Source: Flavobacterium lipolyticum
Lineage (GTDB): Bacteria; Bacteroidota; Bacteroidia; Flavobacteriales; Flavobacteriaceae
Length of the DNA stretch: 64,000 bases
Assembly: GCF_020905335.1 (NCBI RefSeq)
Contig: NZ_JAJJMN010000002.1
Coordinates: forward strand, 744,001-808,000
Direction of reading: 5' to 3'
Positions within the stretch are counted from its first letter, which is position 1. Each line of letters starts with the position of its first letter. Both the position numbers and the translations under genes were made by a program. Shown here one piece after another: positions 1 to 64,000 of this stretch. The notes below the pieces were generated by a model. The model worked only from the letters and a program-made list of their open reading frames with translations, ran no database searches and had not been told where the DNA came from.

Positions 1-814
1 TAAAAAACATGATAAGACTATATACAGCGGCTGGTATACTCATGACACTATTCCCAATTACATTTAATGCAATAAAAATAGCCAGTGTGCCATTATGAAT
101 TCCTATTTCCATCCCAATAGCAATTGATTGTTTCTTATTGATACTTAACAACAACGGAGTATAATATCCAATTACCATACTTATTATATTAAACACCAAG
201 CAAGCTAATCCTACTTGTTGAAAATAGCCCAGGAATTGATCCTTTTCCTTGATAATAGCCCCAATGATAATAAGCACTAGAAAAACAGCTGACATTGCTT
301 TTACGGGTTTCTCCATTCTTCTTGAATTTTTTGGACAACGATAATTAATAAGCATTCCAATAGCAACCGGAACAAGTACAATTATAAATATCTCAACTAT
401 TTTTTTAAATTGCATGGGGATAACCTGCTCGTCAATCATAAAAACATCAATCGCTTTATTGACTATAAAAGGAAGCGTAAATAATGTCAGTACACTATTT
501 ACTGCTGTCAGTGAAATATTTAAAGCCACATCACCTTTTGCTAAATGACTGTAAAGATTAGCTGTTGCACCACCGGGAGATGCAGCTAATAGTATCAGAC
601 CAACGGCAAGTTCAGGACTAAGATTAAACGATATACTAACACAAAAACAAATAATGGGCAAAAGTATCATCTGACACAATAAACCTACAAGAATTGCTTT
701 TGGGTAATAAATTACGTTTTTAAAATCATCCATTTTTAAATTTAGTCCTAAGCCTAACATGATAATACCAAGAGCAACAGGAAGCAACTGGGTTAACAAA
801 GAATTTTGTTCCAT
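1..814 (-). CDS. bile acid:sodium symporter (BASS) family transporter, C-terminus cut
   Basis: The reading frame starts at an ATG on the reverse strand and stays open for about 271 codons to the window edge, so the C-terminus is missing. The protein is almost entirely hydrophobic, with repeated membrane segments. It carries the stretch SPGGATANLYSHLAKGD, which fits the conserved SPGG-type core of the BASS/SBF fold. Known relatives are inner-membrane sodium-coupled carriers of bile acids, oxo-acids or other organic anions; the substrate here cannot be read from sequence. The neighbour at 1091-2635 runs the same way but is separated by 276 bp, so a shared transcript is uncertain. Those 276 bp are AT-rich and show no gene or clear terminator. 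Confidence 0.85.
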   Translation of the reverse strand, partial: MEQNSLLTQLLPVALGIIMLGLGLNLKMDDFKNVIYYPKAILVGLLCQMILLPIICFCVSISFNLSPELAVGLILLAASPGGATANLYSHLAKGDVALNISLTAVNSVLTLFTLPFIVNKAIDVFMIDEQVIPMQFKKIVEIFIIVLVPVAIGMLINYRCPKNSRRMEKPVKAMSAVFLVLIIIGAIIKEKDQFLGYFQQVGLACLVFNIISMVIGYYTPLLLSINKKQSIAIGMEIGIHNGTLAIFIALNVIGNSVMSIPAAVYSLIMFF

Positions 815-1090
815 AATTAAATTAATTAAAATTGTATGCTTTTACTAGTTTTAAAACATTAAAAACTAATTAAACATACTGATTCTCAATTAAAATTTTT
901 CAGTAGAATTTCTATATGGTATCTATGATATAATATGCGGTCATTAATAAGTCATAATTGGCATAACTAATTTAAATTGCCAGTTACAAATAAAAAGTAA
1001 ACATAGAAAATGAGAAGTTTGGATTTTTGATGGAACTCCAACTAAACAAATCAATAATGCCGCAACTTGAATAAATTAGAAAGAACACTA

Positions 1091-2635
1091 TTATCGACTG
1101 TTTAATTTCGCCTTCTCTTTAATAATGTCGGCGATCTTCCTGTTGTCAATTTTACTTTCCAGCCATGAAATAATATCAAGGTATAAAAAGGCTCTTTTCT
1201 CATACGTATTTTTCTCCAATTCGATAAAACGAGTCCTCATCTTGATAAACTCCTTTTTTATATCGGCAGGGTAGAAGTTATTCAGATTTTTCATGAACTT
1301 GATAATCTCTTTCTGAACCTCATGTAAATCATTCATTTTCAAGAGAAACTTATACGTGTTCTTCAAATGATTTTCCAGATAATAATCCTTACCCAATTCG
1401 TAATGCGCAATCAAGGATAAAAGTCTGGCAAAGCACATTAAATCTTCACGCATCGACAGATTTTTATTGTTGATGATTTTATCCAAATAATTAATCGATT
1501 CATTGTACTTTTCAGTACCAAAATAAATAGAGGCAATTTTATAGTAAAACAACATCTCATGATGCTCATCAAGATGTTCGCTGTGAAGTTTTATCTTTTG
1601 CAGAATCTCCGGAATTAGATATTCACTTTCAGCAAAAGTTCCTTCCAGTATGTGAAGGTTCAACTTATTATTATAAACGTACAGAAAAGAAAGCGACGCA
1701 ATATTATCATTTACCGGAAACCTTGGATCAGCAATGGTTTCTTCTAAAAGCGTCAGATATTTTTTGAAATTCGACTTGTATTTCAACATATACAGCGACT
1801 CTAGAAAATAATGATTCCCTTTTAAGAAAAAGACAGGATTCAAATAAATCATATTAGGATTGTCATAAAACAATCTTACCCATTTGTAGGCATATTTATA
1901 ACTCGCTAAGAAGTCCTGAACCAGAAAACTACGCCAAAGATTAGCATTGTAAAACCAATACTTTTCCCTAAAACCAAACTTACTTTCGTCCAGCTTTGAA
2001 ATGTGCTTATTGAAGTAATCGTCAATGTATTTGTACTCTTCGTCGCTTTTAACATAGCCGGTTTTTAGCATGATTCCGTACAACTGCAGCGATAAATTGG
2101 ATAACTTACTTGAAATGGTGTTGCGATAATTCAGTTCTTTGGCCTGAATCACCAATTCATCGGCACGTCCCTGAATACTTCGGGTGATGTATTGCGATTC
2201 GATTAGTTTTTCGAATTCTACAATTTCATATGCCATGTATTTCTCGTCATTCTCAAGCGCCAGTTGTTTTGTTTTGTCCAGAATCTTCAAACTTTGTTTG
2301 TACAAACCTTTATTGTATAAAATAACAGCAAAATCGATTTGTTCCCGCAACTGATAACGAATATTCTGACTCGGAATATTCAAGCGTATACTCACTAAAA
2401 TCTGTTTGTATAAGTATGATTTTAAATTAGATAGCTGAACCTTTTTAATAATACCACTCTTGAGAATCAGCTTTTCATCATAAGTTTCAGACTTATCCAG
2501 AATGTTAAATAATTCGATGAATTTGGTATTCGAACTCGTCTCTAAACGACTTGCAAAAATCTTAAATTGTCTTTTTTCGGATTTAGAAAGTGATTTTATT
2601 AATACAAATAAGAAATCTTTTTGATGGTTAGCCAT
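1091..2635 (-). CDS. conserved hypothetical protein, helical, 514 aa
   Basis: This is a 514-residue soluble protein without signal peptide or membrane segment. It is rich in Lys, Leu, Tyr and Asn and looks all-helical, with pairs of helices spaced like a TPR or solenoid protein (for example the region around YFGTEKYNESINYLDKII). I recognise no catalytic motif. It is transcribed divergently from leuA, and a reverse-strand promoter can be placed at 2736-2762. That makes a regulatory or housekeeping role independent of leucine synthesis as likely as a linked one. The start ATG at 2635 begins MANHQKDFLF. The function is unknown. Confidence 0.75.
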   Translation of the reverse strand: MANHQKDFLFVLIKSLSKSEKRQFKIFASRLETSSNTKFIELFNILDKSETYDEKLILKSGIIKKVQLSNLKSYLYKQILVSIRLNIPSQNIRYQLREQIDFAVILYNKGLYKQSLKILDKTKQLALENDEKYMAYEIVEFEKLIESQYITRSIQGRADELVIQAKELNYRNTISSKLSNLSLQLYGIMLKTGYVKSDEEYKYIDDYFNKHISKLDESKFGFREKYWFYNANLWRSFLVQDFLASYKYAYKWVRLFYDNPNMIYLNPVFFLKGNHYFLESLYMLKYKSNFKKYLTLLEETIADPRFPVNDNIASLSFLYVYNNKLNLHILEGTFAESEYLIPEILQKIKLHSEHLDEHHEMLFYYKIASIYFGTEKYNESINYLDKIINNKNLSMREDLMCFARLLSLIAHYELGKDYYLENHLKNTYKFLLKMNDLHEVQKEIIKFMKNLNNFYPADIKKEFIKMRTRFIELEKNTYEKRAFLYLDIISWLESKIDNRKIADIIKEKAKLNSR

Positions 2636-2735
2636 TGTAAAATATAATAATATAACTTATTGGTTTCTAGTTAATTAACCTGCTTTAAAATGTTTTATGA
2701 ACAGTATAATTTCATTAAAATGAATTTCGTGCCGG

Positions 2736-2762
2736 CAAAGTACAATATATATTTGTTATCAA
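2736..2762 (-). promoter_or_regulatory. reverse promoter for the 514-aa hypothetical gene
   Basis: On the reverse strand TTG (2762-2760) is followed after 17 bp by TACTTTG (2742-2736), matching the Bacteroidota TTG/TAnnTTTG promoter. It would give a leader of about 95 nt before the ATG at 2635. It overlaps the forward leuA promoter, so the two may interfere. Confidence 0.5.
2748..2755 (+). promoter_or_regulatory. leuA promoter -7 element
   Basis: TATATTTG fits TAnnTTTG and lies 29 bp before the leuA ATG at 2785. No good TTG is present 17-23 bp upstream, so this is a weak or activator-dependent match. The leader is too short to hold a leader peptide, in contrast to ilvD. Confidence 0.4.
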
Positions 2763-2784
2763 GATGTGAAATTACATTAAATAA

Positions 2785-3966
2785 ATGAATATGAATAGAG
2801 AGAAAGTTCAAATTTTTGACACCACTTTGCGCGATGGAGAGCAGGTCCCAGGATGTAAGTTAGATACGAAACAAAAACTAGTTATCGCAGAACGACTTGA
2901 TACAATGGGAGTTGACATTATCGAAGCAGGTTTTCCAGTGTCAAGTCCAGGCGATTTTTTATCGGTTTCTGAGATTTGTAAAATTGTAGAAAATGCAACG
3001 GTCTGCGGTCTGACAAGAGCCGTAAAAAACGACATTGATGTTGCTGCAGCTGCCTTAAAGCACGCTAAGAAACCTAGAATCCATACCGGAATCGGAACCT
3101 CTCAATCTCACATACTCCATAAACTAAACACAACTCCGGAAGACATCATTGCAAGAGCAAAATTTGCTGTAGCACATGCCAAATCTTATGTGGAAGATGT
3201 AGAATTCTATGCCGAAGATGCCGGAAGAACTGATAACGCCTTCCTTGCAAAAGTTTGTGAAGAAGTAATAAAATCAGGAGCAACAGTATTGAATATTCCG
3301 GATACAACAGGTTATTGTTTGCCTGAAGAATACGGAGCAAAAATAAAATACCTAAAAGAAAATGTGAAAGGTATTGAAAATGTAACCCTTTCCTGTCACT
3401 GTCACAACGATTTAGGAATGGCTACCGCAAACTCCATTGCAGGTGCTATCAACGGAGCAAGACAAATTGAATGTACTATAAATGGCATAGGGGAGAGAGC
3501 CGGGAATACAGCTTTAGAAGAAGTTGTAATGATCTTCAAACAACATCCTTACCTTAATTTGGACACCAATATCAATACAAGAGAATTAAACGAGATGAGC
3601 CGTTTAGTTTCTGAAAGTATGGGAATGATTGTACAGCCAAACAAAGCCATTGTAGGAGCAAATGCTTTTGCGCACAGCTCCGGAATTCACCAGGATGGAG
3701 TGATAAAAAACAGAGCCACTTATGAAATCATGGATCCGCTGGATGTAGGTGTAAATGAGTCCTCTATTATATTAACAGCAAGAAGCGGAAGAGCTGCATT
3801 GGCTTACCGCGCTAAAAAAGTAGGTTACGAGCTTACTAAAGTACAACTGGATATCGTATACATTGAATTTTTGAAATTCGCCGATATTAAGAAGGAAGTA
3901 ATTGATGCAGATATTCATCAAATTATAGAAGCTGCTAAAATTCAGGGAGAATTAATCAGAAACTAG
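2785..3966 (+). CDS. leuA: 2-isopropylmalate synthase, short form
   Basis: The enzyme condenses acetyl-CoA with 2-oxoisovalerate to 2-isopropylmalate, the first committed step of leucine synthesis, in the cytoplasm. The DRE-TIM barrel signature [12 protein letters not shown] lies at residues 12-23 and the metal-binding HCHND at 205-209, followed by the GERAGN segment. At 393 residues it is about 120 shorter than the long LeuA forms. It appears to lack the C-terminal LeuA dimer domain that binds leucine for feedback inhibition, as is usual for short LeuA-type enzymes in this phylum. Homocitrate or citramalate synthase are alternatives by family, but adjacency to leuB and the ilv genes favours LeuA. 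A second ATG two codons in (2791) is also a possible start. Confidence 0.9.
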
Positions 3967-3991
3967 TTCAAGAGAGCAAAGATCTTAGAAT

Positions 3992-4075
3992 AAAGAGAAT
4001 AGAAGAAAGAGAATAGAAGAAAGAGAATAGAAGAAAGAGAATAGAATAAAGAGAATAGAATAAAGAGAATAGAAT
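3992..4075 (+). repeat. six tandem 14-bp purine-rich repeats between leuA and leuB
   Basis: Six consecutive units of AAAGAGAATAGAA(G/T) run without interruption, the first three ending in G and the last three in T. A partial unit follows to about 4085. The strand is nearly all purine. The unit length is not a multiple of three and no start codon occurs inside, so it is non-coding leader or spacer before leuB. Confidence 0.95.
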
Positions 4076-4119
4076 AGAATAAAGAAAAAAGGATTTAAAT
4101 ACATAAAGAACGAGACGTT

Positions 4120-5238
4120 ATGAATTTGAAAATAGCAGTTTTACCAGGAGACGGGATTGGACCAGAAGTAATTTTACAAGCCAAAAAAGCTTTACATGCT
4201 ATTGGCGAGGTGTACAATCATGAATTTGTTTTTGAAGAGGCGCTTATGGGAGCTATTGCCATTGATAAAACAGGAAATCCTTTGCCGGAGCAGACATTAA
4301 ACCTTTGTCTAAATACAGATGCGGTATTGTTTGGAGCAATTGGAGATCCTAAATACGATAATAATCCGTCAGCGAAAGTACGTCCGGAGCAAGGATTATT
4401 AAAACTGCGTAAGGAGTTGGGATTGTTTGCTAACATACGCCCGATAAAACCTTATAAATCATTAATTGATGCTTCTCCGTTAAAAAGAGAAATTATCGAT
4501 GGTGCTGATTTTACTATTTTCAGAGAATTAACCGGAGGTGCTTACTTTGGAGCTAAAACCTTAAATGAGGAAGGTACACACGCTTCCGATTTATGTGAAT
4601 ATTCAGAAGAAGAAATCACAAGAATTGCGCATTTGGCTTTTAAATCAGCACAAAACCGACGCAAGAAACTTACGATGGTTGACAAAGCAAATGTTTTAGA
4701 AACTTCCCGTTTATGGAGAAAAGTCGTTCAGAAAGTAGGCCAAAGTTATCCTGATGTCGCTTTAGACTTTTTGTTTGTAGATAACGCAGCAATGCAATTG
4801 ATTCTAAATCCAAAACAATTTGATGTGATTTTGACCGAAAATTTATTCGGAGATATTTTATCAGATGAAGCAAGTGTGATAACGGGATCTATTGGTTTAT
4901 TAGCCTCAGCATCTTTAGGTGAAAAGAATGCTTTGTTTGAACCTATACACGGTTCATATCCTCAGGCGAAAGGAAAAAACATCGCCAATCCGATTGCTTC
5001 AATTTTATCAGCGGCGATGTTATTAGAACATTTTGGTCTGTTGAAAGAAGCTGGCATGATTTATAAAGCAGTCGAAAAAGCAATCGAATTTCAAGTAGTA
5101 ACCGTTGATTTAAAACCGGATTCAAAGTTCGGTACAAACGAAGTAGGGGACTTTGTATCCAATTTTATCTTCAGTAAAGACGATTTACTCTATTTTAATA
5201 ATGATAACGTTCACATTGGACAATCAACAATTGTTTAA
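4120..5238 (+). CDS. leuB: 3-isopropylmalate dehydrogenase
   Basis: LeuB oxidises and decarboxylates 3-isopropylmalate to 2-oxoisocaproate with NAD in leucine synthesis. The 372-residue protein has the N-terminal GDGIGPEV, the ELTGGAYFG and DKANVL segments of the isopropylmalate/isocitrate dehydrogenase family, and a GSYPQAKGKNIANP segment where most LeuB proteins read GSAPDIAGK. Length is normal. It lies 153 bp after leuA across the purine repeat array. leuC and leuD, which encode the isomerase between LeuA and LeuB, are not in the window and must be elsewhere if the pathway is complete. Confidence 0.95.
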   Translation: MNLKIAVLPGDGIGPEVILQAKKALHAIGEVYNHEFVFEEALMGAIAIDKTGNPLPEQTLNLCLNTDAVLFGAIGDPKYDNNPSAKVRPEQGLLKLRKELGLFANIRPIKPYKSLIDASPLKREIIDGADFTIFRELTGGAYFGAKTLNEEGTHASDLCEYSEEEITRIAHLAFKSAQNRRKKLTMVDKANVLETSRLWRKVVQKVGQSYPDVALDFLFVDNAAMQLILNPKQFDVILTENLFGDILSDEASVITGSIGLLASASLGEKNALFEPIHGSYPQAKGKNIANPIASILSAAMLLEHFGLLKEAGMIYKAVEKAIEFQVVTVDLKPDSKFGTNEVGDFVSNFIFSKDDLLYFNNDNVHIGQSTIV

Positions 5239-5319
5239 TATTTTTTGTTAAAAATTAAATAAATAACAAGAAGTATGTAAAATGTTGAGATTTTATTTTT
5301 TTAGTCCTTTAAGTTTTCA

Positions 5320-5327
5320 TACTTTTG
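5320..5327 (+). promoter_or_regulatory. ilv operon promoter -7 element
   Basis: TACTTTTG matches TAnnTTTG. Initiation about 7 bp downstream would leave roughly 14 nt before the ATG of the leader peptide at 5348, a fitting arrangement for ribosome-mediated attenuation. No convincing -33 TTG is visible. Confidence 0.55.
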
Positions 5328-5347
5328 TCTCACTAAGAAAAACAAAG

Positions 5348-5425
5348 ATGCAAATCTCAATTATTATTACTATTTCTGTCATTATTGTAAATGTGATTAT
5401 CACATATGCACGGGGAATGGTATAA
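5348..5425 (+). CDS. ilv leader peptide, Ile/Val-rich (25 aa)
   Basis: A 25-codon frame begins MQISIIITISVIIV and ends in ARGMV followed by TAA. Nine codons are Ile and four are Val, so 13 of 25 residues are products of the downstream operon; there is no Leu. It sits between a TAnnTTTG promoter and a strong terminator, directly before ilvD. In known attenuators, scarcity of charged tRNA stalls the ribosome on such codons and prevents termination. The bases 5414-5421 at the end of this frame can pair with the 5' arm of the terminator (5451-5457), with one bulged T, which provides a candidate antiterminator. The function is inferred from this architecture. Confidence 0.8.
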   Translation: MQISIIITISVIIVNVIITYARGMV

Positions 5426-5448
5426 ATATAATTGAAAAACTATATTAT

Positions 5449-5479
5449 AAACCTTCCAAATACTGGAAGGTTTTTTTTT
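5449..5479 (+). terminator. ilv attenuator terminator
   Basis: AAACCTTCCA (5449-5458) pairs with TGGAAGGTTT (5464-5473) around the 5-nt loop AATAC, with a run of nine T from 5471. It lies 23 nt after the leader-peptide stop codon and 28 nt before the ilvD start, so it can only control ilvD expression. Confidence 0.85.
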
Positions 5480-5507
5480 GAATTAAAATTAAAAAAATAA
5501 CACAATA

Positions 5508-7181
5508 ATGGAATTAAATAAGTACAGCAAAACCATCACTCAAGATCAAACACAACCAGCAGCGCAAGCCATGTTGTACGGTATTGGTTTAACTGAAGAA
5601 GATTTGAAAAAAGCACAGGTAGGTATTGTGAGCATGGGGTACGATGGTAACACTTGCAACATGCACCTGAATGATTTAGCAAAAGACGTTAAAAAAGGAG
5701 TGTGGGATGCAAATCTGGTCGGACTTATTTTTAATACCATTGGTGTAAGTGACGGAATTTCAAACGGTACAGAAGGAATGCGTTATTCCTTAGTTTCCAG
5801 AGATGTCATTGCCGATTCTATCGAAACAGTTGCGGGAGCGCAGTGGTACGACAGCATCATTGCAATTCCGGGTTGTGATAAAAACATGCCTGGTGCTCTG
5901 ATCGCCATGGGACGTTTGAACCGCCCGTCTTTAATGGTGTACGGAGGATCTATTCATTCCGGAAAGTGGAAAGGAGAAACATTGAATATTGTTTCAGCTT
6001 TTGAAGCCTTAGGAAAAAAAGTAAAAAATGAAATTACTCCGGAGGATTTTAAAGGAGTTATTCAAAATGCTTGCCCGGGCGCTGGTGCGTGTGGTGGAAT
6101 GTATACGGCTAACACCATGTCTTCGGCAATTGAAGCCCTGGGAATGAGTTTGCCATACAGTTCATCAAATCCCGCTTTAAGTCAGGAGAAAAGAGACGAA
6201 TGTCTCGCTGCAGGTAAAGCTATTAGAACATTATTGGAAAAAGATATTAAGCCTAGAGACATTATGACTCGTAAAGCTTTTGAAAATGCCATTACAATCG
6301 TTGCCGTTTTAGGAGGTTCAACCAATGCTGTAATGCATTTGATCGCTATGGCACATTCCGTTGATATTGAAATTACACTTGATGATTTTCAAGCGATTAA
6401 TGACAGAACTCCTGTACTCGCAGATATGAAACCAAGTGGCAAGTATATGATGGAAGACATTCATGAAGCAGGTGGTATTCCGTCAGTAATGAAATACTTA
6501 TTGAAAGTAGGACTAATTCATGGAGATTGTTTAACTGTAACCGGAAAAACAGTGGCCGAAAACTTAGCTTCAACTCCGGATTTACAAGACGGACAACAAG
6601 TAATTCACGAAATACAAAAAGCTTTAAAACCAACCGGAAATATTCAGGTTTTATATGGAAATCTGGCTTCTGAAGGAGCTGTTGCCAAAATCAGCGGAAA
6701 AGAAGGTGAGTATTTTGAAGGTCCTGCGGTTGTTTTTGAAGGTGAGTTTGAAGTGATTCCAGGCCTTGAAGCCGGAAAAATTAAACCCGGTAATGTAGTC
6801 GTCATCAGGTATTGTGGACCAAAAGGTGGTCCGGGAATGCCTGAGATGCTAAAACCTACATCGGCCATTATTGGAGCAGGATTAGGAAGCAGCTGTGCTC
6901 TTATTACAGACGGCAGGTTTTCCGGAGGTTCACATGGCTTTGTGGTAGGACACATTACACCAGAGGCTTATGATGGTGGCGGTATTGCACTGGTAAAAGA
7001 TGGCGATTTAATTGCTATTGATGCAGTAAAAAATACAATCGACCTGAAAATATCTGACGAAGAATTCGCAGCCCGTAAAGAAAGTTGGATTCAGCCTCCT
7101 CTAAAAGTAAACAGAGGAGTTTTACTGAAATATGCCAGATCAGTCTCAAGCGCTTCAACTGGTTGCGTTACCGATAAATAA
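5508..7181 (+). CDS. ilvD: dihydroxy-acid dehydratase
   Basis: IlvD dehydrates 2,3-dihydroxy-isovalerate and -methylvalerate to the oxo-acid precursors of valine, leucine and isoleucine, using an Fe-S cluster. The 557-residue protein carries the IlvD/Edd signatures GCDKNMPG and [16 protein letters not shown], whose cysteines are cluster ligands, and the C-terminal [11 protein letters not shown] motif. Length is that of the family. It is the first structural gene after the Ile/Val attenuator and starts the ilvDBNC unit. Confidence 0.96.
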
Positions 7182-7339
7182 TTTTACAATAATAATTTCA
7201 AAAAACAATGACAATATCAATAAAATAACAAAGTTCAATTGCAATAAAAAGTAGAAATGTAAAGAATCAGTTTGAAATTGATTTTAACATTGCCATTGAT
7301 TTTTGAAATTGATTTTTGACATTGAAAAAACAATATACT

Positions 7340-9028
7340 ATGAAAATATCAGGGGCAGAAGCCGTTATAAGATGTTTGTTAGCAGAAGGAGTAGACTTAC
7401 TTTATGGTTATCCGGGAGGAGCAATCATGCCGGTTTACGATGAATTATATAAATTTCAGGATCAGTTACACCACGTGTTGGTACGTCACGAGCAAGGTGC
7501 TACACATGCCGCACAAGGATATGCCCGAGCTACAGGAAAAGTAGGGGTAGCCATTGCAACTTCAGGGCCGGGAGCAACCAATTTAATAACCGGAATTGCA
7601 GATGCTCAAATCGATTCAACCCCAATGGTTTGTATCACAGGTCAGGTAGGGAAGCACTTGTTAGGATCTGATGCTTTTCAGGAAACGGATATCATTGGAA
7701 TTTCGACTCCGGTAACCAAATGGAATTATCAGGTAACCGAAGCTTCGGAAATCCCTGAAATTATTGCAAAAGCATTTTACATCGCACGTTCCGGACGCCC
7801 GGGACCTGTATTAATTGACATTACGAAAAATGCTCAGTTTGACCAATTAGAATTTAGTTATGAAAAATGTACCGGAATCAGAAGTTATACTCCGGTTCCG
7901 AAACTAAAATTAGATAAAGTGGCCGAAGCTGCTGCTTTAATCAATAGCGCTAAAAAGCCTTTTATTGTTTTTGGACAGGGGATTATTCTGGGAAAAGCGG
8001 AAGCCGAATTTAAAGCTTTACTTGAAAAATCAGGAATTCCAGCTGCCTGGACCATTTTAGGACTATCAGCCTTGCCAACAGACCATCCCTTAAACGTGGG
8101 AATGCTGGGAATGCACGGGAACTATGGCCCAAATTTGCTAACCAACGAATGTGATGTCTTAATTGCTTTCGGAATGCGTTTTGACGACCGCGTTACCGGA
8201 AACCTGAATACTTATGCCAAACAGGCAAAAGTAATTCACTTCGAAATTGATCCTGCCGAAATTGATAAAAATGTAAAAACAGAAATAGCTGTTCTTGGAG
8301 ATGTAAAAGAAGCCTTAACCGCTTTATTACCATTAATCGAAGCAAAATCACATGATTTATGGCATAACAAATTTAAAGAGCTAAAGGAAATCGAGTACGA
8401 TTCCGTTATAAAAGAAGAATTAAACCCAACCAATAATAAAGGAATTTCAATGGGAGAAACCATAGAAATGATAAACAAACACTCAAAAGGTGATGCTATT
8501 ATTGTCTCTGATGTTGGGCAGCATCAAATGTTTGCCTGCCGTTATGCAAAATTCAATTCTACCAAAAGTAACATTACCTCAGGTGGATTGGGAACGATGG
8601 GATTTGCTTTACCGGCAGCCATCGGAGCTAAAATGGGAAAACCGGATCGTGAAGTTGTGGCTATAATTGGTGATGGCGGTTTTCAAATGAACATACAAGA
8701 ATTGGGGACCATTTTTCAGACTAAAGTACCTGTAAAGATTGTTATCCTAAACAACGAATTTTTGGGAATGGTGCGTCAATGGCAGGAGCTGTTTTTTGAT
8801 AACAGATATGCTTCTACTAAAATGATCAATCCAAATTTTGTTGCGATAGCCGAAGGATATTATATTAAATCTAAAAAAGTAACACAAAGAGAAGATTTAG
8901 ATGCAGCCGTTGCCGAAATGCTGGCTTCAAAAGATTCCTATTTCTTAGAAGTTATGGTAGAGAAAGAAAATAACGTATTCCCAATGATTCCAACGGGTGC
9001 ATGTGTTTCTGAAATTAGATTAAGCTAA
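7340..9028 (+). CDS. ilvB: acetolactate synthase large (catalytic) subunit
   Basis: This ThDP enzyme makes acetolactate or acetohydroxybutyrate from pyruvate, the first common step of Val/Leu/Ile synthesis. The three ThDP-family domains are visible: the N-terminal PYR domain with YGYPGGAIMPVYDEL and RHEQGATHAAQGYARA, a central domain, and the PP domain with GDGGFQMNIQELGT and NNEFLGMVRQWQ. The frame extends upstream to a TTG at 7316, but the family N-terminus MKISGAEAVIR matches the ATG at 7340, giving 562 residues. The 158-bp gap from ilvD holds imperfect TTTGAAATTGATTTT-like repeats and no gene. Confidence 0.96.
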   Translation: MKISGAEAVIRCLLAEGVDLLYGYPGGAIMPVYDELYKFQDQLHHVLVRHEQGATHAAQGYARATGKVGVAIATSGPGATNLITGIADAQIDSTPMVCITGQVGKHLLGSDAFQETDIIGISTPVTKWNYQVTEASEIPEIIAKAFYIARSGRPGPVLIDITKNAQFDQLEFSYEKCTGIRSYTPVPKLKLDKVAEAAALINSAKKPFIVFGQGIILGKAEAEFKALLEKSGIPAAWTILGLSALPTDHPLNVGMLGMHGNYGPNLLTNECDVLIAFGMRFDDRVTGNLNTYAKQAKVIHFEIDPAEIDKNVKTEIAVLGDVKEALTALLPLIEAKSHDLWHNKFKELKEIEYDSVIKEELNPTNNKGISMGETIEMINKHSKGDAIIVSDVGQHQMFACRYAKFNSTKSNITSGGLGTMGFALPAAIGAKMGKPDREVVAIIGDGGFQMNIQELGTIFQTKVPVKIVILNNEFLGMVRQWQELFFDNRYASTKMINPNFVAIAEGYYIKSKKVTQREDLDAAVAEMLASKDSYFLEVMVEKENNVFPMIPTGACVSEIRLS

Positions 9029-9058
9029 AATTAAAGTTTCATGTTTCAATTTTTTTGA

Positions 9059-9096
9059 GTTTCAAGTTGTAAAACGTGAAACCTGAAACTTGAAAC
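9059..9096. repeat. inverted repeat in the ilvB-ilvN junction
   Basis: GTTTCAAG (9059-9066) and CTTGAAAC (9089-9096) form an imperfect hairpin 18 nt before the ilvN start. A related TTTCATGTTTCAA lies just before it. The same GTTTCAAGTTTCAG-like words occur near 30345-30377, so this is probably a dispersed simple sequence and not an ilvN-specific site. Confidence 0.6.
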
Positions 9097-9113
9097 AAAT
9101 AAAACTAAAAAAA

Positions 9114-9635
9114 ATGGAAAACAGAACATTTACCATATCGGTATACTCAGAAAATAATGTAGGATTGTTAAACAGGATATCAGGAATATTCTTAAAGCGT
9201 CACATTAACATATTAAGCTTAAACGTTTCTGAATCAGAAATAGAAAGTGTTTCCAGATTCATTATTGTTGTGGAAACAACAGAGAAATGGGTCAAAAATA
9301 TTGTCGGGCAAATCGAAAAGCAAATTGAAGTGATAAAAGCATTTTATCATACAGATGAAGAAACCATCTATCTGGAAAACGCTTTATTTAAAATTGCATC
9401 AAGCCTGTTGTTTGATGAAAAACAAATTCAGAACATCATCAAGGACAGTCAGTCTACAATTGTCACGGTTTCCCGCGATTTCTTTGTGATTTCTAAATCG
9501 GGGAGACGTTCAGAAATCGAAGATTTGTATACCAAATTCAAACCTTATGGCATTATGCAGTTTGTTCGCTCAGGAAGGATATCTGTTTCAAAAGAAAAAA
9601 TGGAAATTTCAACAATGTTAGAAACATTCAAATAG
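9114..9635 (+). CDS. ilvN: acetolactate synthase small (regulatory) subunit
   Basis: The small subunit activates IlvB and carries valine feedback. It opens with an ACT domain (FTISVYSENNVGLLNRISGIF, residues 4-24) followed by the C-terminal ALS small-subunit domain. From the ATG at 9114 (MENRTFTISV) it is 173 residues, normal for the family. An upstream TTG at 9090 is in frame but falls within the inverted repeat and would add residues not seen in the family. It follows ilvB by 85 bp and precedes ilvC by 60 bp. Confidence 0.94.
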   Translation: MENRTFTISVYSENNVGLLNRISGIFLKRHINILSLNVSESEIESVSRFIIVVETTEKWVKNIVGQIEKQIEVIKAFYHTDEETIYLENALFKIASSLLFDEKQIQNIIKDSQSTIVTVSRDFFVISKSGRRSEIEDLYTKFKPYGIMQFVRSGRISVSKEKMEISTMLETFK

Positions 9636-9695
9636 TATTATTTCATCTATTAACCAATTATTAAATACAACATTCATTAAATATTTTTAAAAAAA

Positions 9696-11165
9696 ATGGC
9701 AAATTATTTCAACACATTACCACTTAGATTACAATTAGAACAATTAGGCGTTTGCGAATTTATGGAGCAATCAGAATTTGCAGACGGAATTTCGGCTCTG
9801 GCAGGAAAAAAGGTTGTCATTGTAGGCTGTGGAGCACAAGGTCTGAATCAGGGTTTAAACATGAGAGATTCCGGTTTAGACATTTCATACGCGTTGCGTG
9901 CAGATGCAATTGCAGAGAAAAGAGCATCTTATAAAAATGCCACTGAAAACGGATTTAAAGTAGGTACTTATGAAGAATTAATTCCAACTGCCGACTTAGT
10001 TTGTAACTTAACTCCTGACAAACAACATACTGCTGTAGTTACTGCCATAATGCCTTTAATGAAAAACGGAGCTACATTATCATATTCTCACGGATTTAAT
10101 ATTGTCGAAGAAGGAATGCAAATCCGTAAAGACATCACTGTAATTATGTGCGCGCCAAAATGTCCTGGTTCTGAGGTTCGTGAAGAATACAAAAGAGGAT
10201 TTGGTGTTCCTACACTAATCGCTGTTCACCCGGAGAATGATCCAAACAATTTTGGTTTAGATCAGGCTAAAGCTTATGCTGTAGCCACCGGAGGCCATAA
10301 AGCAGGAGTTCTGAAATCGTCATTCGTAGCCGAAGTAAAATCAGATTTAATGGGAGAACAAACCATTCTTTGCGGGTTATTACAAACCGGTTCTATTTTA
10401 TGTTTCGATAAAATGGTGGAAAAAGGAATCGACAAAGCCTATGCTTCAAAATTGATTCAATATGGATGGGAGACCATTACTGAAGCCTTAAAACATGGAG
10501 GTATCACCAATATGATGGATCGTCTTTCCAACCCAGCAAAAATTGAGGCTTACGAAATTGCTGAAGAATTAAAAGACATTATGAGGCCGTTATTCCAAAA
10601 ACACCAGGATGACATTATCTCAGGAGAATTCTCCAGAACCATGATGATCGACTGGGCAAATGATGATGTAAACTTACTAAAATGGAGAGCTGCAACAGGA
10701 GAAACTAATTTCGAAAAAACAGCTCCACAAGAAGCTCCAATTTCAGAGCAGGAATATTTTGATAACGGAGTACTGATGATCGCAATGGTAAAAGCGGGGG
10801 TAGAATTGGCTTTCGAAACCATGACTGAGGCTGGAATTATCGAAGAATCAGCTTATTATGAATCATTACACGAATTACCTTTGATTGCAAACACAATTGC
10901 AAGAAAAAAATTATTTGAAATGAACCGTGTGATCTCGGATACTGCTGAATATGGCTGTTATTTATTCGACCATGCCTGCAAGCCGTTGTTAACAGAATTT
11001 ATGAAAACAGTAGAAACAAATGTAATAGGTAAACCATTTTCTACTTCAAATGGAGTTGACAATGCTACTTTAATTGCTGTAAACAAAGAAGTTCGTCAAC
11101 ACCCTATCGAAGAAGTAGGAGCATGGTTGAGAGAATCAATGACAGCAATGAAAAAAATTGGATAA
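9696..11165 (+). CDS. ilvC: ketol-acid reductoisomerase, class II
   Basis: IlvC isomerises and reduces acetolactate to dihydroxy-isovalerate with NADPH and Mg. The Rossmann motif [17 protein letters not shown] sits near residue 45. The 489-residue length indicates the class II form with a duplicated C-terminal knotted domain, as in enteric bacteria, unlike the class I form of about 330 residues. It is the last gene of the ilv unit. ilvA does not follow within the window. Confidence 0.96.
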
Positions 11166-11471
11166 TAAATTGGGAATTACCACACATACGGTTGTGGAAT
11201 CTGCTCTGTATCTCCGTTTGATGTAATATTTTTGAATTAGTAAGCACTTATTAAGAAAAATGGATATAGATGCAAATTGCATTCACTTAACTTCTGAAAG
11301 TAAGACTGTAAGTTAAGTGAAGCTAATCCCTAATGAAGGGGGTATATTTAGTAATAAATGTACTTGTTGAAGTTTCATTTTAATTAATAAAGTTGCTTCT
11401 ATTTTCAAAAATAGTGCGGAAGATTGTAATACAGAATTACAAAATTAATTGTTATTGAAATTGTTAAAATT
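11166..11471. other. non-coding stretch downstream of ilvC
   Basis: No credible gene is seen between ilvC and the hairpin terminator at 11472. It contains an 18-codon frame at 11260 that I do not consider real, and a near-perfect hairpin at 11282-11321. It could be a long 3' UTR or contain a small RNA ending at 11506. Confidence 0.5.
11282..11321. repeat. 12-bp perfect inverted repeat (hairpin)
   Basis: TTCACTTAACTT (11282-11293) is the exact complement of AAGTTAAGTGAA (11310-11321), with a 16-nt spacer. No T run follows, so it is an mRNA structure or protein-binding dyad and not a terminator. Confidence 0.8.
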
Positions 11472-11506
11472 AAAAAGGCATGGTATTCATTTATCGTGCC
11501 TTTTTT
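11472..11506 (+). terminator. intrinsic terminator, probable end of ilv transcript or of a small RNA
   Basis: AAAAAGGCA (11472-11480) pairs with TGCC and its T run (11497-11506). The loop is about 16 nt and six T follow the stem. It lies 307 bp after ilvC and 163 bp before acs. Confidence 0.7.
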
Positions 11507-11668
11507 GCAAAATGTCTTTTTTCATCAAAAAGCCGTTTTTTATATTATACTTATTAAAAAGTAATATTTTTTTCAATATCTGTTTTTTTTTCCTATTATT
11601 TATGAATTAAATAATTTTAAGAATAGACTGATATTTAATACATTTATAAAAAAAAATTCTAAAAACGT

Positions 11669-13576
11669 ATGAGTTATTATAAAATTGAAAATTTAGAACA
11701 GTATTTTAAACATTACAATAAGTCGATAAGAGAGCCTAGAAAGTTTTGGGGAAAAATAGCTGAGGAAAATTTTACCTGGTACCAGCAATGGGAAAAAGTA
11801 GTTGATTTTAATATGGCTGATGCGGAAGTAAAATGGTTTACAGAAGCAAAAGTTAACATCACTAAAAATTGCATCGACAGACATTTAAGCAAAAGAGGAG
11901 AAAAAACGGCTATCATTTTTGAACCGAATGATCCCTCAGAAAGCGCTTTACATATAACGTATAATGAATTGTACGAAAGAGTTTCAAAAATGGCGAATGT
12001 TTTGCGCGAGCAAGGCGTACGTAAAGGAGACAGAGTTTGTATTTATTTACCTATGATTCCTGAATTGGCAGTAGCTGTATTGGCCTGTGCCAGAATAGGA
12101 GCGATTCATTCTGTTGTTTTTGCAGGATTTTCAGCTTCTGCTGTGTCTGCCAGAATAATTGATTGCGAATGTAAAATGGTTATTACTTCTGATGGAGGAT
12201 ACAGAGGTAATAAAAACATTGACCTTAAAGGAATTGTTGATGAGGCATTAGAAACTTGCCCGTCTGTTACTAAAGTTTTAGTTGTAAAAAGAACTAATAA
12301 CGAAGTTAAAATGAAAGACGGCCGTGACGAATGGTTACAGCCTCTATTAGATAAAGCCTTAGATAATAGTGTTGCGGAAATAATGGATGCTGAAGATCCG
12401 TTATTCATTCTGTACACCTCTGGTTCTACAGGCAAACCAAAAGGAATGGTACATACCACAGCCGGATATATGGTTTATACGGCTTATACCTTTAAAAATG
12501 TTTTCAATCACGAAGAAAATGATATTTTCTGGTGTACTGCTGATATAGGTTGGATTACAGGTCACTCTTATATTTTATACGGACCTTTATTAAATGGAGG
12601 AACAACCGTAATTTTTGAAGGAGTTCCATCTTATCCTGACTTTAGCCGTTTTTGGGATATTATTGAAAAACATAAAATCACACAATTTTATACCGCACCA
12701 ACTGCAATTCGTTCACTTGCAAAAGAAAGTTTAGATTATATCCAAAAATACCCTCTAAAATCACTTAAAGTAATTGGATCAGTTGGAGAGCCCATCAACG
12801 AAGAAGCCTGGCACTGGTTCAACGATCACGTTGGAGATAAAAGATGTCCGGTTGTGGATACCTGGTGGCAGACTGAAACCGGTGGAATTATGATTTCGCC
12901 AATTGCCTTTGTAACCCCAACTAAACCAACCTACGCGACTTTGCCATTACCGGGAATTCAACCTGTTTTGATGGATGAGAAACGCAATGAAATCGAAGGA
13001 AATCAGGTTGTTGGAAGTTTATGTATTAAATTTCCATGGCCGGGAATCGCCAGAACAATCTGGGGGGATCACCAACGCTACAAAGACACTTATTTCTCTG
13101 CTTTCCCGGGAAAATATTTTACAGGTGACGGGGCATTGAGAGACGAAGTAGGGTATTACAGAATTACCGGTAGAGTAGATGATGTTGTAATTGTATCCGG
13201 TCATAACTTAGGAACAGCTCCTATTGAAGATGCCATTAACGAACATCCTGCAGTAGCCGAATCTGCTATCGTTGGATTCCCTCATGACATTAAAGGAAAT
13301 GCCTTATATGGTTTTGTAATCTTAAAAGAAACAGGAGAAGTAAGAGACCGATCTAATCTTAGCCGTGAGATCAATCAATATATTTCTGACCATATCGGAC
13401 CAATTGCAAAACTCGACAAAATTCAGTTTGTTTCAGGCTTGCCTAAAACACGTTCAGGAAAAATTATGCGTAGAATTTTACGTAAAATAGCAGAAGGTGA
13501 TTTTTCTAATTTTGGAGACACTTCAACTTTACTAAATCCTGAAATTGTTGACGAAATTACAAAAGCGAGGGTCTAG
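11669..13576 (+). CDS. acs: acetyl-CoA synthetase (acetate--CoA ligase)
   Basis: Acs activates acetate to acetyl-CoA through acetyl-AMP in the cytoplasm. The 635-residue protein has the adenylate-forming core YTSGSTGKPKG, the downstream WWQTETGG segment, and near the C-terminus PKTRSGKIMRR, whose Lys is the catalytic lysine that is controlled by acetylation in characterised Acs enzymes. Length is typical. It has its own upstream region separated from ilvC by a terminator, and ends at a strong terminator. In many bacteria acs neighbours an acetate symporter and the DUF294/exonuclease pair. The pair is present here at 16.2-18.7 kb, but the symporter is not. Confidence 0.96.
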   Translation: MSYYKIENLEQYFKHYNKSIREPRKFWGKIAEENFTWYQQWEKVVDFNMADAEVKWFTEAKVNITKNCIDRHLSKRGEKTAIIFEPNDPSESALHITYNELYERVSKMANVLREQGVRKGDRVCIYLPMIPELAVAVLACARIGAIHSVVFAGFSASAVSARIIDCECKMVITSDGGYRGNKNIDLKGIVDEALETCPSVTKVLVVKRTNNEVKMKDGRDEWLQPLLDKALDNSVAEIMDAEDPLFILYTSGSTGKPKGMVHTTAGYMVYTAYTFKNVFNHEENDIFWCTADIGWITGHSYILYGPLLNGGTTVIFEGVPSYPDFSRFWDIIEKHKITQFYTAPTAIRSLAKESLDYIQKYPLKSLKVIGSVGEPINEEAWHWFNDHVGDKRCPVVDTWWQTETGGIMISPIAFVTPTKPTYATLPLPGIQPVLMDEKRNEIEGNQVVGSLCIKFPWPGIARTIWGDHQRYKDTYFSAFPGKYFTGDGALRDEVGYYRITGRVDDVVIVSGHNLGTAPIEDAINEHPAVAESAIVGFPHDIKGNALYGFVILKETGEVRDRSNLSREINQYISDHIGPIAKLDKIQFVSGLPKTRSGKIMRRILRKIAEGDFSNFGDTSTLLNPEIVDEITKARV

Positions 13577-13590
13577 TATCTTCACAAAAT

Positions 13591-13621
13591 AAAAAAAGCT
13601 GTCCATTGGGCAGCTTTTTTT
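13591..13621. terminator. bidirectional terminator between acs and DUF4287 gene
   Basis: A 14-bp stem with one G-T pair, AAAAAAAGCTGTCC / GGGCAGCTTTTTTT, closes a 3-nt loop. It has A and T tails on the two sides, so it can end the convergent transcripts from both directions. Confidence 0.85.
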
Positions 13622-13637
13622 ATATCGATTATTTTTT

Positions 13638-13856
13638 TTACTTCCTTAATCCTTTAAGAAGTGCATAAATAGCCATTGCGTGTCCGTGACCTAAATCAAA
13701 ATCTGCTTTTAGCCAGGTTACAATTTCGGTTGCTTTTACTTCAGGTTTTAATTCTCCACTGACAGAAAATCCTTTTTCATCTGAAAGTTTTTTAAAATCA
13801 TCAGGACCTTTTCCTGTCTTTGTTTTAATATTGATTAAATAAGCTTGAAATGACAT
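13638..13856 (-). CDS. DUF4287 domain-containing small protein
   Basis: This 72-residue soluble protein matches the DUF4287 pattern: MSFQAYLINIKTKTGKGPDDF at the start and a WLKADFDLGHGHAMAIYALLK end. The family is widespread, found alone or beside other domains, and has no established activity. It is convergent with acs and is followed upstream on the same strand by an SRPBCC protein 26 bp away, which suggests co-transcription. Confidence 0.8.
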   Translation of the reverse strand: MSFQAYLINIKTKTGKGPDDFKKLSDEKGFSVSGELKPEVKATEIVTWLKADFDLGHGHAMAIYALLKGLRK

Positions 13857-13882
13857 AATTTTGTAATTTTAAAAGTTATACT

Positions 13883-14422
13883 TTATTTTTCGACAATCGT
13901 TTTTATGTTCGTTAGACTTTCTTCTACATCAGCTCCAATTATTTTATCCATATCAAAAAAAAGAAGCATAAAATTCTTAGGCCAGTTCATTCCGCTATTA
14001 TAAATCCAGATAAGCTTTGTTTGATTTTCGGCTAAAGTTTCCGTTTCCATATGCCCGTTTGCCGTAAATACATAAGGCGCTAGAAAACGAAGTTCAAAAT
14101 CGATTCTGTTATTTTCTACTTTTTTTATTTCCCATTCTCCTTTACCAGTCTTATGGTGTTTGCTTTCAAAAGTCAGAAGAGAACCCGCAGTCCCGTCAGT
14201 ACCTGTTATCTCTATTTTTGTGGCAGGATCCAGCAATAGCCATTTACTGTACAATTTTTGATTTCGATTCAGTTTTATAAAATCAAAAACTTCCGCTTTG
14301 GGTTTATAAATAGTTATTTCTCTCTTAATAGTATACTTATTTTTAGTAAACATCGCTACTACTAAAGCTATTGAAACTATAGCTACCAATACCGTTATTA
14401 TTTTTACGAATATCATTTTCAT
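13883..14422 (-). CDS. membrane-anchored SRPBCC (START-like) domain protein
   Basis: The 179-residue protein has one N-terminal membrane helix (about residues 3-25), followed by an SRPBCC/polyketide-cyclase-like domain. The segment REITIYKPKAEVFDFIKLNRN is typical of the first strand and helix of that fold. Such proteins usually bind hydrophobic ligands; the ligand is not known. An internal Met at codon 3 is an alternative start. Just upstream lies a decayed VOC-like fragment on the same strand. Confidence 0.75.
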   Translation of the reverse strand: MKMIFVKIITVLVAIVSIALVVAMFTKNKYTIKREITIYKPKAEVFDFIKLNRNQKLYSKWLLLDPATKIEITGTDGTAGSLLTFESKHHKTGKGEWEIKKVENNRIDFELRFLAPYVFTANGHMETETLAENQTKLIWIYNSGMNWPKNFMLLFFDMDKIIGADVEESLTNIKTIVEK

Positions 14423-14436
14423 TTTTGTTAAATTGG

Positions 14437-14610
14437 TTAATTAAAAAGCTCTTTATATTTATTTATAATATTGATTTGCAGCGAAGTTAAACATCCCGGA
14501 GATTCACCGATGGCCTGAAATATAATCTGACTGTCCAGACATTTTCTACAGAACGTCTTTACTTTAAGGCAATTACCGCCGAAAACCAGATGAGAATTTA
14601 TAGTTGTCAT
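14437..14610 (-). pseudogene. remnant of a PhnB-like VOC (glyoxalase-fold) gene
   Basis: A 57-codon frame reads MTTINSHLVFGGNCLKVKTF and later FQAIGESPGC. The first part resembles the N-terminus of PhnB/YjdN-like VOC proteins (consensus about INPYLxFNGNCEEAxxFY, later GESP). The conserved aromatic and acidic positions are changed to Lys and Cys, and similarity ends after about 40 residues; intact homologues are about 140. It reads as a truncated relic. It is too short for a full fold, so a translated product is unlikely to be functional. Confidence 0.45.
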
Positions 14611-14687
14611 TTTGTTTTACTTTTTCTGTTAATTTTTAATCAAACTAACAAGACAAAGATGCGATTACTTACAAAAGACAATACTGT

Positions 14688-14718
14688 ACGTAAATGACAA
14701 CAATAGGGGGATTTACGT
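14688..14718. promoter_or_regulatory. dyad ACGTAAAT-N15-ATTTACGT
   Basis: Perfect 8-bp inverted repeats flank a 15-bp spacer containing AGGGGG. On the reverse strand a weak -7-like CATCTTTG lies at 14661-14654, so the dyad would sit at about -35 to -65 of a promoter serving the genes below 14610, where an activator binds. The regulator is unknown. Confidence 0.4.
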
Positions 14719-14823
14719 CATTTCATTCCACACTACGAAAAACAAGCAAAATCGAAGGCTTGCAAAACTAAAGAACTTTGATTGCCCTTAGCCTGACAGC
14801 TTTTCACCTAACAAAAAAACTCT

Positions 14824-14870
14824 AAAAAAAACAAATCCGACAACCCCAAAACCTTGGGATTATCGGATTT
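14824..14870 (-). terminator. terminator after the SDR gene
   Basis: Read on the reverse strand, AAATCCGA and TCGGATTT close a long hairpin with an inner CCCAAGG/TTGGGG stem, followed by a run of eight T. It lies 40 bp beyond the stop of the SDR gene. Confidence 0.75.
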
Positions 14871-14911
14871 ACAATATTTAATTAGCTATGCTTTATTTTG
14901 AATACTCCAAA

Positions 14912-15667
14912 TTATCTTGTGGTATATCCTCCATTAGCAAAAATAGTTTGCCCGGTTACCCACCAGCCATCGGTCACTAAAAACTCAACTAAAGGAGCAA
15001 TGTCTTTGATGTCCGTAAGTCCTCCTAAATCCGAAGCCTGTTTGTGATAAGCCACTGCATCAGCACTTTCCTGACCATAGAAGAATGGTGTATCCATAGG
15101 TCCCGGAGCGACAGCTGTAACAGAAATACCTCGCGAACCAAATTCCTTTGAAGCCGCTCTCGTAAAGTGCTCTACCGGAGCTTTTGCCCCTGCATAAGTA
15201 GAATAATATCCTGTAAATGCTGCCAGTAAGGAAGTAACAATCGTATTAATTTTACCATTGTCATTCAATTTTTTACCCGCTTCCTGTATAAAAAAATAGG
15301 CTACTTTTGAGTTGATATCACTCATACTGTCGTATTCTTCTTCGGTAGTCTCTGCAAAAGGTTTCTTTAGCACTTTCCCAACAGTATTAATAGCGATATC
15401 AACACCTCCGAACTTAGCAATTGCAGCATCAAACAACTTGGTAATATTTTTCACCTCAGTAAGATCGGCCTGAAACAAAAATGCTTCTCCTCCGGCATTT
15501 TCAATATCTGCCAAAGTCTTTTCCGCATCTGCCTTTGTGTTTTCGCTGTTGTAATGAATGACAACTTTTGCACCTTTAGCTGCAAAATTACGACTTAACA
15601 AACCTCCTAAGTTTTTTGCACCACCTGCAATTAAAACCACTTTCCCTTTCAAATTGTTTCTTGCCAT
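14912..15667 (-). CDS. SDR family NAD(P)-dependent oxidoreductase
   Basis: This is a 251-residue classical short-chain dehydrogenase. The cofactor motif is GGAKNLGG (residues 15-22) in place of the usual TGxxxGIG. An NTVGKV stretch stands at the NAG position, and the catalytic Tyr/Lys pair lies in STYAGAKAP. The C-terminus GQTIFANGGYTTR is typical. The substrate cannot be inferred. An AraC-type regulator starts 75 bp upstream on the same strand, so the pair is probably one regulatory unit. A terminator follows the gene. Confidence 0.88.
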   Translation of the reverse strand: MARNNLKGKVVLIAGGAKNLGGLLSRNFAAKGAKVVIHYNSENTKADAEKTLADIENAGGEAFLFQADLTEVKNITKLFDAAIAKFGGVDIAINTVGKVLKKPFAETTEEEYDSMSDINSKVAYFFIQEAGKKLNDNGKINTIVTSLLAAFTGYYSTYAGAKAPVEHFTRAASKEFGSRGISVTAVAPGPMDTPFFYGQESADAVAYHKQASDLGGLTDIKDIAPLVEFLVTDGWWVTGQTIFANGGYTTR

Positions 15668-15742
15668 TGTATCTAATTTTAAATTAATAACGTAAAGATG
15701 ACAAAACAGCTCGTTTATTTCGTGGTGAACTTTTCGGAAATT

Positions 15743-16120
15743 TTATTTTTGATTTTCCGCTCTGAACTGTCCTGGTGTCTGCCCAACAAATTTTTTGAAG
15801 AATTTAGAAAAATTTGATGGGTCGTAGGTTAGTGTTCTGGCAACTTCAGAAACAGATTTATCGGTGTGGGCAAGCATTCTTTTTGCTTCTTCTATAATTT
15901 TTAAATCGTAAAAGTAACAAGGATGGTTTCCGGTTTCTTTTTGAACGGTATCGGTCAAATGTTTATGAGAAACAAACAACGCACTTGCTATTTGGTTGAT
16001 TTCCATAAAGTCGGCGCCATTTCCCAAAAGGACCTCCGCAATATGTGTATCCAAAAAAAGGAAATACTTTTCAGTGATTTCCTTACTTCTTTTTACTATG
16101 TTTTGATTCATTTCACTCAT
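15743..16120 (-). CDS. small AraC-family transcriptional regulator
   Basis: This short regulator consists mainly of the double helix-turn-helix of the AraC family. The second HTH and signature are clear in VARTLTYDPSNFSKFFKKFVGQTPGQFR. The protein lacks the usual N-terminal sensor domain. The frame opens at 16141, but MSEMNQNIVKRSKE from the ATG at 16120 (125 residues) fits the family better; 16111 is a third option. It lies directly upstream of the SDR gene on the same strand and probably controls it. Confidence 0.8.
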   Translation of the reverse strand: MSEMNQNIVKRSKEITEKYFLFLDTHIAEVLLGNGADFMEINQIASALFVSHKHLTDTVQKETGNHPCYFYDLKIIEEAKRMLAHTDKSVSEVARTLTYDPSNFSKFFKKFVGQTPGQFRAENQK

Positions 16121-16190
16121 TATCCAACACTTATAAAACAAAATTTAAATTCGTTTTACTTCAACAATCATTTATGGTGAATCCAACTGC

Positions 16191-16787
16191 CTATTTAATT
16201 CCTAATCTCGATTTCAGTTTCAGGAATAATAGGCCAATTTTATACGCGTCTTCTGCAGACGAATTTCTATCGCTTTTCGGAATTTTGAATATTTCACTTA
16301 AATCGTCCAAAGAAAACTGTTTGTCATTAATATCCATCAATTTTCGGTACATCATATCGATATCCAGCGCTTCATTTTTTAATCTTCCACAATCCAGACG
16401 TTCTAATGCTGCATTCAACATTTCGATATCAAAATTAATATGATGTCCAACCAGAACTGAGTTTCCTATAAAATTGATTAAAGCTTCTATCGCATCAGGT
16501 TCCGGCATCTTCATCATTTTGCTTTCGATGATAAACTCATTAGAAAGTCCGTTATCCTGTAAAAATTTGTACTGCAGCAAAACAGCTTCAAAATTGTCTT
16601 TAATCACAATGCTGTCATCCGTAACCGAAAATGCACCTAAAGATAAAATAACATCTTTATTCGGATTTAAACCTGAAGTTTCTGTAGATAACACCACAAA
16701 TCTGTTTGGTTTAACTTCAAATTTCGTTAAGTATTCCTTCCAAAAATCAGGATACTCTTTATTGATATTTTTAATCCAGTCTAGCAT
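16191..16787 (-). CDS. DnaQ-fold 3'-5' exonuclease-like protein, degenerate active site
   Basis: The 198-residue protein has the RNase H-like DnaQ fold: VVLSTETSGLNP (motif I), HHINFD (motif II, residues 115-120) and RNSSAEDA (motif III). DEDDh enzymes need Asp-x-Glu in motif I and a His five residues before the last Asp in motif III. Here these read Ser34-Thr-Glu36 and Asn175-x4-Asp180, so two of five catalytic residues are missing. It starts 2 bp after the stop of the cNMP/CBS/DUF294 gene, a pairing seen in many bacteria near acs. It is probably a non-catalytic partner. Confidence 0.8.
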   Translation of the reverse strand: MLDWIKNINKEYPDFWKEYLTKFEVKPNRFVVLSTETSGLNPNKDVILSLGAFSVTDDSIVIKDNFEAVLLQYKFLQDNGLSNEFIIESKMMKMPEPDAIEALINFIGNSVLVGHHINFDIEMLNAALERLDCGRLKNEALDIDMMYRKLMDINDKQFSLDDLSEIFKIPKSDRNSSAEDAYKIGLLFLKLKSRLGIK

Positions 16788-16789
16788 AC

Positions 16790-18706
16790 TTATGAGAATT
16801 GTGTAAGTTGAAATTTACTCTTAATTAATTCCTCAAGGTCTTTCATTGGGGTTAAGGCATTTTTTAACTTTTCTTTGTCTGTTTTGGACATTTCCCTCAA
16901 ATTGATATATTGTCCGGAATCGTCATTTTTCAAACCTTCAACAGTTCTAAATTTAGACAAAGTTAGAAAAGCTTCAGCACAGCTTAAATAAATCTCTGCA
17001 TTTTTAGAATCTGTAATCGCTAATTGTTTAAATCTCAAATAAGTATTTTTAATTCCCTTTATATTAGCATTCAAAATCAGCAAACGAGCTGAATCAATTA
17101 AAGGCATTAATGCACGGGTTTTAATATCAAATTTTGTTTTATGTGGTCCTTCTTCTTCAATAATAAACTTTTTGAAAAAGCTTAATGGAGAATTGCGTTT
17201 TAAAGCATCATTCCCTAAGAAATCAAAAAACAAAGTATTGTTTACGGCATTCTTAAAGATTACGTTTTCGATCACTTCTTCAATTTTTGGTTCTCCAAAA
17301 ACAATCTCATAATCAAAGAAAATACTGCTCAAATCATTACTGTTTTCACCTGGAGTATTCATCCAGCTATTATACTGTTTTGTCCAGTCTGTCAACGACT
17401 TACACCAAAGCATATTACTCCCCATATGTCCGTTTGGACAAAGTTCGTAACCCACTTTTTCTAAGATGGAAGTTGCTCTTTTAGCCAGTCTTAAAAAGTA
17501 ATCTTTTACCTCTCTGTACTTGTCCGGTGCTACGTCTTCAAAAATCAGAATACTGTCCTGATCTGTAAGCAAAAGCTGCTCTTTACGTCCCTGACTACCA
17601 ATACTTAACCACGCAAAACGAGCAGGAGGGGAGCCTAAATCTAAAATAGACAGCTCGACAGCACGTTTAATAATAGCCAGATTAATTTCGCTTGCGATGT
17701 TACTGACATGAGAAATTGGAATATTTTTTTGGATTGAATTCTGAATCAAATCAGACAAACGATCACGGATTTGTTTTAGATCTTTTGGTAATTGAGAACG
17801 TTTTACTTCCTTAATCAAAACACCAGGATTACTGGCCTGAGCCACAATTAGATCGTGCTCGGAAATAATTCCTTTTACAGCAGATTTACTTGTGCCGTCT
17901 TTGGTAACACATAAATGAGTAACATTATGTTTCAACATTAATAATTGTGCTTCAGCCAAAGAAACATTTTCAATAACCGTAACCACCGGCGAAGACATAA
18001 TCTTATCAATGGTTTCAGTGATAGGATAACGGCCAGTCGCAATTTTAGAAGATAAATCCGCGTTGGTTACAATACCAATTGGATTGTTTTTTTCACAGAT
18101 CACAATATTGTCTACCAATGATTCGGTCATCAAAATAGCAACATCTTTGATAATGTGATTGGATTCAGTTGTTAAAGGCGAATTATTGTAAGCCAAAGAC
18201 TGAATGTACTGCATTTCAGATTGCTGATCTACATAAAAAGCAGTATCAGAAATCAATTTTCCGTTGGAATGTACATTGTCCTTTGCATGTCTTGAATTTA
18301 CAGCAAAGCTTTCCAGCAGAAAATTCAACACATCCGAATTATTCGCTACGAATGGTCTGAAAACTGCAATTGGAATAGCATAGATAATACTTTCTTCACG
18401 AGCTTTAGCCGTCATCATATAGTTATTTTTGGCAAAAAACGGACGCAAGCCAAAAATATCTCCTTCATGACATTTGTTTATAATAGTTTCCTCGGCATCA
18501 GCAATTGTGGTCAGATTTACAATACCTGAAGCAACAACATAAAAGCTGTCATGAAGCAGGTCATTGTTTTGAAATAATACTGCATGTTTTTCTAAATTGA
18601 TCACACGAATGTTAGTTGCAATATCTGATAATTCCTGAAAAGTTAAATTATCAAATGGCGGGTATTCTTTTAAAAAATCTGCAATATGCTCAGCAATTGT
18701 ATTCAT
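16790..18706 (-). CDS. cNMP-binding/CBS/DUF294 nucleotidyltransferase-like protein
   Basis: The 638-residue soluble protein has four parts: a cyclic-nucleotide-binding-like domain (about 15-135), a pair of CBS domains (about 170-295), a DUF294 nucleotidyltransferase domain with GSQGRKE (370-376) and the DxD pair Asp382/Asp384, and a helical DUF294 C-terminal region. The layout suggests a GlnD-like nucleotidyl transfer activity controlled by nucleotide binding, but the target is unknown. It is the first gene of a two-gene operon with the exonuclease-like protein. Its position near acs recalls acetate-utilisation loci elsewhere. Confidence 0.9.
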   Translation of the reverse strand: MNTIAEHIADFLKEYPPFDNLTFQELSDIATNIRVINLEKHAVLFQNNDLLHDSFYVVASGIVNLTTIADAEETIINKCHEGDIFGLRPFFAKNNYMMTAKAREESIIYAIPIAVFRPFVANNSDVLNFLLESFAVNSRHAKDNVHSNGKLISDTAFYVDQQSEMQYIQSLAYNNSPLTTESNHIIKDVAILMTESLVDNIVICEKNNPIGIVTNADLSSKIATGRYPITETIDKIMSSPVVTVIENVSLAEAQLLMLKHNVTHLCVTKDGTSKSAVKGIISEHDLIVAQASNPGVLIKEVKRSQLPKDLKQIRDRLSDLIQNSIQKNIPISHVSNIASEINLAIIKRAVELSILDLGSPPARFAWLSIGSQGRKEQLLLTDQDSILIFEDVAPDKYREVKDYFLRLAKRATSILEKVGYELCPNGHMGSNMLWCKSLTDWTKQYNSWMNTPGENSNDLSSIFFDYEIVFGEPKIEEVIENVIFKNAVNNTLFFDFLGNDALKRNSPLSFFKKFIIEEEGPHKTKFDIKTRALMPLIDSARLLILNANIKGIKNTYLRFKQLAITDSKNAEIYLSCAEAFLTLSKFRTVEGLKNDDSGQYINLREMSKTDKEKLKNALTPMKDLEELIKSKFQLTQFS

Positions 18707-19159
18707 ACGGTTGATATTTTTTTTAAAGTATCGAATGTAAAAATAAGAAAATTATGTCTTAGAATGAAAGCATCCCATACAGAATATAATTATTTTAAAG
18801 AAACCTTAAATATAACCATTTTAAAGCTTCTAAAACAGCTCATTATAATTTTGAAACTCAATTTAAATTAGTTATTGATATGGATTGGTGAAAGTACAGG
18901 CACAGAGTAGCACTGAGAATCGATTCTTTTGCATTAGAATAATCTTTATCGAAAATATTCGAAGGATAATGAATCACAGTAGAACAATTCTCTAAATTTT
19001 CTATTTTACATAATATAAATTATAGGTCAAAATACATACACTAGATAATCGCTAATATATTGACGTTTAAAGCCTTTGTTGGTTCTTTAATGAATTGCTT
19101 TGTTGTCATACTGTAATACTTATTAGTAAATATTGCAAACATTCAGAAACTAAAATTTC
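18707..19159. other. AT-rich intergenic stretch, no gene seen
   Basis: No frame here looks coding. A 20-bp word at 18997-19016 (TTTTCTATTTTACATAATAT) is repeated exactly at 19893-19912, upstream of the HTH gene, suggesting past duplication in this region. Confidence 0.6.
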
Positions 19160-19551
19160 AATATCATGCTAAGCTCCGCTTGCTGAGATTCTCATAAAAT
19201 ATAATTTTGAAATTTATTTTTCAAATACTACGAAATTGCATTCATAATGTTCAACAAGATTATTAGCTAAACTTGCAAATTCTATAAAACTTAATTTATA
19301 GCCTGTGATACGTCTTTAAGAATATCATGCTAATTTCCATTTGCTGAGATTCTCGTAAAATATTATTTTGAAATTTATTTTTCAAATACAGCAAATTTCA
19401 ACACATAATGATCGGCAAGATTATTAGCTAAACTTGCAAATTCTATAAAACTTAATTTTAGCCTGTGATGCGTCTTAAGAATATCATGCTAATTTCCGTT
19501 TGCTGACATTCTCGTAAAAAATTATTTTGAATATTATTTTCCAAATAAGGC
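19160..19551. repeat. 2.4 tandem copies of a ~160-bp repeat
   Basis: Copies begin at 19160, 19321 and 19480 (periods 161 and 159 bp); the third is truncated at about 19551. Each opens with AATATCATGCTAA, continues with a TTTGCTGAGATTCTCGTAAAA-like stretch and, in full copies, ends GCCTGTGAT(A/G)CGTCTT. A further copy of the first 43 bp lies at 20824-20866. There is no coding frame in the unit. Confidence 0.95.
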
Positions 19552-19553
19552 CT

Positions 19554-19880
19554 TTATACGTCCTTTAAAAATTTATCATTTCTTTCTTTTATTTTTTGAA
19601 GCATTTTGTCATGTGTAATTATTCGACCAGCGTTAATGTCATTTTTAGCTTGTTCAATTTCCTTTATAAATTCCAGCATATAAAATTCATCAGGACAAAG
19701 AATTTTGGCAATTTCCAGGATTTCATCCGGCGTAAAGGATTTAGTCTTCAACTTTCTATAAAATATAGATCTTGAAATTCCAACTTTTTCAATTGCGTAA
19801 TTCTTTTTATACGTCGATTTATCTATTAATTCATAAATTTCGTTTACTACTTCCTTATAAATCAGAATTTCTTTTATCAT
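19554..19880 (-). CDS. small HTH protein with RelB/Phd-like C-terminal tail
   Basis: The 108-residue protein contains a probable helix-turn-helix (YAIEKVGISRSIFYRKLKTK, about residues 28-47). Its C-terminal segment NDINAGRIITHDKMLQKIKE resembles the DIEAGRVISHEE pattern at the end of RelB-type antitoxins. It could be the antitoxin of a toxin-antitoxin pair, but no recognisable toxin is adjacent. The next gene upstream (20235-20711) is a helical protein of unknown function. The gene abuts the tandem repeat array. Confidence 0.65.
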   Translation of the reverse strand: MIKEILIYKEVVNEIYELIDKSTYKKNYAIEKVGISRSIFYRKLKTKSFTPDEILEIAKILCPDEFYMLEFIKEIEQAKNDINAGRIITHDKMLQKIKERNDKFLKDV

Positions 19881-20106
19881 AATAATTTTGCTTTTTCTAT
19901 TTTACATAATATTATTCTCTTCCACTTCACGATTAAGAGTTGCTAAAAATTTATCTTTGCTTTTCTCTGTTGTTTTCGTCTTAGCAATTTTTATATTACT
20001 AAGTGCGACAAGACTTACTTAGTAATCAAACCTTATACAAGATGCTTTATACCGCAAAAAGCATAATTTAGAAACAACAATAACCAGCCTACCTATTGGT
20101 GTAAAC

Positions 20107-20193
20107 ATGTGGGATTTGATTATCGATACATTAATATTTACAATCGAAAAACTGGTAATTATATTTCTCGACAATACTTCAATAATTATATAA
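20107..20193 (+). CDS. possible 28-residue hydrophobic peptide
   Basis: A frame starting MWDLIIDTLIFTIEKLVIIF encodes a short, mostly hydrophobic helix ending in NTSIII, followed 4 bp later by a strong forward terminator. No other gene on the forward strand explains that terminator. Size and character are like type I toxins or small membrane regulators, but no antisense RNA or ribosome-binding site can be confirmed, so coding status is uncertain. Confidence 0.35.
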   Translation: MWDLIIDTLIFTIEKLVIIFLDNTSIII

Positions 20194-20197
20194 TATA

Positions 20198-20236
20198 TAA
20201 GCCTTTGTATTAAGTTACAAAGGCTTATTTTTTTTT
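20198..20236 (+). terminator. strong forward terminator
   Basis: TAAGCCTTTGTA (20198-20209) and TACAAAGGCTTA (20216-20227) form a perfect 12-bp stem with a 6-nt loop, followed by nine T. It implies a forward transcript in 19.9-20.2 kb that has no long reading frame. Confidence 0.85.
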
Positions 20237-20711
20237 ATAAAGTAATATTCAATTCGTTTCTAAAATAATCTTTCCAAAAGTCAACTACTTTTGTTATCTC
20301 TTCATCAAAGAAAAGTTTGCTATTGTCTGTTAAAATTATTTCGAGTCTGCTAACTTCAAATTCTTCCATGGAAAAATCAGATGGGTCAAATTCTCCCTCA
20401 TATAAATATGCAGATTGTATTCCAGCTTTTGGATGGCTTGTATCTCCATGTTTACTAGAATTTGCTAAATCATGCATTATTTTTAATGAATTGCAATTAG
20501 GATAAAGAGTTCCACGAAAACTACCTAAATCATCTATATTATGAGTTGTTTGAAATTCTTTATGAACCCAGTCTGTTAAATGCCACGCTTCGATAGCAAT
20601 TTGTAAAGCTTTCTCTGAAGAATCAGGGTCTTCCGTAAACTTATCATGTAAGAAGATTAAATGTTTTAATTTTTTCTCGGAAGAGTCTTGGTCAAAAAGG
20701 TATGCTGGCAT
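20235..20711 (-). CDS. hypothetical protein, helical, 158 aa
   Basis: This acidic soluble protein has no signal peptide. It has an N-terminal helical part (AIEAWHLTDWVHKEF) and the phrase NSLKIMHDLANSSKHG, which is reminiscent of HEPN-like helical proteins, though no complete RxxxxH motif is seen. It is not recognised further. It lies in the repeat-rich accessory stretch; its stop codon overlaps the T run of the opposite-strand terminator. Confidence 0.6.
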   Translation of the reverse strand: MPAYLFDQDSSEKKLKHLIFLHDKFTEDPDSSEKALQIAIEAWHLTDWVHKEFQTTHNIDDLGSFRGTLYPNCNSLKIMHDLANSSKHGDTSHPKAGIQSAYLYEGEFDPSDFSMEEFEVSRLEIILTDNSKLFFDEEITKVVDFWKDYFRNELNITL

Positions 20712-20823
20712 AGTTATTTTTTTTGCAATTTATAACTTTTTAATGGTATAATTATTTATTCTTTTATAGCAATTGCCACGATAGAACAATAGGAATTAAT
20801 AAAAAAAGTTAATTCCTTGTTTC

Positions 20824-20866
20824 AATACCATGCAAATCCCGTTTGCTGAGATTCTCGTAAAATATT
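20824..20866. repeat. dispersed partial copy of the ~160-bp repeat
   Basis: The segment shares GTTTGCTGAGATTCTCGTAA and flanking bases with the start of each unit at 19160-19551. It lies 1.3 kb away, upstream of the 158-aa gene. Confidence 0.85.
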
Positions 20867-20916
20867 AAATACTTTTACAGATGACGCACAAGTAAACTTC
20901 AACTGTATATTTTTAA

Positions 20917-21050
20917 ACACATAGAAACATAGATTCGATGTCTATAAAAGAGTATTACAAGAAACATGTTTCTTACACATAGTAGTCTCTGTGTGTTTTA
21001 AATAAGTGAAACGCCTTTTTTGAGACTTAAAATCTATGTTTCTAGGTGGT
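20917..21050. repeat. MITE-like element, copy A
   Basis: The 134-bp element has inverted ends ACACATAGAAACATAGATT and AATCTATGTTTCTAGGTGGT, the right end being slightly decayed. It has an internal palindrome AGAAACATGTTTCT and a core TTTTAAATAAGTGAAACGCC. It is clearly related to the elements at 43816-43955 and 44431-44562. No coding capacity. Confidence 0.85.
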
Positions 21051-21076
21051 AAATGAGTTAAGAGTATTATCTTTTT

Positions 21077-21460
21077 CTACTCGTACAATTTGGTTAGAAC
21101 TGTATCTTTGGGAACTAAATCGTCACCGCCTCTTTTTGAGAATTGTAAAACATCATCCTTTGCAAATAAAACGGCACCTGCGGAACCGTCTTTGCCTTTA
21201 ATGGTAATTTGAGCTTTTTCGCCAAGCGCGTATACATTACCGGTAACTTCCATAACGCCGCTGACAAATTTCTGATTGTCGCTCGTAATCTCAGCCGTTC
21301 CGAATATTTTATTATTGGATTGCGCCATATTAATTTTCAGGACATATTCTTTGCTGCAGGTTTTACAATTTTCAGTGCTCCAGGTTCCGGTAAATCGATT
21401 GGTTTGCGAATAGGACGCTATAGCAACAATCATTAATAAGAATACGAAAATTTTCTTCAT
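21077..21460 (-). CDS. exported hypothetical protein, 127 aa
   Basis: The N-terminus MKKIFVFLLMIVAIASYSQ is a Sec signal peptide. The mature part starts TNRFTGTWSTENCKTC and looks beta-rich, with a CKTC pair that may form a disulphide or bind metal. This resembles small lipocalin-like exported proteins of Flavobacteria, which have no assigned function. A second exported protein of similar size follows upstream on the same strand (21572-21997), with a terminator between, so they are separate units. Confidence 0.7.
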   Translation of the reverse strand: MKKIFVFLLMIVAIASYSQTNRFTGTWSTENCKTCSKEYVLKINMAQSNNKIFGTAEITSDNQKFVSGVMEVTGNVYALGEKAQITIKGKDGSAGAVLFAKDDVLQFSKRGGDDLVPKDTVLTKLYE

Positions 21461-21502
21461 TTTGATTTAAAAGTATTTGTAATTCAATCAGCTTCAAATA
21501 TA

Positions 21503-21540
21503 AAACAAAAAAGCATTCACCGTAGCGAATGCTTTTGTTT
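21503..21540 (-). terminator. terminator after the 21572-21997 gene
   Basis: On the reverse strand AAAGCATTC and GAATGCTTT form the stem around GCTACGGT, followed by a T-rich tail. A flanking AAACAAAA/TTTTGTTT extends the stem with one bulge. Confidence 0.75.
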
Positions 21541-21571
21541 GATTTCAATTTTTAGTCTAAAATCTATTGTT

Positions 21572-21997
21572 TTAGTTTTGTTTTATCTTTTTCAGGTAAA
21601 CTGGTTTTCCGTTCAGCGATACGCTAATTTCATTGTTTTTTTCATTGAAAGTAGTTCGCAGCGCATTTCCTTTAAAAATGGTGACGTCTCCGTAGACTTT
21701 TCCGGTTTCATCAGATACGTATTCAAACAGCAATTTTTTGTTATCCGGTTCAAGTCCGATTTTGTAGCTTGAAAATTTTGAAGTGGTTAAATCAAACTCC
21801 TGATGCGTGTCAATAATATTGCCATCTGCATAAAAATTGGTAACGGTTTTGTTTAAAGTAATGTCCGGGTAATATTTGTTTACTTTTTGCAGTAATGCGT
21901 ACTGCTCTACATTTGCCTCTTCTTTTTTGGACGTAATGGTTTGTGCAAATGAAATTGTGGTAAAAATAAGCGCGAATACTAAAATGTAATTTTTCAT
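21572..21997 (-). CDS. exported hypothetical protein, 141 aa
   Basis: A signal peptide (MKNYILVFALIFTTISFAQ) is followed by a mature domain of about 120 residues with alternating beta-type segments (TNFYADGNIIDTHQEFDL, VYGDVTIFKGNALRTTF). No cysteines, catalytic motifs or known domain were recognised. It is likely periplasmic or outer-membrane associated. It is divergent from the MFS gene, with about 150 bp between their start codons. Confidence 0.7.
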   Translation of the reverse strand: MKNYILVFALIFTTISFAQTITSKKEEANVEQYALLQKVNKYYPDITLNKTVTNFYADGNIIDTHQEFDLTTSKFSSYKIGLEPDNKKLLFEYVSDETGKVYGDVTIFKGNALRTTFNEKNNEISVSLNGKPVYLKKIKQN

Positions 21998-22062
21998 AAT
22001 TTTTGATTTAAGATTAGTGTTAATAATGCTTTTTTATAGTTCAATTAATGCGTAACCTAATC

Positions 22063-22085
22063 AAACGTTTTATTAAAAAACGTTT
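22063..22085. promoter_or_regulatory. paired AAACGTTT palindromes
   Basis: Two identical 8-bp palindromes (22063-22070 and 22078-22085) lie 15 bp apart centre to centre, 28 bp before the -7 element of the efflux gene. A repressor or activator site is plausible but unproven. Confidence 0.35.
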
Positions 22086-22112
22086 AAATTACACTACAAG
22101 ATATGAAATCTT

Positions 22113-22120
22113 TACCTTTG
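22113..22120 (+). promoter_or_regulatory. promoter -7 element of the MFS gene
   Basis: TACCTTTG matches TAnnTTTG, 30 bp before the ATG at 22150. Transcription from here would begin after the more upstream in-frame ATG at 22048, which supports 22150 as the true start. Confidence 0.5.
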
Positions 22121-22149
22121 CAAAAAATGAAAAGCAATTTTTTAAGAAA

Positions 22150-23379
22150 ATGACAACAAAAAAATACATTACCCTTATCCTTATTTTAGGTTCTTTAACA
22201 GCACTCGGCCCATTTTCAATAGACATGTATCTTCCTGGTTTCTCTGGTATAGCAAAGGATTTGCATACTTCGGTAGCAAAAGTATCCATGAGTTTATCCA
22301 GTTATTTTATCGGAATCTCAGCAGGACAATTATTATACGGACCATTATTGGATCGTTTTGGCCGAAAAAAACCTTTGTTTATAGGTTTGATGGTTTATAT
22401 TCTGGCTTCTTTGGGATGTATTTATGTAACTAATATTGATTCGTTTATCCTTTTACGATTTGTTCAGGCCATTGGTAGTTGCGCTGCCACAGTGGCTTCT
22501 GTAGCGATGGTTCGTGATTTATTTCCCGTAAAAGACATTCCAAAAGTATTCTCTTTATTGATGCTTGTGGTTGGGCTTTCTCCTATGCTGGCACCAACAA
22601 TTGGAGGTTATGTAACAGAAGATTATGGCTGGCATACCGTATTTTTTATCCTAATGTGTATGGGAATTGCTATATTAATTGCATCACAAATTGGTTTACC
22701 AAATACTTATAAACCTGATACCTCAATATCTTTAAAGCCAAAACCGATTATCACTAATTTTATCAGCGTTTTTAAGGAGCCACAATTTTACACCTATGCC
22801 TTTACTGGTGCAATCGCTTTTTCGGGCTTATTTTCATACGTTGCGGCCTCGCCTATCATTTTCATGGATATCTACCACGTTGATGCCAAGACTTACGGTT
22901 GGATTTTTGCTTTTATGTCGTTAAGCTTTATCGGTTCAAGTCAGTTAAACTCCTTATTATTGAAGAAATATTCAAGTGAACAGATGATTTTTGGGGCACT
23001 AATATCGCAGTCTGTTATTAGTATCCTTTTTCTAATTCTAGCTTTAAATGACCTTTTGGGATTGTATGAAATTATAGGAATGTTGTTTTTATTCCTGGCT
23101 TGTCTGGGAATTTCGAATCCAAATACTGCCGGACTTACCTTGGCGCCTTTCGCTAAAAACACAGGAAGTGCGTCAGCATTAATGGGGGCTATTCAGTTGG
23201 GTATTGGGGCTTTGGCTTCGTTTGCTGTTGGAGTTTTCGTTAAAGATTCTGTAGCTCCAATGGTAGCTATTATGACCATCACTACTCTTACAGCTTTTGT
23301 CTTTTTAAACATCAGCAAACGTTCTATCAAACAAAAAGTAGAATTGTCTTCGGAAGACGATATTGCGATTGGTCACTAA
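22150..23379 (+). CDS. Bcr/CflA-type MFS multidrug efflux transporter
   Basis: This is an inner-membrane drug:proton antiporter of the DHA1 type. From the ATG at 22150 (MTTKKYITLILILG) it has 409 residues and about 12 membrane helices, the family length. The N-terminal helix ends in the Bcr/CflA-typical FSIDMYLPGF, and GQLLYGPLLDRFGRKKPLFIG holds motif A between helices 2 and 3. An upstream ATG at 22048 would add 34 charged residues not seen in the family. It is followed by a palindromic element and a bidirectional terminator. Confidence 0.88.
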   Translation: MTTKKYITLILILGSLTALGPFSIDMYLPGFSGIAKDLHTSVAKVSMSLSSYFIGISAGQLLYGPLLDRFGRKKPLFIGLMVYILASLGCIYVTNIDSFILLRFVQAIGSCAATVASVAMVRDLFPVKDIPKVFSLLMLVVGLSPMLAPTIGGYVTEDYGWHTVFFILMCMGIAILIASQIGLPNTYKPDTSISLKPKPIITNFISVFKEPQFYTYAFTGAIAFSGLFSYVAASPIIFMDIYHVDAKTYGWIFAFMSLSFIGSSQLNSLLLKKYSSEQMIFGALISQSVISILFLILALNDLLGLYEIIGMLFLFLACLGISNPNTAGLTLAPFAKNTGSASALMGAIQLGIGALASFAVGVFVKDSVAPMVAIMTITTLTAFVFLNISKRSIKQKVELSSEDDIAIGH

Positions 23380-23394
23380 TAAAGATATTTTGAA

Positions 23395-23497
23395 TTGTCA
23401 TTTCGACGAAGGAGAAATCACACTAGAAACTCCGCAAAGTAATTCGCCAATCTTTGTCGAGCCACTAGTGTGATTTCTCCTTTCAGTCGAAATGACA
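23395..23497. repeat. REP-like palindromic element, copy 1
   Basis: Ends TTGTCATTTCGACGAAGGAG and CTTTCAGTCGAAATGACAAG are inverted repeats extending inward through AAATCACACTAG / CTAGTGTGATTT. The whole can fold into one long hairpin. It is related to the element at 26375-26460. Confidence 0.9.
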
Positions 23498-23503
23498 AGA
23501 CTG

Positions 23504-23543
23504 CATAAAAAAGCCAGAATTTAATAATTCTGGCTTTTTTATG
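23504..23543. terminator. bidirectional terminator between MFS and ndh
   Basis: A perfect 18-bp stem, CATAAAAAAGCCAGAATT with its complement, has a TAAT loop. A-runs and T-runs on both sides let it end both convergent transcripts. Confidence 0.9.
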
Positions 23544-23602
23544 CTCCATTAAATACTCCAACTTCATTTGAATTTGAAATTTAAAAAATTGGGATTTATT
23601 TT

Positions 23603-24862
23603 CTAAGATCTTTTATCCGGTCTGATAATCATTCTCAAAGATTGATCTCTGGCAAAATAAGCGACCATCCAGTTCCAGAATGTATTTAATCTGTTTCTGT
23701 AAGTGATTAGAGATATCAGGTGGATAAACAGCCAGATAATCCAGGCAAAGAATCCTTTAAAATGCCATTTTGGACTTGGTAAATCTACAACAGCTTTATT
23801 TTTTCCAATAATAGCCATAGAACCTTTGTCATTGTACATAAATGCTTTTAAAGGTTTGTTTTGGACCATTGCTTTAAAGTTTTTAGCCAAATTTAATCCT
23901 TGCTGAATAGCGACCTGCGCTACTTGCGGATGTCCGTCCGGGAAATTTTTATCACCGGCTGTGATGGCTGTGTCACCAATAGCGTAAACATTTGTCAAAC
24001 CATCAACTTTATTGTATTCATCTGTTGCCATTCGTTTTCCACGACCATAGCTTTCTGCTGGGATTCCTTCAAAAGTTTTAGCAGAAACTCCGGCTGCCCA
24101 AATCAGATTTTTGGTTTTAATGGTCTCGCCGTTAGCGAAATGAACAGTATCATCAACATAGTCAACAACACGTGTTTGAAGTTTTACCACAACACCAAGT
24201 TTGGTAAGTGCATCCAGAGTATCCTCCTGAGAAGCTTTACTCATAGGTGAGAGGAGTGCGTCTCCCCCATCGACTAAATACACATTACTGGCTGATGTTT
24301 CTAATTCCGGATATTCTTTTAATAGAATACTTTTGCGCATTTCGGCAAACATTCCCGATACTTCCACACCTGTTGGTCCTCCTCCCGCTACAACAATGGT
24401 TAACAATTTGCGTCGTTTGCGCATGTCTTTGGTAATTGCTGCTTTTTCAAGGTTTTTAAGCAGTGCATTACGCATTTCGATGGCGTCGTTTAGCGTTTTC
24501 ATCGGAATGGCGTTTTTCATTACATTTTCCATTCCAAAATAACTGGTTTCAGCACCGGTTGCAAAAACTAAATGATCGTATGTTAATTCTCCGTTGTTCA
24601 GGATAATTTTATTCTCGGCCGGAACCACAGAAAGCAGTTCTCCTAAACGAAACTGAAGATTCTTTTTACCAGCAAAGAATTTTCTAAACGGATAACTGAT
24701 ACTTGAGGGCTCTAAAAAAGCTGTGGCAACCTGATATATAAGTGGTGGAAAAAAGTTATAATTGTTCTTGTCTACAAGTGTTACCTGTATCTGAGGATGG
24801 TTAACAAGCTCTTTTGCAAGATTGATTCCTGCAAAACCACCTCCTATGATGACTATCTTCAT
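23603..24862 (-). CDS. ndh: type II NADH:quinone dehydrogenase (NDH-2)
   Basis: NDH-2 passes electrons from NADH to quinone without pumping protons, at the inner face of the membrane. The 419-residue protein has the N-terminal FAD motif GGGFAGINLAKEL (residues 7-19), the second dinucleotide motif GGGPTGVEVSGMFAEM, and the AIGDTA segment near the C-terminal third. The C-terminus FFAWIIWLFIHLISLITYRNR is a hydrophobic membrane-anchoring helix, as in other Bacteroidota NDH-2. A reverse promoter is seen at 24925-24932. Confidence 0.9.
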   Translation of the reverse strand: MKIVIIGGGFAGINLAKELVNHPQIQVTLVDKNNYNFFPPLIYQVATAFLEPSSISYPFRKFFAGKKNLQFRLGELLSVVPAENKIILNNGELTYDHLVFATGAETSYFGMENVMKNAIPMKTLNDAIEMRNALLKNLEKAAITKDMRKRRKLLTIVVAGGGPTGVEVSGMFAEMRKSILLKEYPELETSASNVYLVDGGDALLSPMSKASQEDTLDALTKLGVVVKLQTRVVDYVDDTVHFANGETIKTKNLIWAAGVSAKTFEGIPAESYGRGKRMATDEYNKVDGLTNVYAIGDTAITAGDKNFPDGHPQVAQVAIQQGLNLAKNFKAMVQNKPLKAFMYNDKGSMAIIGKNKAVVDLPSPKWHFKGFFAWIIWLFIHLISLITYRNRLNTFWNWMVAYFARDQSLRMIIRPDKRS

Positions 24863-24924
24863 ATATGCTGTATATTAACTGGGATTATAGTGAAATTACC
24901 TTATAAATATACGACATAAATTAG

Positions 24925-24932
24925 CAAAGTTA
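24925..24932 (-). promoter_or_regulatory. ndh promoter -7 element
   Basis: TAACTTTG on the reverse strand matches TAnnTTTG and lies 62 bp before the ndh start. It sits 13 bp after the stop of the upstream helicase gene, so ndh probably has its own transcript. Confidence 0.45.
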
Positions 24933-24945
24933 ATCGGCCGGAATA

Positions 24946-26280
24946 TTACTTTTTGAATTTTTTAACAGGTTTTTCGGTGACTTCAACTTTGTTCTGTAAA
25001 ACATAACTGGCCATCAGTTTTTCAATTAGTTCGTCTTTAGTCAGATGATGAAAAACGGTCTTTACCTTCGTTTTCAGATCGCTTGACATATCATAATTGG
25101 GCTTTGTTTTAAAAATTTGCTTGGCCCATAAAAGCATATTGTTTTCTTCAAGACTTAAAGCCGACGGTTTTTGGAATTTGGTAAATTTAATTCCTAATTC
25201 TGCTTCAAATTCCGGAATTTCTGCTACTTCTTCCTCCTGTAAAACAGTTAGTGAAAGCCCCTTCGCTCCTGCCCTTGCCGTTCTTCCGCTTCGGTGAACG
25301 TAGTTTTCATAAGTGTCAGGTAAGTGATAATTCACAACATAAGAAATCTCTTTTACATCAATTCCTCTGGCTGCCAAATCTGTAGCCACTAATATATTGA
25401 TATGTCCTTCACGAAATTGCTCCATAATTCTGTCACGTATTCCTTGTGACAAACTGCCGTGAAGTGCTCCAGAAGAAAAACGATTGATCGCTAAATTCTT
25501 CGCCAATTTATTGACTGCTGCTTTGGTTTTACAGAAAATAATACCGCGTTCTCCCTCTTTTGAATTCAGGAAATGCATTAAAACATCCAGTTTTTCAATG
25601 GGATCCACTACAATATATTCGTGATCAATTCCTTGATTACCTGCAGTTTCCATATTGGCGCTAACCTGAACTACATTTTTATTCAAATAGTTCTGAATCA
25701 GTTGTTTGATTGTTCCCGGTAAAGTAGCCGAAAACAATAAAGTACGGTGTTTTTTAGGAAGTTCCGCAATGATCTCGTCCAAACTTTCTTTAAGTATCGA
25801 AACCATTTCATCGGCTTCATCCAGCACTAAATAAGAAGTTTGTTTTAAATCAATCGCTTTGCGCTGAATTAAATCAATTAAACGTCCCGGTGTAGCCACC
25901 ACTATTTGTGTAGGCTGTGTTAATCGCTCAATTTGTGGTTTTATTGGAATTCCTCCACAAATTGAAGCAATAGAAATATTTGGAATATGTTTTCCAAAAT
26001 CTTCTAAATTTCTAAAGATTTGCTGTCCAAGTTCTCTTGTTGGAACTAAGATGACAGCCTGAACAACAGGAGATTTAGTATCCACTAACTGCAGTAACGG
26101 CAATCCGAAAGCTGCGGTTTTACCGGTTCCTGTTTTGGCTAAACCAACTACATCCTGAGTTTCAGCCAGAAGTAATGGAATTGTTTTTTGTTGAATTTCT
26201 GTTGGTTCAACAATATTCAATTCGCCTAATGCTTTTAAAATTGGTGCTGAAATTCCTAATGATGAGAATTGTTTAGACAT
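24946..26280 (-). CDS. DEAD-box ATP-dependent RNA helicase
   Basis: The 444-residue protein shows the full set of DEAD-box motifs in order: Q motif region FSSLGISAPILKAL, AKTGTGKT (I), PTRELGQQ (Ia), DEADEM (II), SAT (III), the GIIFCKTK segment, and HRSGRTARAG (VI). A short C-terminal extension ends in KPVKKFKK, a basic tail likely to bind RNA. RhlE- or CsdA-like roles in RNA decay or ribosome assembly are typical of the family; the exact role is not readable here. A REP-like palindrome lies upstream. Confidence 0.93.
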   Translation of the reverse strand: MSKQFSSLGISAPILKALGELNIVEPTEIQQKTIPLLLAETQDVVGLAKTGTGKTAAFGLPLLQLVDTKSPVVQAVILVPTRELGQQIFRNLEDFGKHIPNISIASICGGIPIKPQIERLTQPTQIVVATPGRLIDLIQRKAIDLKQTSYLVLDEADEMVSILKESLDEIIAELPKKHRTLLFSATLPGTIKQLIQNYLNKNVVQVSANMETAGNQGIDHEYIVVDPIEKLDVLMHFLNSKEGERGIIFCKTKAAVNKLAKNLAINRFSSGALHGSLSQGIRDRIMEQFREGHINILVATDLAARGIDVKEISYVVNYHLPDTYENYVHRSGRTARAGAKGLSLTVLQEEEVAEIPEFEAELGIKFTKFQKPSALSLEENNMLLWAKQIFKTKPNYDMSSDLKTKVKTVFHHLTKDELIEKLMASYVLQNKVEVTEKPVKKFKK

Positions 26281-26374
26281 ACTTTTTATTTTAGAGTTCT
26301 GATTTTAGATTTTTGATTCCTGCTACAGATTACTCGGATTAAAATGATTTTTTAGAACCTTTAGTTCTTTATTT

Positions 26375-26460
26375 TGTCATTTCGACGAAGGAGAAATCAC
26401 ATCCAATATTCGACAAACTTTGTGTAATACCAGTGCGATTTCTCCTTCGTCGAAATGACA
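26375..26460. repeat. REP-like palindromic element, copy 2
   Basis: TGTCATTTCGACGAAGGAGA and TCTCCTTCGTCGAAATGACA at the two ends are exact inverted repeats. The arms match those of the element at 23395-23497, while the central 40 bp differ. Confidence 0.92.
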
Positions 26461-26509
26461 TATTGTAACTTTGATTTCGCTCAACGCGAAAACCTGAAAC
26501 AAAATTTTT

Positions 26510-28051
26510 CTATTCGTCCGGTTCGTTCATGATTTTTTCACGATACTTCTTACCTATTAATAACGTCAGGTTCTTTTTATAATCGTCAAGAAGCCATTCG
26601 CGGTAATTTTTACTACACTGACTCAAACATTTTGCAAAACGTTTGATACGGCATTCTATATCATCATCAAGTTCTTTTCCTAATGATTTTGCTTCTTGCA
26701 GCGTTTCTGTATTGTCCACACACATGGAAGCATGTTGTTCTAATGATTTGTCTAAAACCACTTTTGAACGTAAATTTTGTTTGATAATTAACTTATGTTC
26801 TTCATCAACATCAAAAGTTACATCGGCAGTTTTACTGAATTTAGCACGTAATTCCGGAGGCATACTGTATTTAAAGTACATTTCAATCTCAGTATCATCG
26901 CGAAGATTCTCTAAATAAAATTCCGGCGATTTAAAGATGTGCTGCCAGTTTACCGGCTCACTCCATAAACCAAAACGCGCTGCATTATTACCTAGGTCGA
27001 TTACTGTAAATTCGTCTTTTCCGGGTAATTTACGGGACCCACGACCAATCATCTGATAGTATAAAGTTAATGATTTAGTCGCTCTGTTTAAGATAATTGT
27101 TTCAACTGTTGGTTCATCAAAACCTGTTGTTAAGATTCCCACAGAAGTCAGAATCGCATCCGGTGTTTTTTTGAACCATTGTAAAATATCCTTACGCTCT
27201 TCTGAGCTGCTGGTGTTATCAAGGTGTCTGATGTCATAACCCGCTTCTCTAAATGTTTCATAAACATATAACGAAGTGTGGATACCATTATTAAAAATCA
27301 GGGTCTTTTTACCTATTGAACGTTCTGTATAAGCATGCAGTAATTTTTCCTGCATAATAGTATTGGTGTACAAATCATCAGATGATTTTACGGTATAATC
27401 TCCGTTAATACCTACTTTAAGAGAGGTTAATCCAACATCATAACTATAGGTAGTTGCACGAGCCAAAAATCCCTTGTCAATCAATGAACTAATGGTATCA
27501 CCCACAATAAGTTCATTGTAACTCTGGTGCATCGGTAATTTTATATTTGAACTCAAAGGCGTCGCTGTTACTCCAAGAATAAAAGCATTTTTGAATGAGT
27601 TTAACAGCTTTCGGAATGAGTTGTAATGCGCCTCATCAATAATAACCAAACCGATATTATCTAAATGTAATTTTTCGTCATTGATACGGTTTTTCAAAGT
27701 CTCGACCATGGCCACAAAACAAGAGAAATCGTTTTGATCCGGTAATTCTTTTACTTTACTGTTAATGATTTTATTGGAAACACCAAACCCTTTCAGCATT
27801 TTTGAGGTTTGCTTACAAAGTTCGATACGGTGTGTCAGGACCACCACTTTTTTATCATTATTAGCTAAATAACGACGAACGATTTCGGAAAAAATCACAG
27901 TTTTTCCACCACCAGTAGGCAATTGATATAATAAATGATGTTTCGGAGGAGCGTTGTCTAAACGATCAAAAATGGCATCAATATCGCCTTTTTGATATGC
28001 ATAAAGTTCTTTTTTCTCTTCTCTTTCTATTTCTAAAGTGTTTTGAGACAT
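26510..28051 (-). CDS. SSL2/RAD25-like DEAD/DEAH helicase
   Basis: This superfamily 2 helicase of 513 residues has LPTGGGKTVIFSEI (motif I, about residues 45-58), DEAHYNSF (motif II), TATPLSSN (III) and QMIGRGSRK (VI). A C-terminal helical tail of about 110 residues follows the second RecA domain. The general layout matches the restriction-type/RAD25 helicases that many Flavobacteria carry as stand-alone genes. No nuclease or methylase partner is adjacent, so I do not call it a restriction component. A reverse promoter is seen just upstream. Confidence 0.85.
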   Translation of the reverse strand: MSQNTLEIEREEKKELYAYQKGDIDAIFDRLDNAPPKHHLLYQLPTGGGKTVIFSEIVRRYLANNDKKVVVLTHRIELCKQTSKMLKGFGVSNKIINSKVKELPDQNDFSCFVAMVETLKNRINDEKLHLDNIGLVIIDEAHYNSFRKLLNSFKNAFILGVTATPLSSNIKLPMHQSYNELIVGDTISSLIDKGFLARATTYSYDVGLTSLKVGINGDYTVKSSDDLYTNTIMQEKLLHAYTERSIGKKTLIFNNGIHTSLYVYETFREAGYDIRHLDNTSSSEERKDILQWFKKTPDAILTSVGILTTGFDEPTVETIILNRATKSLTLYYQMIGRGSRKLPGKDEFTVIDLGNNAARFGLWSEPVNWQHIFKSPEFYLENLRDDTEIEMYFKYSMPPELRAKFSKTADVTFDVDEEHKLIIKQNLRSKVVLDKSLEQHASMCVDNTETLQEAKSLGKELDDDIECRIKRFAKCLSQCSKNYREWLLDDYKKNLTLLIGKKYREKIMNEPDE

Positions 28052-28071
28052 TGTTTATTTTTGGATTTTTG

Positions 28072-28079
28072 CAAAAATA
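28072..28079 (-). promoter_or_regulatory. helicase gene promoter -7 element
   Basis: TATTTTTG on the reverse strand fits TAnnTTTG, 20 bp before the start at 28051. No clear -33 TTG is present. Confidence 0.35.
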
Positions 28080-28161
28080 CACCGAAAAAACAGTTTTTCA
28101 CTTTATTTTAACCTAAAATAAATGTTTTTTTTAAATAAGATTTTTTATGAGAATCGATTTA

Positions 28162-28692
28162 TTAGTCGATTTTCTCTAAAATTGCCTCGAAATCGTACCT
28201 ATTTATCCATATTTGTTGAAGAGTTTCTTGTTGAATGGTGACGATTCGTTCTTTAAAATCCGGTAAAATTCCATTGGAAATCGAAAAATTCACTGCCTGT
28301 TCAAAGGAATTGAAGATGCTTTTACAGAATAATTCCTGTTTAACCGGATTTTGAGACGAATAAGTTTGTGCTATTTCTATATTGTAAAGCATGATATCAG
28401 CAACCACAAAAGGATCAACTCCCAATAAAATAAAATGTTTGATGTATTTCTGCGCTACTGAACGTCGCAATTTTGCTTTCGGACGTTTTCTGGCTCCTGC
28501 TTTTTTGATCGGAAAATATTCGTGTGAAATCTTTACTTTACATTCCTGCAACAGTTTATCTTCTTTAGGATTAAAGACAAAATCGTAATACACTTTTACA
28601 GGACTAAACTTTTCATACAATTCGATAATTTGCTCTTCGAGCTGTTCCTTATCTAATTCGGCAAGATATTTTTTTAAATCGCGTTTACTCAT
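28162..28692 (-). CDS. DUF6155 family protein
   Basis: The 176-residue soluble protein begins MSKRDLKKYLAELDKEQLEEQI and contains the basic stretch KKAGARKRPKAKLRR near residue 65, followed by helical segments. I match it to DUF6155, a family without known function. The frame extends two codons upstream to a TTG at 28698, but the ATG at 28692 is the likely start. It is divergent from the DUF3817 gene, with TAnnTTTG elements for both directions in the 100-bp gap. Confidence 0.7.
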   Translation of the reverse strand: MSKRDLKKYLAELDKEQLEEQIIELYEKFSPVKVYYDFVFNPKEDKLLQECKVKISHEYFPIKKAGARKRPKAKLRRSVAQKYIKHFILLGVDPFVVADIMLYNIEIAQTYSSQNPVKQELFCKSIFNSFEQAVNFSISNGILPDFKERIVTIQQETLQQIWINRYDFEAILEKID

Positions 28693-28710
28693 TATCAAAG
28701 TTTAAGATTA

Positions 28711-28718
28711 CAAAAGTA
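28711..28718 (-). promoter_or_regulatory. DUF6155 gene promoter -7 element
   Basis: TACTTTTG on the reverse strand, 19 bp before the ATG at 28692. A reverse TTG at 28744-28742 gives a 23-bp spacing. Confidence 0.45.
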
Positions 28719-28761
28719 AATTACTTTCCTGATTCATACTGCAAAAACCAACGATAATACT

Positions 28762-28769
28762 TAATTTTG
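28762..28769 (+). promoter_or_regulatory. DUF3817-mscS promoter -7 element
   Basis: TAATTTTG fits TAnnTTTG and lies 27 bp before the ATG at 28796, facing the DUF3817/MscS pair. Confidence 0.45.
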
Positions 28770-28795
28770 CTAGTATTAAACTCAAAAATTAGAAT

Positions 28796-29083
28796 ATGCT
28801 CAAGATTTTCAAAGTTACTGCAATTTTAGAGGGAATCTCTTATTTAGTATTGTTTACCAATATGCTTTTCATCAAAACCAATAATCCTGAACTTTATCAC
28901 ACCTTATTACGTCCGTTGGGAATGACGCATGGTGTTTTATTTATCGGATATGTTTTACTCGCTATTTTACTTAAAAAACCGCAAAACTGGGATTTAAAAA
29001 CCTTTGCAATTATACAAATCGCCTCACTTATTCCGTTTGGAACTTTTTATATAGAGAAAAAATACCTGGAGAATAATGCCTAG
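28796..29083 (+). CDS. DUF3817 domain membrane protein
   Basis: This 95-residue inner-membrane protein has three predicted membrane helices. The DUF3817 pattern is visible in KVTAILEGISYLVLF near the start and RPLGMTHGVLFIGYVL in the middle. The family has no established function. Its last 8 bp overlap the start of the mechanosensitive channel gene, so the two are translationally coupled and likely act in the same envelope context. Confidence 0.85.
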   Translation: MLKIFKVTAILEGISYLVLFTNMLFIKTNNPELYHTLLRPLGMTHGVLFIGYVLLAILLKKPQNWDLKTFAIIQIASLIPFGTFYIEKKYLENNA

Positions 29084-30332
29084 ACTTTTGGATAAAATAT
29101 TCAACTTTTTATACCCTATTTTTAGAGACTGGGGCATGAGTCGTAATATTGCGTCTTATGTGAGCCTGGTCTTTAATATTGCCATTATGGTAATACTGGC
29201 TTATGCCATTTATTATTTGGCAAAATTTGTTTTGGTTACACTAACCGCCGTTTTTGCGCAGCGTACCAAAACAAAATTTGACGATTACCTTATTCACAAT
29301 AAAACCACAAAATATACAGCCTATTTAATTCCGTTTTTCTTTATTTACAAGGCTGTTCCAATCATTCTGGATAAATATGAGTACTGGGAATCTGTTTTTG
29401 GAAAAATTGTAGGTGTTTATATCGTTTTGCTGGGATTGTGGATTACCCGCACCATTTTTAATGCTTTACGTGATTATTTAAAACAAAAACCGGAATACAG
29501 CGACAAACCAATCGACAGTTTTGTTCAGGTTATTATGATCGTACTTTGGATTTTTGGAGTTGCCATTATTATTTCGAAGTTATTCGGAATCAAACAAGGC
29601 GAATTGCTGACTATCCTAGGAACACTTTCAGCTATTATTATCTTGATTTTCAGAGATACTATTCTCGGGTTTGTTTCGAGTGTACAGGTAGCGATAAACG
29701 ATATGGTTCGTATTGGTGACTGGATTACGATGGATAAATTCGGAGCTGATGGTGATGTAATCGAAATTAACCTGACGACCGTTAAGGTTCGAAATTTTGA
29801 TAACACGATTACCACAATTCCAACCTATGCTTTGAGTTCTGATTCTTTTCAGAACTGGCGCGGTATGCAAAAATCTGACGGTCGACGTATCAAAAGACAC
29901 GTTTTAATCAAAAGCAGCAGCATTCGTTTTTTGAATGACGAAGATTTGAATCAGATGAAAAAAGTACAATTGATTTCTTCTTATATCGAAAGCAGACAAG
30001 CTGAAATCGACAAATACAATGAGCAACGCGGAGTAGATAAAACTCTAGCGCTTAATGGCCGAAACATGACCAATTTAGGATTGTTTCGCAAGTATATCAT
30101 GCAATATTTGGTAACACATCCCGGCTTAAACAAAGACATGCACATGATGTGCCGTCAACTGCAATCGACTGCAAATGGAGTTCCTTTAGAAATTTATGCT
30201 TTTTCGAGCGACAAACGCTGGGCCAATTACGAATATATTATGTCTGATATTTTTGATCATGTAATGGCTTCCGTAGAATACTTCGATCTTGAGATATTTG
30301 AACTGCCTTCGAAGATTGGTAGGTTTGATTAA
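29076..30332 (+). CDS. MscS family mechanosensitive ion channel
   Basis: The 418-residue protein has four to five N-terminal membrane helices, then the MscS pore helix and beta domain (FRDTILGFVSSVQVAINDMVRIGDWI, about residues 192-217), then a long cytoplasmic C-terminal part. It is larger than E. coli MscS and resembles the YbdG-type layout. Such channels open under membrane tension to release solutes on osmotic downshock. It overlaps the DUF3817 gene and is followed by a 13-bp repeat array. Confidence 0.9.
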   Translation: MPRLLDKIFNFLYPIFRDWGMSRNIASYVSLVFNIAIMVILAYAIYYLAKFVLVTLTAVFAQRTKTKFDDYLIHNKTTKYTAYLIPFFFIYKAVPIILDKYEYWESVFGKIVGVYIVLLGLWITRTIFNALRDYLKQKPEYSDKPIDSFVQVIMIVLWIFGVAIIISKLFGIKQGELLTILGTLSAIIILIFRDTILGFVSSVQVAINDMVRIGDWITMDKFGADGDVIEINLTTVKVRNFDNTITTIPTYALSSDSFQNWRGMQKSDGRRIKRHVLIKSSSIRFLNDEDLNQMKKVQLISSYIESRQAEIDKYNEQRGVDKTLALNGRNMTNLGLFRKYIMQYLVTHPGLNKDMHMMCRQLQSTANGVPLEIYAFSSDKRWANYEYIMSDIFDHVMASVEYFDLEIFELPSKIGRFD

Positions 30333-30377
30333 GAAAAGTTTTGTTTCAGGTTTCAAGTTTCAGGTTTCAAGTTTCAG

Positions 30378-30481
30378 TCTCAGTTTTCAGTCTCAGTTTT
30401 CAGTCTCAGTTTTCGGTCTCAGTTTTCAGTCTCAGTTTTCGGTCTCAGTTTTCGGTCTCAGTTCTCAGTGCCAGTGTTCAG
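30378..30481. repeat. eight tandem 13-bp repeats after mscS
   Basis: Eight consecutive units of TCTCAGTTTTC(A/G)G, the last two degenerate. They are preceded by GGTTTCAAGTTTCA words. At 30497-30524 inverted-orientation units (CTGAATACTGAGACTG, CTGAATACT) can pair back to the array, forming a large hairpin between the MscS gene and the reverse-strand lipoprotein gene. Confidence 0.93.
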
Positions 30482-30527
30482 TCTCGGCATAAAACTGAAT
30501 ACTGAGACTGCGACTGAATACTAAAAA

Positions 30528-30956
30528 CTACTCCTTAACTTTTTCAAAAACAAACCCTGATTCGTTATAATCTATAGGCTGATCAGGCATAAAAAGCGGA
30601 AGATTAAAATAAATTCCGATTACTCCTTTTCCTAAGAACAATTTATTGTCTTTTTTTAGCAAGGCTAAAGGAATTCTCTTCCAGCTTCCGCCATTAGCAA
30701 TAAAATGATAATCCCCTCTTAGCGTATCTCCTTTGATATCCCCTCTTACATCCCCCGAATCTTTACCTATTTTATGGTAGAATACTTCATAACGGCCAAA
30801 AAAACGCTTATTGTTTATACGAATGTCCAAGATTGCTGTATCGCCTTTGTGAACCGCACGATAGACGGCATGTTTGTACTCTTCTTTGTTTTCTTTTGAA
30901 TTGCAGGAAATTAGAGCAAGAGTCAATAAAGAAGCTACTATAAAAGTTTTGACCAT
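30528..30956 (-). CDS. lipoprotein of unknown function, 142 aa
   Basis: The signal peptide with lipobox LALISC places the lipidated Cys at residue 18. The mature protein is short and beta-rich (RFFGRYEVFYHKIGKDSGDVRGDIKGDTLRGDYHF), as in Flavobacterial exported proteins that sense or bind small ligands, but I do not recognise the family. It is followed by the MscS gene in convergent orientation. An acyl-CoA thioesterase lies upstream on the same strand, 48 bp away. Confidence 0.75.
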   Translation of the reverse strand: MVKTFIVASLLTLALISCNSKENKEEYKHAVYRAVHKGDTAILDIRINNKRFFGRYEVFYHKIGKDSGDVRGDIKGDTLRGDYHFIANGGSWKRIPLALLKKDNKLFLGKGVIGIYFNLPLFMPDQPIDYNESGFVFEKVKE

Positions 30957-31004
30957 TGTTTGAGTTTTTAAAATAACAGGTTCTGTTTTTGTGTGCCGAA
31001 AAAA

Positions 31005-31388
31005 TTACAAACGATCTTTTACAAATTCAATTTGAGTTTTTCCGTGAGCTTTGGGTTTTCCCTCTTCATCCAGACTAACCATTGTAGTTTTATCTATGGT
31101 AATGATAATTTCACGAGTCATCATATTACGTACGGCACATTTTAAAATCAGTGAAGTGTTTCCAAATTTCACAACATCAATTCCAATTTCAACGATATCA
31201 CCTTGTCGGGCGGAACTCTTAAAATCAATTTCAGACATGTATTTGGTAACTACTCTGGTATTTTCCAACTGAATGATCGTATAAAGCGCCAGTTCTTCAT
31301 CGATCCAGGCAAGTAACTTTCCTCCAAATAATGTTCCGTTCGGATTTAAATCTTCGGGTTTGACCCATTTTCTGGTATGAAATCGCAT
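31005..31388 (-). CDS. acyl-CoA thioesterase, hotdog fold
   Basis: The 127-residue protein is a single hotdog domain of the YciA/BFIT type. It begins RFHTRKWVKPEDLNPNGTLFGGKLLAWIDE, with the conserved Asn-Gly...Gly-Gly-x3-Trp-x-Asp segment that forms the helix and active site. It hydrolyses acyl-CoA to free acid and CoA; the chain length is not predictable. It is divergent from the 31449 gene across 60 bp. Confidence 0.9.
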   Translation of the reverse strand: MRFHTRKWVKPEDLNPNGTLFGGKLLAWIDEELALYTIIQLENTRVVTKYMSEIDFKSSARQGDIVEIGIDVVKFGNTSLILKCAVRNMMTREIIITIDKTTMVSLDEEGKPKAHGKTQIEFVKDRL

Positions 31389-31448
31389 AATATTTAGTTT
31401 GAATAAAAAATTTTGTATTGGATTTTTTTCTAAATTTAAAGAAAAAAC

Positions 31449-31856
31449 ATGGAAGCAAGAGACACTTTTTTAAAAGAATTCAGAGGCGAAACTTTAGGAA
31501 CTATAAGTGCTCAATCTTCTGCGGATGAGTTGTTTCAAAATCAAACGATTAGACCCATTTTAAAACTTCAGAACGATTTATTTGTGGCGGTTTTCATCAA
31601 CTATGTCAACAAAAATAAAGCTGATTTTTACTCGTACACAGTCGAAAAGAAACTCCAAACCATCGAAAACTCCATTCAGAAAGATATTAAGTTTAGAAAT
31701 TCTCTAAAAGGAATCGTAATGGCGCTTTTCACCCTTGAAGAATACGAAACCTATATTCAAAACTCCTCCAGTCTCAACAAAAGGATGATGAATTTACTCA
31801 TCGACCGATTGAAAAGTCAGGTACAATTGTTTGAACTAGAATCGAAGTCGAAATAG
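31449..31856 (+). CDS. conserved hypothetical protein, 135 aa
   Basis: This helical cytoplasmic protein begins MEARDTFLKEFRGETLGTIS. I believe orthologues are common in Flavobacteriia and are sometimes labelled glyoxalase, but no VOC metal-binding pattern is visible, so I do not adopt that name. It has no cysteine, signal peptide or known motif. It is followed by two hairpins. Confidence 0.65.
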   Translation: MEARDTFLKEFRGETLGTISAQSSADELFQNQTIRPILKLQNDLFVAVFINYVNKNKADFYSYTVEKKLQTIENSIQKDIKFRNSLKGIVMALFTLEEYETYIQNSSSLNKRMMNLLIDRLKSQVQLFELESKSK

Positions 31857-31872
31857 AATTTGACCTATAAAA

Positions 31873-31908
31873 CAAATCCGATAGATTTTAAAAACCTGTC
31901 GGATTTGC
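31873..31908. repeat. hairpin CAAATCCGA/TCGGATTTG
   Basis: A 9-bp inverted repeat with an 18-nt spacer and no T run lies just before the stronger terminator at 31936. The same AAATCCGA/TCGGATTT arms occur in the terminator at 14824-14870. Confidence 0.6.
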
Positions 31909-31935
31909 ATAAATTACTGTTTAAACCTCAAAATA

Positions 31936-31972
31936 AAAAAGACTAACAGTTAAACAAACTGTTAGTCTTTTT
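31936..31972. terminator. bidirectional terminator, 31449 gene / DUF885
   Basis: A 16-bp perfect stem AAAAAGACTAACAGTT / AACTGTTAGTCTTTTT closes a 5-nt loop, with A and T runs at the two ends. It lies between convergent transcripts. Confidence 0.88.
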
Positions 31973-32082
31973 ACTTTGCATCCATTAGGACGCAGTTCTC
32001 AAAAAAATGTTTTACACTTAATAAAACAAAATCTTGCAAACGACGATTCTATAAGTTTAAAATCGGCCGTAATTATTGCTGT

Positions 32083-33826
32083 TTATTCCTCAGACAACAT
32101 TAATTCTTTGATATATTTCACCGGAGCGCTTCCAAAACTTAAGAATTTCTCGTGAAACTTCTTCAAATTGAATTTATCCCCTTCTTTCTTTTTAAGTTCT
32201 TCTCTTAAGTTATAGATCTCAGTATATCCTGTAAAATAAGAACACAATTGTACTTGTGATAAAGTAACACGTTTCCATTTTCCATCTGCCTCTGCCTGCT
32301 GTTGAAAAGCTTCTTTAGTCAATAAATCCAATGCTGCTTCTTTAGACATATTTTTAGTATGTACGCTAATATCCAAAATGGTGTTGCAAGTAGCTCTCAA
32401 GTTCCATTTGTAATACATTAACCACATTTCATCAGAGTTTTTATATCCGCTTTCCAACATCATTTTCTCTGCATAAACAGCCCAGCCTTCTACCATAGCG
32501 CCATTTCCTAAAATAGATTTAATGATACTTGGCGATTGATTGCTGTACACCAATTGAGTATAATGTCCAGGAACAGCCTCGTGAATGTTTAAAATTTGAA
32601 GGATATAATCGTTGTATTCACGCAGGTAGCTTTCTGCATTTTCAGCCGTCCAACCTGACATACTTCCCACATTATAATAGGTGTTAGCATTTTTATCATA
32701 AGGTCCGGGAGCTGAAATAGAAGCTCCTGCCACTCCTGCCATATATGCCGGCTCTTTACGAACTACAAGTGGTTTTGAAGGATCGATATACAATAAATCT
32801 TTTGCTTTAACATAGGCTGTTAATTCCGGAATTTGTTTTTCAATTTCAGACTGGAATTTCTCCGGTGTAGTATGCTGCAAAGAGATTTTATCAATTACTT
32901 GTTTGATTAAATCCAGTTTATCAGCAGGCTTTGGTTCGTTTCCTTTGTATTTTTTCCAAAGTTTATCAGCTAAAACAAACATTTTTTCGTGCAAATCTTT
33001 TTTATGATCCACGGCAACTTTAAAGATTTCCTCCGCCGTATAGCTTGATTGAATATCAAAATTGAACTTTTTAGCAAACAATTCCGATCCAAGTCTGAAA
33101 GAACGTGGTGTTTTGTTGTCTAACTTCTTTAACCAATCAGCATAATCTGTAACTGCTTTTTTTAGCAACGATTCCTTTATCGAGTATTTGTTTTTTCTCG
33201 GCAGCAGTTAATTTACTTTTTTCCAAAGCTGTAGCCAAGTCAACGTCAAAAACACTAGAACCACCCAAATTTTGTGCTATAGCAAGCTCTGTATGTTCAA
33301 CTGTTGGATTTTTAATATTCTTTTTGGCTGCTTCATAAAATGCAGGAACCTTATTCATTTTAGCATTGAAAGCACGTAAACGAACTTCTAATGAATCGTA
33401 TTTACCATTTAAGATTTCAGCGAAAGCTCCACAAACATTATATTCAGAAGGATTCCACTGAGAAGATTTTACTTCCTTAATACTAAAAACAGTAGCTTCC
33501 AACTGATTTTTTATCATTTGAAAATCTGTCTTATTGTTATCCGACAAATCTTCAAGTTTAAATTGTTTTAAAGAATCCAATTCAGAATTAACAAAATCAA
33601 GTTGTCTTTTTTCCTCAGCAGCATCCGGAACCACCAAAACACTGTCTAGTTTATGATAACCAACAGCCGAAGCCCAGCCCGGGTTAATCTTCCATAAATC
33701 AGTAACAAAACGATCCTTATAAGCGTCGAATTTTGTATCTAATGCTTTGTCGCTCTCAGACTTCCCATTCTTATTACAGGAAAAAAGTACCGTGATTGCA
33801 AAAATTGAAACAAACAGTTTTTTCAT
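32083..33826 (-). pseudogene. DUF885 lipoprotein (putative metallopeptidase), frameshifted
   Basis: Two overlapping frames encode consecutive parts of one DUF885 protein. Codons from 33826 give a lipoprotein signal (lipobox VLFSC, Cys17) and the N-terminal half, ending GIVAKKSSYRLC stop. The frame ending at 32083 continues with KKAVTDYADWLKKL and includes IHEAVPGHYTQL, the HExxxGH-type motif of the family. They join at a run of seven A (reverse strand; 33163-33157). Six A would restore GIVAKKAVTDYADW and an intact protein of about 580 residues, the family length. It is either a true one-base insertion, an assembly error, or a slippage site. Confidence 0.88.
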
Positions 33827-33872
33827 AAGTTATATTTTTTATGGTTTAAAGATAAAAAAAATGTTCTTTATG

Positions 33873-33906
33873 CAAAACTATTTGTTATTTGTAATTAATA
33901 TTTCAA
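33873..33906 (-). promoter_or_regulatory. DUF885 promoter
   Basis: Reverse-strand TTG (33906-33904), 23 bp, then TAGTTTTG (33880-33873), 47 bp before the ATG at 33826. It overlaps the end of the E1 gene, so the DUF885 gene can be transcribed independently. Confidence 0.45.
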
Positions 33907-35871
33907 TAATTCTAATAAAACATCTTCAAATCGATTTTTAGCTAAAAACTGATCCTCCAGTGCTTTGGTAAACGGAATAGGTGAATCTAAACTGGCTACT
34001 CTTTTTACAGGAGCGTCTAAATATTCAAAGCATTCCTCCATAATTAAGGCCGAAATATCACTCGCAATACCTCCAAACAAAGTATCTTCCTGATAAATGA
34101 TTACTTTTCCTGTCTTTTTAACCGAATTAAAAATAGTTTCGGTATCCAAAGGCTGTAACGTTCTTAAATCAATTAAATCTGCTTTTATTTCAGGGTTTTT
34201 ATTCAGTGTTTCTAATGCCCAATGAACGGTGGCACCAAAAGCTATAATAGTGATAGAATCTCCTTCTTTCAATAAGGCTGCTTTTCCTAACGGGATAGTG
34301 TAATACTCTACAGGAACATCCTGATAAACGCTGCGATACAATTGTTTGTGTTCGAAAAACAATACCGGATTCGGATCATTTATAGAAGTATTCAATAATC
34401 CTTTTGCATCATACGGAAAGGCCGGATAAACAACTTTCAGTCCCGGAGTTTTAGTAAACCATGCTTCATTAGTCTGCGAATGAAAAGGTCCTGCCTGAGT
34501 TCCTCCGCCACATGGCATTCGTACCACAACATCGGCTTTTTCTCCCCAACGATAATGAGATTTAGCCAGCAAGTTTACGATCGGGTTAAAACCTGTAGAA
34601 ACAAAATCAGCAAACTGCATTTCGACAATAGCTTTACAGCCGTTGATTGACAATCCCATTCCGGCAGAAACAACCGCACTCTCACAAATTGGGGTATTTC
34701 GTACACGTTCTTTCCCGAATAACTTCACAAATCCATCCGTAATTTTAAAGGCACCGCCATACTCGGCAATATCCTGCCCCATTATCACCAGATTCTCATG
34801 CCGTTCCATCGATTGTTTTAAACTACTGCTGATGGCATCAATAAATCTAATATTAGTTACTTCAGAATCAGATTTAACTTCTTCATAAACAAATGGTTTA
34901 TACACATCATCTAATTCACCACTATAATCCGGAACGATTTCCGGCTCTGCATTTGCCATGGCCCAATTTTCATCAATTTCCTGTTTAAGTGAACTGTGCA
35001 ATTGTTCGTCAAATTCAGTAGTCAGAACACCGGTTTCTATTAAATACTTTTTGTAATTCGCTACCGGATCTTTGGCTGCCCACTCGTCCATTAGCTCTTG
35101 CGGAACATATTTGGTACCACTTGCCTCTTCATGGCCACGCATTCTGAAAGTCTTAAACTCCAGTAAAACCGGATGCGGATCTTTCTGCATTTCTTCTTTC
35201 AGTTGTGCCAGTTTATTATAGATTTCCACTATATTATTTCCATCAATAATATGACTCTCTATACCATAACCTATTCCTTTATCGGCCAGGTTTTCACAAA
35301 AATACTGCTCGTTTGTTGGTGTAGATAATCCGTAACCGTTGTTTTCAATTACAAACATGACAGGTAGTTTCCACACGGCAGCTATATTCAGCGCTTCATG
35401 AAAATCACCTTCACTGGTAGCACCTTCACCTGTAAAAACTGCTGTTATTTTATTCTCCTTTTTAAGTTTATGCGCCAGTGCAATTCCGTCTGCGATCCCG
35501 AGTTGTGGACCCAAATGCGAAATCATACCGATAATATTGTATTCCTGAGTACCAAAGTGAAAACTGCGGTCTCTTCCTTTTGTAAAACCATTTGCTTTTC
35601 CCTGCCATTGCGAAAATAAACGATGTAGCGGGATATTTCTACTGGTAAAAACGCCTAGATTTCGGTGCATAGGCAGCACATATTCTGATTCATCTAAAAT
35701 AGAGGTAACCCCCACTGCGATGGCCTCTTGCCCTATTCCGGAGAACCATTTGGAAACTTTTCCCTGACGAATTAAGATGAGCATCTTTTCTTCGATGAGT
35801 CGGGGTTTGAGAATTTTTTTATATAAGTCTAATAATTGAGTGTCAGTTAGGTCTTGTCTGTAAAAGATCAT
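33895..35871 (-). CDS. branched-chain 2-oxoacid dehydrogenase E1, fused alpha/beta
   Basis: A single 658-residue chain joins the alpha subunit (about 1-320) and beta subunit (about 340-658) of a ThDP-dependent 2-oxoacid dehydrogenase E1. The ThDP/Mg motif runs from GEG at 148-150 to NN at 177-178. The beta part starts RFIDAISSSLKQSMERHENL and contains GGGTQAGPFHSQTNEAWF. It decarboxylates 2-oxoacids and acylates the E2 lipoyl group. Similarity to BkdA/BkdB suggests branched-chain oxoacids as substrates. That would be the catabolic counterpart of the leu/ilv genes in this window, but pyruvate cannot be excluded. E2 and E3 genes are not adjacent. Confidence 0.88.
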   Translation of the reverse strand: MIFYRQDLTDTQLLDLYKKILKPRLIEEKMLILIRQGKVSKWFSGIGQEAIAVGVTSILDESEYVLPMHRNLGVFTSRNIPLHRLFSQWQGKANGFTKGRDRSFHFGTQEYNIIGMISHLGPQLGIADGIALAHKLKKENKITAVFTGEGATSEGDFHEALNIAAVWKLPVMFVIENNGYGLSTPTNEQYFCENLADKGIGYGIESHIIDGNNIVEIYNKLAQLKEEMQKDPHPVLLEFKTFRMRGHEEASGTKYVPQELMDEWAAKDPVANYKKYLIETGVLTTEFDEQLHSSLKQEIDENWAMANAEPEIVPDYSGELDDVYKPFVYEEVKSDSEVTNIRFIDAISSSLKQSMERHENLVIMGQDIAEYGGAFKITDGFVKLFGKERVRNTPICESAVVSAGMGLSINGCKAIVEMQFADFVSTGFNPIVNLLAKSHYRWGEKADVVVRMPCGGGTQAGPFHSQTNEAWFTKTPGLKVVYPAFPYDAKGLLNTSINDPNPVLFFEHKQLYRSVYQDVPVEYYTIPLGKAALLKEGDSITIIAFGATVHWALETLNKNPEIKADLIDLRTLQPLDTETIFNSVKKTGKVIIYQEDTLFGGIASDISALIMEECFEYLDAPVKRVASLDSPIPFTKALEDQFLAKNRFEDVLLELLKY

Positions 35872-35964
35872 TAGCGGTTAGTTTTTAGTATTTCAAATAT
35901 AGAAAAATATAACAATTTTATTGCTTTTTGTTAGAAAATTTTAATTTTAGTATAACTTTTAAAA

Positions 35965-35992
35965 TTGAATTCTAAAATATTCTCTACCTTTG
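35965..35992 (+). promoter_or_regulatory. promoter of the 2OG-oxygenase gene
   Basis: TTG (35965-35967), 17 bp, then TACCTTTG (35985-35992): a good match to the Bacteroidota consensus, about 50 bp before the ATG at 36043. Confidence 0.65.
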
Positions 35993-36042
35993 TTACTGAA
36001 AGGTTTTACAACGCCTTTTATCTTTAAATAAAAATGTAAAGT

Positions 36043-36993
36043 ATGCAAAACATTCCTAGTGTAGACTTACGTGATTTCCTTTCGGACGACCCGAAACGTA
36101 AACAAAAATTTGTAAATGAAATCGGCAGTGCATTTGAAAACATTGGCTTCGTAGCCCTAAAAGGTCACTTTTTAGACGACCAGTTGGTAGACGAGCTATA
36201 TAGCGAAATTAGAAAATTTTTCGCTTTGCCAGTAGAAACTAAGCATAATTATGAAATTCCCGGTATTGGCGGACAAAGAGGTTATGTATCTTTTGGAAAA
36301 GAACATGCTAAAGGACGCAAAGAGGGAGATTTAAAAGAATTCTGGCATTTTGGTCAGTACGTGGATGCTTCTTCTAAATATGCAGCAGAGTATCCTGAAA
36401 ATGTAAATGTTACAGAATTACCTCGTTTTAATGTTGTAGGTAAAGAAGCGTATCAAATGCTTGAGAAAACAGGTGTTTATGTGTTAAGAGCCTTAGCATT
36501 ACATTTAGGACTGGATGAGTTTTATTTCGATCAATATGCGAAAGACGGAAACTCTATTTTAAGACCAATCCACTACCCGCCTATTACTACTGAGCCGGAA
36601 AACGCAATTCGCGCGGCTGCTCATGGTGATATCAATTTGATTACCTTATTAATGGGTGCTCAGGGTAAAGGATTACAGGTTCAGAATCACGATGGCGAAT
36701 GGATTGATGCTATTGCTGAAGACGATCAGTTGGTAATTAATGTTGGAGATATGTTGTCAAGACATACAAACAACAAGTTAAAATCAACTATTCACCAGGT
36801 AGTTAACCCACCAAGAGAATTATGGGGAACCTCTCGTTATTCTATTCCGTTTTTTATGCATCCGGTAAGCGATATGAAGCTGGATTGTTTGGAAAACTGT
36901 ATTGATGCAGAGAATCCTAAGAAATTCGAAGATATTACAGCTGGAGATTATTTATACGAACGCTTGGTAGATTTAGGTTTAATCAAGAAATAA
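36043..36993 (+). CDS. isopenicillin-N-synthase-like 2OG-Fe(II) oxygenase
   Basis: The 316-residue protein has the DIOX_N-type N-terminus (NIPSVDLRDFL, ENIGFVALKGH) and the Fe(II)/2-oxoglutarate core. The metal ligands are His and Asp in AAHGDINLITLL and the distal His in STIHQV, and the 2OG-binding Arg-x-Ser is in TSRYSIPFF. Orthologues are widespread in Bacteroidota outside antibiotic clusters, so the name reflects fold only and the substrate is unknown. It has its own promoter and a strong terminator. Confidence 0.88.
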   Translation: MQNIPSVDLRDFLSDDPKRKQKFVNEIGSAFENIGFVALKGHFLDDQLVDELYSEIRKFFALPVETKHNYEIPGIGGQRGYVSFGKEHAKGRKEGDLKEFWHFGQYVDASSKYAAEYPENVNVTELPRFNVVGKEAYQMLEKTGVYVLRALALHLGLDEFYFDQYAKDGNSILRPIHYPPITTEPENAIRAAAHGDINLITLLMGAQGKGLQVQNHDGEWIDAIAEDDQLVINVGDMLSRHTNNKLKSTIHQVVNPPRELWGTSRYSIPFFMHPVSDMKLDCLENCIDAENPKKFEDITAGDYLYERLVDLGLIKK

Positions 36994-37018
36994 ACCTAAA
37001 TTAGATTCCAAAATTTAA

Positions 37019-37065
37019 AAATTCCAAATCCCAAACTCATCATTGGGATTTGGAATTTGATTTTT
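37019..37065 (+). terminator. terminator after the 2OG-oxygenase gene
   Basis: A perfect 16-bp stem AAATTCCAAATCCCAA / TTGGGATTTGGAATTT has an 8-nt loop and is followed by GATTTTT. Confidence 0.85.
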
Positions 37066-37108
37066 ACATACTATCTTTAATTAGCATTTATTTTTTAGCA
37101 TAAAAATT

Positions 37109-37441
37109 ATGGACTTACAAGATCAATTAAAAAATTTGTTTCCGGATCATGTCGAATCCAATGAACCTGAAGAGGTTCAGGAGCAAGATCATGTTCTTTA
37201 TATCCAAAAGGAACCTATGATTTGCAAATTCGAAAAACGAAAAGGAAAAGCCACCACCATAATCGAAGGCTACGAAGGATCAGACGAAGATTTCAAAGTA
37301 CTGGCTAAAGAAATCAAAACCAAACTTAGTGTTGGCGGAACTTTTAAAGACGCCTCTATAATTATTCAGGGAGATTATCGGGATAAAATTATGGAAATCC
37401 TTAAAGCTAAAGGATTTAAAACTAAAAGAGTTGGCGGGTGA
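37109..37441 (+). CDS. SUI1/YciH-family translation initiation factor
   Basis: The 110-residue protein ends in a SUI1 (eIF1-like) domain: KRKGKATTIIEGYEGSDEDFKVLAKEIKTKLSVGGTFKD, then IIQGDYRDKIMEILKAKGFKTKRVGG. Bacterial YciH proteins bind the ribosome and influence start-site fidelity or stress translation. The N-terminal 40 residues are acidic and probably disordered. It stands alone between a terminator and a 210-bp spacer rich in AACCTTAGAACCTT-like words. Confidence 0.88.
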   Translation: MDLQDQLKNLFPDHVESNEPEEVQEQDHVLYIQKEPMICKFEKRKGKATTIIEGYEGSDEDFKVLAKEIKTKLSVGGTFKDASIIIQGDYRDKIMEILKAKGFKTKRVGG

Positions 37442-37651
37442 TGATTCTTGATTTTAGATTGCAGATTTTAGATTTAAATAATCCAACCGCAACGTCCGCA
37501 AAGAATTTACAATAGTAACCCTTGAATAAAAACGCAAAGATCGCAAAGCTTTGGCTAGAAAAATTTAGAATTTAGAATTTTCAAAAAAATCTTAGAACCT
37601 TAGAACCTTTGCTACTTTGCACCTTTAAAAAAACTTAGAACCTTAAAAAAA

Positions 37652-38521
37652 ATGATACAAAATTCAGAATTAATACTTAATCCGGACGGGAGTGTTTACC
37701 ATTTAAACCTTCGTCCTGAACATATTGCGCACGATATTATTTTCGTAGGAGATCAAAACAGAGTGGAAAAAATCACTCAGTTTTTTGATTCTATTGAATA
37801 TTCTACACAAAAAAGAGAATTTAAAACTCAAACCGGAATCTATAAAGGAAAAAGAATATCGGTAATGTCAACGGGAATTGGTCCTGACAATATTGATATC
37901 GTGATAAACGAACTTGATGCTTTGGTAAACATCGATTTTGAAACACGCCAACCAAAAGAAAACCTGACTTCTTTGAATATTATACGAATTGGAACTTCAG
38001 GTTCTTTACAAACCGATATTCCGGTAGACAGTTTTGTAATGTCTAAATACGGATTGGGACTTGATAACATGCTTCGTTCTTATTTAATTGACGAAGTTTC
38101 GAATGCTGATATCGAAGAGGCTTTCATCAAGCATACGAACTGGGATGCTAAAAAAGGAAAGCCTTATGCTATCGCTTGTTCTGAAAAGCTGGAAAAAATT
38201 ATCGAATCGGATCAAATGTTCAAAGGAATCACTGCAACAGCCGGAGGTTTTTACGGACCACAAGGACGTGTTTTACGCTTGGACATTCAGGATCAGGAAT
38301 TAAACAATAAAATGGATAATTTTAGTTTTGACGAACAAAGAATTACCAATTTAGAAATGGAAACTGCAGCGATATACGGACTTTCTGCTCTTTTAGGGCA
38401 TAATGCGCTTTCGTTAAATGCAATTATCGCCAATCGTGCTTCGGGAACTTTTAGCGAGGATCCATATAAAGCGGTTGATGCACTTATTGCGTATACTCTT
38501 GATAAGCTGGCAGGAAATTAA
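37652..38521 (+). CDS. nucleoside phosphorylase (uridine phosphorylase-like)
   Basis: The 289-residue protein belongs to the PNP/UDP family. It has IIFVGDQNRVEKI near the start, VMSTGIGPDNIDIVINEL (phosphate-binding region) and IIRIGTSGSLQ, and towards the C-terminus NLEMETAAIYGLSALLGH, whose Glu-Met-Glu contacts the ribose. It cleaves nucleosides with phosphate for base salvage. Uridine is the closest guess, but purine substrates are possible. A DinB protein follows 36 bp later. Confidence 0.88.
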   Translation: MIQNSELILNPDGSVYHLNLRPEHIAHDIIFVGDQNRVEKITQFFDSIEYSTQKREFKTQTGIYKGKRISVMSTGIGPDNIDIVINELDALVNIDFETRQPKENLTSLNIIRIGTSGSLQTDIPVDSFVMSKYGLGLDNMLRSYLIDEVSNADIEEAFIKHTNWDAKKGKPYAIACSEKLEKIIESDQMFKGITATAGGFYGPQGRVLRLDIQDQELNNKMDNFSFDEQRITNLEMETAAIYGLSALLGHNALSLNAIIANRASGTFSEDPYKAVDALIAYTLDKLAGN

Positions 38522-38557
38522 TTCAATACTATAATCCATTCGGAAATTAGATTATTC

Positions 38558-38998
38558 ATGGAAAATGCTATTTTAAAGTTTGAAAAATTACTGAAGGATA
38601 ATTCGACCTATTTCCCTTCTCTGAAAAGTGAAATTCTGGAAGCTAAAAAACCCGGGAAATGGTCAAAAAAAGAAGTTATCGGACATTTGGTTGATTCAGG
38701 GATTCATAATCTGGTTCGTTTTACAGAAATTAATTATCTGGAAAAACCGTATTATCACAGACCTTACAATCAAATGGATCTGGTAAATTTAAATCAGTAT
38801 CAAACCATGGACATTGAGGACCTTATACAGCTATGGCTCTCCATAAACCGTCAAATTGTAAGGATCATGAAGAATGTGGATGAAAAAGCTTTGGATTATG
38901 AGATCATTTTAAGTGATGCATCTGTAATTGATCTAAAGTTTTTAATGACTGATTATGTAGAACATTTAGAACATCATATTAATCAAATAAGATCCTAA
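38558..38998 (+). CDS. DinB family protein
   Basis: The 146-residue protein has the four-helix DinB-like layout, with the metal-binding histidines probably in VIGHLVDSGIHN and EHLEHHINQI. Members are putative metal-dependent enzymes, including thiol transferases, with mostly unknown substrates. It is separated by only 4 bp from the VOC gene, so they are co-transcribed. Confidence 0.82.
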   Translation: MENAILKFEKLLKDNSTYFPSLKSEILEAKKPGKWSKKEVIGHLVDSGIHNLVRFTEINYLEKPYYHRPYNQMDLVNLNQYQTMDIEDLIQLWLSINRQIVRIMKNVDEKALDYEIILSDASVIDLKFLMTDYVEHLEHHINQIRS

Positions 38999-39002
38999 AA
39001 TT

Positions 39003-39395
39003 ATGTTTTTAAGAGTTGCCCGACATACCGATAATATTGAAAAAATAGCTAATTTTTATATCAATGTCCTTGGTTTTGAACTTTTGGGCAGCTTTGAGAA
39101 ACATAAACATTACGACGGTGTTTTTCTTGGGATGCCGCAGTCCGACTGGCATTTCGAATTTACACAATCAAAAGTAAAAGCAAATCATACGTTTGATGAA
39201 GATGATGTAATTGTGCTTTATCCAAAGTCAATTATAGATTACAATGAATTGATAGACAGGGTCGAACGCAACAATATCTCCATCTTAACTGCAACCAATC
39301 CTTTCTGGAATGAGAACGGAAAGATGTTTTTAGATCCTGACGGTTATCGCATTGTGATATCGTCTTTGAAAGCAGTGATCGATGAGATTAATTAA
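39003..39395 (+). CDS. VOC family (glyoxalase-fold) protein
   Basis: The 130-residue protein has the paired beta-alpha-beta-beta-beta modules of the vicinal oxygen chelate fold: FLRVARHTDNIEKIANFYINVLGFELLGSF at the start and FLDPDGYRIVISS at the end. Possible metal ligands are His8, an internal Glu or His, and a C-terminal Asp or Glu position. The substrate is unknown. It forms an operon with DinB and, 30 bp later, a DUF4265 gene. Confidence 0.85.
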   Translation: MFLRVARHTDNIEKIANFYINVLGFELLGSFEKHKHYDGVFLGMPQSDWHFEFTQSKVKANHTFDEDDVIVLYPKSIIDYNELIDRVERNNISILTATNPFWNENGKMFLDPDGYRIVISSLKAVIDEIN

Positions 39396-39425
39396 TAGAG
39401 GTTGCAATAAATATAAAATGAAATA

Positions 39426-39899
39426 ATGGCAGAAACGCATAAAAAAATCCTGTTCAAATACTACAGCACTTACCTGGAAGAAATAGTGTCGGAAACCATG
39501 TGGGCAGAAATTTTAGATTCTGAGAAAGGTCTTTTTAAATTGGATAATATTCCCTTTTTTGGTCCTTTAATTGCTACTGATGATATCTTCAGGGCAGAAT
39601 ATGATGAAAATGAAAAGTGTTTTATTCACAAAGAAACTATAGAACATTCAGGAAACTCAATCGTACAGGTTCTTATTCTTGAAAAAGAATTTGATAAAGA
39701 AATCATACGCGAAAAATTAAAAGCAATCAATTGTTTATCAGAAGCATTAAACGAAACCTTTCTTGCAGTCGAAATTGCGAAAAATACTGATTATTCGATT
39801 GTAAAAAACTTATTATCAGAATACGAAGCAAATGCTGTAATTGAATTTGCCGAACCTTGTTTATCAGACAAACACAGAACTGATTTATTAAAAAATTAA
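39426..39899 (+). CDS. DUF4265 domain-containing protein
   Basis: The 157-residue acidic soluble protein has a first domain rich in short strands with ETMWAEILDSEKGLFKLDNIPFF, a DUF4265 pattern. The family has no proven activity; some members are found near toxin loci, but no toxin is seen here. It probably continues the transcript from the DinB and VOC genes. Confidence 0.7.
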   Translation: MAETHKKILFKYYSTYLEEIVSETMWAEILDSEKGLFKLDNIPFFGPLIATDDIFRAEYDENEKCFIHKETIEHSGNSIVQVLILEKEFDKEIIREKLKAINCLSEALNETFLAVEIAKNTDYSIVKNLLSEYEANAVIEFAEPCLSDKHRTDLLKN

Positions 39900-39948
39900 T
39901 GTCCCAATAAACTTAGAATACTCTTAACCAACTTAAACTAAACTTAGA

Positions 39949-40800
39949 ATGAAAACTGTAAAAATTGTAGGTGTTCCTGAGCACTTCAATTTACCATGGC
40001 AAATGTGCATTGAAAATGGTGAATTTGAAGCCGAAAATATTGATTTACAATGGGAAGACATTCCGGAAGGAACCGGCAAAATGTGTCAGATGCTGCGCAA
40101 TGATGAAGCTGACATAGCCGTTATCCTGACTGAAGGTATTCTAAAAGATATTGCAGCAGGAAATCCAAGCAAAATTGTTCAGATCTACGTACAATCACCT
40201 TTGATTTGGGGGATTCATGTTGCTGCAAAATCAGCTTTTGAGACCGTGAAAGATCTTAAAGATAAAAAAGCAGCCATTTCACGATTGGGTTCAGGATCTC
40301 AATTAATGGCTTATGTGAATGCACATGAGCAAGGATGGAAAACCGATAATTTACAGTTTGAAATTATAAATACAATTGACGGCGCTGTTGAAGCTTTAAC
40401 TAACGGAACTGCCGATTATTTTATGTGGGAGCGTTTTATGACCAAGCCACTGGTGGATCAAGGTATTTTCAGAAGAGTTGGTGACTGCCCTACTCCATGG
40501 CCATCGTTTGTAATTGCCGTCAGAGACGAGTTTTTGAAAAAGAACCCTAAAATAGTCGAGCAGATATTGGAGATAATCAATAGAACAACTCAGGATTTTG
40601 CTCAGATTCCAAATATTGACAAAACTCTGGCAAGTCTTTTCAATCAAAAACAAGAAGACATCCAGGAGTGGTTAAAATTAACCAAATGGTCTCAGAAGCA
40701 ATTGACAGAGAAAGCTTTTATCAAAATTCAAAATCAATTATTTGATCTGGGAATTATTGAGAAAAAAAGTACTTTTGTTGAAACCGTGAAAGCGCTGTAA
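39949..40800 (+). CDS. periplasmic-binding-protein-like (NMT1/THI5-type) protein, no signal peptide
   Basis: The 283-residue protein has the type II binding-protein fold of ABC transporter solute receptors: MKTVKIVGVPEHFNLPWQ at the start, DIAVILTEGILKDIAAG and AAISRLGSGSQLMAYVNAHEQ in the middle. It lacks a signal peptide and lipobox, and no permease or ATPase gene is adjacent. A cytoplasmic ligand-binding or enzymatic role is therefore more likely than transport. It ends 18 bp before the transglutaminase-like gene. Confidence 0.8.
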   Translation: MKTVKIVGVPEHFNLPWQMCIENGEFEAENIDLQWEDIPEGTGKMCQMLRNDEADIAVILTEGILKDIAAGNPSKIVQIYVQSPLIWGIHVAAKSAFETVKDLKDKKAAISRLGSGSQLMAYVNAHEQGWKTDNLQFEIINTIDGAVEALTNGTADYFMWERFMTKPLVDQGIFRRVGDCPTPWPSFVIAVRDEFLKKNPKIVEQILEIINRTTQDFAQIPNIDKTLASLFNQKQEDIQEWLKLTKWSQKQLTEKAFIKIQNQLFDLGIIEKKSTFVETVKAL

Positions 40801-40818
40801 AAACTGCTTTTGAATCTT

Positions 40819-41751
40819 ATGATAAAATTTCCTAAAATTGACTTTCCGCAATTAAAATCCAAATTACAGGTGAAATCACCCTGGGACAGGATTATTATTA
40901 TGCTATTGAGTCTTTTAATTACGGTTCCAATTTTTATCATATTACATCAAAATCTGATCGATTTACAATGGGCATTCAATTTAGATCGTGTTTTGATTTT
41001 TGTACTGGTTTTTACTGCAATTTTCTTTCTTCTGATGTTGCTCAGAACCATCATTATACTCTGCATTGCGGTATATTTATTAGTATTGTTCTACGGAACG
41101 GTTATTGGAAATTACGGCTTCAGTGAAATCTCCGAAGACTACAATTCGATGATTTATACCATGTCTGACAATCCATTCCCACAGGATATTATTGTAGCAA
41201 AACTGCTTCCGTTTCCTAATAAATCCAAAATCATCAATGCGATAGAGTATCAGAATCCAAAGGTTCGAAACTTTGCCATTATGGCCACTTCTAAGCATTT
41301 TAAAGGCCTTAAAGGTTATTCAGATTACAGAACCATCATTCAGTGTTTTGCTGTGTTTAAAGAAATCAACAGCCGTTGGAATTATGTTAATGATCCTAAA
41401 GAAGGGGATTATATTGCAACTGCGAGTGAATCTTTAGAATACTTTTCAGGCGATTGCGACGATCATTCTATACTGATGGCCGCTGCGGTTCGATCGATTG
41501 GCGGAACTCCCCGATTGATTCATACGAAAGGACATATTTACCCTGAAATACTTATCGGTTCAACAATCGACTTGGAAAAAGTGAATTACCTGATCAAAAA
41601 TGTGCTTTTTGTAAAAGAAAGTTATGGCAAAAAAATTCACTACCATATAGACGAACGTGGGCAGGTATGGATGAACCTGGACTATACGGCCAAATATCCG
41701 GGTGGGCCTTTTATGTACGAAGAAATTCTGGGAGAGCTCACCTTAAACTAG
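40819..41751 (+). CDS. membrane-anchored transglutaminase-like protein
   Basis: The 310-residue protein has an N-terminal cytoplasmic stretch, about three membrane helices (residues 25-105), then an exported domain. That domain carries FSGDCDDHSILMAAAVRSIGG, with the catalytic Cys of the transglutaminase-like fold, and KGHIYPEI with the expected His. Such domains act as peptidases or protein cross-linkers. The reading frame extends to a TTG at 40810, but the ATG at 40819 is preferred. It follows the binding-protein-like gene closely. A weak hairpin at 41774-41798 may end the transcript. Confidence 0.8.
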   Translation: MIKFPKIDFPQLKSKLQVKSPWDRIIIMLLSLLITVPIFIILHQNLIDLQWAFNLDRVLIFVLVFTAIFFLLMLLRTIIILCIAVYLLVLFYGTVIGNYGFSEISEDYNSMIYTMSDNPFPQDIIVAKLLPFPNKSKIINAIEYQNPKVRNFAIMATSKHFKGLKGYSDYRTIIQCFAVFKEINSRWNYVNDPKEGDYIATASESLEYFSGDCDDHSILMAAAVRSIGGTPRLIHTKGHIYPEILIGSTIDLEKVNYLIKNVLFVKESYGKKIHYHIDERGQVWMNLDYTAKYPGGPFMYEEILGELTLN

Positions 41752-41896
41752 TTTTTCTGAAGCTATTCAGACACAAAACCCTTTAGATTTATGGTTTTTT
41801 CATGTGTGATAGTAATTTTATAAATATTTGATTTTTAGATTTTTAATTAGAATAAATTTTGTAATTTTCTGTAGTTTAACATATAACCACAAAATC

Positions 41897-42265
41897 ATGA
41901 AAAAATCTAAATTATTTATCTTCGCAATTGCAGTACTGGCTGTATTAATGATTTCATGTCATAAAGGTCGAAATAAATTAGTGAACTCCTGGAAAATTAC
42001 TGCTGTAGAGCCTAAATTACCGATTTCAGATTCTATGAAAAATGTAATTCTAACACAGGGCACACTTACCTTTACCGAAGACGGACATGTTACCGGATAT
42101 CTTACTCAAGAAATTAACAATGGTACTTATGCTTTAACAAAAGGTGGTAAAAATTTAGTCATAAAGGATGAAACCGGTACTCCTTACCCTTGTGAAAGTA
42201 TCATAACAGAAGATCAACTGACACTAGACAGTAAAGAAATGAAACTTACCCTCAAAAAAATATAA
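41897..42265 (+). CDS. lipocalin-like lipoprotein, 122 aa
   Basis: Starting at the ATG at 41897 (MKKSKLFIFAIAVLAVLMISC) gives a standard lipoprotein signal with lipobox LMISC, Cys21. The longer frame from 41828 would bury it behind 23 residues and is rejected. The mature part, KLVNSWKITAVEP through GTLTFTEDGHVTGYL, looks like a small lipocalin-type beta barrel that is common in Flavobacteria. The ligand is unknown. A terminator follows directly. Confidence 0.8.
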   Translation: MKKSKLFIFAIAVLAVLMISCHKGRNKLVNSWKITAVEPKLPISDSMKNVILTQGTLTFTEDGHVTGYLTQEINNGTYALTKGGKNLVIKDETGTPYPCESIITEDQLTLDSKEMKLTLKKI

Positions 42266-42286
42266 TATTTTACACCTTACAACAAT

Positions 42287-42324
42287 AAAACCACTCTTTT
42301 ATAAACCAGAAAGAGTGGTTTTTT
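42287..42324 (+). terminator. terminator after the lipocalin-like gene
   Basis: AAAACCACTCTTT (42287-42299) pairs with AAAGAGTGGTTTT (42310-42322), loop 10 nt, with six T in all. Confidence 0.85.
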
Positions 42325-42457
42325 ATTTGGATCTCTACTCCAATCTCTTTTTAAATAACAAAACACTTCTGAAAGTGAATTCCTTTATTCACTAGATTTT
42401 TTTTGTCAAACTATTGTAATTTAAAATTTTAGACCTAACTTTAATAAACCAAAACAA

Positions 42458-42847
42458 ATGCCCCCAATAGAACCTATGATTTTAAATTCGAAAAAAATAT
42501 TTCTGATCGACGGCTTAGGAGCTTTATTTTCTACTCTTTTGTTGGGCGTAGTACTGGTTGAATTAGAAATCTACTTCGGCGTTCCTAAAAAAACACTCTA
42601 TCTTCTTGCTGTTTTAGCCTGCCTGCTTATGGCTTCTTCATTTGCGAGTTACTGGCTTGCAAATGAGAACTGGCGAGGTTGCCTCAAAATTATTGCTTTT
42701 GCCAACCTGTTATACTGTGGTGTCACAGCAGGTCTGTTGCTCTATCTTTATACGCACCTAACTTATTTAGCGGTATTCTATTTTCTCGCAGAAATTGCAA
42801 TTATACTCTTTCTTGCCCGAATGGAATTTAAAATTGCGAGCCGTTAA
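42458..42847 (+). CDS. four-helix membrane protein of unknown function
   Basis: The 129-residue hydrophobic protein has four predicted membrane helices (LIDGLGALFSTLLLGVVL, LYLLAVLACLLMASSF, IIAFANLLYCGVTAGLLLYLY, LAVFYFLAEIAIILFLA). It has no motif that I recognise. It lies 148 bp before the ArsR regulator, which has its own promoter. An ATG at 42476 (MILNSKKIF) is an alternative start. Confidence 0.7.
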   Translation: MPPIEPMILNSKKIFLIDGLGALFSTLLLGVVLVELEIYFGVPKKTLYLLAVLACLLMASSFASYWLANENWRGCLKIIAFANLLYCGVTAGLLLYLYTHLTYLAVFYFLAEIAIILFLARMEFKIASR

Positions 42848-42950
42848 CTTCTTATCTACTCTGTAGCTTCATCACTGGGAAGTCTTAAAAACATTGACAA
42901 TCTTACTGTTACAATAAAATATTTTAAAAAAAATGTGTCAAAAATTTTGC

Positions 42951-42992
42951 GCAGTCAAATAACTGCATTATATTTGCTGTCAAATAACTGCA
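42951..42992 (+). promoter_or_regulatory. arsR promoter flanked by twin operators
   Basis: GTCAAATAACTGCA occurs twice (42954-42967 and 42979-42992), 25 bp apart, on either side of the -7 element TATATTTG (42969-42976). The first copy, read with its upstream GCA, is an inverted repeat GCAGT-N6-ACTGC. This layout would let the ArsR protein block its own promoter. Confidence 0.65.
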
Positions 42993-42994
42993 CA

Positions 42995-43318
42995 ATGGAA
43001 ATTCGTAGAGATGTATTTCAGGCAATTGCCGACCCTACCCGAAGGGCAATCTTAAGCTTAGTAGCTATCCAGTCAATGACTCCGGGAGTTATTGCTGAAA
43101 ATTTTAATTCTTCCAGACAAACTATTTCAAAACACATTCAAATATTAACGGAATGTGAACTTCTGGAGCAAACGCAAAATGGAAGGGAAATTTATTACGT
43201 AACTAATGCCAGAAAAATGAAAGAAGTTGCTGATTTTATAGAACCGTTCCGCCAAATGTGGGACGATCGTTTTAACAAACTGGAAAGTATCATGAAAAAC
43301 TATAAACCGAAAGAATAA
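42995..43318 (+). CDS. ArsR-family transcriptional repressor
   Basis: The 107-residue winged-helix regulator starts [20 protein letters not shown], the typical ArsR N-terminus, with the recognition helix in [18 protein letters not shown]. No ELCVC metal site is present, so it is the non-metal type usually paired with SRPBCC proteins. The frame runs back to 42935, but the promoter and operators at 42951-42992 lie inside that extension, so the ATG at 42995 is the start. The SRPBCC gene follows 7 bp later in the same operon. Confidence 0.88.
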
Positions 43319-43325
43319 CCAAATT

Positions 43326-43796
43326 ATGGAACGAAAAACGAAAATTACTGCCGAAGAAGGTCAACAGGATTTACTAATTACAAGAGAGTTTGATCTTCCG
43401 CTGAAATTATTGTTCACGGCTTATACAGAGCCCGAAATTGTCGAACAATGGATGGGAACCAAAGTGCTAAAGCTGGAGAACAAAAAGTACGGAGGCTGGC
43501 AATTTGAAACTTCCGATCCTAAAGGGAATGTGGTTTTTAAAGCCAACGGAGTAATTCACGAGTTTTTTCCGGAGCAGAAAATCACAAGAACATTTGAAAT
43601 GGAAGGCTCACCATTTCCACCTCAGCTTGAGTTTCTTGAATTTGAAGCCGTAACAGCTGAAACCAGTCTCTTAAAAATGCATATTATTTACAGATCTGCT
43701 GCACTTAGAGATCAGATGTTAAAACTGCCTTTTGCTCAGGGGATCAATATGGCTCACAACAGATTACAAGAATTCGCTGCCAAAAAATTGAACTAA
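43326..43796 (+). CDS. SRPBCC/AHSA1-like domain protein
   Basis: The 156-residue protein has the AHSA1-type START fold: ITREFDLPLKLLFTAYTEPEIVEQWMG near the start and a C-terminal helix GINMAHNRLQEF. Proteins of this kind bind hydrophobic ligands and are very often encoded with a non-metal ArsR, as here (7-bp gap), where the pair forms an autoregulated unit. The ligand is not known. Confidence 0.88.
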   Translation: MERKTKITAEEGQQDLLITREFDLPLKLLFTAYTEPEIVEQWMGTKVLKLENKKYGGWQFETSDPKGNVVFKANGVIHEFFPEQKITRTFEMEGSPFPPQLEFLEFEAVTAETSLLKMHIIYRSAALRDQMLKLPFAQGINMAHNRLQEFAAKKLN

Positions 43797-43815
43797 ACTC
43801 GGAGGTGCAATGATT

Positions 43816-43955
43816 TAACACATAGAAACATAAATTTTGTGTATTTAAAAGAATATAAAAAGAAACATGTTTCTAACACATAGTAGTCTTTGCGTCTTTT
43901 AAATAAGTGAAATGCCTTTTTCGGGATTGCTAAATCTATGTTTCTATGTGTTTAA
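43816..43955. repeat. MITE-like element, copy B
   Basis: The 140-bp element has ends TTTAACACATAGAAACATA and TATGTTTCTATGTGTTTAAA, exact inverted repeats through 19 bp. The core AGAAACATGTTTCTAACACA and TTTTAAATAAGTGAAATGCC matches copy A at 20917. It lies between the ArsR-SRPBCC operon and the DoxX gene. Confidence 0.93.
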
Positions 43956-44017
43956 AATAATTCCCAACTAAAACAAACTAAAACAAACTAAACTAACTTA
44001 AACTAAACTATAAAATC

Positions 44018-44398
44018 ATGAAAAAAAGAGACAAAATCATCTATTGGGTTGCTACATTATGGCTGGCGTTAGGAATGACAGCAACAGGAATCGTACAAAT
44101 GCTAAAAATAAAAGAACAGGAAGGCATGATACAGCATTTAGGGTTTCCGGTGTATTTTTTAACACTGATTGGTATTTGGAAATTATTAGGTGCCGCAGCT
44201 ATCTTAATTCCTAAATTTCCATTACTAAAAGAGTGGGCTTATGCAGGCTTTTTCTTTACCATGACGGGTGCTGTTTTTTCGCATTTAGTGGTTGGAGACC
44301 ATCCAAAAGAACTATTCGGTCCGGTATTACTAATTGTTTTGACTATTGTATCCTGGCAGTTCAGGCCTTTAGAAAGAAAGACCGTTTTAGCAAATTAG
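44018..44398 (+). CDS. DoxX family membrane protein
   Basis: The 126-residue protein has four membrane helices of the DoxX/DoxD type, starting MKKRDKIIYWVATLWLALGM, with LTLIGIWKLLGAAAIL in the middle. DoxX-like proteins are linked to redox and oxidative-stress functions in other bacteria; the activity of this subgroup is unknown. It is flanked on both sides by MITE-like elements (43816-43955 and 44431-44562). Confidence 0.85.
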   Translation: MKKRDKIIYWVATLWLALGMTATGIVQMLKIKEQEGMIQHLGFPVYFLTLIGIWKLLGAAAILIPKFPLLKEWAYAGFFFTMTGAVFSHLVVGDHPKELFGPVLLIVLTIVSWQFRPLERKTVLAN

Positions 44399-44430
44399 TC
44401 TATTTCTTCCGGTAAAAAATATCAAAATTA

Positions 44431-44562
44431 TTTTAACACATAGAAACATAGTCTTTGTAAACTTAAAGAAGGCGTTTTACTAATTAAAATTCACCTAGTA
44501 AGTTATATAAAAGAAAAACCTTGTCTTTTTTAAGTATTAGTATCTATGCTTCTATGTGTTGG
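44431..44562. repeat. MITE-like element, copy C (inverted)
   Basis: Ends TTTTAACACATAGAAACATA and TATCTATGCTTCTATGTGTT are inverted repeats with one or two mismatches. The core GGCGTTTTACTAATTAAAA corresponds to the reverse complement of the core of copy B, so this copy has the opposite orientation. Confidence 0.85.
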
Positions 44563-44637
44563 CATTCAATTTTGTTCGATTTCACTCCATACTATTAAAA
44601 ATATAAAAAAAATTTAGCTTCTAAAAATCAAACCCAA

Positions 44638-45195
44638 ATGAAAAACAAACTATCAACAGCACAAAGTGAAGAATTATTGAAAGTACTACAAATCCGTTTT
44701 GAGAACAATATGAAGAGACACGCAGGTCTCGAGTGGAAAAATGTTCAGCAAAAACTGGAGGCAAATCCGGGGAAACTCTGGTCACTCGATGAGATGGAAC
44801 GAACCGAAGGCGAGCCGGATGTTGTTGGATTTGATGAGAATACGGGAGAATTTATTTTCTTCGATTGTTCTGCTGAAAGTCCAAAAGGCCGAAGAAGTCT
44901 GTGTTTTGATCATGAGGCACTGGAAAAAAGAAAAGAACACAAACCTGCCGGAAGTGCTGTAAATATGGCCGAAGAGATGGGAATTGAACTTTTAGATGAA
45001 GTACAGTACAAAGAACTTCAAAAACTGGGTAAGTTTGATGCCAAAACTTCAAGCTGGATTGTTACACCTTCTGAAATTCGCAAACTGGGTGGTGCGTTGT
45101 TCTCTGATTTTCGCTACAATACTGTATTTGTGTATCATAATGGCGCCGAATCTTATTATGCAGCCAGAGGTTTTAGAGGATCTTTGAGAGTTTAA
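44638..45195 (+). CDS. DUF4256 domain-containing protein
   Basis: The 185-residue soluble protein fits DUF4256 throughout: FENNMKRHAGLEWKNVQQKL near the start, FIFFDCSAESPKGRRSLCFD in the middle and FVYHNGAESYYAARGFRG at the end. The family is widespread and uncharacterised. Two conserved cysteines (FFDCS, SLCFD) are visible. It is followed 22 bp later by a YdeI-like gene, probably in one transcript. Confidence 0.85.
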   Translation: MKNKLSTAQSEELLKVLQIRFENNMKRHAGLEWKNVQQKLEANPGKLWSLDEMERTEGEPDVVGFDENTGEFIFFDCSAESPKGRRSLCFDHEALEKRKEHKPAGSAVNMAEEMGIELLDEVQYKELQKLGKFDAKTSSWIVTPSEIRKLGGALFSDFRYNTVFVYHNGAESYYAARGFRGSLRV

Positions 45196-45217
45196 TGAAT
45201 TTTAATAACAATAGCAT

Positions 45218-45796
45218 ATGAACCCTAAAGTTGATCTTTACTTTGAAAATGCTGAAAAATGGCAAAAAGAACTGGAAGAGTTACGAAAAATTGCGCTGGA
45301 TTGTCAATTGACAGAAGAACTAAAATGGGAAACAGCCTGCTATACACTGCATGGTAATAATGTTGTTTTAATACACTCTTTTAAGGAGTATTGTGCTTTT
45401 CTGTTTTTTAAAGGAGCCTTAATGAAGGATACGGATGGAATTCTAATCCAGCAAAGTGAGAATGTCCAGGCCGCAAGACAAATTCGTTTTACGAGTCTTG
45501 ACGAAATCAAAGCTCAAAAAGCAATCTTAAAAACGTATATTTATCAGGCCATTGAAATAGAAAAAGCCGGTTTGAAGGTAAAATTAAAGAAGACTGCCGA
45601 ATTTGAGATCGCAGAAGAATTTCAACAAAAACTAGACGAAAACAAGGCTCTTAAAACTGCTTTTAAAGCTTTAACTCCAGGTCGTCAACGTGCTTATTTA
45701 CTGTATTTCTCAACCCCAAAACAATCTAAAACGAGAGCGTCCAGGGTAGAAAACATGACCAATCAGATTCTTGAGGGAAAAGGATTGAAAGACTGA
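45218..45796 (+). CDS. YdeI/OmpD-associated (DUF1801-containing) protein
   Basis: The 192-residue cytoplasmic protein has a DUF1801-type N-terminal domain (LKWETACYTLHGNNVVLIHSFKEY) and the C-terminal YdeI helical domain with LTPGRQRAYLLYFSTPKQSKTRASRVE. Homologues were linked to protection against cationic peptides in enteric bacteria, but the biochemical role is open. It sits between DUF4256 and NUDIX genes on the same strand. Confidence 0.85.
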   Translation: MNPKVDLYFENAEKWQKELEELRKIALDCQLTEELKWETACYTLHGNNVVLIHSFKEYCAFLFFKGALMKDTDGILIQQSENVQAARQIRFTSLDEIKAQKAILKTYIYQAIEIEKAGLKVKLKKTAEFEIAEEFQQKLDENKALKTAFKALTPGRQRAYLLYFSTPKQSKTRASRVENMTNQILEGKGLKD

Positions 45797-45841
45797 TCGC
45801 TTTTGAAAAACAACTAATGATGTTGTCACAAATTAATAAAT

Positions 45842-46276
45842 ATGGAAAAACAAATGTTCTTTTCAGTAAAGGCTTTGATTATAAAAAACGATACTTTTTT
45901 AGCGGTTTATAACCTTGTAAGGGGGATTAAAATATGGGATTTACCCGGTGGCAGAATGGAATTTGGAGAGACCGCCGAAGAAACCTTGAAAAGAGAAATT
46001 AAAGAAGAGTTAAATGTTGAAATCAGGCCTGTGAAAGTAATTGACACCTGGAATTACCTGCCGGCCGATAATTGTCAGATCACAGGGATCATTTACTACA
46101 GTGAACTCATTACAAATCAAATCAAATTATCAGAGGAACACGACGGCTATGAATGGATTGCATTTGAACAGGCAGAGGCTTTTTTTACAAAAGATTTTCT
46201 GTTAGACCAAATTCAACTATGGGATTGGAATTCAATTAAAAATGATGCCGTTAGATTTACTAAATCCATTAAGTAG
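45842..46276 (+). CDS. NUDIX hydrolase
   Basis: The 144-residue protein has a Nudix box running G37-x5-E43-x7-R51E52-x2-E55E56, matching the consensus and binding Mg. It hydrolyses nucleoside diphosphate-linked substrates; the preference (for example oxidised nucleotides or sugar nucleotides) is not readable. It follows the YdeI gene by 45 bp, so it probably ends this small operon. Confidence 0.9.
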   Translation: MEKQMFFSVKALIIKNDTFLAVYNLVRGIKIWDLPGGRMEFGETAEETLKREIKEELNVEIRPVKVIDTWNYLPADNCQITGIIYYSELITNQIKLSEEHDGYEWIAFEQAEAFFTKDFLLDQIQLWDWNSIKNDAVRFTKSIK

Positions 46277-46347
46277 TCGCTGTTATCGTTTTTTTATCAT
46301 TTTGACAAAGGAATGCTCGAGCGATTAAAATTTTAATTGGAGACGTT

Positions 46348-46388
46348 TTTTTCACGCAGATCCGGCAGATTTAGCAGATTTTTTTAAT
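46348..46388. repeat. CACGCAGAT..GCAGATTTAGCAGATT simple repeat
   Basis: This imperfect 9-11-bp periodic sequence of GCAGAT words also occurs in each unit at 47014-47470 and, more divergent, at 52530-52560. It is dispersed non-coding sequence. Confidence 0.7.
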
Positions 46389-46563
46389 CTTTTTATCCCT
46401 TTGTTATGGACTATTAATCTTAATTACTCACGTTCTCTGTTCGCTATCACGAGACAAATCTCTTTTACTGCTTTTTTTCAGAATTTGGACATCTCCTTAA
46501 AGGGGTTAAATTTTGACTTTACCAAAAGAAATTAGTTTTATCTTAGTACTAAAAACAAATCTT

Positions 46564-46983
46564 ATGGAAGACCAAAAAAATCAAACCAACCCCTCCTCTT
46601 CTGACCCAACACCAAAAGTAACCGGAGTGGGAGGTATTTTCTTTTTTTCAGAAAACCCAAAGGAAACCAGAGATTGGTATGCTAAAAACTTAGGGCTTGA
46701 AGTTAACGATTGGGGATCTACTTTTGAATCCAGAAAAATAGATGCTCCTGAGGTCGTAGAATCTCTTCAATGGAGCCCGTTTAAAAAGGATGATGCGTAT
46801 TTCTCTCCTTCCAAAAAAGAGTTTATGATTAATTATCGCGTACAGCATATTGAAGCTCTTGTCAAACAGCTAAAAGAAAATGGTGTAACGGTACTTGATG
46901 ATATTGCTACCTACGATTATGGAAAGTTTGTTCACATTATGGATACTGAAGGCAACAAAATTGAGCTTTGGGAGCCGGCATAG
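46564..46983 (+). CDS. VOC family protein
   Basis: The 139-residue VOC-fold protein has KVTGVGGIFFFSENPKETRDWYAKNLGLEV (first module) and FVHIMDTEGNKIELWEPA (end, with the Glu metal ligand of the second module). The ATG at 46564 is chosen over the TTG at 46513, which would add an unusual hydrophobic extension. The substrate is unknown. It stands alone, followed by a long repeat region. Confidence 0.85.
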   Translation: MEDQKNQTNPSSSDPTPKVTGVGGIFFFSENPKETRDWYAKNLGLEVNDWGSTFESRKIDAPEVVESLQWSPFKKDDAYFSPSKKEFMINYRVQHIEALVKQLKENGVTVLDDIATYDYGKFVHIMDTEGNKIELWEPA

Positions 46984-47013
46984 GATGTATTGGTCTTCTC
47001 TGTACAAATAAAT

Positions 47014-47470
47014 TATGTTTCTATGTGTTTAGTTTTTTTCACGCAGATCTTGCAGATTTAGCAGATTTTTTATTCTGGAATAGTTCTTAGCTGTACGGAA
47101 GGAATGTGTTTCTTTTATTTGTACTTCTTAGTACATAGAAAAACTATGTTTCTATGTGTTTAGTATTTTTTCACGCAGATCTTGCAGATTTTTTATTGTG
47201 GAATAGTTCTTAGCTGTACGGAAGGAATGTGTTTCTTTTATTTGTGCTTCTTAGTACATAGAAAAACTATGTTTCTATGTGTTTAGTTTTTTTTCACGCA
47301 GATCTTGCAGATTTTTTATTCTGAAATAGTTCTTAGCTGTACGGAAGGAATCTGTTTCTTTTATTTGTGTTTCTCAGTACATAGAAAAACTATGTTTCTA
47401 TGTGTTTAGTATTTTTTCACGCAGATCTTGCAGATTTAGCAGCTTTTTTATTCTAAAAATATTTCTTAGC
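47014..47470. repeat. ~3.5 tandem copies of a 123-131-bp repeat
   Basis: Units start at 47014, 47145, 47268 and 47391. Each contains TATGTTTCTATGTGTTTAG, TTTCACGCAGATCTTGCAGA, TAGTTCTTAGCTGTACGGAA and TTAGTACATAGAAAAAC. Two eight- to nine-bp indels in the GCAGATTTA stretch explain the period change. The unit edge TATGTTTCTATGTGTTT is the same as the terminal repeat of the MITE-like elements. Confidence 0.95.
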
Positions 47471-47772
47471 AATTATATTCGATCGAAACATCCAATTGCC
47501 TCTTGGCTGAAATAGCTTAAAAACTATTTTGGCAAACATGGGGCGTTACAAACATGCAATTCAGTTTTATGGGAAATAACCCTTGCATAGCTCTTTGAAA
47601 AACCGAACTTCTGAAAACTTAAAGAAACTTATAACAGATGCAGCTACATCATTGTTTAGGCCACTACATACAGCATTAATTCTAAAGATAATTCTTATAT
47701 TCGCTGATGGGAATGTTAATTTTTAACAACACCAACTAACAATCAAAAAAACGCCATAACCAAAAAAAAATT
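47471..47772. other. upstream region of the serine hydrolase gene
   Basis: No gene is seen in these 302 bp. It is ordinary AT-rich leader sequence; a clear TAnnTTTG promoter was not found. Confidence 0.5.
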
Positions 47773-49338
47773 ATGAAAAAAGTAACTCGTCTGTTTACAT
47801 TAATGCTCTTTATTTGTTACGCTTCTACCCCACTCTATTCGCAAATTACATCTGAAAAAATAGATCTTTTAATGCAGGACGCTTTGGAGAAATTTAAAGT
47901 GGCAGGGGCCTCAATTGCTGTTGTTAAAGATGGAAAAGTAATTCACCAAAAAGGATATGGTGTTGCCTCTATCGAAACAAAAAAAGCCGTAAATGAAAGC
48001 ACAAATTTTCAAATAGCCTCCAACAGCAAAGCTTTCACAACTGCAGCGCTCTCTATTCTTGAAGACGAAGGCAAATTGAAATGGACAGATAAAGTAAAAG
48101 ACCATCTTCCAAAGTTTAAGATGTATAATGATTATGTTACAGAGAATTTTAACATCCAGGATTTGCTAACACATCGCAGCGGACTTGGATTGGGTGTGGG
48201 TGATTTGATGTTTTTCCCTGACGGCTCCAATTTTACAATAAATGATGTTCTAACTAGTTTTCAATATTTTAAACCGGTATCTGCTTTTCGAACTAAGTTT
48301 GATTATGACAATTTATTGTATCTCGTAGCGGGAGAATTAATTTCTAAAGTAAGTGGTATGACTTACGAAGATTTTATACAAACCCGAATTATTGATCCTT
48401 TGCAAATGAACAATTCTTTTGCACAAAGCGACAGGATAAAGGATAAAAGCAATCTGGCTGTATCACATTCGTCAGAATCCGGAACTATAAAACGAATTGA
48501 TGGATTCGGAATACAGATAAACGGTGCCGCCGGAGGAATCATTTCTAACGCAGCCGATATGGCAAAATGGATGACTTTATGCCTAAATAAAGGTCAGTAT
48601 GGAAGCGACTTGAAATCAACACTATTTTCTGTGAAAAATCATAACGAAATGTGGCGCATCCATACCGTTGAAGAAGTAGATCGTGATCCGAGATATAATT
48701 CACATTTTAGTGGTTACGGTCTGGGTTGGGGATTAACTGATGTGAAAGGAAATCTAAAAGTTTCTCATACAGGAGGTTTACCAGGAATGCTATCCATTGT
48801 TATGATGTACCCGGATCTAAACTTAGGCATCGTGATTTTAACCAACACAGAGAATGGCGGTGGCGGGCTCTTTACTGCCGTTACCAATACTATCTCTGAC
48901 AGTTATTTAGGCCTGGACGATTTTGGCTGGACCAATAAAATTGTGGAATGGATGAAACAAGGTAGAAATACAGGAGATGACGTTACCAAGAATGTTTGGG
49001 AAAAAGTAAAATTGGCAAAAAATGTGAAAGTAAAAAACGAAGACTTTACTGGCGTTTATACTGACAATTGGTTTGGAGAAATTGAAGTCTTTGAAAAAAA
49101 CAAACAGTTATGGTTCAGATCCTATCGTTCACCAAAATTAAATGGTCCTATGGCTTTTTATAATGCTAATACATTTGCCATAAAATGGGAATATCAGGCT
49201 ATGAATTGTGATGCCTTTGCGATGTTTTCACTGGATGAAACCGGTAAAGCACAATCAATTAAAATGAAAGGCATCTCTCCTAATATTGATTTCAGTTTTG
49301 ACTTTCAGGATCTGGATCTAAAAAGAGTGAATAAATAA
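47773..49338 (+). CDS. exported serine hydrolase (beta-lactamase/PBP class C-like)
   Basis: A signal peptide (about 1-23, ending PLYSQ) is followed by a class C beta-lactamase-like domain with Ser83-x-x-Lys86 in QIASNSKAFTT, a Tyr-x-Asn in FDYDNLLYLV, and HTGG in the KTG position. A C-terminal part of about 110 residues (FTGVYTDNWFGEIEVFEKNKQLWF) matches DUF3471-like domains of such hydrolases. It is periplasmic and may act as an esterase or D-Ala peptidase; beta-lactam hydrolysis is not implied. A terminator separates it from the convergent protease gene. Confidence 0.88.
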   Translation: MKKVTRLFTLMLFICYASTPLYSQITSEKIDLLMQDALEKFKVAGASIAVVKDGKVIHQKGYGVASIETKKAVNESTNFQIASNSKAFTTAALSILEDEGKLKWTDKVKDHLPKFKMYNDYVTENFNIQDLLTHRSGLGLGVGDLMFFPDGSNFTINDVLTSFQYFKPVSAFRTKFDYDNLLYLVAGELISKVSGMTYEDFIQTRIIDPLQMNNSFAQSDRIKDKSNLAVSHSSESGTIKRIDGFGIQINGAAGGIISNAADMAKWMTLCLNKGQYGSDLKSTLFSVKNHNEMWRIHTVEEVDRDPRYNSHFSGYGLGWGLTDVKGNLKVSHTGGLPGMLSIVMMYPDLNLGIVILTNTENGGGGLFTAVTNTISDSYLGLDDFGWTNKIVEWMKQGRNTGDDVTKNVWEKVKLAKNVKVKNEDFTGVYTDNWFGEIEVFEKNKQLWFRSYRSPKLNGPMAFYNANTFAIKWEYQAMNCDAFAMFSLDETGKAQSIKMKGISPNIDFSFDFQDLDLKRVNK

Positions 49339-49363
49339 ACCTATTTTTTATAACAAAATTAAA

Positions 49364-49405
49364 AAAAAGTCCGCAAAGTTTTCTTTTATACTTTGCGGAC
49401 TTTTT
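49364..49405. terminator. bidirectional terminator
   Basis: A 16-bp perfect stem AAAAAGTCCGCAAAGT / ACTTTGCGGACTTTTT has a 10-nt loop and A/T runs on both sides. It lies between convergent genes. Confidence 0.88.
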
Positions 49406-49415
49406 GCTTCTCTAT

Positions 49416-50792
49416 TTAATCAAGTAATGCTTTAAGCTCTGATTCCTTCTGGTTAATAATGAAAAGCTGACTTTTATCGTCTAACAATATCTTGTAATCA
49501 AACTCTTTGGCTGCATTGAACTTCCAGTTTTTTAATTCTTTAAAACTGTTCTTAATGAGTTTTAAATTTTCAGCGTTATTTTTAGAAACAATGATCATCT
49601 TAGTCAGATTTGATTTTTGCATCTTTTCTAGAGTGCTTATGCTTATTTCAGTCTCATCCTCTGATCTGGAGCGGTAGCGGTATTTTTGTTTGATGGTATC
49701 AAAATCCTTTTCATTTTCAGAAATAACGTATCGGTAAGCCATTAGATTTTCCATTTCGTTTATCCAGTTTGGGAATTTTGTTTCATAGATCTCAATATAA
49801 CGATCTATAAAACTTTTGTCAATGGCTTTCTTTTGAGAAATGTACTCGTTAAGCATAGGGTAAATTTCTTTTGCCATGAGGTTGATGTATTTTTTATTGT
49901 ACCAGTCACCACTATCTGCTTTTCCATTCAGCTGTGCGTATACATAACCATTGGCTAAGGAAGTTGCCAGCGCTTCGTTAAGCAGCTGATAGGCGTAATT
50001 GCTGTACTTGGATTGGTTTTCTTTGAAACTATTGTCGATCATTTTTTTTACTTCCAATGGCTGTTCGTTGTAAATAATATGATACGTTTCGTGCAGCATT
50101 ACACTAAAGAGATCCTTATAATCGTCTAAATCTGTTTGAATGGCACTGATGAAATTATTACCAAAAGAATTTGCGGTAAAGCCTTTAGAATTAGGCAAAG
50201 GATAAAATGCGATTTCAAAAGGAATTGAAGTGTCCCAACTCGAATTGTAAAAAATCAAACCCATTTCAAAGTAACGCTCCATGTCATTTTCCTTTGCGTA
50301 TTTAGTAATTTCAACGAGCTGTTTTTCAAATTTTTCTTTATTGGGATTGTATATGAGTTCGTTGTAGATTGGAGTAAAAGCGGAAATAATTCTCGTAAGA
50401 TCATTCAACGTTTTGTTGGTTAGCACTCCAATAGAGCGTATTTTAAAATCTTTTAAATTTTCTGTTTCGATTAAATTTTTTCTCAAAAAATCAAAGGATT
50501 GCATTGGTTTTTTAGAACCTTCCGGGAATTCTTCAAATGGATAGCTGTAATCCAATGTCAGATGATCAAATTCTGCGGCCAGTTTCTGAAATTCCTCAGT
50601 GTTGTATTTTGATTTTTGAAACTCGGTTTTAAAAACGTTGTCCGGATAGTTTTCGGATAAATTCTGAAGGAAAACAAAAACAGCTAATTGCTCAGAATAC
50701 TTAATATTAAATACTGTTTTTTGAGCAAAAGACCAATTGGTTATGGCACATAGCATAACGACCAAAAGCTTAATTTTTAAAGTAATTTTCAT
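49416..50792 (-). CDS. exported putative zinc metalloprotease
   Basis: The 458-residue protein has a signal peptide (cleaved near WSFAQ, residues 20-24) and a zincin motif HETYH at residues 234-238 in the segment FSVMLHETYHIIYNEQ. The rest is helical and not recognised, though the general arrangement resembles DUF2268/DUF2265-type proteases. It is probably periplasmic or secreted. It is divergent from the FAD monooxygenase gene, with 244 bp between them. Confidence 0.75.
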   Translation of the reverse strand: MKITLKIKLLVVMLCAITNWSFAQKTVFNIKYSEQLAVFVFLQNLSENYPDNVFKTEFQKSKYNTEEFQKLAAEFDHLTLDYSYPFEEFPEGSKKPMQSFDFLRKNLIETENLKDFKIRSIGVLTNKTLNDLTRIISAFTPIYNELIYNPNKEKFEKQLVEITKYAKENDMERYFEMGLIFYNSSWDTSIPFEIAFYPLPNSKGFTANSFGNNFISAIQTDLDDYKDLFSVMLHETYHIIYNEQPLEVKKMIDNSFKENQSKYSNYAYQLLNEALATSLANGYVYAQLNGKADSGDWYNKKYINLMAKEIYPMLNEYISQKKAIDKSFIDRYIEIYETKFPNWINEMENLMAYRYVISENEKDFDTIKQKYRYRSRSEDETEISISTLEKMQKSNLTKMIIVSKNNAENLKLIKNSFKELKNWKFNAAKEFDYKILLDDKSQLFIINQKESELKALLD

Positions 50793-50944
50793 TGTTTAGT
50801 AATTAGAATTTATTCGATAAGGATTAAAAATAATTCAAAAATTAGCAGGCAACAAACACTCACGATGCCCTACACAAAACAGTAATTGCTATGTTATCTT
50901 CCATAACTCCCCCAATCTGTTTTTAGTATCTTTAGCTTACTATT

Positions 50945-50974
50945 TTGCACTAGCCCTCTTTTATCTTAAATTTG
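50945..50974 (+). promoter_or_regulatory. promoter of the FAD monooxygenase gene
   Basis: TTG (50945-50947), exactly 19 bp, then TAAATTTG (50967-50974): the best match in the window to the Bacteroidota consensus. Initiation near 50981 gives a leader of about 55 nt before the GTG start. Confidence 0.75.
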
Positions 50975-51036
50975 CAGTCTTGTTACAAACATAGCAAAGT
51001 TTTCAAATGCTGAAGTGTCTAAATTAGGTAAAAAAA

Positions 51037-52494
51037 GTGGGAATACATACGATCGAAAATGCAGAAGGAAACTGGACTATTTGTCCCGAATGTCAGGGAC
51101 GCGGTAAAAAAAGCCAAAGACTCAGCAAGAAAGTACGGCTTCAGTATCAGATAGCGCTGGAAAACTTTGAAAAATCGAAGGACTCAGGAGTTCCTCCTAC
51201 TCGTCCTAAAGCGCATCTGAATGTCTGTCTCCACTGTGACGGATCGGGATTGATTCCTTCGGAACATCCTACTATTATTGACCAAGAAAACTTCCCGCAT
51301 GTCGCTATAATTGGAGCCGGTATTGGAGGAGTTGCATTGGCTGTCGCTTGTCTGCACCGCGGAATTCCTTTTACTCTTTACGAACGCGATACTAACTTTG
51401 ATACCCGATCACAAGGTTATGGTCTCACTTTGCAACAAGCCAGTAAAGCCATTGAAGGATTTGGTATTTTCTCTTTAGAAGAAAAGGTCATTTCAACCAG
51501 ACATTTGGTACATACTCCGGAAGGAAAAGTAATTGGGGAATGGGGTATTCGAAAATGGATTCCGTCGGATACCAAAACAGCTCCGAAGCGAACGAATATG
51601 CATATTGCGCGACAATATTTGCGTTCAGCATTACTGAAACAGCTTGGGACAAATGATATCGTACAATGGGGACATCAGCTCCTAGATTTTAAGGAATCCG
51701 AAGACCAAAGTATTTCCTTAAACTTTGAAGTAAATGGCAAAATCAAAAGTGCTAAAGCTGACCTCATCGTTGGAGCTGATGGCATTCGCAGTACGGTACG
51801 AAAACTATTAATTGGTGACGATGTTACTCCTTTGCGTTATCTGGGATGTATTGTGATATTAGGCATTTGTCCGTTAAAGGCTCTTAATGGACTTGATCAT
51901 AATTTGCTCGACTCGGCAACTGTGTTTCAAACGGCTAACGGCAATGAGCGAATTTATATGATGCCTTATACAGAAGATTCTGTAATGTGGCAGCTGAGTT
52001 TTCCAATGTCCGAAGACGAGGCTAAAATATTGAGCGCGCAAGGACCAAAAGCGTTAAAAAAAGAGGCTTGTCGAAGAACACAATGGCATGCCCCTATTCC
52101 ACAAATTTTATCGGCAACTTTAGAGGCGCAAATTTCAGGTTATCCGGTATACGACCGTGAATTACTTCGTCCTGAATTATTAGCCAAAAACAAACTGGCT
52201 ACATTGATTGGGGACGCTGCACATCCGATGAGCCCTTTCAAAGGACAAGGCGCTAATCAGGCACTGTTAGATGCGCTTTCTTTGGCTCGCGCAATCGTAA
52301 GAGAATGCAGACCGCTATCCAACTGGAGAGAGGCAGGAATAAGAGAAAGTGTACTGACTGAGTTTGAATCCGAGATGCTTGTGCGAAGTGCTGCCAAAGT
52401 AAAAGGCTCTGCTGATGCTGCTGAATTCCTGCATTCTGAAATTGTACTTCACGAAGGCGATGAACCAAGAGGCAGATGTTTAAAGAATAAATAA
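51037..52494 (+). CDS. FAD-dependent monooxygenase with N-terminal CxxCxGxG zinc-finger-like domain
   Basis: Residues 16-71 hold two DnaJ-type motifs, CPECQGRG (16-23) and CLHCDGSG (64-71), separated by a basic helical linker; together they could bind one zinc. A PHBH/TetX-type flavin monooxygenase follows: GAGIGG at 93-98 for FAD, VGADGIRSTVRK (DG motif) and GDAAHPMSPFKGQGANQALLDAL (GD motif). The start is a GTG, with no in-frame ATG between the promoter and it. Total length is 485, about 85 more than the core family because of the finger domain. The substrate is unknown; a tetracycline-type substrate is possible by fold only. The product of the finger-enzyme fusion may be targeted to RNA, protein or a partner. 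Confidence 0.85.
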   Translation: MGIHTIENAEGNWTICPECQGRGKKSQRLSKKVRLQYQIALENFEKSKDSGVPPTRPKAHLNVCLHCDGSGLIPSEHPTIIDQENFPHVAIIGAGIGGVALAVACLHRGIPFTLYERDTNFDTRSQGYGLTLQQASKAIEGFGIFSLEEKVISTRHLVHTPEGKVIGEWGIRKWIPSDTKTAPKRTNMHIARQYLRSALLKQLGTNDIVQWGHQLLDFKESEDQSISLNFEVNGKIKSAKADLIVGADGIRSTVRKLLIGDDVTPLRYLGCIVILGICPLKALNGLDHNLLDSATVFQTANGNERIYMMPYTEDSVMWQLSFPMSEDEAKILSAQGPKALKKEACRRTQWHAPIPQILSATLEAQISGYPVYDRELLRPELLAKNKLATLIGDAAHPMSPFKGQGANQALLDALSLARAIVRECRPLSNWREAGIRESVLTEFESEMLVRSAAKVKGSADAAEFLHSEIVLHEGDEPRGRCLKNK

Positions 52495-52586
52495 GCCAAT
52501 CGTTTATGGCGTTTTTGTACATCTTTTTTTCTCGCAGATTTTGCAGATCAAGCCGATTTTTCTTTACCATCTATATGTTTTAAACT

Positions 52587-52619
52587 AAAAAAAGGAGCCA
52601 CTTTTCAATGACTCCTTTT
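52587..52619 (-). terminator. terminator of the B12-riboswitch operon
   Basis: On the reverse strand AAAAGGAGTCA and TGGCTCCTTTT pair around a short loop, followed by a run of seven T. It lies 19 bp after the DUF4465 gene stop. Confidence 0.75.
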
Positions 52620-52637
52620 CGATATTAAATTTTAGTA

Positions 52638-53585
52638 TTATTGAATTCTTTTTACAGACAGCTTGTCTAAACAGAAGTAAGCCGCAGTATTCATTCCGTA
52701 TACGGGATGTGAATCTGTTGAAGCCATTTGAAAAACAAGGTATTTTACATCTCCCAGACCTTGAAGTGCTGTAGCACTTACATTTATCCATCCTGTTGGC
52801 ATTACTAAAGAACCTCCTGTGTAATCAGCCAGTGATTGTGTAATTGGTGCAGTAATAGTTCCGCTTGAATCTACTCCGTAAATTAACAATTCAAAGTGAT
52901 CTCCTGAAGAAAAGGCCTGAGCAAAACCGTCTCCATACAAACAACCATAATAAGGCCATGGGTGCATGTTGATTTTTAATCCTTTTACATTATACAATCC
53001 TGTATTTCCAATTTTAATCCAGTTAGAGAAACTTGTCTCACTAAAAGTAGTTCCCTGTGGATTTTTAGGATCTGTATAACTTGACCAGTAGGCTACGATG
53101 TACGGATCTCCTGTTGTACCCGGAGTACCTGCCGCAATAGTAGAAGAAGTTCCGAAACCACTTCCTGCCATAGTACCCCACTGATTGGCTACCCAACCGT
53201 TAGATCCGCCGGTACCTGCTCCTGAACCGTAATTGGTAATATCATTTACATTGGATACAATAAAACCATCCCAATAGTTGTAACCTGATGATGTTCCGCT
53301 ATGTGAAAATTTAAATATGTCAACTGTTAAATTGGTATTTGCCACATAAGTATTTTGCCAATACTTCCCTCCTGTTGTTGATGTTCCGCTGGTCAATAAA
53401 GAACTTGTCAGGTTAAGCGTAGAAGTCGTTCCTATCGAAGGATCGGTCACTGCGCTTTTAGAAGTTAAGCCTGAGCTTTTAACCGCTGCACTGCCGCTTT
53501 CGCTATTTAATAGATTTTCATCATTGCTACAGGACGAAAGTCCCAGAATCAAACCTACTGTCAAAAAATAAAGTACTTTTTTCAT
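52638..53585 (-). CDS. DUF4465 lipoprotein, last gene of the B12-riboswitch operon
   Basis: The lipoprotein signal MKKVLYFLTVGLILGLSSC has its lipidated Cys at 19. After a Ser/Thr/Gly-rich spacer of about 45 residues comes a DUF4465 domain (YNYWDGFIVSNVNDITNY to FCLDKLSVKRIQ), a beta-sandwich type common in surface proteins. From memory, DUF4465-type lipoproteins occur in B12 uptake loci of gut Bacteroides (BtuH-like); that link should be verified. Its place in a riboswitch-controlled operon fits a surface B12-binding role. Confidence 0.85.
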   Translation of the reverse strand: MKKVLYFLTVGLILGLSSCSNDENLLNSESGSAAVKSSGLTSKSAVTDPSIGTTSTLNLTSSLLTSGTSTTGGKYWQNTYVANTNLTVDIFKFSHSGTSSGYNYWDGFIVSNVNDITNYGSGAGTGGSNGWVANQWGTMAGSGFGTSSTIAAGTPGTTGDPYIVAYWSSYTDPKNPQGTTFSETSFSNWIKIGNTGLYNVKGLKINMHPWPYYGCLYGDGFAQAFSSGDHFELLIYGVDSSGTITAPITQSLADYTGGSLVMPTGWINVSATALQGLGDVKYLVFQMASTDSHPVYGMNTAAYFCLDKLSVKRIQ

Positions 53586-53650
53586 GATTTATAAAAATTT
53601 TGGATTAATATTCTTGGTTGATTAATAAATAGTTTTATTCCGCTTTTCGA

Positions 53651-54889
53651 TTATTTTCCTGCGGCAAAATTCAAATCTTCTACCTGTTTAAAGGAGTTCG
53701 TAACCAGGTCTAATGCGCCAATCTCTGTGAACGTAGACACGTATACCTTTACGAAATCGACCCCGGGAAGATGTACTTTATTACCATTACCATCTACAGC
53801 CCAACTAATGTCTATTGAAGGATCTTTGATTCCGCCATAACCCCATTCAAAAGTTCCAACATTGAATGCTGTACCTTCTCCATCGCTAATATCTTTTGTC
53901 GCCAAATTGACTTTTGTTCCTTTTAATGTGTAAGAATCACCAAGCCATTGTGGGTAATAATTATAACGTCTCCATTTTTTTGTTCTGGTGATAAAACCTG
54001 AAGCCGTTTTATTACTTGCCCATTTAAGATATTCCTTGTCGAACTGCCAATCGTACTTTCCTGCTACGGCAGTTTTACTTGGGTCCGGCTTGTAATACGT
54101 CACCTCATAGTTCTTCACTGTAGTCGATTTATAATACTCACTTCCGGCTATTTCGTACCACTCATTATCCTCTGCAATCCCATTTTTATTGGCATCGTAA
54201 GCCACCATAATACTCACAGGAGAAAACTTTGAAGCATTTGAAACTGTATTCATCTGAACTGTAAAATCGCGTTTGCCATAAGCATTGATCACCGTGTGAT
54301 CGAATTTTGTTACGATATAACCACCGAAAGTTCCCAGATCAACAAGAGATCCGTCAGCCAAAATAGCCTGTGCATTCTCTATCGCTTCCGCTTTCGTTGC
54401 AAACTCAAAACCGTCATTGTTATAATGCGGAGCAGGTACATAATCGATAATGGAAAGCGCTTTCGAAGTATACGTTTTACCGGTTTCGGCAACTGTAACT
54501 TTAGTAGAAGCCTGTTTTACCAACTTATTCAGCGTTACGGTAAAATCTACAGCATAACTTAGTGCTTTTGGCGCTATAAACTTCAAGGTCTTACTGTCGC
54601 CGATAACAGAATCTTTAGCCACTCCGTCTTTTCCGGTTACTTTTAAAGTCCATTTGTATTGGGCAACAGCACCATTTGCATTTTCAATCGTTACTTCCGG
54701 ATCAATCGCTACAACGTTGTATCGCTCCGTTGTAAAATCTGCTTGCAATTTTATAGTAAGAGTTGGATCTTTAATCGGCTCCGGTTTAGGTTCTTCAATT
54801 ACAGGCTCCGGCTTTGCATCATCATTGCTACAATTGTAAAAAGAACAAACAATGGCGAGGTACAAACTATATTTTATAAACTTTTTCAT
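53651..54889 (-). CDS. PKD-like surface lipoprotein, paralogue 3
   Basis: The lipobox FYNC gives lipidated Cys20, followed by a Pro/Glu-rich spacer. The mature protein has a PKD/Ig-like N-terminal domain (VAIDPEVTIENANGAVAQYKWTLKV) and a second domain with DYVPAPHYNNDGF, LGTFGGYIVTKFDHTVIN and an EF-hand-like loop DANKNGIAEDNEWYEI. It shares this architecture with the next two genes upstream, so all three arose by tandem duplication. It lies 12 bp after 54902-56143 and 65 bp before the DUF4465 gene. The ligand is unknown. Confidence 0.8.
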   Translation of the reverse strand: MKKFIKYSLYLAIVCSFYNCSNDDAKPEPVIEEPKPEPIKDPTLTIKLQADFTTERYNVVAIDPEVTIENANGAVAQYKWTLKVTGKDGVAKDSVIGDSKTLKFIAPKALSYAVDFTVTLNKLVKQASTKVTVAETGKTYTSKALSIIDYVPAPHYNNDGFEFATKAEAIENAQAILADGSLVDLGTFGGYIVTKFDHTVINAYGKRDFTVQMNTVSNASKFSPVSIMVAYDANKNGIAEDNEWYEIAGSEYYKSTTVKNYEVTYYKPDPSKTAVAGKYDWQFDKEYLKWASNKTASGFITRTKKWRRYNYYPQWLGDSYTLKGTKVNLATKDISDGEGTAFNVGTFEWGYGGIKDPSIDISWAVDGNGNKVHLPGVDFVKVYVSTFTEIGALDLVTNSFKQVEDLNFAAGK

Positions 54890-54901
54890 ATTTTTCTCTT
54901 C

Positions 54902-56143
54902 TTACTTTTTTAGATTGTATTTTTTAATTATTTGAAGATCTGCAGCTCCTGAGAATCGCGTAGCCATAGACGACTGCTGGTGGCAAAGTCCCATTGGTTC
55001 GCTGACACAGTTCACTACTTTGATAAAATGAATTCCTGGAAGATTTGCTTTATTTCCATTCTTGTCTACCGCCCAGTCGATATCAATATCAGGGCTTTTG
55101 GCATTTACGTATCCCCATTCCGGAGCCTCAAAATTCCATAAGGTAGTTTGCCCCGGACGTACTGCTGCGAAATTTACGTTTAGCTTCGTTCCTTCGTAAA
55201 CAGCTGTATTTTGAGTATCCCAGGCTGGATAATACTCTTTCTTAGTTTTAGACCTTGGTAAAAAGTAGGTTTGAGATTGGTTGTTCTCGCAATAAAGATG
55301 CTCACGATCTAAAAAAGGATCATTTGGACCGCTTACTACTACTTTCTTACCGGCCGCAGGTTTATAGTAGGTAATTTTAAAATTCTTAACCGTGTTTTCT
55401 TTAGCATGCTGACTTCCTATGATTTCATACCATTCGTCTTCATCGGGTTTTCCATTGCCATTTTTATCATAAGCAACATAAATTAAACCCGGAGCCGGAG
55501 GATTGGCTTTATCCGTTAAATCTGCTCCGTAAACTCTGAAGTCTTTTTTTCCTGAAAGATTAACTACCATGTGATCAAATCCAACCACAATTGAACCTCC
55601 AAAACCTCCTAAATCGATTGGATAACCAACGCTGGTTTCGCTAATTCTTCCCAATGCTACCCTCATAACATCTGCTTTCACAAATCCGTCTTTGTATAAA
55701 TCATTGGCAAACATTCCGGGTGCCGGATTAAAATCCTGAATACTTGTTATGTAAGGATTGTAATTTTGAGTCTCATTTATCACATTCACTATGGTGGCAC
55801 TTGTCCCTTTTTTATCTCCTTCAGTAACATTTAAGGTTAGTTCATAGGCACCGGGATATAAAGCCACAAATCGTAAATCTTTTGTAGTTCCTACAATCGA
55901 ATCTTTAGTCTGATTGACCGGATTTTTTTTAAGTACCCATTGATAATTTGGATTACTGGTTTCAGCTGAAGCTGTAATATTCAAAACTTTAAAGGTGTTT
56001 ACTTCAAATTTATCCTGAAGCTTTACTGCTATTGGTATGGCGAGTCCTTCTCCAGAGTTGGCATCATTTTTATCGTCATCGCTGCATCCGGTAAATACCG
56101 CTGCAAAAGCCAATAATAATAAATGGGCAAAGTTTTTTTTCAT
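54902..56143 (-). CDS. PKD-like surface lipoprotein, paralogue 2
   Basis: The lipobox FTGC gives Cys20. The PKD/Ig-like domain (NITASAETSNPNYQWVLKKNP) precedes the conserved block FNPAPGMFANDL, LGGFGGSIVVGFDHMVVN, KKDFRVYG and the loop DKNGNGKPDEDEWYEI. The C-terminus DIDWAVDKNGNKANLPGIHFIKV is nearly the same in all three paralogues. It is 413 residues long. It sits between its two paralogues with gaps of 12 and 43 bp, in one operon behind the cobalamin riboswitch. Confidence 0.8.
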   Translation of the reverse strand: MKKNFAHLLLLAFAAVFTGCSDDDKNDANSGEGLAIPIAVKLQDKFEVNTFKVLNITASAETSNPNYQWVLKKNPVNQTKDSIVGTTKDLRFVALYPGAYELTLNVTEGDKKGTSATIVNVINETQNYNPYITSIQDFNPAPGMFANDLYKDGFVKADVMRVALGRISETSVGYPIDLGGFGGSIVVGFDHMVVNLSGKKDFRVYGADLTDKANPPAPGLIYVAYDKNGNGKPDEDEWYEIIGSQHAKENTVKNFKITYYKPAAGKKVVVSGPNDPFLDREHLYCENNQSQTYFLPRSKTKKEYYPAWDTQNTAVYEGTKLNVNFAAVRPGQTTLWNFEAPEWGYVNAKSPDIDIDWAVDKNGNKANLPGIHFIKVVNCVSEPMGLCHQQSSMATRFSGAADLQIIKKYNLKK

Positions 56144-56186
56144 AATTCCTGATATAATAATTTAGTTTAATACACTTTTGAATGGG

Positions 56187-57476
56187 TTATCGCGTAGGAA
56201 TGCTTTCTCCTGAAAGATGCAAATCTGTCGCCCCCATTATTTCTGTCGAAGTTTCTCCGAGCCATCCCGCCTGCTGATTAAGGCCATTGTACACTTTCAC
56301 AAAATCGATTCCGGGAAGCATTACTTTGTTTCCTTTTTCGTCCACAGCCCAGTTAATATCTATGGCCGAATCATCATCATTGTTTGGAGCATTATCTGCA
56401 TATCCGTATAAAAAAGCATACTGCACAAAATAACTTCCCGTTCCGCTTTCATCAACTGCGTTATCGGATAGTCTTGTTCCTTTATAAGTGATAGAAGATT
56501 GGTCTTTAAGCCATTTTGGCCAGTAATCTAAAGAATGATTGTAAGCATTATTCTGAACCAGATAACCACTTTTCCCCTGATTGTCTTTCCATAAAATATA
56601 CTCCATATCAACAAAACCTACTGTACCTGTAGTTCCGCCCGACACCGGAATTTTATTGGGATCAGGTCGGTAATACGTTATTTCATAATTCTGAATCGTT
56701 TTTGGCATCTTATGCCCACCGCCTTCTATCTCGTACCACTGATCGTCCGGAAGTCCGTTTTTATTTGTATCGTAAGCAACCATAATTACTCCTGCTTCAC
56801 TGCTTCCGCCGCGCATGGTACTGTTCGGATTTGGATTAGCCTCTGCCCAGAATGCATTACCCAGAATTCTGAAATCACGTTTACCCTTAACATTAACAAT
56901 GGTATGATCGAATCCAAAAACAACATAACCGCCAAAAGCCCCCAATGAAACCAGATCACCGGTTTTCTTAGCCAGATAAGTATTGGCTCTTGATAAAATT
57001 CTTTCAGGAGTATCTCCGTCATTAGCAATAGGCAGATCGTTTACAAACTGCCCGGGTGCCGGTTTAAATTCAAATACTTTTGAGATATAGGTTTTATACT
57101 CCTTCGTTTCTTTTGTAACGGTAACAACTACTTTTTGAGTTTGTACACTTCCTTTGTCATTTACAGTAACGGCCAATTCATAGACTCCTGCTTCTGCTGC
57201 CGCAAATAAAAGTTCCTTTGCTGTAGTAGTACTTAGTGCATAACTTTCTGAAGATGCTTTTGTGATGGTCCAATTGTAAGTAGCTTCTGCTGTTGCGCTG
57301 ATCGTTGGATTTAAAGTCGTAATTGTAAATCTCTGCATACTAAAAGCTAAATCTGAACTAACAGGCGTCGGATTGCTATTTTCATTTGATGCATTATCAT
57401 CAGAACAATTGGTTAAGGAGAGTACTGCAATAAGCAACAATAAGGATTGGCAGTTTTTGAAAATAGGATGGTACAT
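56187..57476 (-). CDS. PKD-like surface lipoprotein, paralogue 1
   Basis: The first large gene after the riboswitch encodes 429 residues. The lipobox LTNC gives Cys24. It has an N-terminal PKD/Ig-like domain (about 45-120), then FKPAPGQFVNDLPI, LGAFGGYVVFGFDHTIVN and the EF-hand-like loop at 236-247 (DTNKNGLPDDQW). The C-terminal block is DINWAVDEKGNKVMLPGIDFVKV. Proteins of this kind are annotated as cell surface proteins near B12 uptake genes in some Bacteroidota, by my recollection. Surface display is inferred from the lipobox and domains. Confidence 0.8.
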   Translation of the reverse strand: MYHPIFKNCQSLLLLIAVLSLTNCSDDNASNENSNPTPVSSDLAFSMQRFTITTLNPTISATAEATYNWTITKASSESYALSTTTAKELLFAAAEAGVYELAVTVNDKGSVQTQKVVVTVTKETKEYKTYISKVFEFKPAPGQFVNDLPIANDGDTPERILSRANTYLAKKTGDLVSLGAFGGYVVFGFDHTIVNVKGKRDFRILGNAFWAEANPNPNSTMRGGSSEAGVIMVAYDTNKNGLPDDQWYEIEGGGHKMPKTIQNYEITYYRPDPNKIPVSGGTTGTVGFVDMEYILWKDNQGKSGYLVQNNAYNHSLDYWPKWLKDQSSITYKGTRLSDNAVDESGTGSYFVQYAFLYGYADNAPNNDDDSAIDINWAVDEKGNKVMLPGIDFVKVYNGLNQQAGWLGETSTEIMGATDLHLSGESIPTR

Positions 57477-57553
57477 GTGGTATTGTTTAGGTTGGTAGTA
57501 GTAAAAGCAGGAGAAAATGAAGGAATAACCAAAGAAGTTTTAATTAAAAGCCT

Positions 57554-57826
57554 TCAACAGAGCGCAATGTTATCCTTATAAGCGTACACAATCCGGCACC
57601 GCCAAACGTCCCTGGAATTGAGATGATTTTCTATTAGAACAGGATTAAAATAAGGGAAGAAACCGACACATAATGCATTCAAAAAATCCCGACTCCATAC
57701 CGATTTCCGTTTCAGAGATGATGGTCTCAAAGAGAAAAAGCAACTATACAACACTCCCGACTGAAGCAGCATAGAAGCAAAAACGATAACAATCAATAAG
57801 AATTCTCTTTTTGTATGATACATCAC
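57554..57826 (-). CDS. doubtful 90-aa frame between riboswitch and lipoproteins
   Basis: The frame starts MMYHTKREFLLIVIVFASMLLQS, which is like a signal peptide or membrane anchor, but the remainder is Cys/Phe/Arg-rich and matches nothing I know. It occupies the position where a TonB receptor gene would be expected in a B12 operon. It may be a small exported protein or the relic of a deleted receptor gene. There is no terminator between it and the riboswitch. Confidence 0.3.
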   Translation of the reverse strand: MMYHTKREFLLIVIVFASMLLQSGVLYSCFFSLRPSSLKRKSVWSRDFLNALCVGFFPYFNPVLIENHLNSRDVWRCRIVYAYKDNIALC

Positions 57827-57956
57827 TAATTGAATTAAGAAAACTCCGGGATGTATAAATCAAAAAAGCAATAAGAGAGAATCCCGTCATAAAAAATGAC
57901 AGGTTCGTTTATTGTTGTTCAACTTTATTCCACGAAAGTCTTAAACTATGTGATTG

Positions 57957-58117
57957 TGGCAGGTCTCCTGACTTGTTCCATCTTTAAAACAGCCTTCTCA
58001 TCCCGCAAAGCGAGGCAATGGCATGAGTAACGTTTAAAGACTTATACAGAACTTACAGTAGCGGGTCTGCTCAGGATTTACACCTGATTCCCTTTTAACC
58101 ATTTTTTCTTAAGAAAA
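57957..58117 (-). ncRNA. cobalamin (AdoCbl-type) riboswitch
   Basis: Read on the reverse strand, the conserved order is present: GGGAATCAGGTGTAAATCC (58092-58074), then CCCGCTACTGTAAG (58065-58052), several stems, and at the 3' end the B12 box AGTCAGGAGACCTGCC (57973-57958). These are the consensus elements of the cobalamin riboswitch, which represses downstream genes when corrinoid is plentiful. A TAnnTTTG promoter is seen at 58144-58137. No clear terminator follows, so control is probably at translation, as is usual in this phylum. Confidence 0.95.
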
Positions 58118-58136
58118 AACAGACCAAAATCTGGCG

Positions 58137-58144
58137 CAAAGATA
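58137..58144 (-). promoter_or_regulatory. promoter -7 element of the riboswitch operon
   Basis: TATCTTTG on the reverse strand fits TAnnTTTG and would start the transcript about 12-15 nt before the riboswitch core. No -33 TTG is found at standard spacing. Confidence 0.5.
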
Positions 58145-58442
58145 TAACTATCTTTTACAATAGCGTAATTCTGAATAAAAAATTCCAAATTCCAATATAT
58201 CTGTCCTAAACACTCTTAGAATTTTGATTTTATTAGTTGATCCCAGAGTGTAACTTTAAAAAATATTTTTTCTTTTTTTTATTCAGATTTTACCCCTTAA
58301 ATCACGTAGTTATACGCTAAAATTATCAGTACCCAAGTACTAATTTTATAATGGTTTTTGAAACTATAACAACCCTTATAGATTACAATCAAAAATTAAA
58401 TTACTCCACCAAAAAACAAATAATAACTTAAATCTTATCATT

Positions 58443-58859
58443 ATGAAAAAAGAGTTTCAATCAAACGGGTGTTCTGAAATAAAGCTTGAATCGACTATCC
58501 AGAATAATTTTGGCTTTGAACAACTTTATACAGAAGTTTACCTAGGTTTAAACAATGGCAAAAAAACTAGCAAAGCTATCTTTAGTACACCAGAAGACCT
58601 GACTGATGGTTCCATCCCTTTAACCCCAGCTTTTCAACATCACGAGGGAACACTTTATCTTAGACATTATTTAACCTATGAGGCAATGCCGGGAGGGCTC
58701 GATCAAGCTAAAACAGCTGCAAAGAAACTTCAGTTTCATTATACTATAACGAACAACTGTGATGCTAAAACTAGCAATTTTAAAGGATTTGGACTTGGAC
58801 CAACTTTTATAGAGAGTGGAAGTCTCGTTTTTTTTGTGACTTTAATTGATATTGTATGA
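58443..58859 (+). CDS. unknown protein, 138 aa, coupled to an exported protein
   Basis: The protein begins MKKEFQSNGCSEIKLEST and has no signal peptide or membrane helix except a hydrophobic C-terminal stretch (SGSLVFFVTLIDIV). It is Gly- and Thr-rich, with a YLRHYLTYEAMPGG block. I do not recognise a family. Its TGA stop overlaps the ATG of the next gene (ATGA), so translation is coupled and the two products probably work together. Confidence 0.65.
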   Translation: MKKEFQSNGCSEIKLESTIQNNFGFEQLYTEVYLGLNNGKKTSKAIFSTPEDLTDGSIPLTPAFQHHEGTLYLRHYLTYEAMPGGLDQAKTAAKKLQFHYTITNNCDAKTSNFKGFGLGPTFIESGSLVFFVTLIDIV

Positions 58860-59932
58860 GAACACTAAATATACTTACCTTCCTAATTAGCTTTTCTTCT
58901 TTTTCACAATCTATCCAAAAGGTTGATTTAAAAAAAGTAGAAATACTCAACTCAACCGCTTTGGCTTTACTAGACAATTCTGCAGCTATTATATCATCAA
59001 ATCCGGATGTTAAAGAATTCAATATTAATACAGAAAGTCTGGAGAGTATCTCCTTCGACGGTAATTTATTCTCATCGAACATGAGAGGACTCGAGTACTA
59101 TGGCTTAGGAACCAAAACAAAAGAGATCAAATCTTTTACCATGCAAAAAATGCAAATGCCTTCGGTTTCCGGAGCATATAGTAAAAATGATTCTATTGCT
59201 AAAGTAGCGGTCGGAATTAAATTTAATGTTTTCACACTGTATAATGCCTCATCTGAAGACATGAGAGAAAAATATGCTTCAATGCGCCAAAAATTAAAAA
59301 AACTTATAGCATTAGCTAACGATCAAATGGAAAGAGAAGGATATGAGATAGGCGAAGACGAAGACGAAGCAAAAAAATATAATGCTCGCTTCGAAGAAGT
59401 ATTAGAGGAGCTAATTAAAAACGAATCAGGAATCGAAGCAAAGAATTTTTCAGATATCCTTAAAGCTCCTTTATTAACACTTGATATAGCATCGGCTTAT
59501 AGTATGCTAATGCCAGCAAAAGATTTCAACAAGTCCCAATCTGGTCGTTTTGGTGCATGGTCTACCCTTACTTTTACATTAGGCAAGGGAGACGAGCATT
59601 TAAAGCTATATGGATTCTGCAGATACATACAGGATAATACAGACTACGATTCAAAAAGTAAAAAGTTCACCAACCAAACTAATTTTTTTGATATCGGCTC
59701 AAAAGCACAGTTTGATTGGAATAAAATCTCTGTAGGTTATGAATATATTAAACGAAATGGAGACGGTAAAAACTACAGATCTGTTGGATTTGTTCAGTAC
59801 AAAGTGTCTGACAATCTTTATGTGACAGGCGGTTTTGGAAAAAACTTTGAATCTGCTTTAAACGACGAAACAGTCTCTCTACTTGGGATAAGATGGGGGA
59901 TTAATGCCAAAGACAGTCGCGACTGGGAATAG
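58856..59932 (+). CDS. exported beta-barrel-like protein, 358 aa
   Basis: A signal peptide (MRTLNILTFLISFSSFSQS) is followed by a helical acidic segment (YASMRQKLKKLIALANDQMEREGYEIGEDEDEAKKYNARFEEVLEEL). The C-terminal half has alternating beta-type strands (AWSTLTFTLG, KLYGFCRYI, FVQYKVSDNLYVTGGFG, VSLLGIRWGI), as in small outer-membrane barrels. No family name is certain. It overlaps the previous gene by 4 bp and is followed by a strong terminator, so the two form a complete transcription unit. Confidence 0.7.
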   Translation: MRTLNILTFLISFSSFSQSIQKVDLKKVEILNSTALALLDNSAAIISSNPDVKEFNINTESLESISFDGNLFSSNMRGLEYYGLGTKTKEIKSFTMQKMQMPSVSGAYSKNDSIAKVAVGIKFNVFTLYNASSEDMREKYASMRQKLKKLIALANDQMEREGYEIGEDEDEAKKYNARFEEVLEELIKNESGIEAKNFSDILKAPLLTLDIASAYSMLMPAKDFNKSQSGRFGAWSTLTFTLGKGDEHLKLYGFCRYIQDNTDYDSKSKKFTNQTNFFDIGSKAQFDWNKISVGYEYIKRNGDGKNYRSVGFVQYKVSDNLYVTGGFGKNFESALNDETVSLLGIRWGINAKDSRDWE

Positions 59933-59954
59933 CGGTAATTAATAACCAAAATAT

Positions 59955-59998
59955 AAACTCCAAACTCCGGCTAAAATTTGCCGGAGTTTGGAGTTTTT
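59955..59998 (+). terminator. terminator of the 58443-59932 unit
   Basis: A perfect 17-bp stem AAACTCCAAACTCCGGC with its complement has an 8-nt loop and ends in five T. It lies 22 bp after the stop. Confidence 0.9.
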
Positions 59999-60070
59999 CA
60001 TAAAATCGTATGGGCCGATTATGTGTTCCTATTCTGAAAAGTCAGGATGAATAGAGTTTGTTTAATTTCT

Positions 60071-61768
60071 CTAAACCAAAAGCAAATGTTCCTGTACAGG
60101 TCCTAATGCAAAAACAATAAACATGGACATTACGGTTAAAATCATAATGACCATAAATAATAAGGTCCCAAAAATACCCGAATCAACCCTCAAGGTGCCC
60201 AGTGAAGGAGCTACGGCTTTTTTAGCACTTAAACAACCAATGATTAGAAATGCTCCAATCATCGGAATAAAGCGACCGGCAAGCATCGTAACTGAAGTGG
60301 TTAAATTCCAGAAAGGAGTGTTATCAGCCAGCCCTTCAAACCCGCTTCCATTTCCCGCCATCGAAGACACATACTCATAAACGATAGTGGTAAAACCGTG
60401 TGGCCCTGTATTGCTCAGCCATTCCACAGCTTCCGGAACATACAAATAAACATGAACCGCTATTGCCGAAAATAATAATGGAATTGCCAAAGCACAAAGG
60501 TTAACCAAAACAGCTACCTGAACTTCCTTAATCGAGATTTTTCTGCCAAACAACTCCGGAGTTCGTCCTACCATCAGCGAACCAATAAAAGTAGCTATGA
60601 TCAGGTAAATAAACATATTGATCCATCCGGTACCCAGCCCTCCAAAAAACGCATCTACCTGCATTCCAATAAACATCCCTATCGAAGACAACGGCATATA
60701 ACTATCGTGCATACCCGTTATCGTACCGGCCGGGATTATCATATTGACTGCACTGTAAAAGGACGAATAATACGTTCCAAAACGCACCTCTTTACCTTCC
60801 ATATTGGCTAGTGAAGCGTCAATTCCCATTGCGCTGAGTTTGGGATTACCAGACATTTCACCATAGAGTAAAGGAATACAAGTCACAACAAACCCCATCA
60901 ACATCACTCCCAAAAGCATTCTTGAAAATTTCTTATTGTTGAGGTATCGGCCTACGAAAACAATAAAAGACATCGGCAAAAGCCAAACGATAATAGTATG
61001 AATGATGTAGGTGAAAAAGTTAGGATTCTCAAATGGATGCGCACAGTTGGTTCCAAAAAAGCCACCGCCATTAGATCCTAATTCTTTGATTGGAAGAAAC
61101 ACCGCTGCCGGTCCTGTTGACACTACTACTTCCCTGCCTTCAACAGAGGTAATTTTCTCAGGCTCGTCAAATGTCATTGGTACACCGTTAAACAAAAAAA
61201 AAGTTGCCGTAATCATACTTAACGGCAACAATATACGAGTAGATGATCTTACAAAATCACTATAAAAATTCCCTAATCCTTGTATTGATTGTGCAGCAAG
61301 TCCCCTGACTACTGCTACACCCGCACATAGGCTTGTGGCCGCACTTAAAAACTGTAAAAGCATAAACACGCCTACTTGTGCAAAATAACTCGCTCCTGTC
61401 TCTCCTGAATAATGCTGCAAGTTGGTACTGGTCAAAAAACTAATTGTCGAATTTAACGCCAATGTCCACTCCATACTGTCGATACCAGCCGGGTTTAAAA
61501 ATAGTTTTCCCTGCAGCAATAAAATAATAAATCCCCAAAGAAACCATATGAATTGTACAGATAACAATACTTTTAAATATGTTTTCCAATTCATTTGAAC
61601 CGTGGGGTCAATTTTACAAAACCGGTATATCAATCGGTCTAATGGATTAATGAAGTCCGTTATGCTTTTTTCATTTGCATATATTTTTTTCATTTCCCGG
61701 CCTACGATGACCGACAGCAAAATAACAGTTAGAAGAATACCAAGTGAAACTATTAATTGAGTTAACAT
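60071..61768 (-). CDS. kdpA: potassium-transporting ATPase subunit A
   Basis: KdpA is the K+-binding, channel-like subunit of the high-affinity KdpFABC ATPase. The 565-residue protein from the ATG at 61768 (MLTQLIVSLGI) has about ten membrane helices and the repeated filter segments typical of KdpA, for example NGGGFFGTNCAHPFENPNFFTY and SMAGNGSGFEGLADNTPFWN. The frame extends 13 codons upstream to 61807, but that extension is not family-like. The gene looks intact and ends GPVQEHLLLV. kdpB and kdpC, which normally follow, are absent: the next gene downstream is on the other strand. Confidence 0.95.
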   Translation of the reverse strand: MLTQLIVSLGILLTVILLSVIVGREMKKIYANEKSITDFINPLDRLIYRFCKIDPTVQMNWKTYLKVLLSVQFIWFLWGFIILLLQGKLFLNPAGIDSMEWTLALNSTISFLTSTNLQHYSGETGASYFAQVGVFMLLQFLSAATSLCAGVAVVRGLAAQSIQGLGNFYSDFVRSSTRILLPLSMITATFFLFNGVPMTFDEPEKITSVEGREVVVSTGPAAVFLPIKELGSNGGGFFGTNCAHPFENPNFFTYIIHTIIVWLLPMSFIVFVGRYLNNKKFSRMLLGVMLMGFVVTCIPLLYGEMSGNPKLSAMGIDASLANMEGKEVRFGTYYSSFYSAVNMIIPAGTITGMHDSYMPLSSIGMFIGMQVDAFFGGLGTGWINMFIYLIIATFIGSLMVGRTPELFGRKISIKEVQVAVLVNLCALAIPLLFSAIAVHVYLYVPEAVEWLSNTGPHGFTTIVYEYVSSMAGNGSGFEGLADNTPFWNLTTSVTMLAGRFIPMIGAFLIIGCLSAKKAVAPSLGTLRVDSGIFGTLLFMVIMILTVMSMFIVFALGPVQEHLLLV

Positions 61769-61857
61769 ATATTTTAAGATTGAGGTTCTTTGCGAAAGCA
61801 CCAACAACTAGTCCATACGAACAATAAAAATGTTAATCCCTGATTTACAACCGAAAG

Positions 61858-61916
61858 CAAATATAAGAAACGCTACTACCTTATCATTTTGATAAGATTA
61901 CACTATCATTTTGATA
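61858..61916 (-). promoter_or_regulatory. kdpA promoter with two TATCA-TTT-TGATA palindromes
   Basis: Reverse-strand TATATTTG (61865-61858) fits TAnnTTTG, 90 bp before the kdpA ATG. Just upstream are two palindromes, TTATCATTTTGATAA (61881-61895) and TATCATTTTGATA (61904-61916), 22 bp apart centre to centre, that is about two helical turns. They occupy the -25 to -60 region and look like a cooperative operator pair. Confidence 0.55.
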
Positions 61917-62066
61917 CTATTTCCTTCTTATTCCTAAAAAATCTCAAGGAATTAGGATACTAAAAATCAAATAATTAATTAGAAAGTACTTTTTACGGCA
62001 CATCATTTGCATAAAAAACACAAAAAGTAAGTCCGTTTACTTTTATCAAACTTAATTTCCAAAGCC

Positions 62067-62216
62067 ATGAAAAGACATAAAAAAAATGCCGGTTACTTTA
62101 AAATTTTTAAACAAGCTACTAAAGAGCGAAGACAAAAAAACAAAATCATACTTACGATACAAGTCATTTTTATAACCATTATAACTATTATGGTGTATCA
62201 AAGAATTATGACATAG
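62067..62216 (+). CDS. small basic single-pass membrane protein, 49 aa
   Basis: The frame MKRHKKNAGYFKIFKQATKE is strongly basic for 26 residues, followed by one hydrophobic helix (IILTIQVIFITIITIMVYQRI). It is divergent from kdpA across 300 bp. Basic-plus-helix small proteins often bind partner membrane proteins. There is no known family, and coding is supported mainly by the clean amphipathic layout. Confidence 0.4.
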   Translation: MKRHKKNAGYFKIFKQATKERRQKNKIILTIQVIFITIITIMVYQRIMT

Positions 62217-62363
62217 AAATGTATTGCAAAAAAACGAATCAGCTTATACAACGCTCTTCACCTTCAGGCAAATAAGTCCAAAATAGTAATCACACCAAAC
62301 TTATCACTCCCTGAATAAAGCGACACAGAATAAAATCCGGAGAATGCTGATACGTTTTTTTGC

Positions 62364-63551
62364 CTATCGAATCAATTTTAAAAATGCACTATACACATCA
62401 TCTTTAATTGAGGTTCGCAAATAGACTTCGTTTTCGTCTTTGGTTTTATATTCAAACTGAATCAAAGCCGCATCAGAATAATAAAAAAAGTAATCATCGC
62501 CCAAAAATTCAAGATTTGAAATAGGTCTCGTTGATAATTTGTATTCAAATGCTACCTCACCATTGGTAATGTCCAATTGAAAGAGCTTACTTTTACGAGT
62601 GTATCCCCAAATATTATCACTTTCTTCGACCATATACTCCACATTATCGGCTTTAAAATCCCTTTTCCAAATTTGAGTTCCTGTTTTTGAATCTACAGCA
62701 TATATCGAAGAAACTTCGGGGCCTTGTGCGGCAAAATATAGCTTCTTGTCTTTGCAAAATATACGCTCCTTAATATTGTTCTGAGTTTCCTCCAATTTAA
62801 ACTGCCACAGAACCTCTAGTTTATCAGGATTTAGAGCAAAAACTACATTTTTTTCATTTGCTGTAAAGATAGTTTCTCCATCTGTTACCAATTTTCCGCG
62901 CATGGCTTCCTCAAAACTTTTTTGAATAAGAAGTTTTCCTGAATTAGCTTCAAAACTATAAACAGAAGTTCCGCTTTGAATAAAAACTTTGTTATTGAAT
63001 AAAAGAACCGGACTTTCATTATTTTCAGCATCTAGTTTATGATTCCATAGCAAACCGCCAGTTTTAATATCAAGTGCATAAAGATTCCCGTTTTGAGAGG
63101 TTACCAATAATTTTCCCTCATTTATAACCGGAATCTGATTTTTCAGGATGATCTGATCTGTGCTATTCCCCAGTCTTGATTTCCAAAAAACAGCACCAGT
63201 CTGATTATCAATCGCAAAAATTTCTCCGTTAATAAAAGGAACATACACTACTCCATCCTGCAATGTGACAGCATTTGCACACAACTCCGTAAAAGAATCT
63301 GTTGCTTTTACAGTCCAGTTAATTTTTTCGGACTCTAGATTAAAGGAAAAAAGAGAACCGTCATAATCGTAAATCAATATCGACTCTTTATCCAATGCAA
63401 CTTTCGCCAACGGTTTTAGCACTTTATGAGTAACTTTATCGCTAATATTGCCCGCAGCTTCCATTTTACCTGGTACTGAAACCGTTTGTACTTGTCCAAA
63501 AATATTGGTAACGGCACACACCAATAAAAGAGTTATTAGATTTTTTTTCAT
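62364..63551 (-). CDS. exported PQQ-like beta-propeller repeat protein
   Basis: A signal peptide (MKKNLITLLLVCAVTNIFGQ) precedes several propeller blades with the PQQ-type pattern: IFAIDNQTGAVFWKSRLG, LYALDIKTGGLLWNHKLD, VFALNPDKLEVLWQFKL, IYAVDSKTGTQIWKRDF. PQQ-like propellers without a catalytic domain are usually scaffolds or ligand-binding proteins, as with BamB. It is 395 residues long and shows no lipobox, so it is probably periplasmic. It is not near a quinoprotein dehydrogenase gene here. Confidence 0.88.
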   Translation of the reverse strand: MKKNLITLLLVCAVTNIFGQVQTVSVPGKMEAAGNISDKVTHKVLKPLAKVALDKESILIYDYDGSLFSFNLESEKINWTVKATDSFTELCANAVTLQDGVVYVPFINGEIFAIDNQTGAVFWKSRLGNSTDQIILKNQIPVINEGKLLVTSQNGNLYALDIKTGGLLWNHKLDAENNESPVLLFNNKVFIQSGTSVYSFEANSGKLLIQKSFEEAMRGKLVTDGETIFTANEKNVVFALNPDKLEVLWQFKLEETQNNIKERIFCKDKKLYFAAQGPEVSSIYAVDSKTGTQIWKRDFKADNVEYMVEESDNIWGYTRKSKLFQLDITNGEVAFEYKLSTRPISNLEFLGDDYFFYYSDAALIQFEYKTKDENEVYLRTSIKDDVYSAFLKLIR

Positions 63552-63911
63552 TTTTAGATTTGGGGTTAAATGAACTGATTTCTTTTTATCAAAACGAAAT
63601 TGCCTTTTAAGGGATTCCTAGCTTGATAAATGCTTAAAATTATTACGGTACTAATATAGAAACAATTTTCACCGATAGATCAATATTCAAGAAATAACAA
63701 CTAAAAAAACTTCTTAAGGAATTAAGGCTTTTTTTATAGTCCTTATAAACCTGCATACAAGCCATTTCTCCCATGGTTTAATGAAAATTTCAACTAAACG
63801 ACGACGAGAAATATTTTTAGTTTGTTTTTCAAATCAACCAAATCATTCTCTCTAATAATTCTTACATTCGCTCAGGGAAAAGTCTATTGATGCCCACTAA
63901 TAAACAATTTA
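63552..63911. other. intergenic stretch, no gene seen
   Basis: The 360 bp between the PQQ-like gene and the last gene are AT-rich and carry no convincing frame or promoter. A CTTAAGGAATTAAGG imperfect hairpin with a T run lies near 63714-63737. Confidence 0.5.
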
Positions 63912-64000
63912 ATGAAACAAACTTTTACACTCTTCAGAATCCTCTTTTTAGTACTTTTTATTAGTGGCAACAATTACGCACAACACAAAGACGACTTTTC
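63912..64000 (+). CDS. start of an exported protein, cut by the window edge
   Basis: The frame MKQTFTLFRILFLVLFISGN followed by NYAQHKDDF is a typical Sec signal peptide with a cleavage site after YAQ. Only 29 codons are inside the window, so the product cannot be named. Confidence 0.6.
   Translation, partial: MKQTFTLFRILFLVLFISGNNYAQHKDDF

Follow-up and report, generated by a model that had tools for sequence, protein, structure and literature searches.

In Bacteroides, cobamide uptake loci combine the receptor pair btuB-btuG with btuH, btuJ and btuK. BtuH2 (PDB 7biz) binds B12, with cobalamin contacts at Q333, N399, F401, H476, Y510, W511, W577 and L578 (PMC8941943), and the H domain of BtuGH (PDB 8blw) also binds it (PMC12751083). 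The same is reported of DUF4465 proteins (PMC12751083, PMC13398666). According to Putnam et al., across 313 gut species more than 80% of btuH genes lie in the same operon as a btuB gene (PMC8941943), which implies that btuB-less btuH operons are already known. Whether B12-binding lipoproteins could serve the BtuBG of another locus ("inter-locus") has been raised for Bacteroides (PMC10404256). Here, we describe a Flavobacterium operon made of mostly known parts in an unusual arrangement; a search by title and abstract, with subscription journals mostly outside its coverage, found no description of this Flavobacterium version.

The DNA analysed is a stretch of 64,000 nucleotides (the window), part of contig C2 of the Flavobacterium lipolyticum genome (5.77 Mb, 7 contigs). 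On its minus strand, a cobalamin riboswitch is followed by a 464-base leader, three lipoprotein genes that we will refer to as A, B and C, a DUF4465 gene and a terminator-like hairpin (Table 1), although terminator-like sites over the region (5 found, 4.1 expected by chance) are not above chance. The riboswitch matches the whole of its model (positions 1-189; gathering score 31.5). An earlier first-pass annotation, made from the letters alone, had recognised this riboswitch, placed its B12 box at 57973-57958, where the sequence is AGTCAGGAGACCTGCC, and remarked that the lipoprotein operon behind it lacks a TonB receptor. All of this is borne out. No BtuB homologue (E 1e-8) and no FecCD permease occur in the window, as both BtuB matches of the genome, and its only FecCD match, lie on contig C1, and a tblastn search of the window with BtuB1, BtuB2, BtuG1 and BtuG2 returned a single 35-residue match at E 0.01. 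At the 5' edge of the aptamer stands a match to TAnnTTTG, which we take to be the -7 element consensus of Bacteroidota promoters; 23 of 32 loci compared have it in the same place, and several others have near-matches such as TATCTTTA. Hairpins similar to the one that follows the aptamer are visible by eye in several btuB leaders.

Table 1. Features of the riboswitch operon, in order of transcription (window positions).
Feature	Position	Strand	Basis
-7 element candidate TATCTTTG, fits TAnnTTTG	58137-58144	-	consensus match
Cobalamin riboswitch aptamer	57941-58143	-	RF00174, 99.4 bits, E 1.3e-23
Hairpin of 8 pairs after aptamer, possible part of expression platform	57883-57903	-	hairpin scan
Open frame of 90 codons, remnant of btuB 5' end (start GTGATG and signal peptide), tail diverged	57554-57826	-	leader alignments, profile test
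A, lipoprotein of BtuH type with PKD-like domain; retains most cobalamin contacts	56187-57476	-	matches to 7biz and 8blw, pocket residues
B, BtuH paralogue with a different but conserved set of pocket residues	54902-56143	-	8blw, 7biz, AF2, Foldseek, pocket residues
C, BtuH paralogue, pocket replaced and variable	53651-54889	-	8blw, 7biz, AF2, Foldseek, pocket residues
DUF4465 (BtuJ-family) lipoprotein	52638-53585	-	PF14717; PDB 4jqr, 9fct; HI-loop motif
Terminator-like hairpin, 14-pair stem and T-run	52589-52620	-	hairpin scan

A, B and C all belong with BtuH. A matches 8blw (E 2.9e-70) and 7biz (E 8.3e-39), as do B (E 1e-33 and 7.7e-29) and C (E 7.8e-34 and 1e-24). Their description as paralogues with common sequence blocks holds, with B and C 36% and 37% identical to A and blocks resembling those named. 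The PKD-like domain ascribed to them is weak in Pfam for A (K319L-like_PKD, 23.6 bits, under the cut-off of 27), while AF2 models of B and C show a well-scored beta region ahead of the C-terminal domain. When predicted structures were compared with B12-binding lipoproteins, as that annotation had suggested, the models of B (pLDDT 84.4) and C (pLDDT 88.3) each returned BtuH2 7biz as the best Foldseek match (E 1.8e-28), with TM 0.55-0.56 and an rmsd of 13-14 over the whole chain, so that the domains do not fit as a single rigid unit. A permissive lipobox pattern fits every A and every B sequence (23 of each) and 21 of 22 C sequences. Pedobacter (68-75%) and Dysgonomonas (50-51%) have the proteins nearest to B, a sign that the split may be old; the closest named matches of C are Flavobacterium proteins. 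The fourth gene is indeed a DUF4465 gene (PF14717, 93 bits against a cut-off of 25), its product matching PDB 4jqr (E 3.3e-15) and 9fct (E 5.6e-4), and the HI-loop motif NTAAYF, which carries the B12-binding tyrosine of the family, is present in 22 of 22 orthologues, so that this protein may be expected to bind B12. With matches to 7biz, 8blw, 4jqr and 9fct, the lipoproteins are not an undescribed family. A, B and the DUF4465 gene are under strong purifying selection (dN/dS 0.04-0.08).

A search of 398 same-genus genomes with B, scoring up to four candidates per genome, found a BtuH-like match in 74 and a close B orthologue (64-100% identity) in 23; supplementary searches covered 16 genomes for btuH1 and 12 for BtuB. 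All 23 A-B-C neighbourhoods were read, the window's included, and a riboswitch is present at each of the 22 others. The btuB and btuG that a BtuBG uptake operon requires are absent from the window but present in 18 of the 23 genomes, where the order is riboswitch-btuB-btuG-A-B-C-DUF4465 (one of the 18, in G391, is cut after B by a contig end). The five cassettes without btuBG are those of the window genome (G000), G374 of the same species, G159, G396 and G279. In a tree of A, B, C and DUF4465, they form two separate clades, one beside G276 (support 87) and the other beside G305 and G338 (support 100), all three neighbours bearing btuBG. If none was regained, btuBG would have been lost at least twice. 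The window operon thus appears to be of a known Bacteroidota kind, a cobamide-uptake operon from which the receptor pair has been deleted. The first-pass annotation had raised the idea of a separate corrinoid-capture system. The set does stand without a receptor of its own, but it is not separate by origin, since btuB-btuG directly follows the riboswitch in 18 of 23 cassettes and the window still keeps a btuB start.

That start lies in the leader. The window leader aligns to the btuB1 riboswitch leader on contig C1 over 337 bases, through the GTGATG start of btuB, at 89% identity, and the alignment continues through the signal peptide. Elsewhere in the genome, the leader has one match, between its initial 121 bases and the leader of btuB1. 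From the btuB start, the open frame runs to 90 codons in G000, G374 and G159, 98 in G396 and 97 in G279, ending 76-106 bases before A in all five. Scored with a profile of BtuB N-termini, the frame taken whole ranks above all 500 of its shuffles in each of the five genomes. Past residue 26, it still does so in G396 and G279; shuffles scoring as high number 226 of 500 in G000, 248 of 500 in G374 and 66 of 500 in G159. In the window, BtuB likeness is therefore confined to the start, and the tail is unlike BtuB. No known small protein was found as a candidate for this frame. It is not an ordinary conserved gene either, as its dN/dS is 0.74 between G000 and G159 (tail 0.61) and 0.34, near saturation, between G000 and G396, against 0.04-0.08 for its neighbours. 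Under a first-order Markov model in which the first 24 codons are given as open, the probability of such an open frame is 0.027 in G000, 0.019 in G159, 0.0036 in G396 and 0.004 in G279, G374 being left out and G000, G374 and G159 being close kin. Judged from these comparisons, the leader frame is a btuB remnant, fast-changing yet open. Such fast divergence in a frame that nevertheless stays open at 90-98 codons in each of the five genomes looks new. Translation of the frame, begun at the start that the riboswitch controls, may preserve the message as far as A; this is a guess.

A genome search for another riboswitch with btuB, likewise among the checks proposed, found two, each ahead of a btuB-btuG pair. 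One opens a second cassette on contig C1, comprising btuB1-btuG1, a BtuH gene (btuH1) and a propeller-like gene. The other precedes btuB2-btuG2, at a locus that also holds the only FecCD permease, together with salvage genes and BtuF- and BtuD-like frames (the latter two groups judged by eye). metH is present in the genome. Each of the 23 genomes has exactly one BtuB1 (80-100% identity), and 22 have a weaker BtuB2-like match (27-31%), with none in G042 at E 1e-8. Both cassettes occur together in seven of the 23, and no btuH1 orthologue is present in the remaining 16. Among the seven, btuBG resides in the second cassette in G000, G396 and G279 and, conversely, in the A-B-C cassette and not the second in G276 and G284. 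In G374 and G159, a contig end truncates the second cassette, whose link to btuBG is drawn from the G000 arrangement. The sequence around the riboswitch differs in the btuBG-less second cassettes of G276 and G284, which may therefore have originated by some route other than deletion. Sixteen second-cassette loci were read, seven from the two-cassette genomes and nine chosen others; a riboswitch scan of 10 of 15 such loci gave eight matches and none in two that end at a contig edge. In a btuBG tree of 30 rows, in which 9 of 27 inner branches are weak, sequences from either layout are intermixed, and cassettes may thus be able to exchange the pair.

The three paralogues differ sharply at the positions of the BtuH2 contacts. 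A is identical at Q333, N399, F401, Y510, W577 and L578 in 23 of 23 sequences, with W511 replaced by F or Y and H476 by N (the column aligned to H476 differs between the two alignments used), and the second-cassette BtuH keeps the same six plus W511 in 16 of 16. A is predicted to bind B12. In B (23 rows), the corresponding residues are nearly fixed as M (333), G or A (399), L, V or I (401), L (510), W (511), L (577) and C (578), leaving W511 as the only one of the eight contacts kept. C (22 rows) has mostly Y at 333, F or Y at 511 and A or S at 577, is variable elsewhere, and keeps no contact throughout; N399 is found in 9 of 22, the window's C included. With the near-identical G374 and G159 left out, conservation was compared over 21 A, 21 B, 20 C and 14 second-cassette rows. 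The eight pocket columns score 0.92 against 0.87 for the domain in B, which is as conserved as the domain, and 0.54 against 0.80 in C, which is less conserved (P 0.0024). Most of the BtuH2 contacts thus appear to have been lost in B and C despite conservation of the genes, which looks new.

What the changed pockets mean can be read in two ways. B and C may still bind cobamides in the manner of BtuH with substituted residues, the three paralogues being redundant capture proteins. We would put this a little below an even chance. The fold match and an EF-hand-like loop are retained, and the substitutions are no proof of lost binding because four of the eight contacts of BtuH2 also differ in BtuGH, a protein that binds B12 through its H domain (PMC12751083). 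Q333, N399, W511 and W577, the four contacts that BtuH2 and BtuGH have in common, speak the other way, B keeping W511 only and C none of them throughout, as does the lowered conservation of the pocket in C. The second reading, which we offer tentatively and doubt somewhat more than we believe, is that cobalamin capture at the BtuH site has ceased in B, C or both. These proteins would instead serve cobamide uptake in a new way, perhaps by opening the BtuBG lid, by loading it, or by binding a different corrinoid. On the same reading, the btuB remnant would be retained as a translatable leader frame, coupling the riboswitch to the lipoprotein genes. Either way, B and C form a set of families in which the role of BtuH-like proteins lacking the usual cobalamin site can be studied.

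For the operon as a whole, we are fairly confident of a btuBG-deleted cobamide operon whose A and DUF4465 proteins feed the BtuB1-BtuG1 of the second riboswitch operon. When B12 is scarce, the riboswitch would permit expression; cobamides would be bound at the cell surface by A and the DUF4465 protein, passed on to the BtuB1-BtuG1 complex encoded on contig C1 and from there to BtuFCD. B and C, with their changed site, would probably assist transfer or bind another corrinoid form. Deletion of btuBG would have been tolerable because one receptor was common to two lipoprotein cassettes. Seven genomes with both cassettes, and exactly one BtuB1 in all 23, suggest that one BtuBG serves lipoproteins from two operons, although BtuB2 remains an alternative partner. 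It is improbable, in our estimate, that the four lipoproteins work instead with the divergent BtuB2-BtuG2 or that they act, like BtuJ in B. thetaiotaomicron, chiefly on shed vesicles. A BtuB2-like match is indeed found in 22 of the 23 genomes, and vesicle-borne B12 delivery is reported to depend on BtuJ1 and BtuJ2 (PMC12751083); against this, A-B-C-DUF4465 stands directly behind genes of the btuB1-btuG1 type in 18 of 23, a btuB2-like gene lies between riboswitch and A in none of the 23 (at one locus, L047, it is upstream of the riboswitch), and G042 has the cassette with no BtuB2-like match at E 1e-8. A B12-responsive function unrelated to corrinoid capture is scarcely credible: it has the changed pockets of B and C in its favour and nothing else, while the riboswitch, the btuBG linkage in relatives and the BtuH and DUF4465 families all indicate corrinoids. 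As the first-pass annotation had proposed as one possibility, the lipoproteins are most likely lent to a receptor encoded elsewhere, given the two further riboswitch and btuB-btuG loci. The accompanying caveat, that a receptor belonging to this operon might lie outside the window by rearrangement, comes close to what happened, the matching btuB1-btuG1 being on contig C1. The seven two-cassette genomes with one BtuB1 look like a natural experiment for inter-locus sharing, testable by gene removal.

Compared with known systems, the locus resembles the Bacteroides cobamide uptake loci in having a riboswitch followed, in the layout of 18 of 23 relatives, by BtuBG and variable lipoproteins; it differs in that the window operon lacks btuBG and a matching pair sits in another operon. 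The DUF4465 protein is like BtuJ/DUF4465 (PF14717; 9fct, 9qpm) in family match, lipobox, riboswitch operon and HI-loop tyrosine, with NTAAYF here where NTPAY and GTPAYF are published, whereas its sequence match to BtuJ1 is weak (see 9fct above). B and C are not BtuK, as the BtuK positions at the comparison locus, B. faecis L117 (among 80 of 450 loci, B. thetaiotaomicron not being among those 80), hold propeller-like proteins, and the BT1487 structure (4r5o), from BtuK1/BtuK2 (BT_1486/1487), is a quinoprotein-dehydrogenase-like propeller. It is the propeller gene behind btuH1 that matches the B. faecis gene at the BtuK1 position, as assigned by gene order, at 25% and 77 bits. With BtuH (7biz; H domain of 8blw), the lipoproteins share a PKD/Ig-like N-terminal part, the same C-terminal domain and a riboswitch operon, and A and the second-cassette BtuH retain the six contact residues listed above. 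Unlike BtuH, there are three tandem paralogues here, B and C are without most contacts, and the operon is without btuB.

In one of the relatives that carry the operon cassette, G042, the DUF4465 gene may be interrupted, because it gave two open stretches, one of which has its start inside the protein; among the 23 genomes with the cassette, G042 alone lacks a match resembling BtuB2, the divergent second receptor. Another relative, G340, has a full DUF4465 match and, beside it, a partial extra one (residues 1-90). Three relatives have a SAM riboswitch beyond the operon's DUF4465 end, at a distance of 0.2 to 2.4 kb, which perhaps reflects a link to methionine genes. A PQQ-type propeller gene in the window stands outside the operon, on the far side of a kdpA-like gene.

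Coordinates of features in the window, in G000 (F. lipolyticum) and in relatives (L, locus handles)
Feature	Position	Remark
PQQ-type propeller protein	window 62364-63551	DUF5074 also above cut-off, 31.4 vs 27.2 bits
SAM riboswitch	L047:14818-14916	
SAM riboswitch	L082:15754-15853	
SAM riboswitch	L083:179-278	
DUF4465 gene, G042	L045:14160-15101	
DUF4465 matches, G340	L090:2011-3413	
Gap with dispersed repeat	L004:5175-5860 = G000:C1:407174-407859	btuG1-btuH1
Propeller-like protein	L004:1667-3937	756 residues; behind btuH1

In the second cassette, on contig C1, the gap of approximately 700 bases between btuG1 and btuH1 contains a dispersed repeat with seven more partial matches (82-93% identity) in the same genome; the contigs of two relatives, G374 and G159, break off near this site. 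The propeller-like protein of this locus, with a C-terminal end that resembles a type 9 secretion sorting tail, is possibly a secreted B12-binding propeller, and is similar to the gene at the BtuK1 position, as assigned by gene order, in B. faecis.
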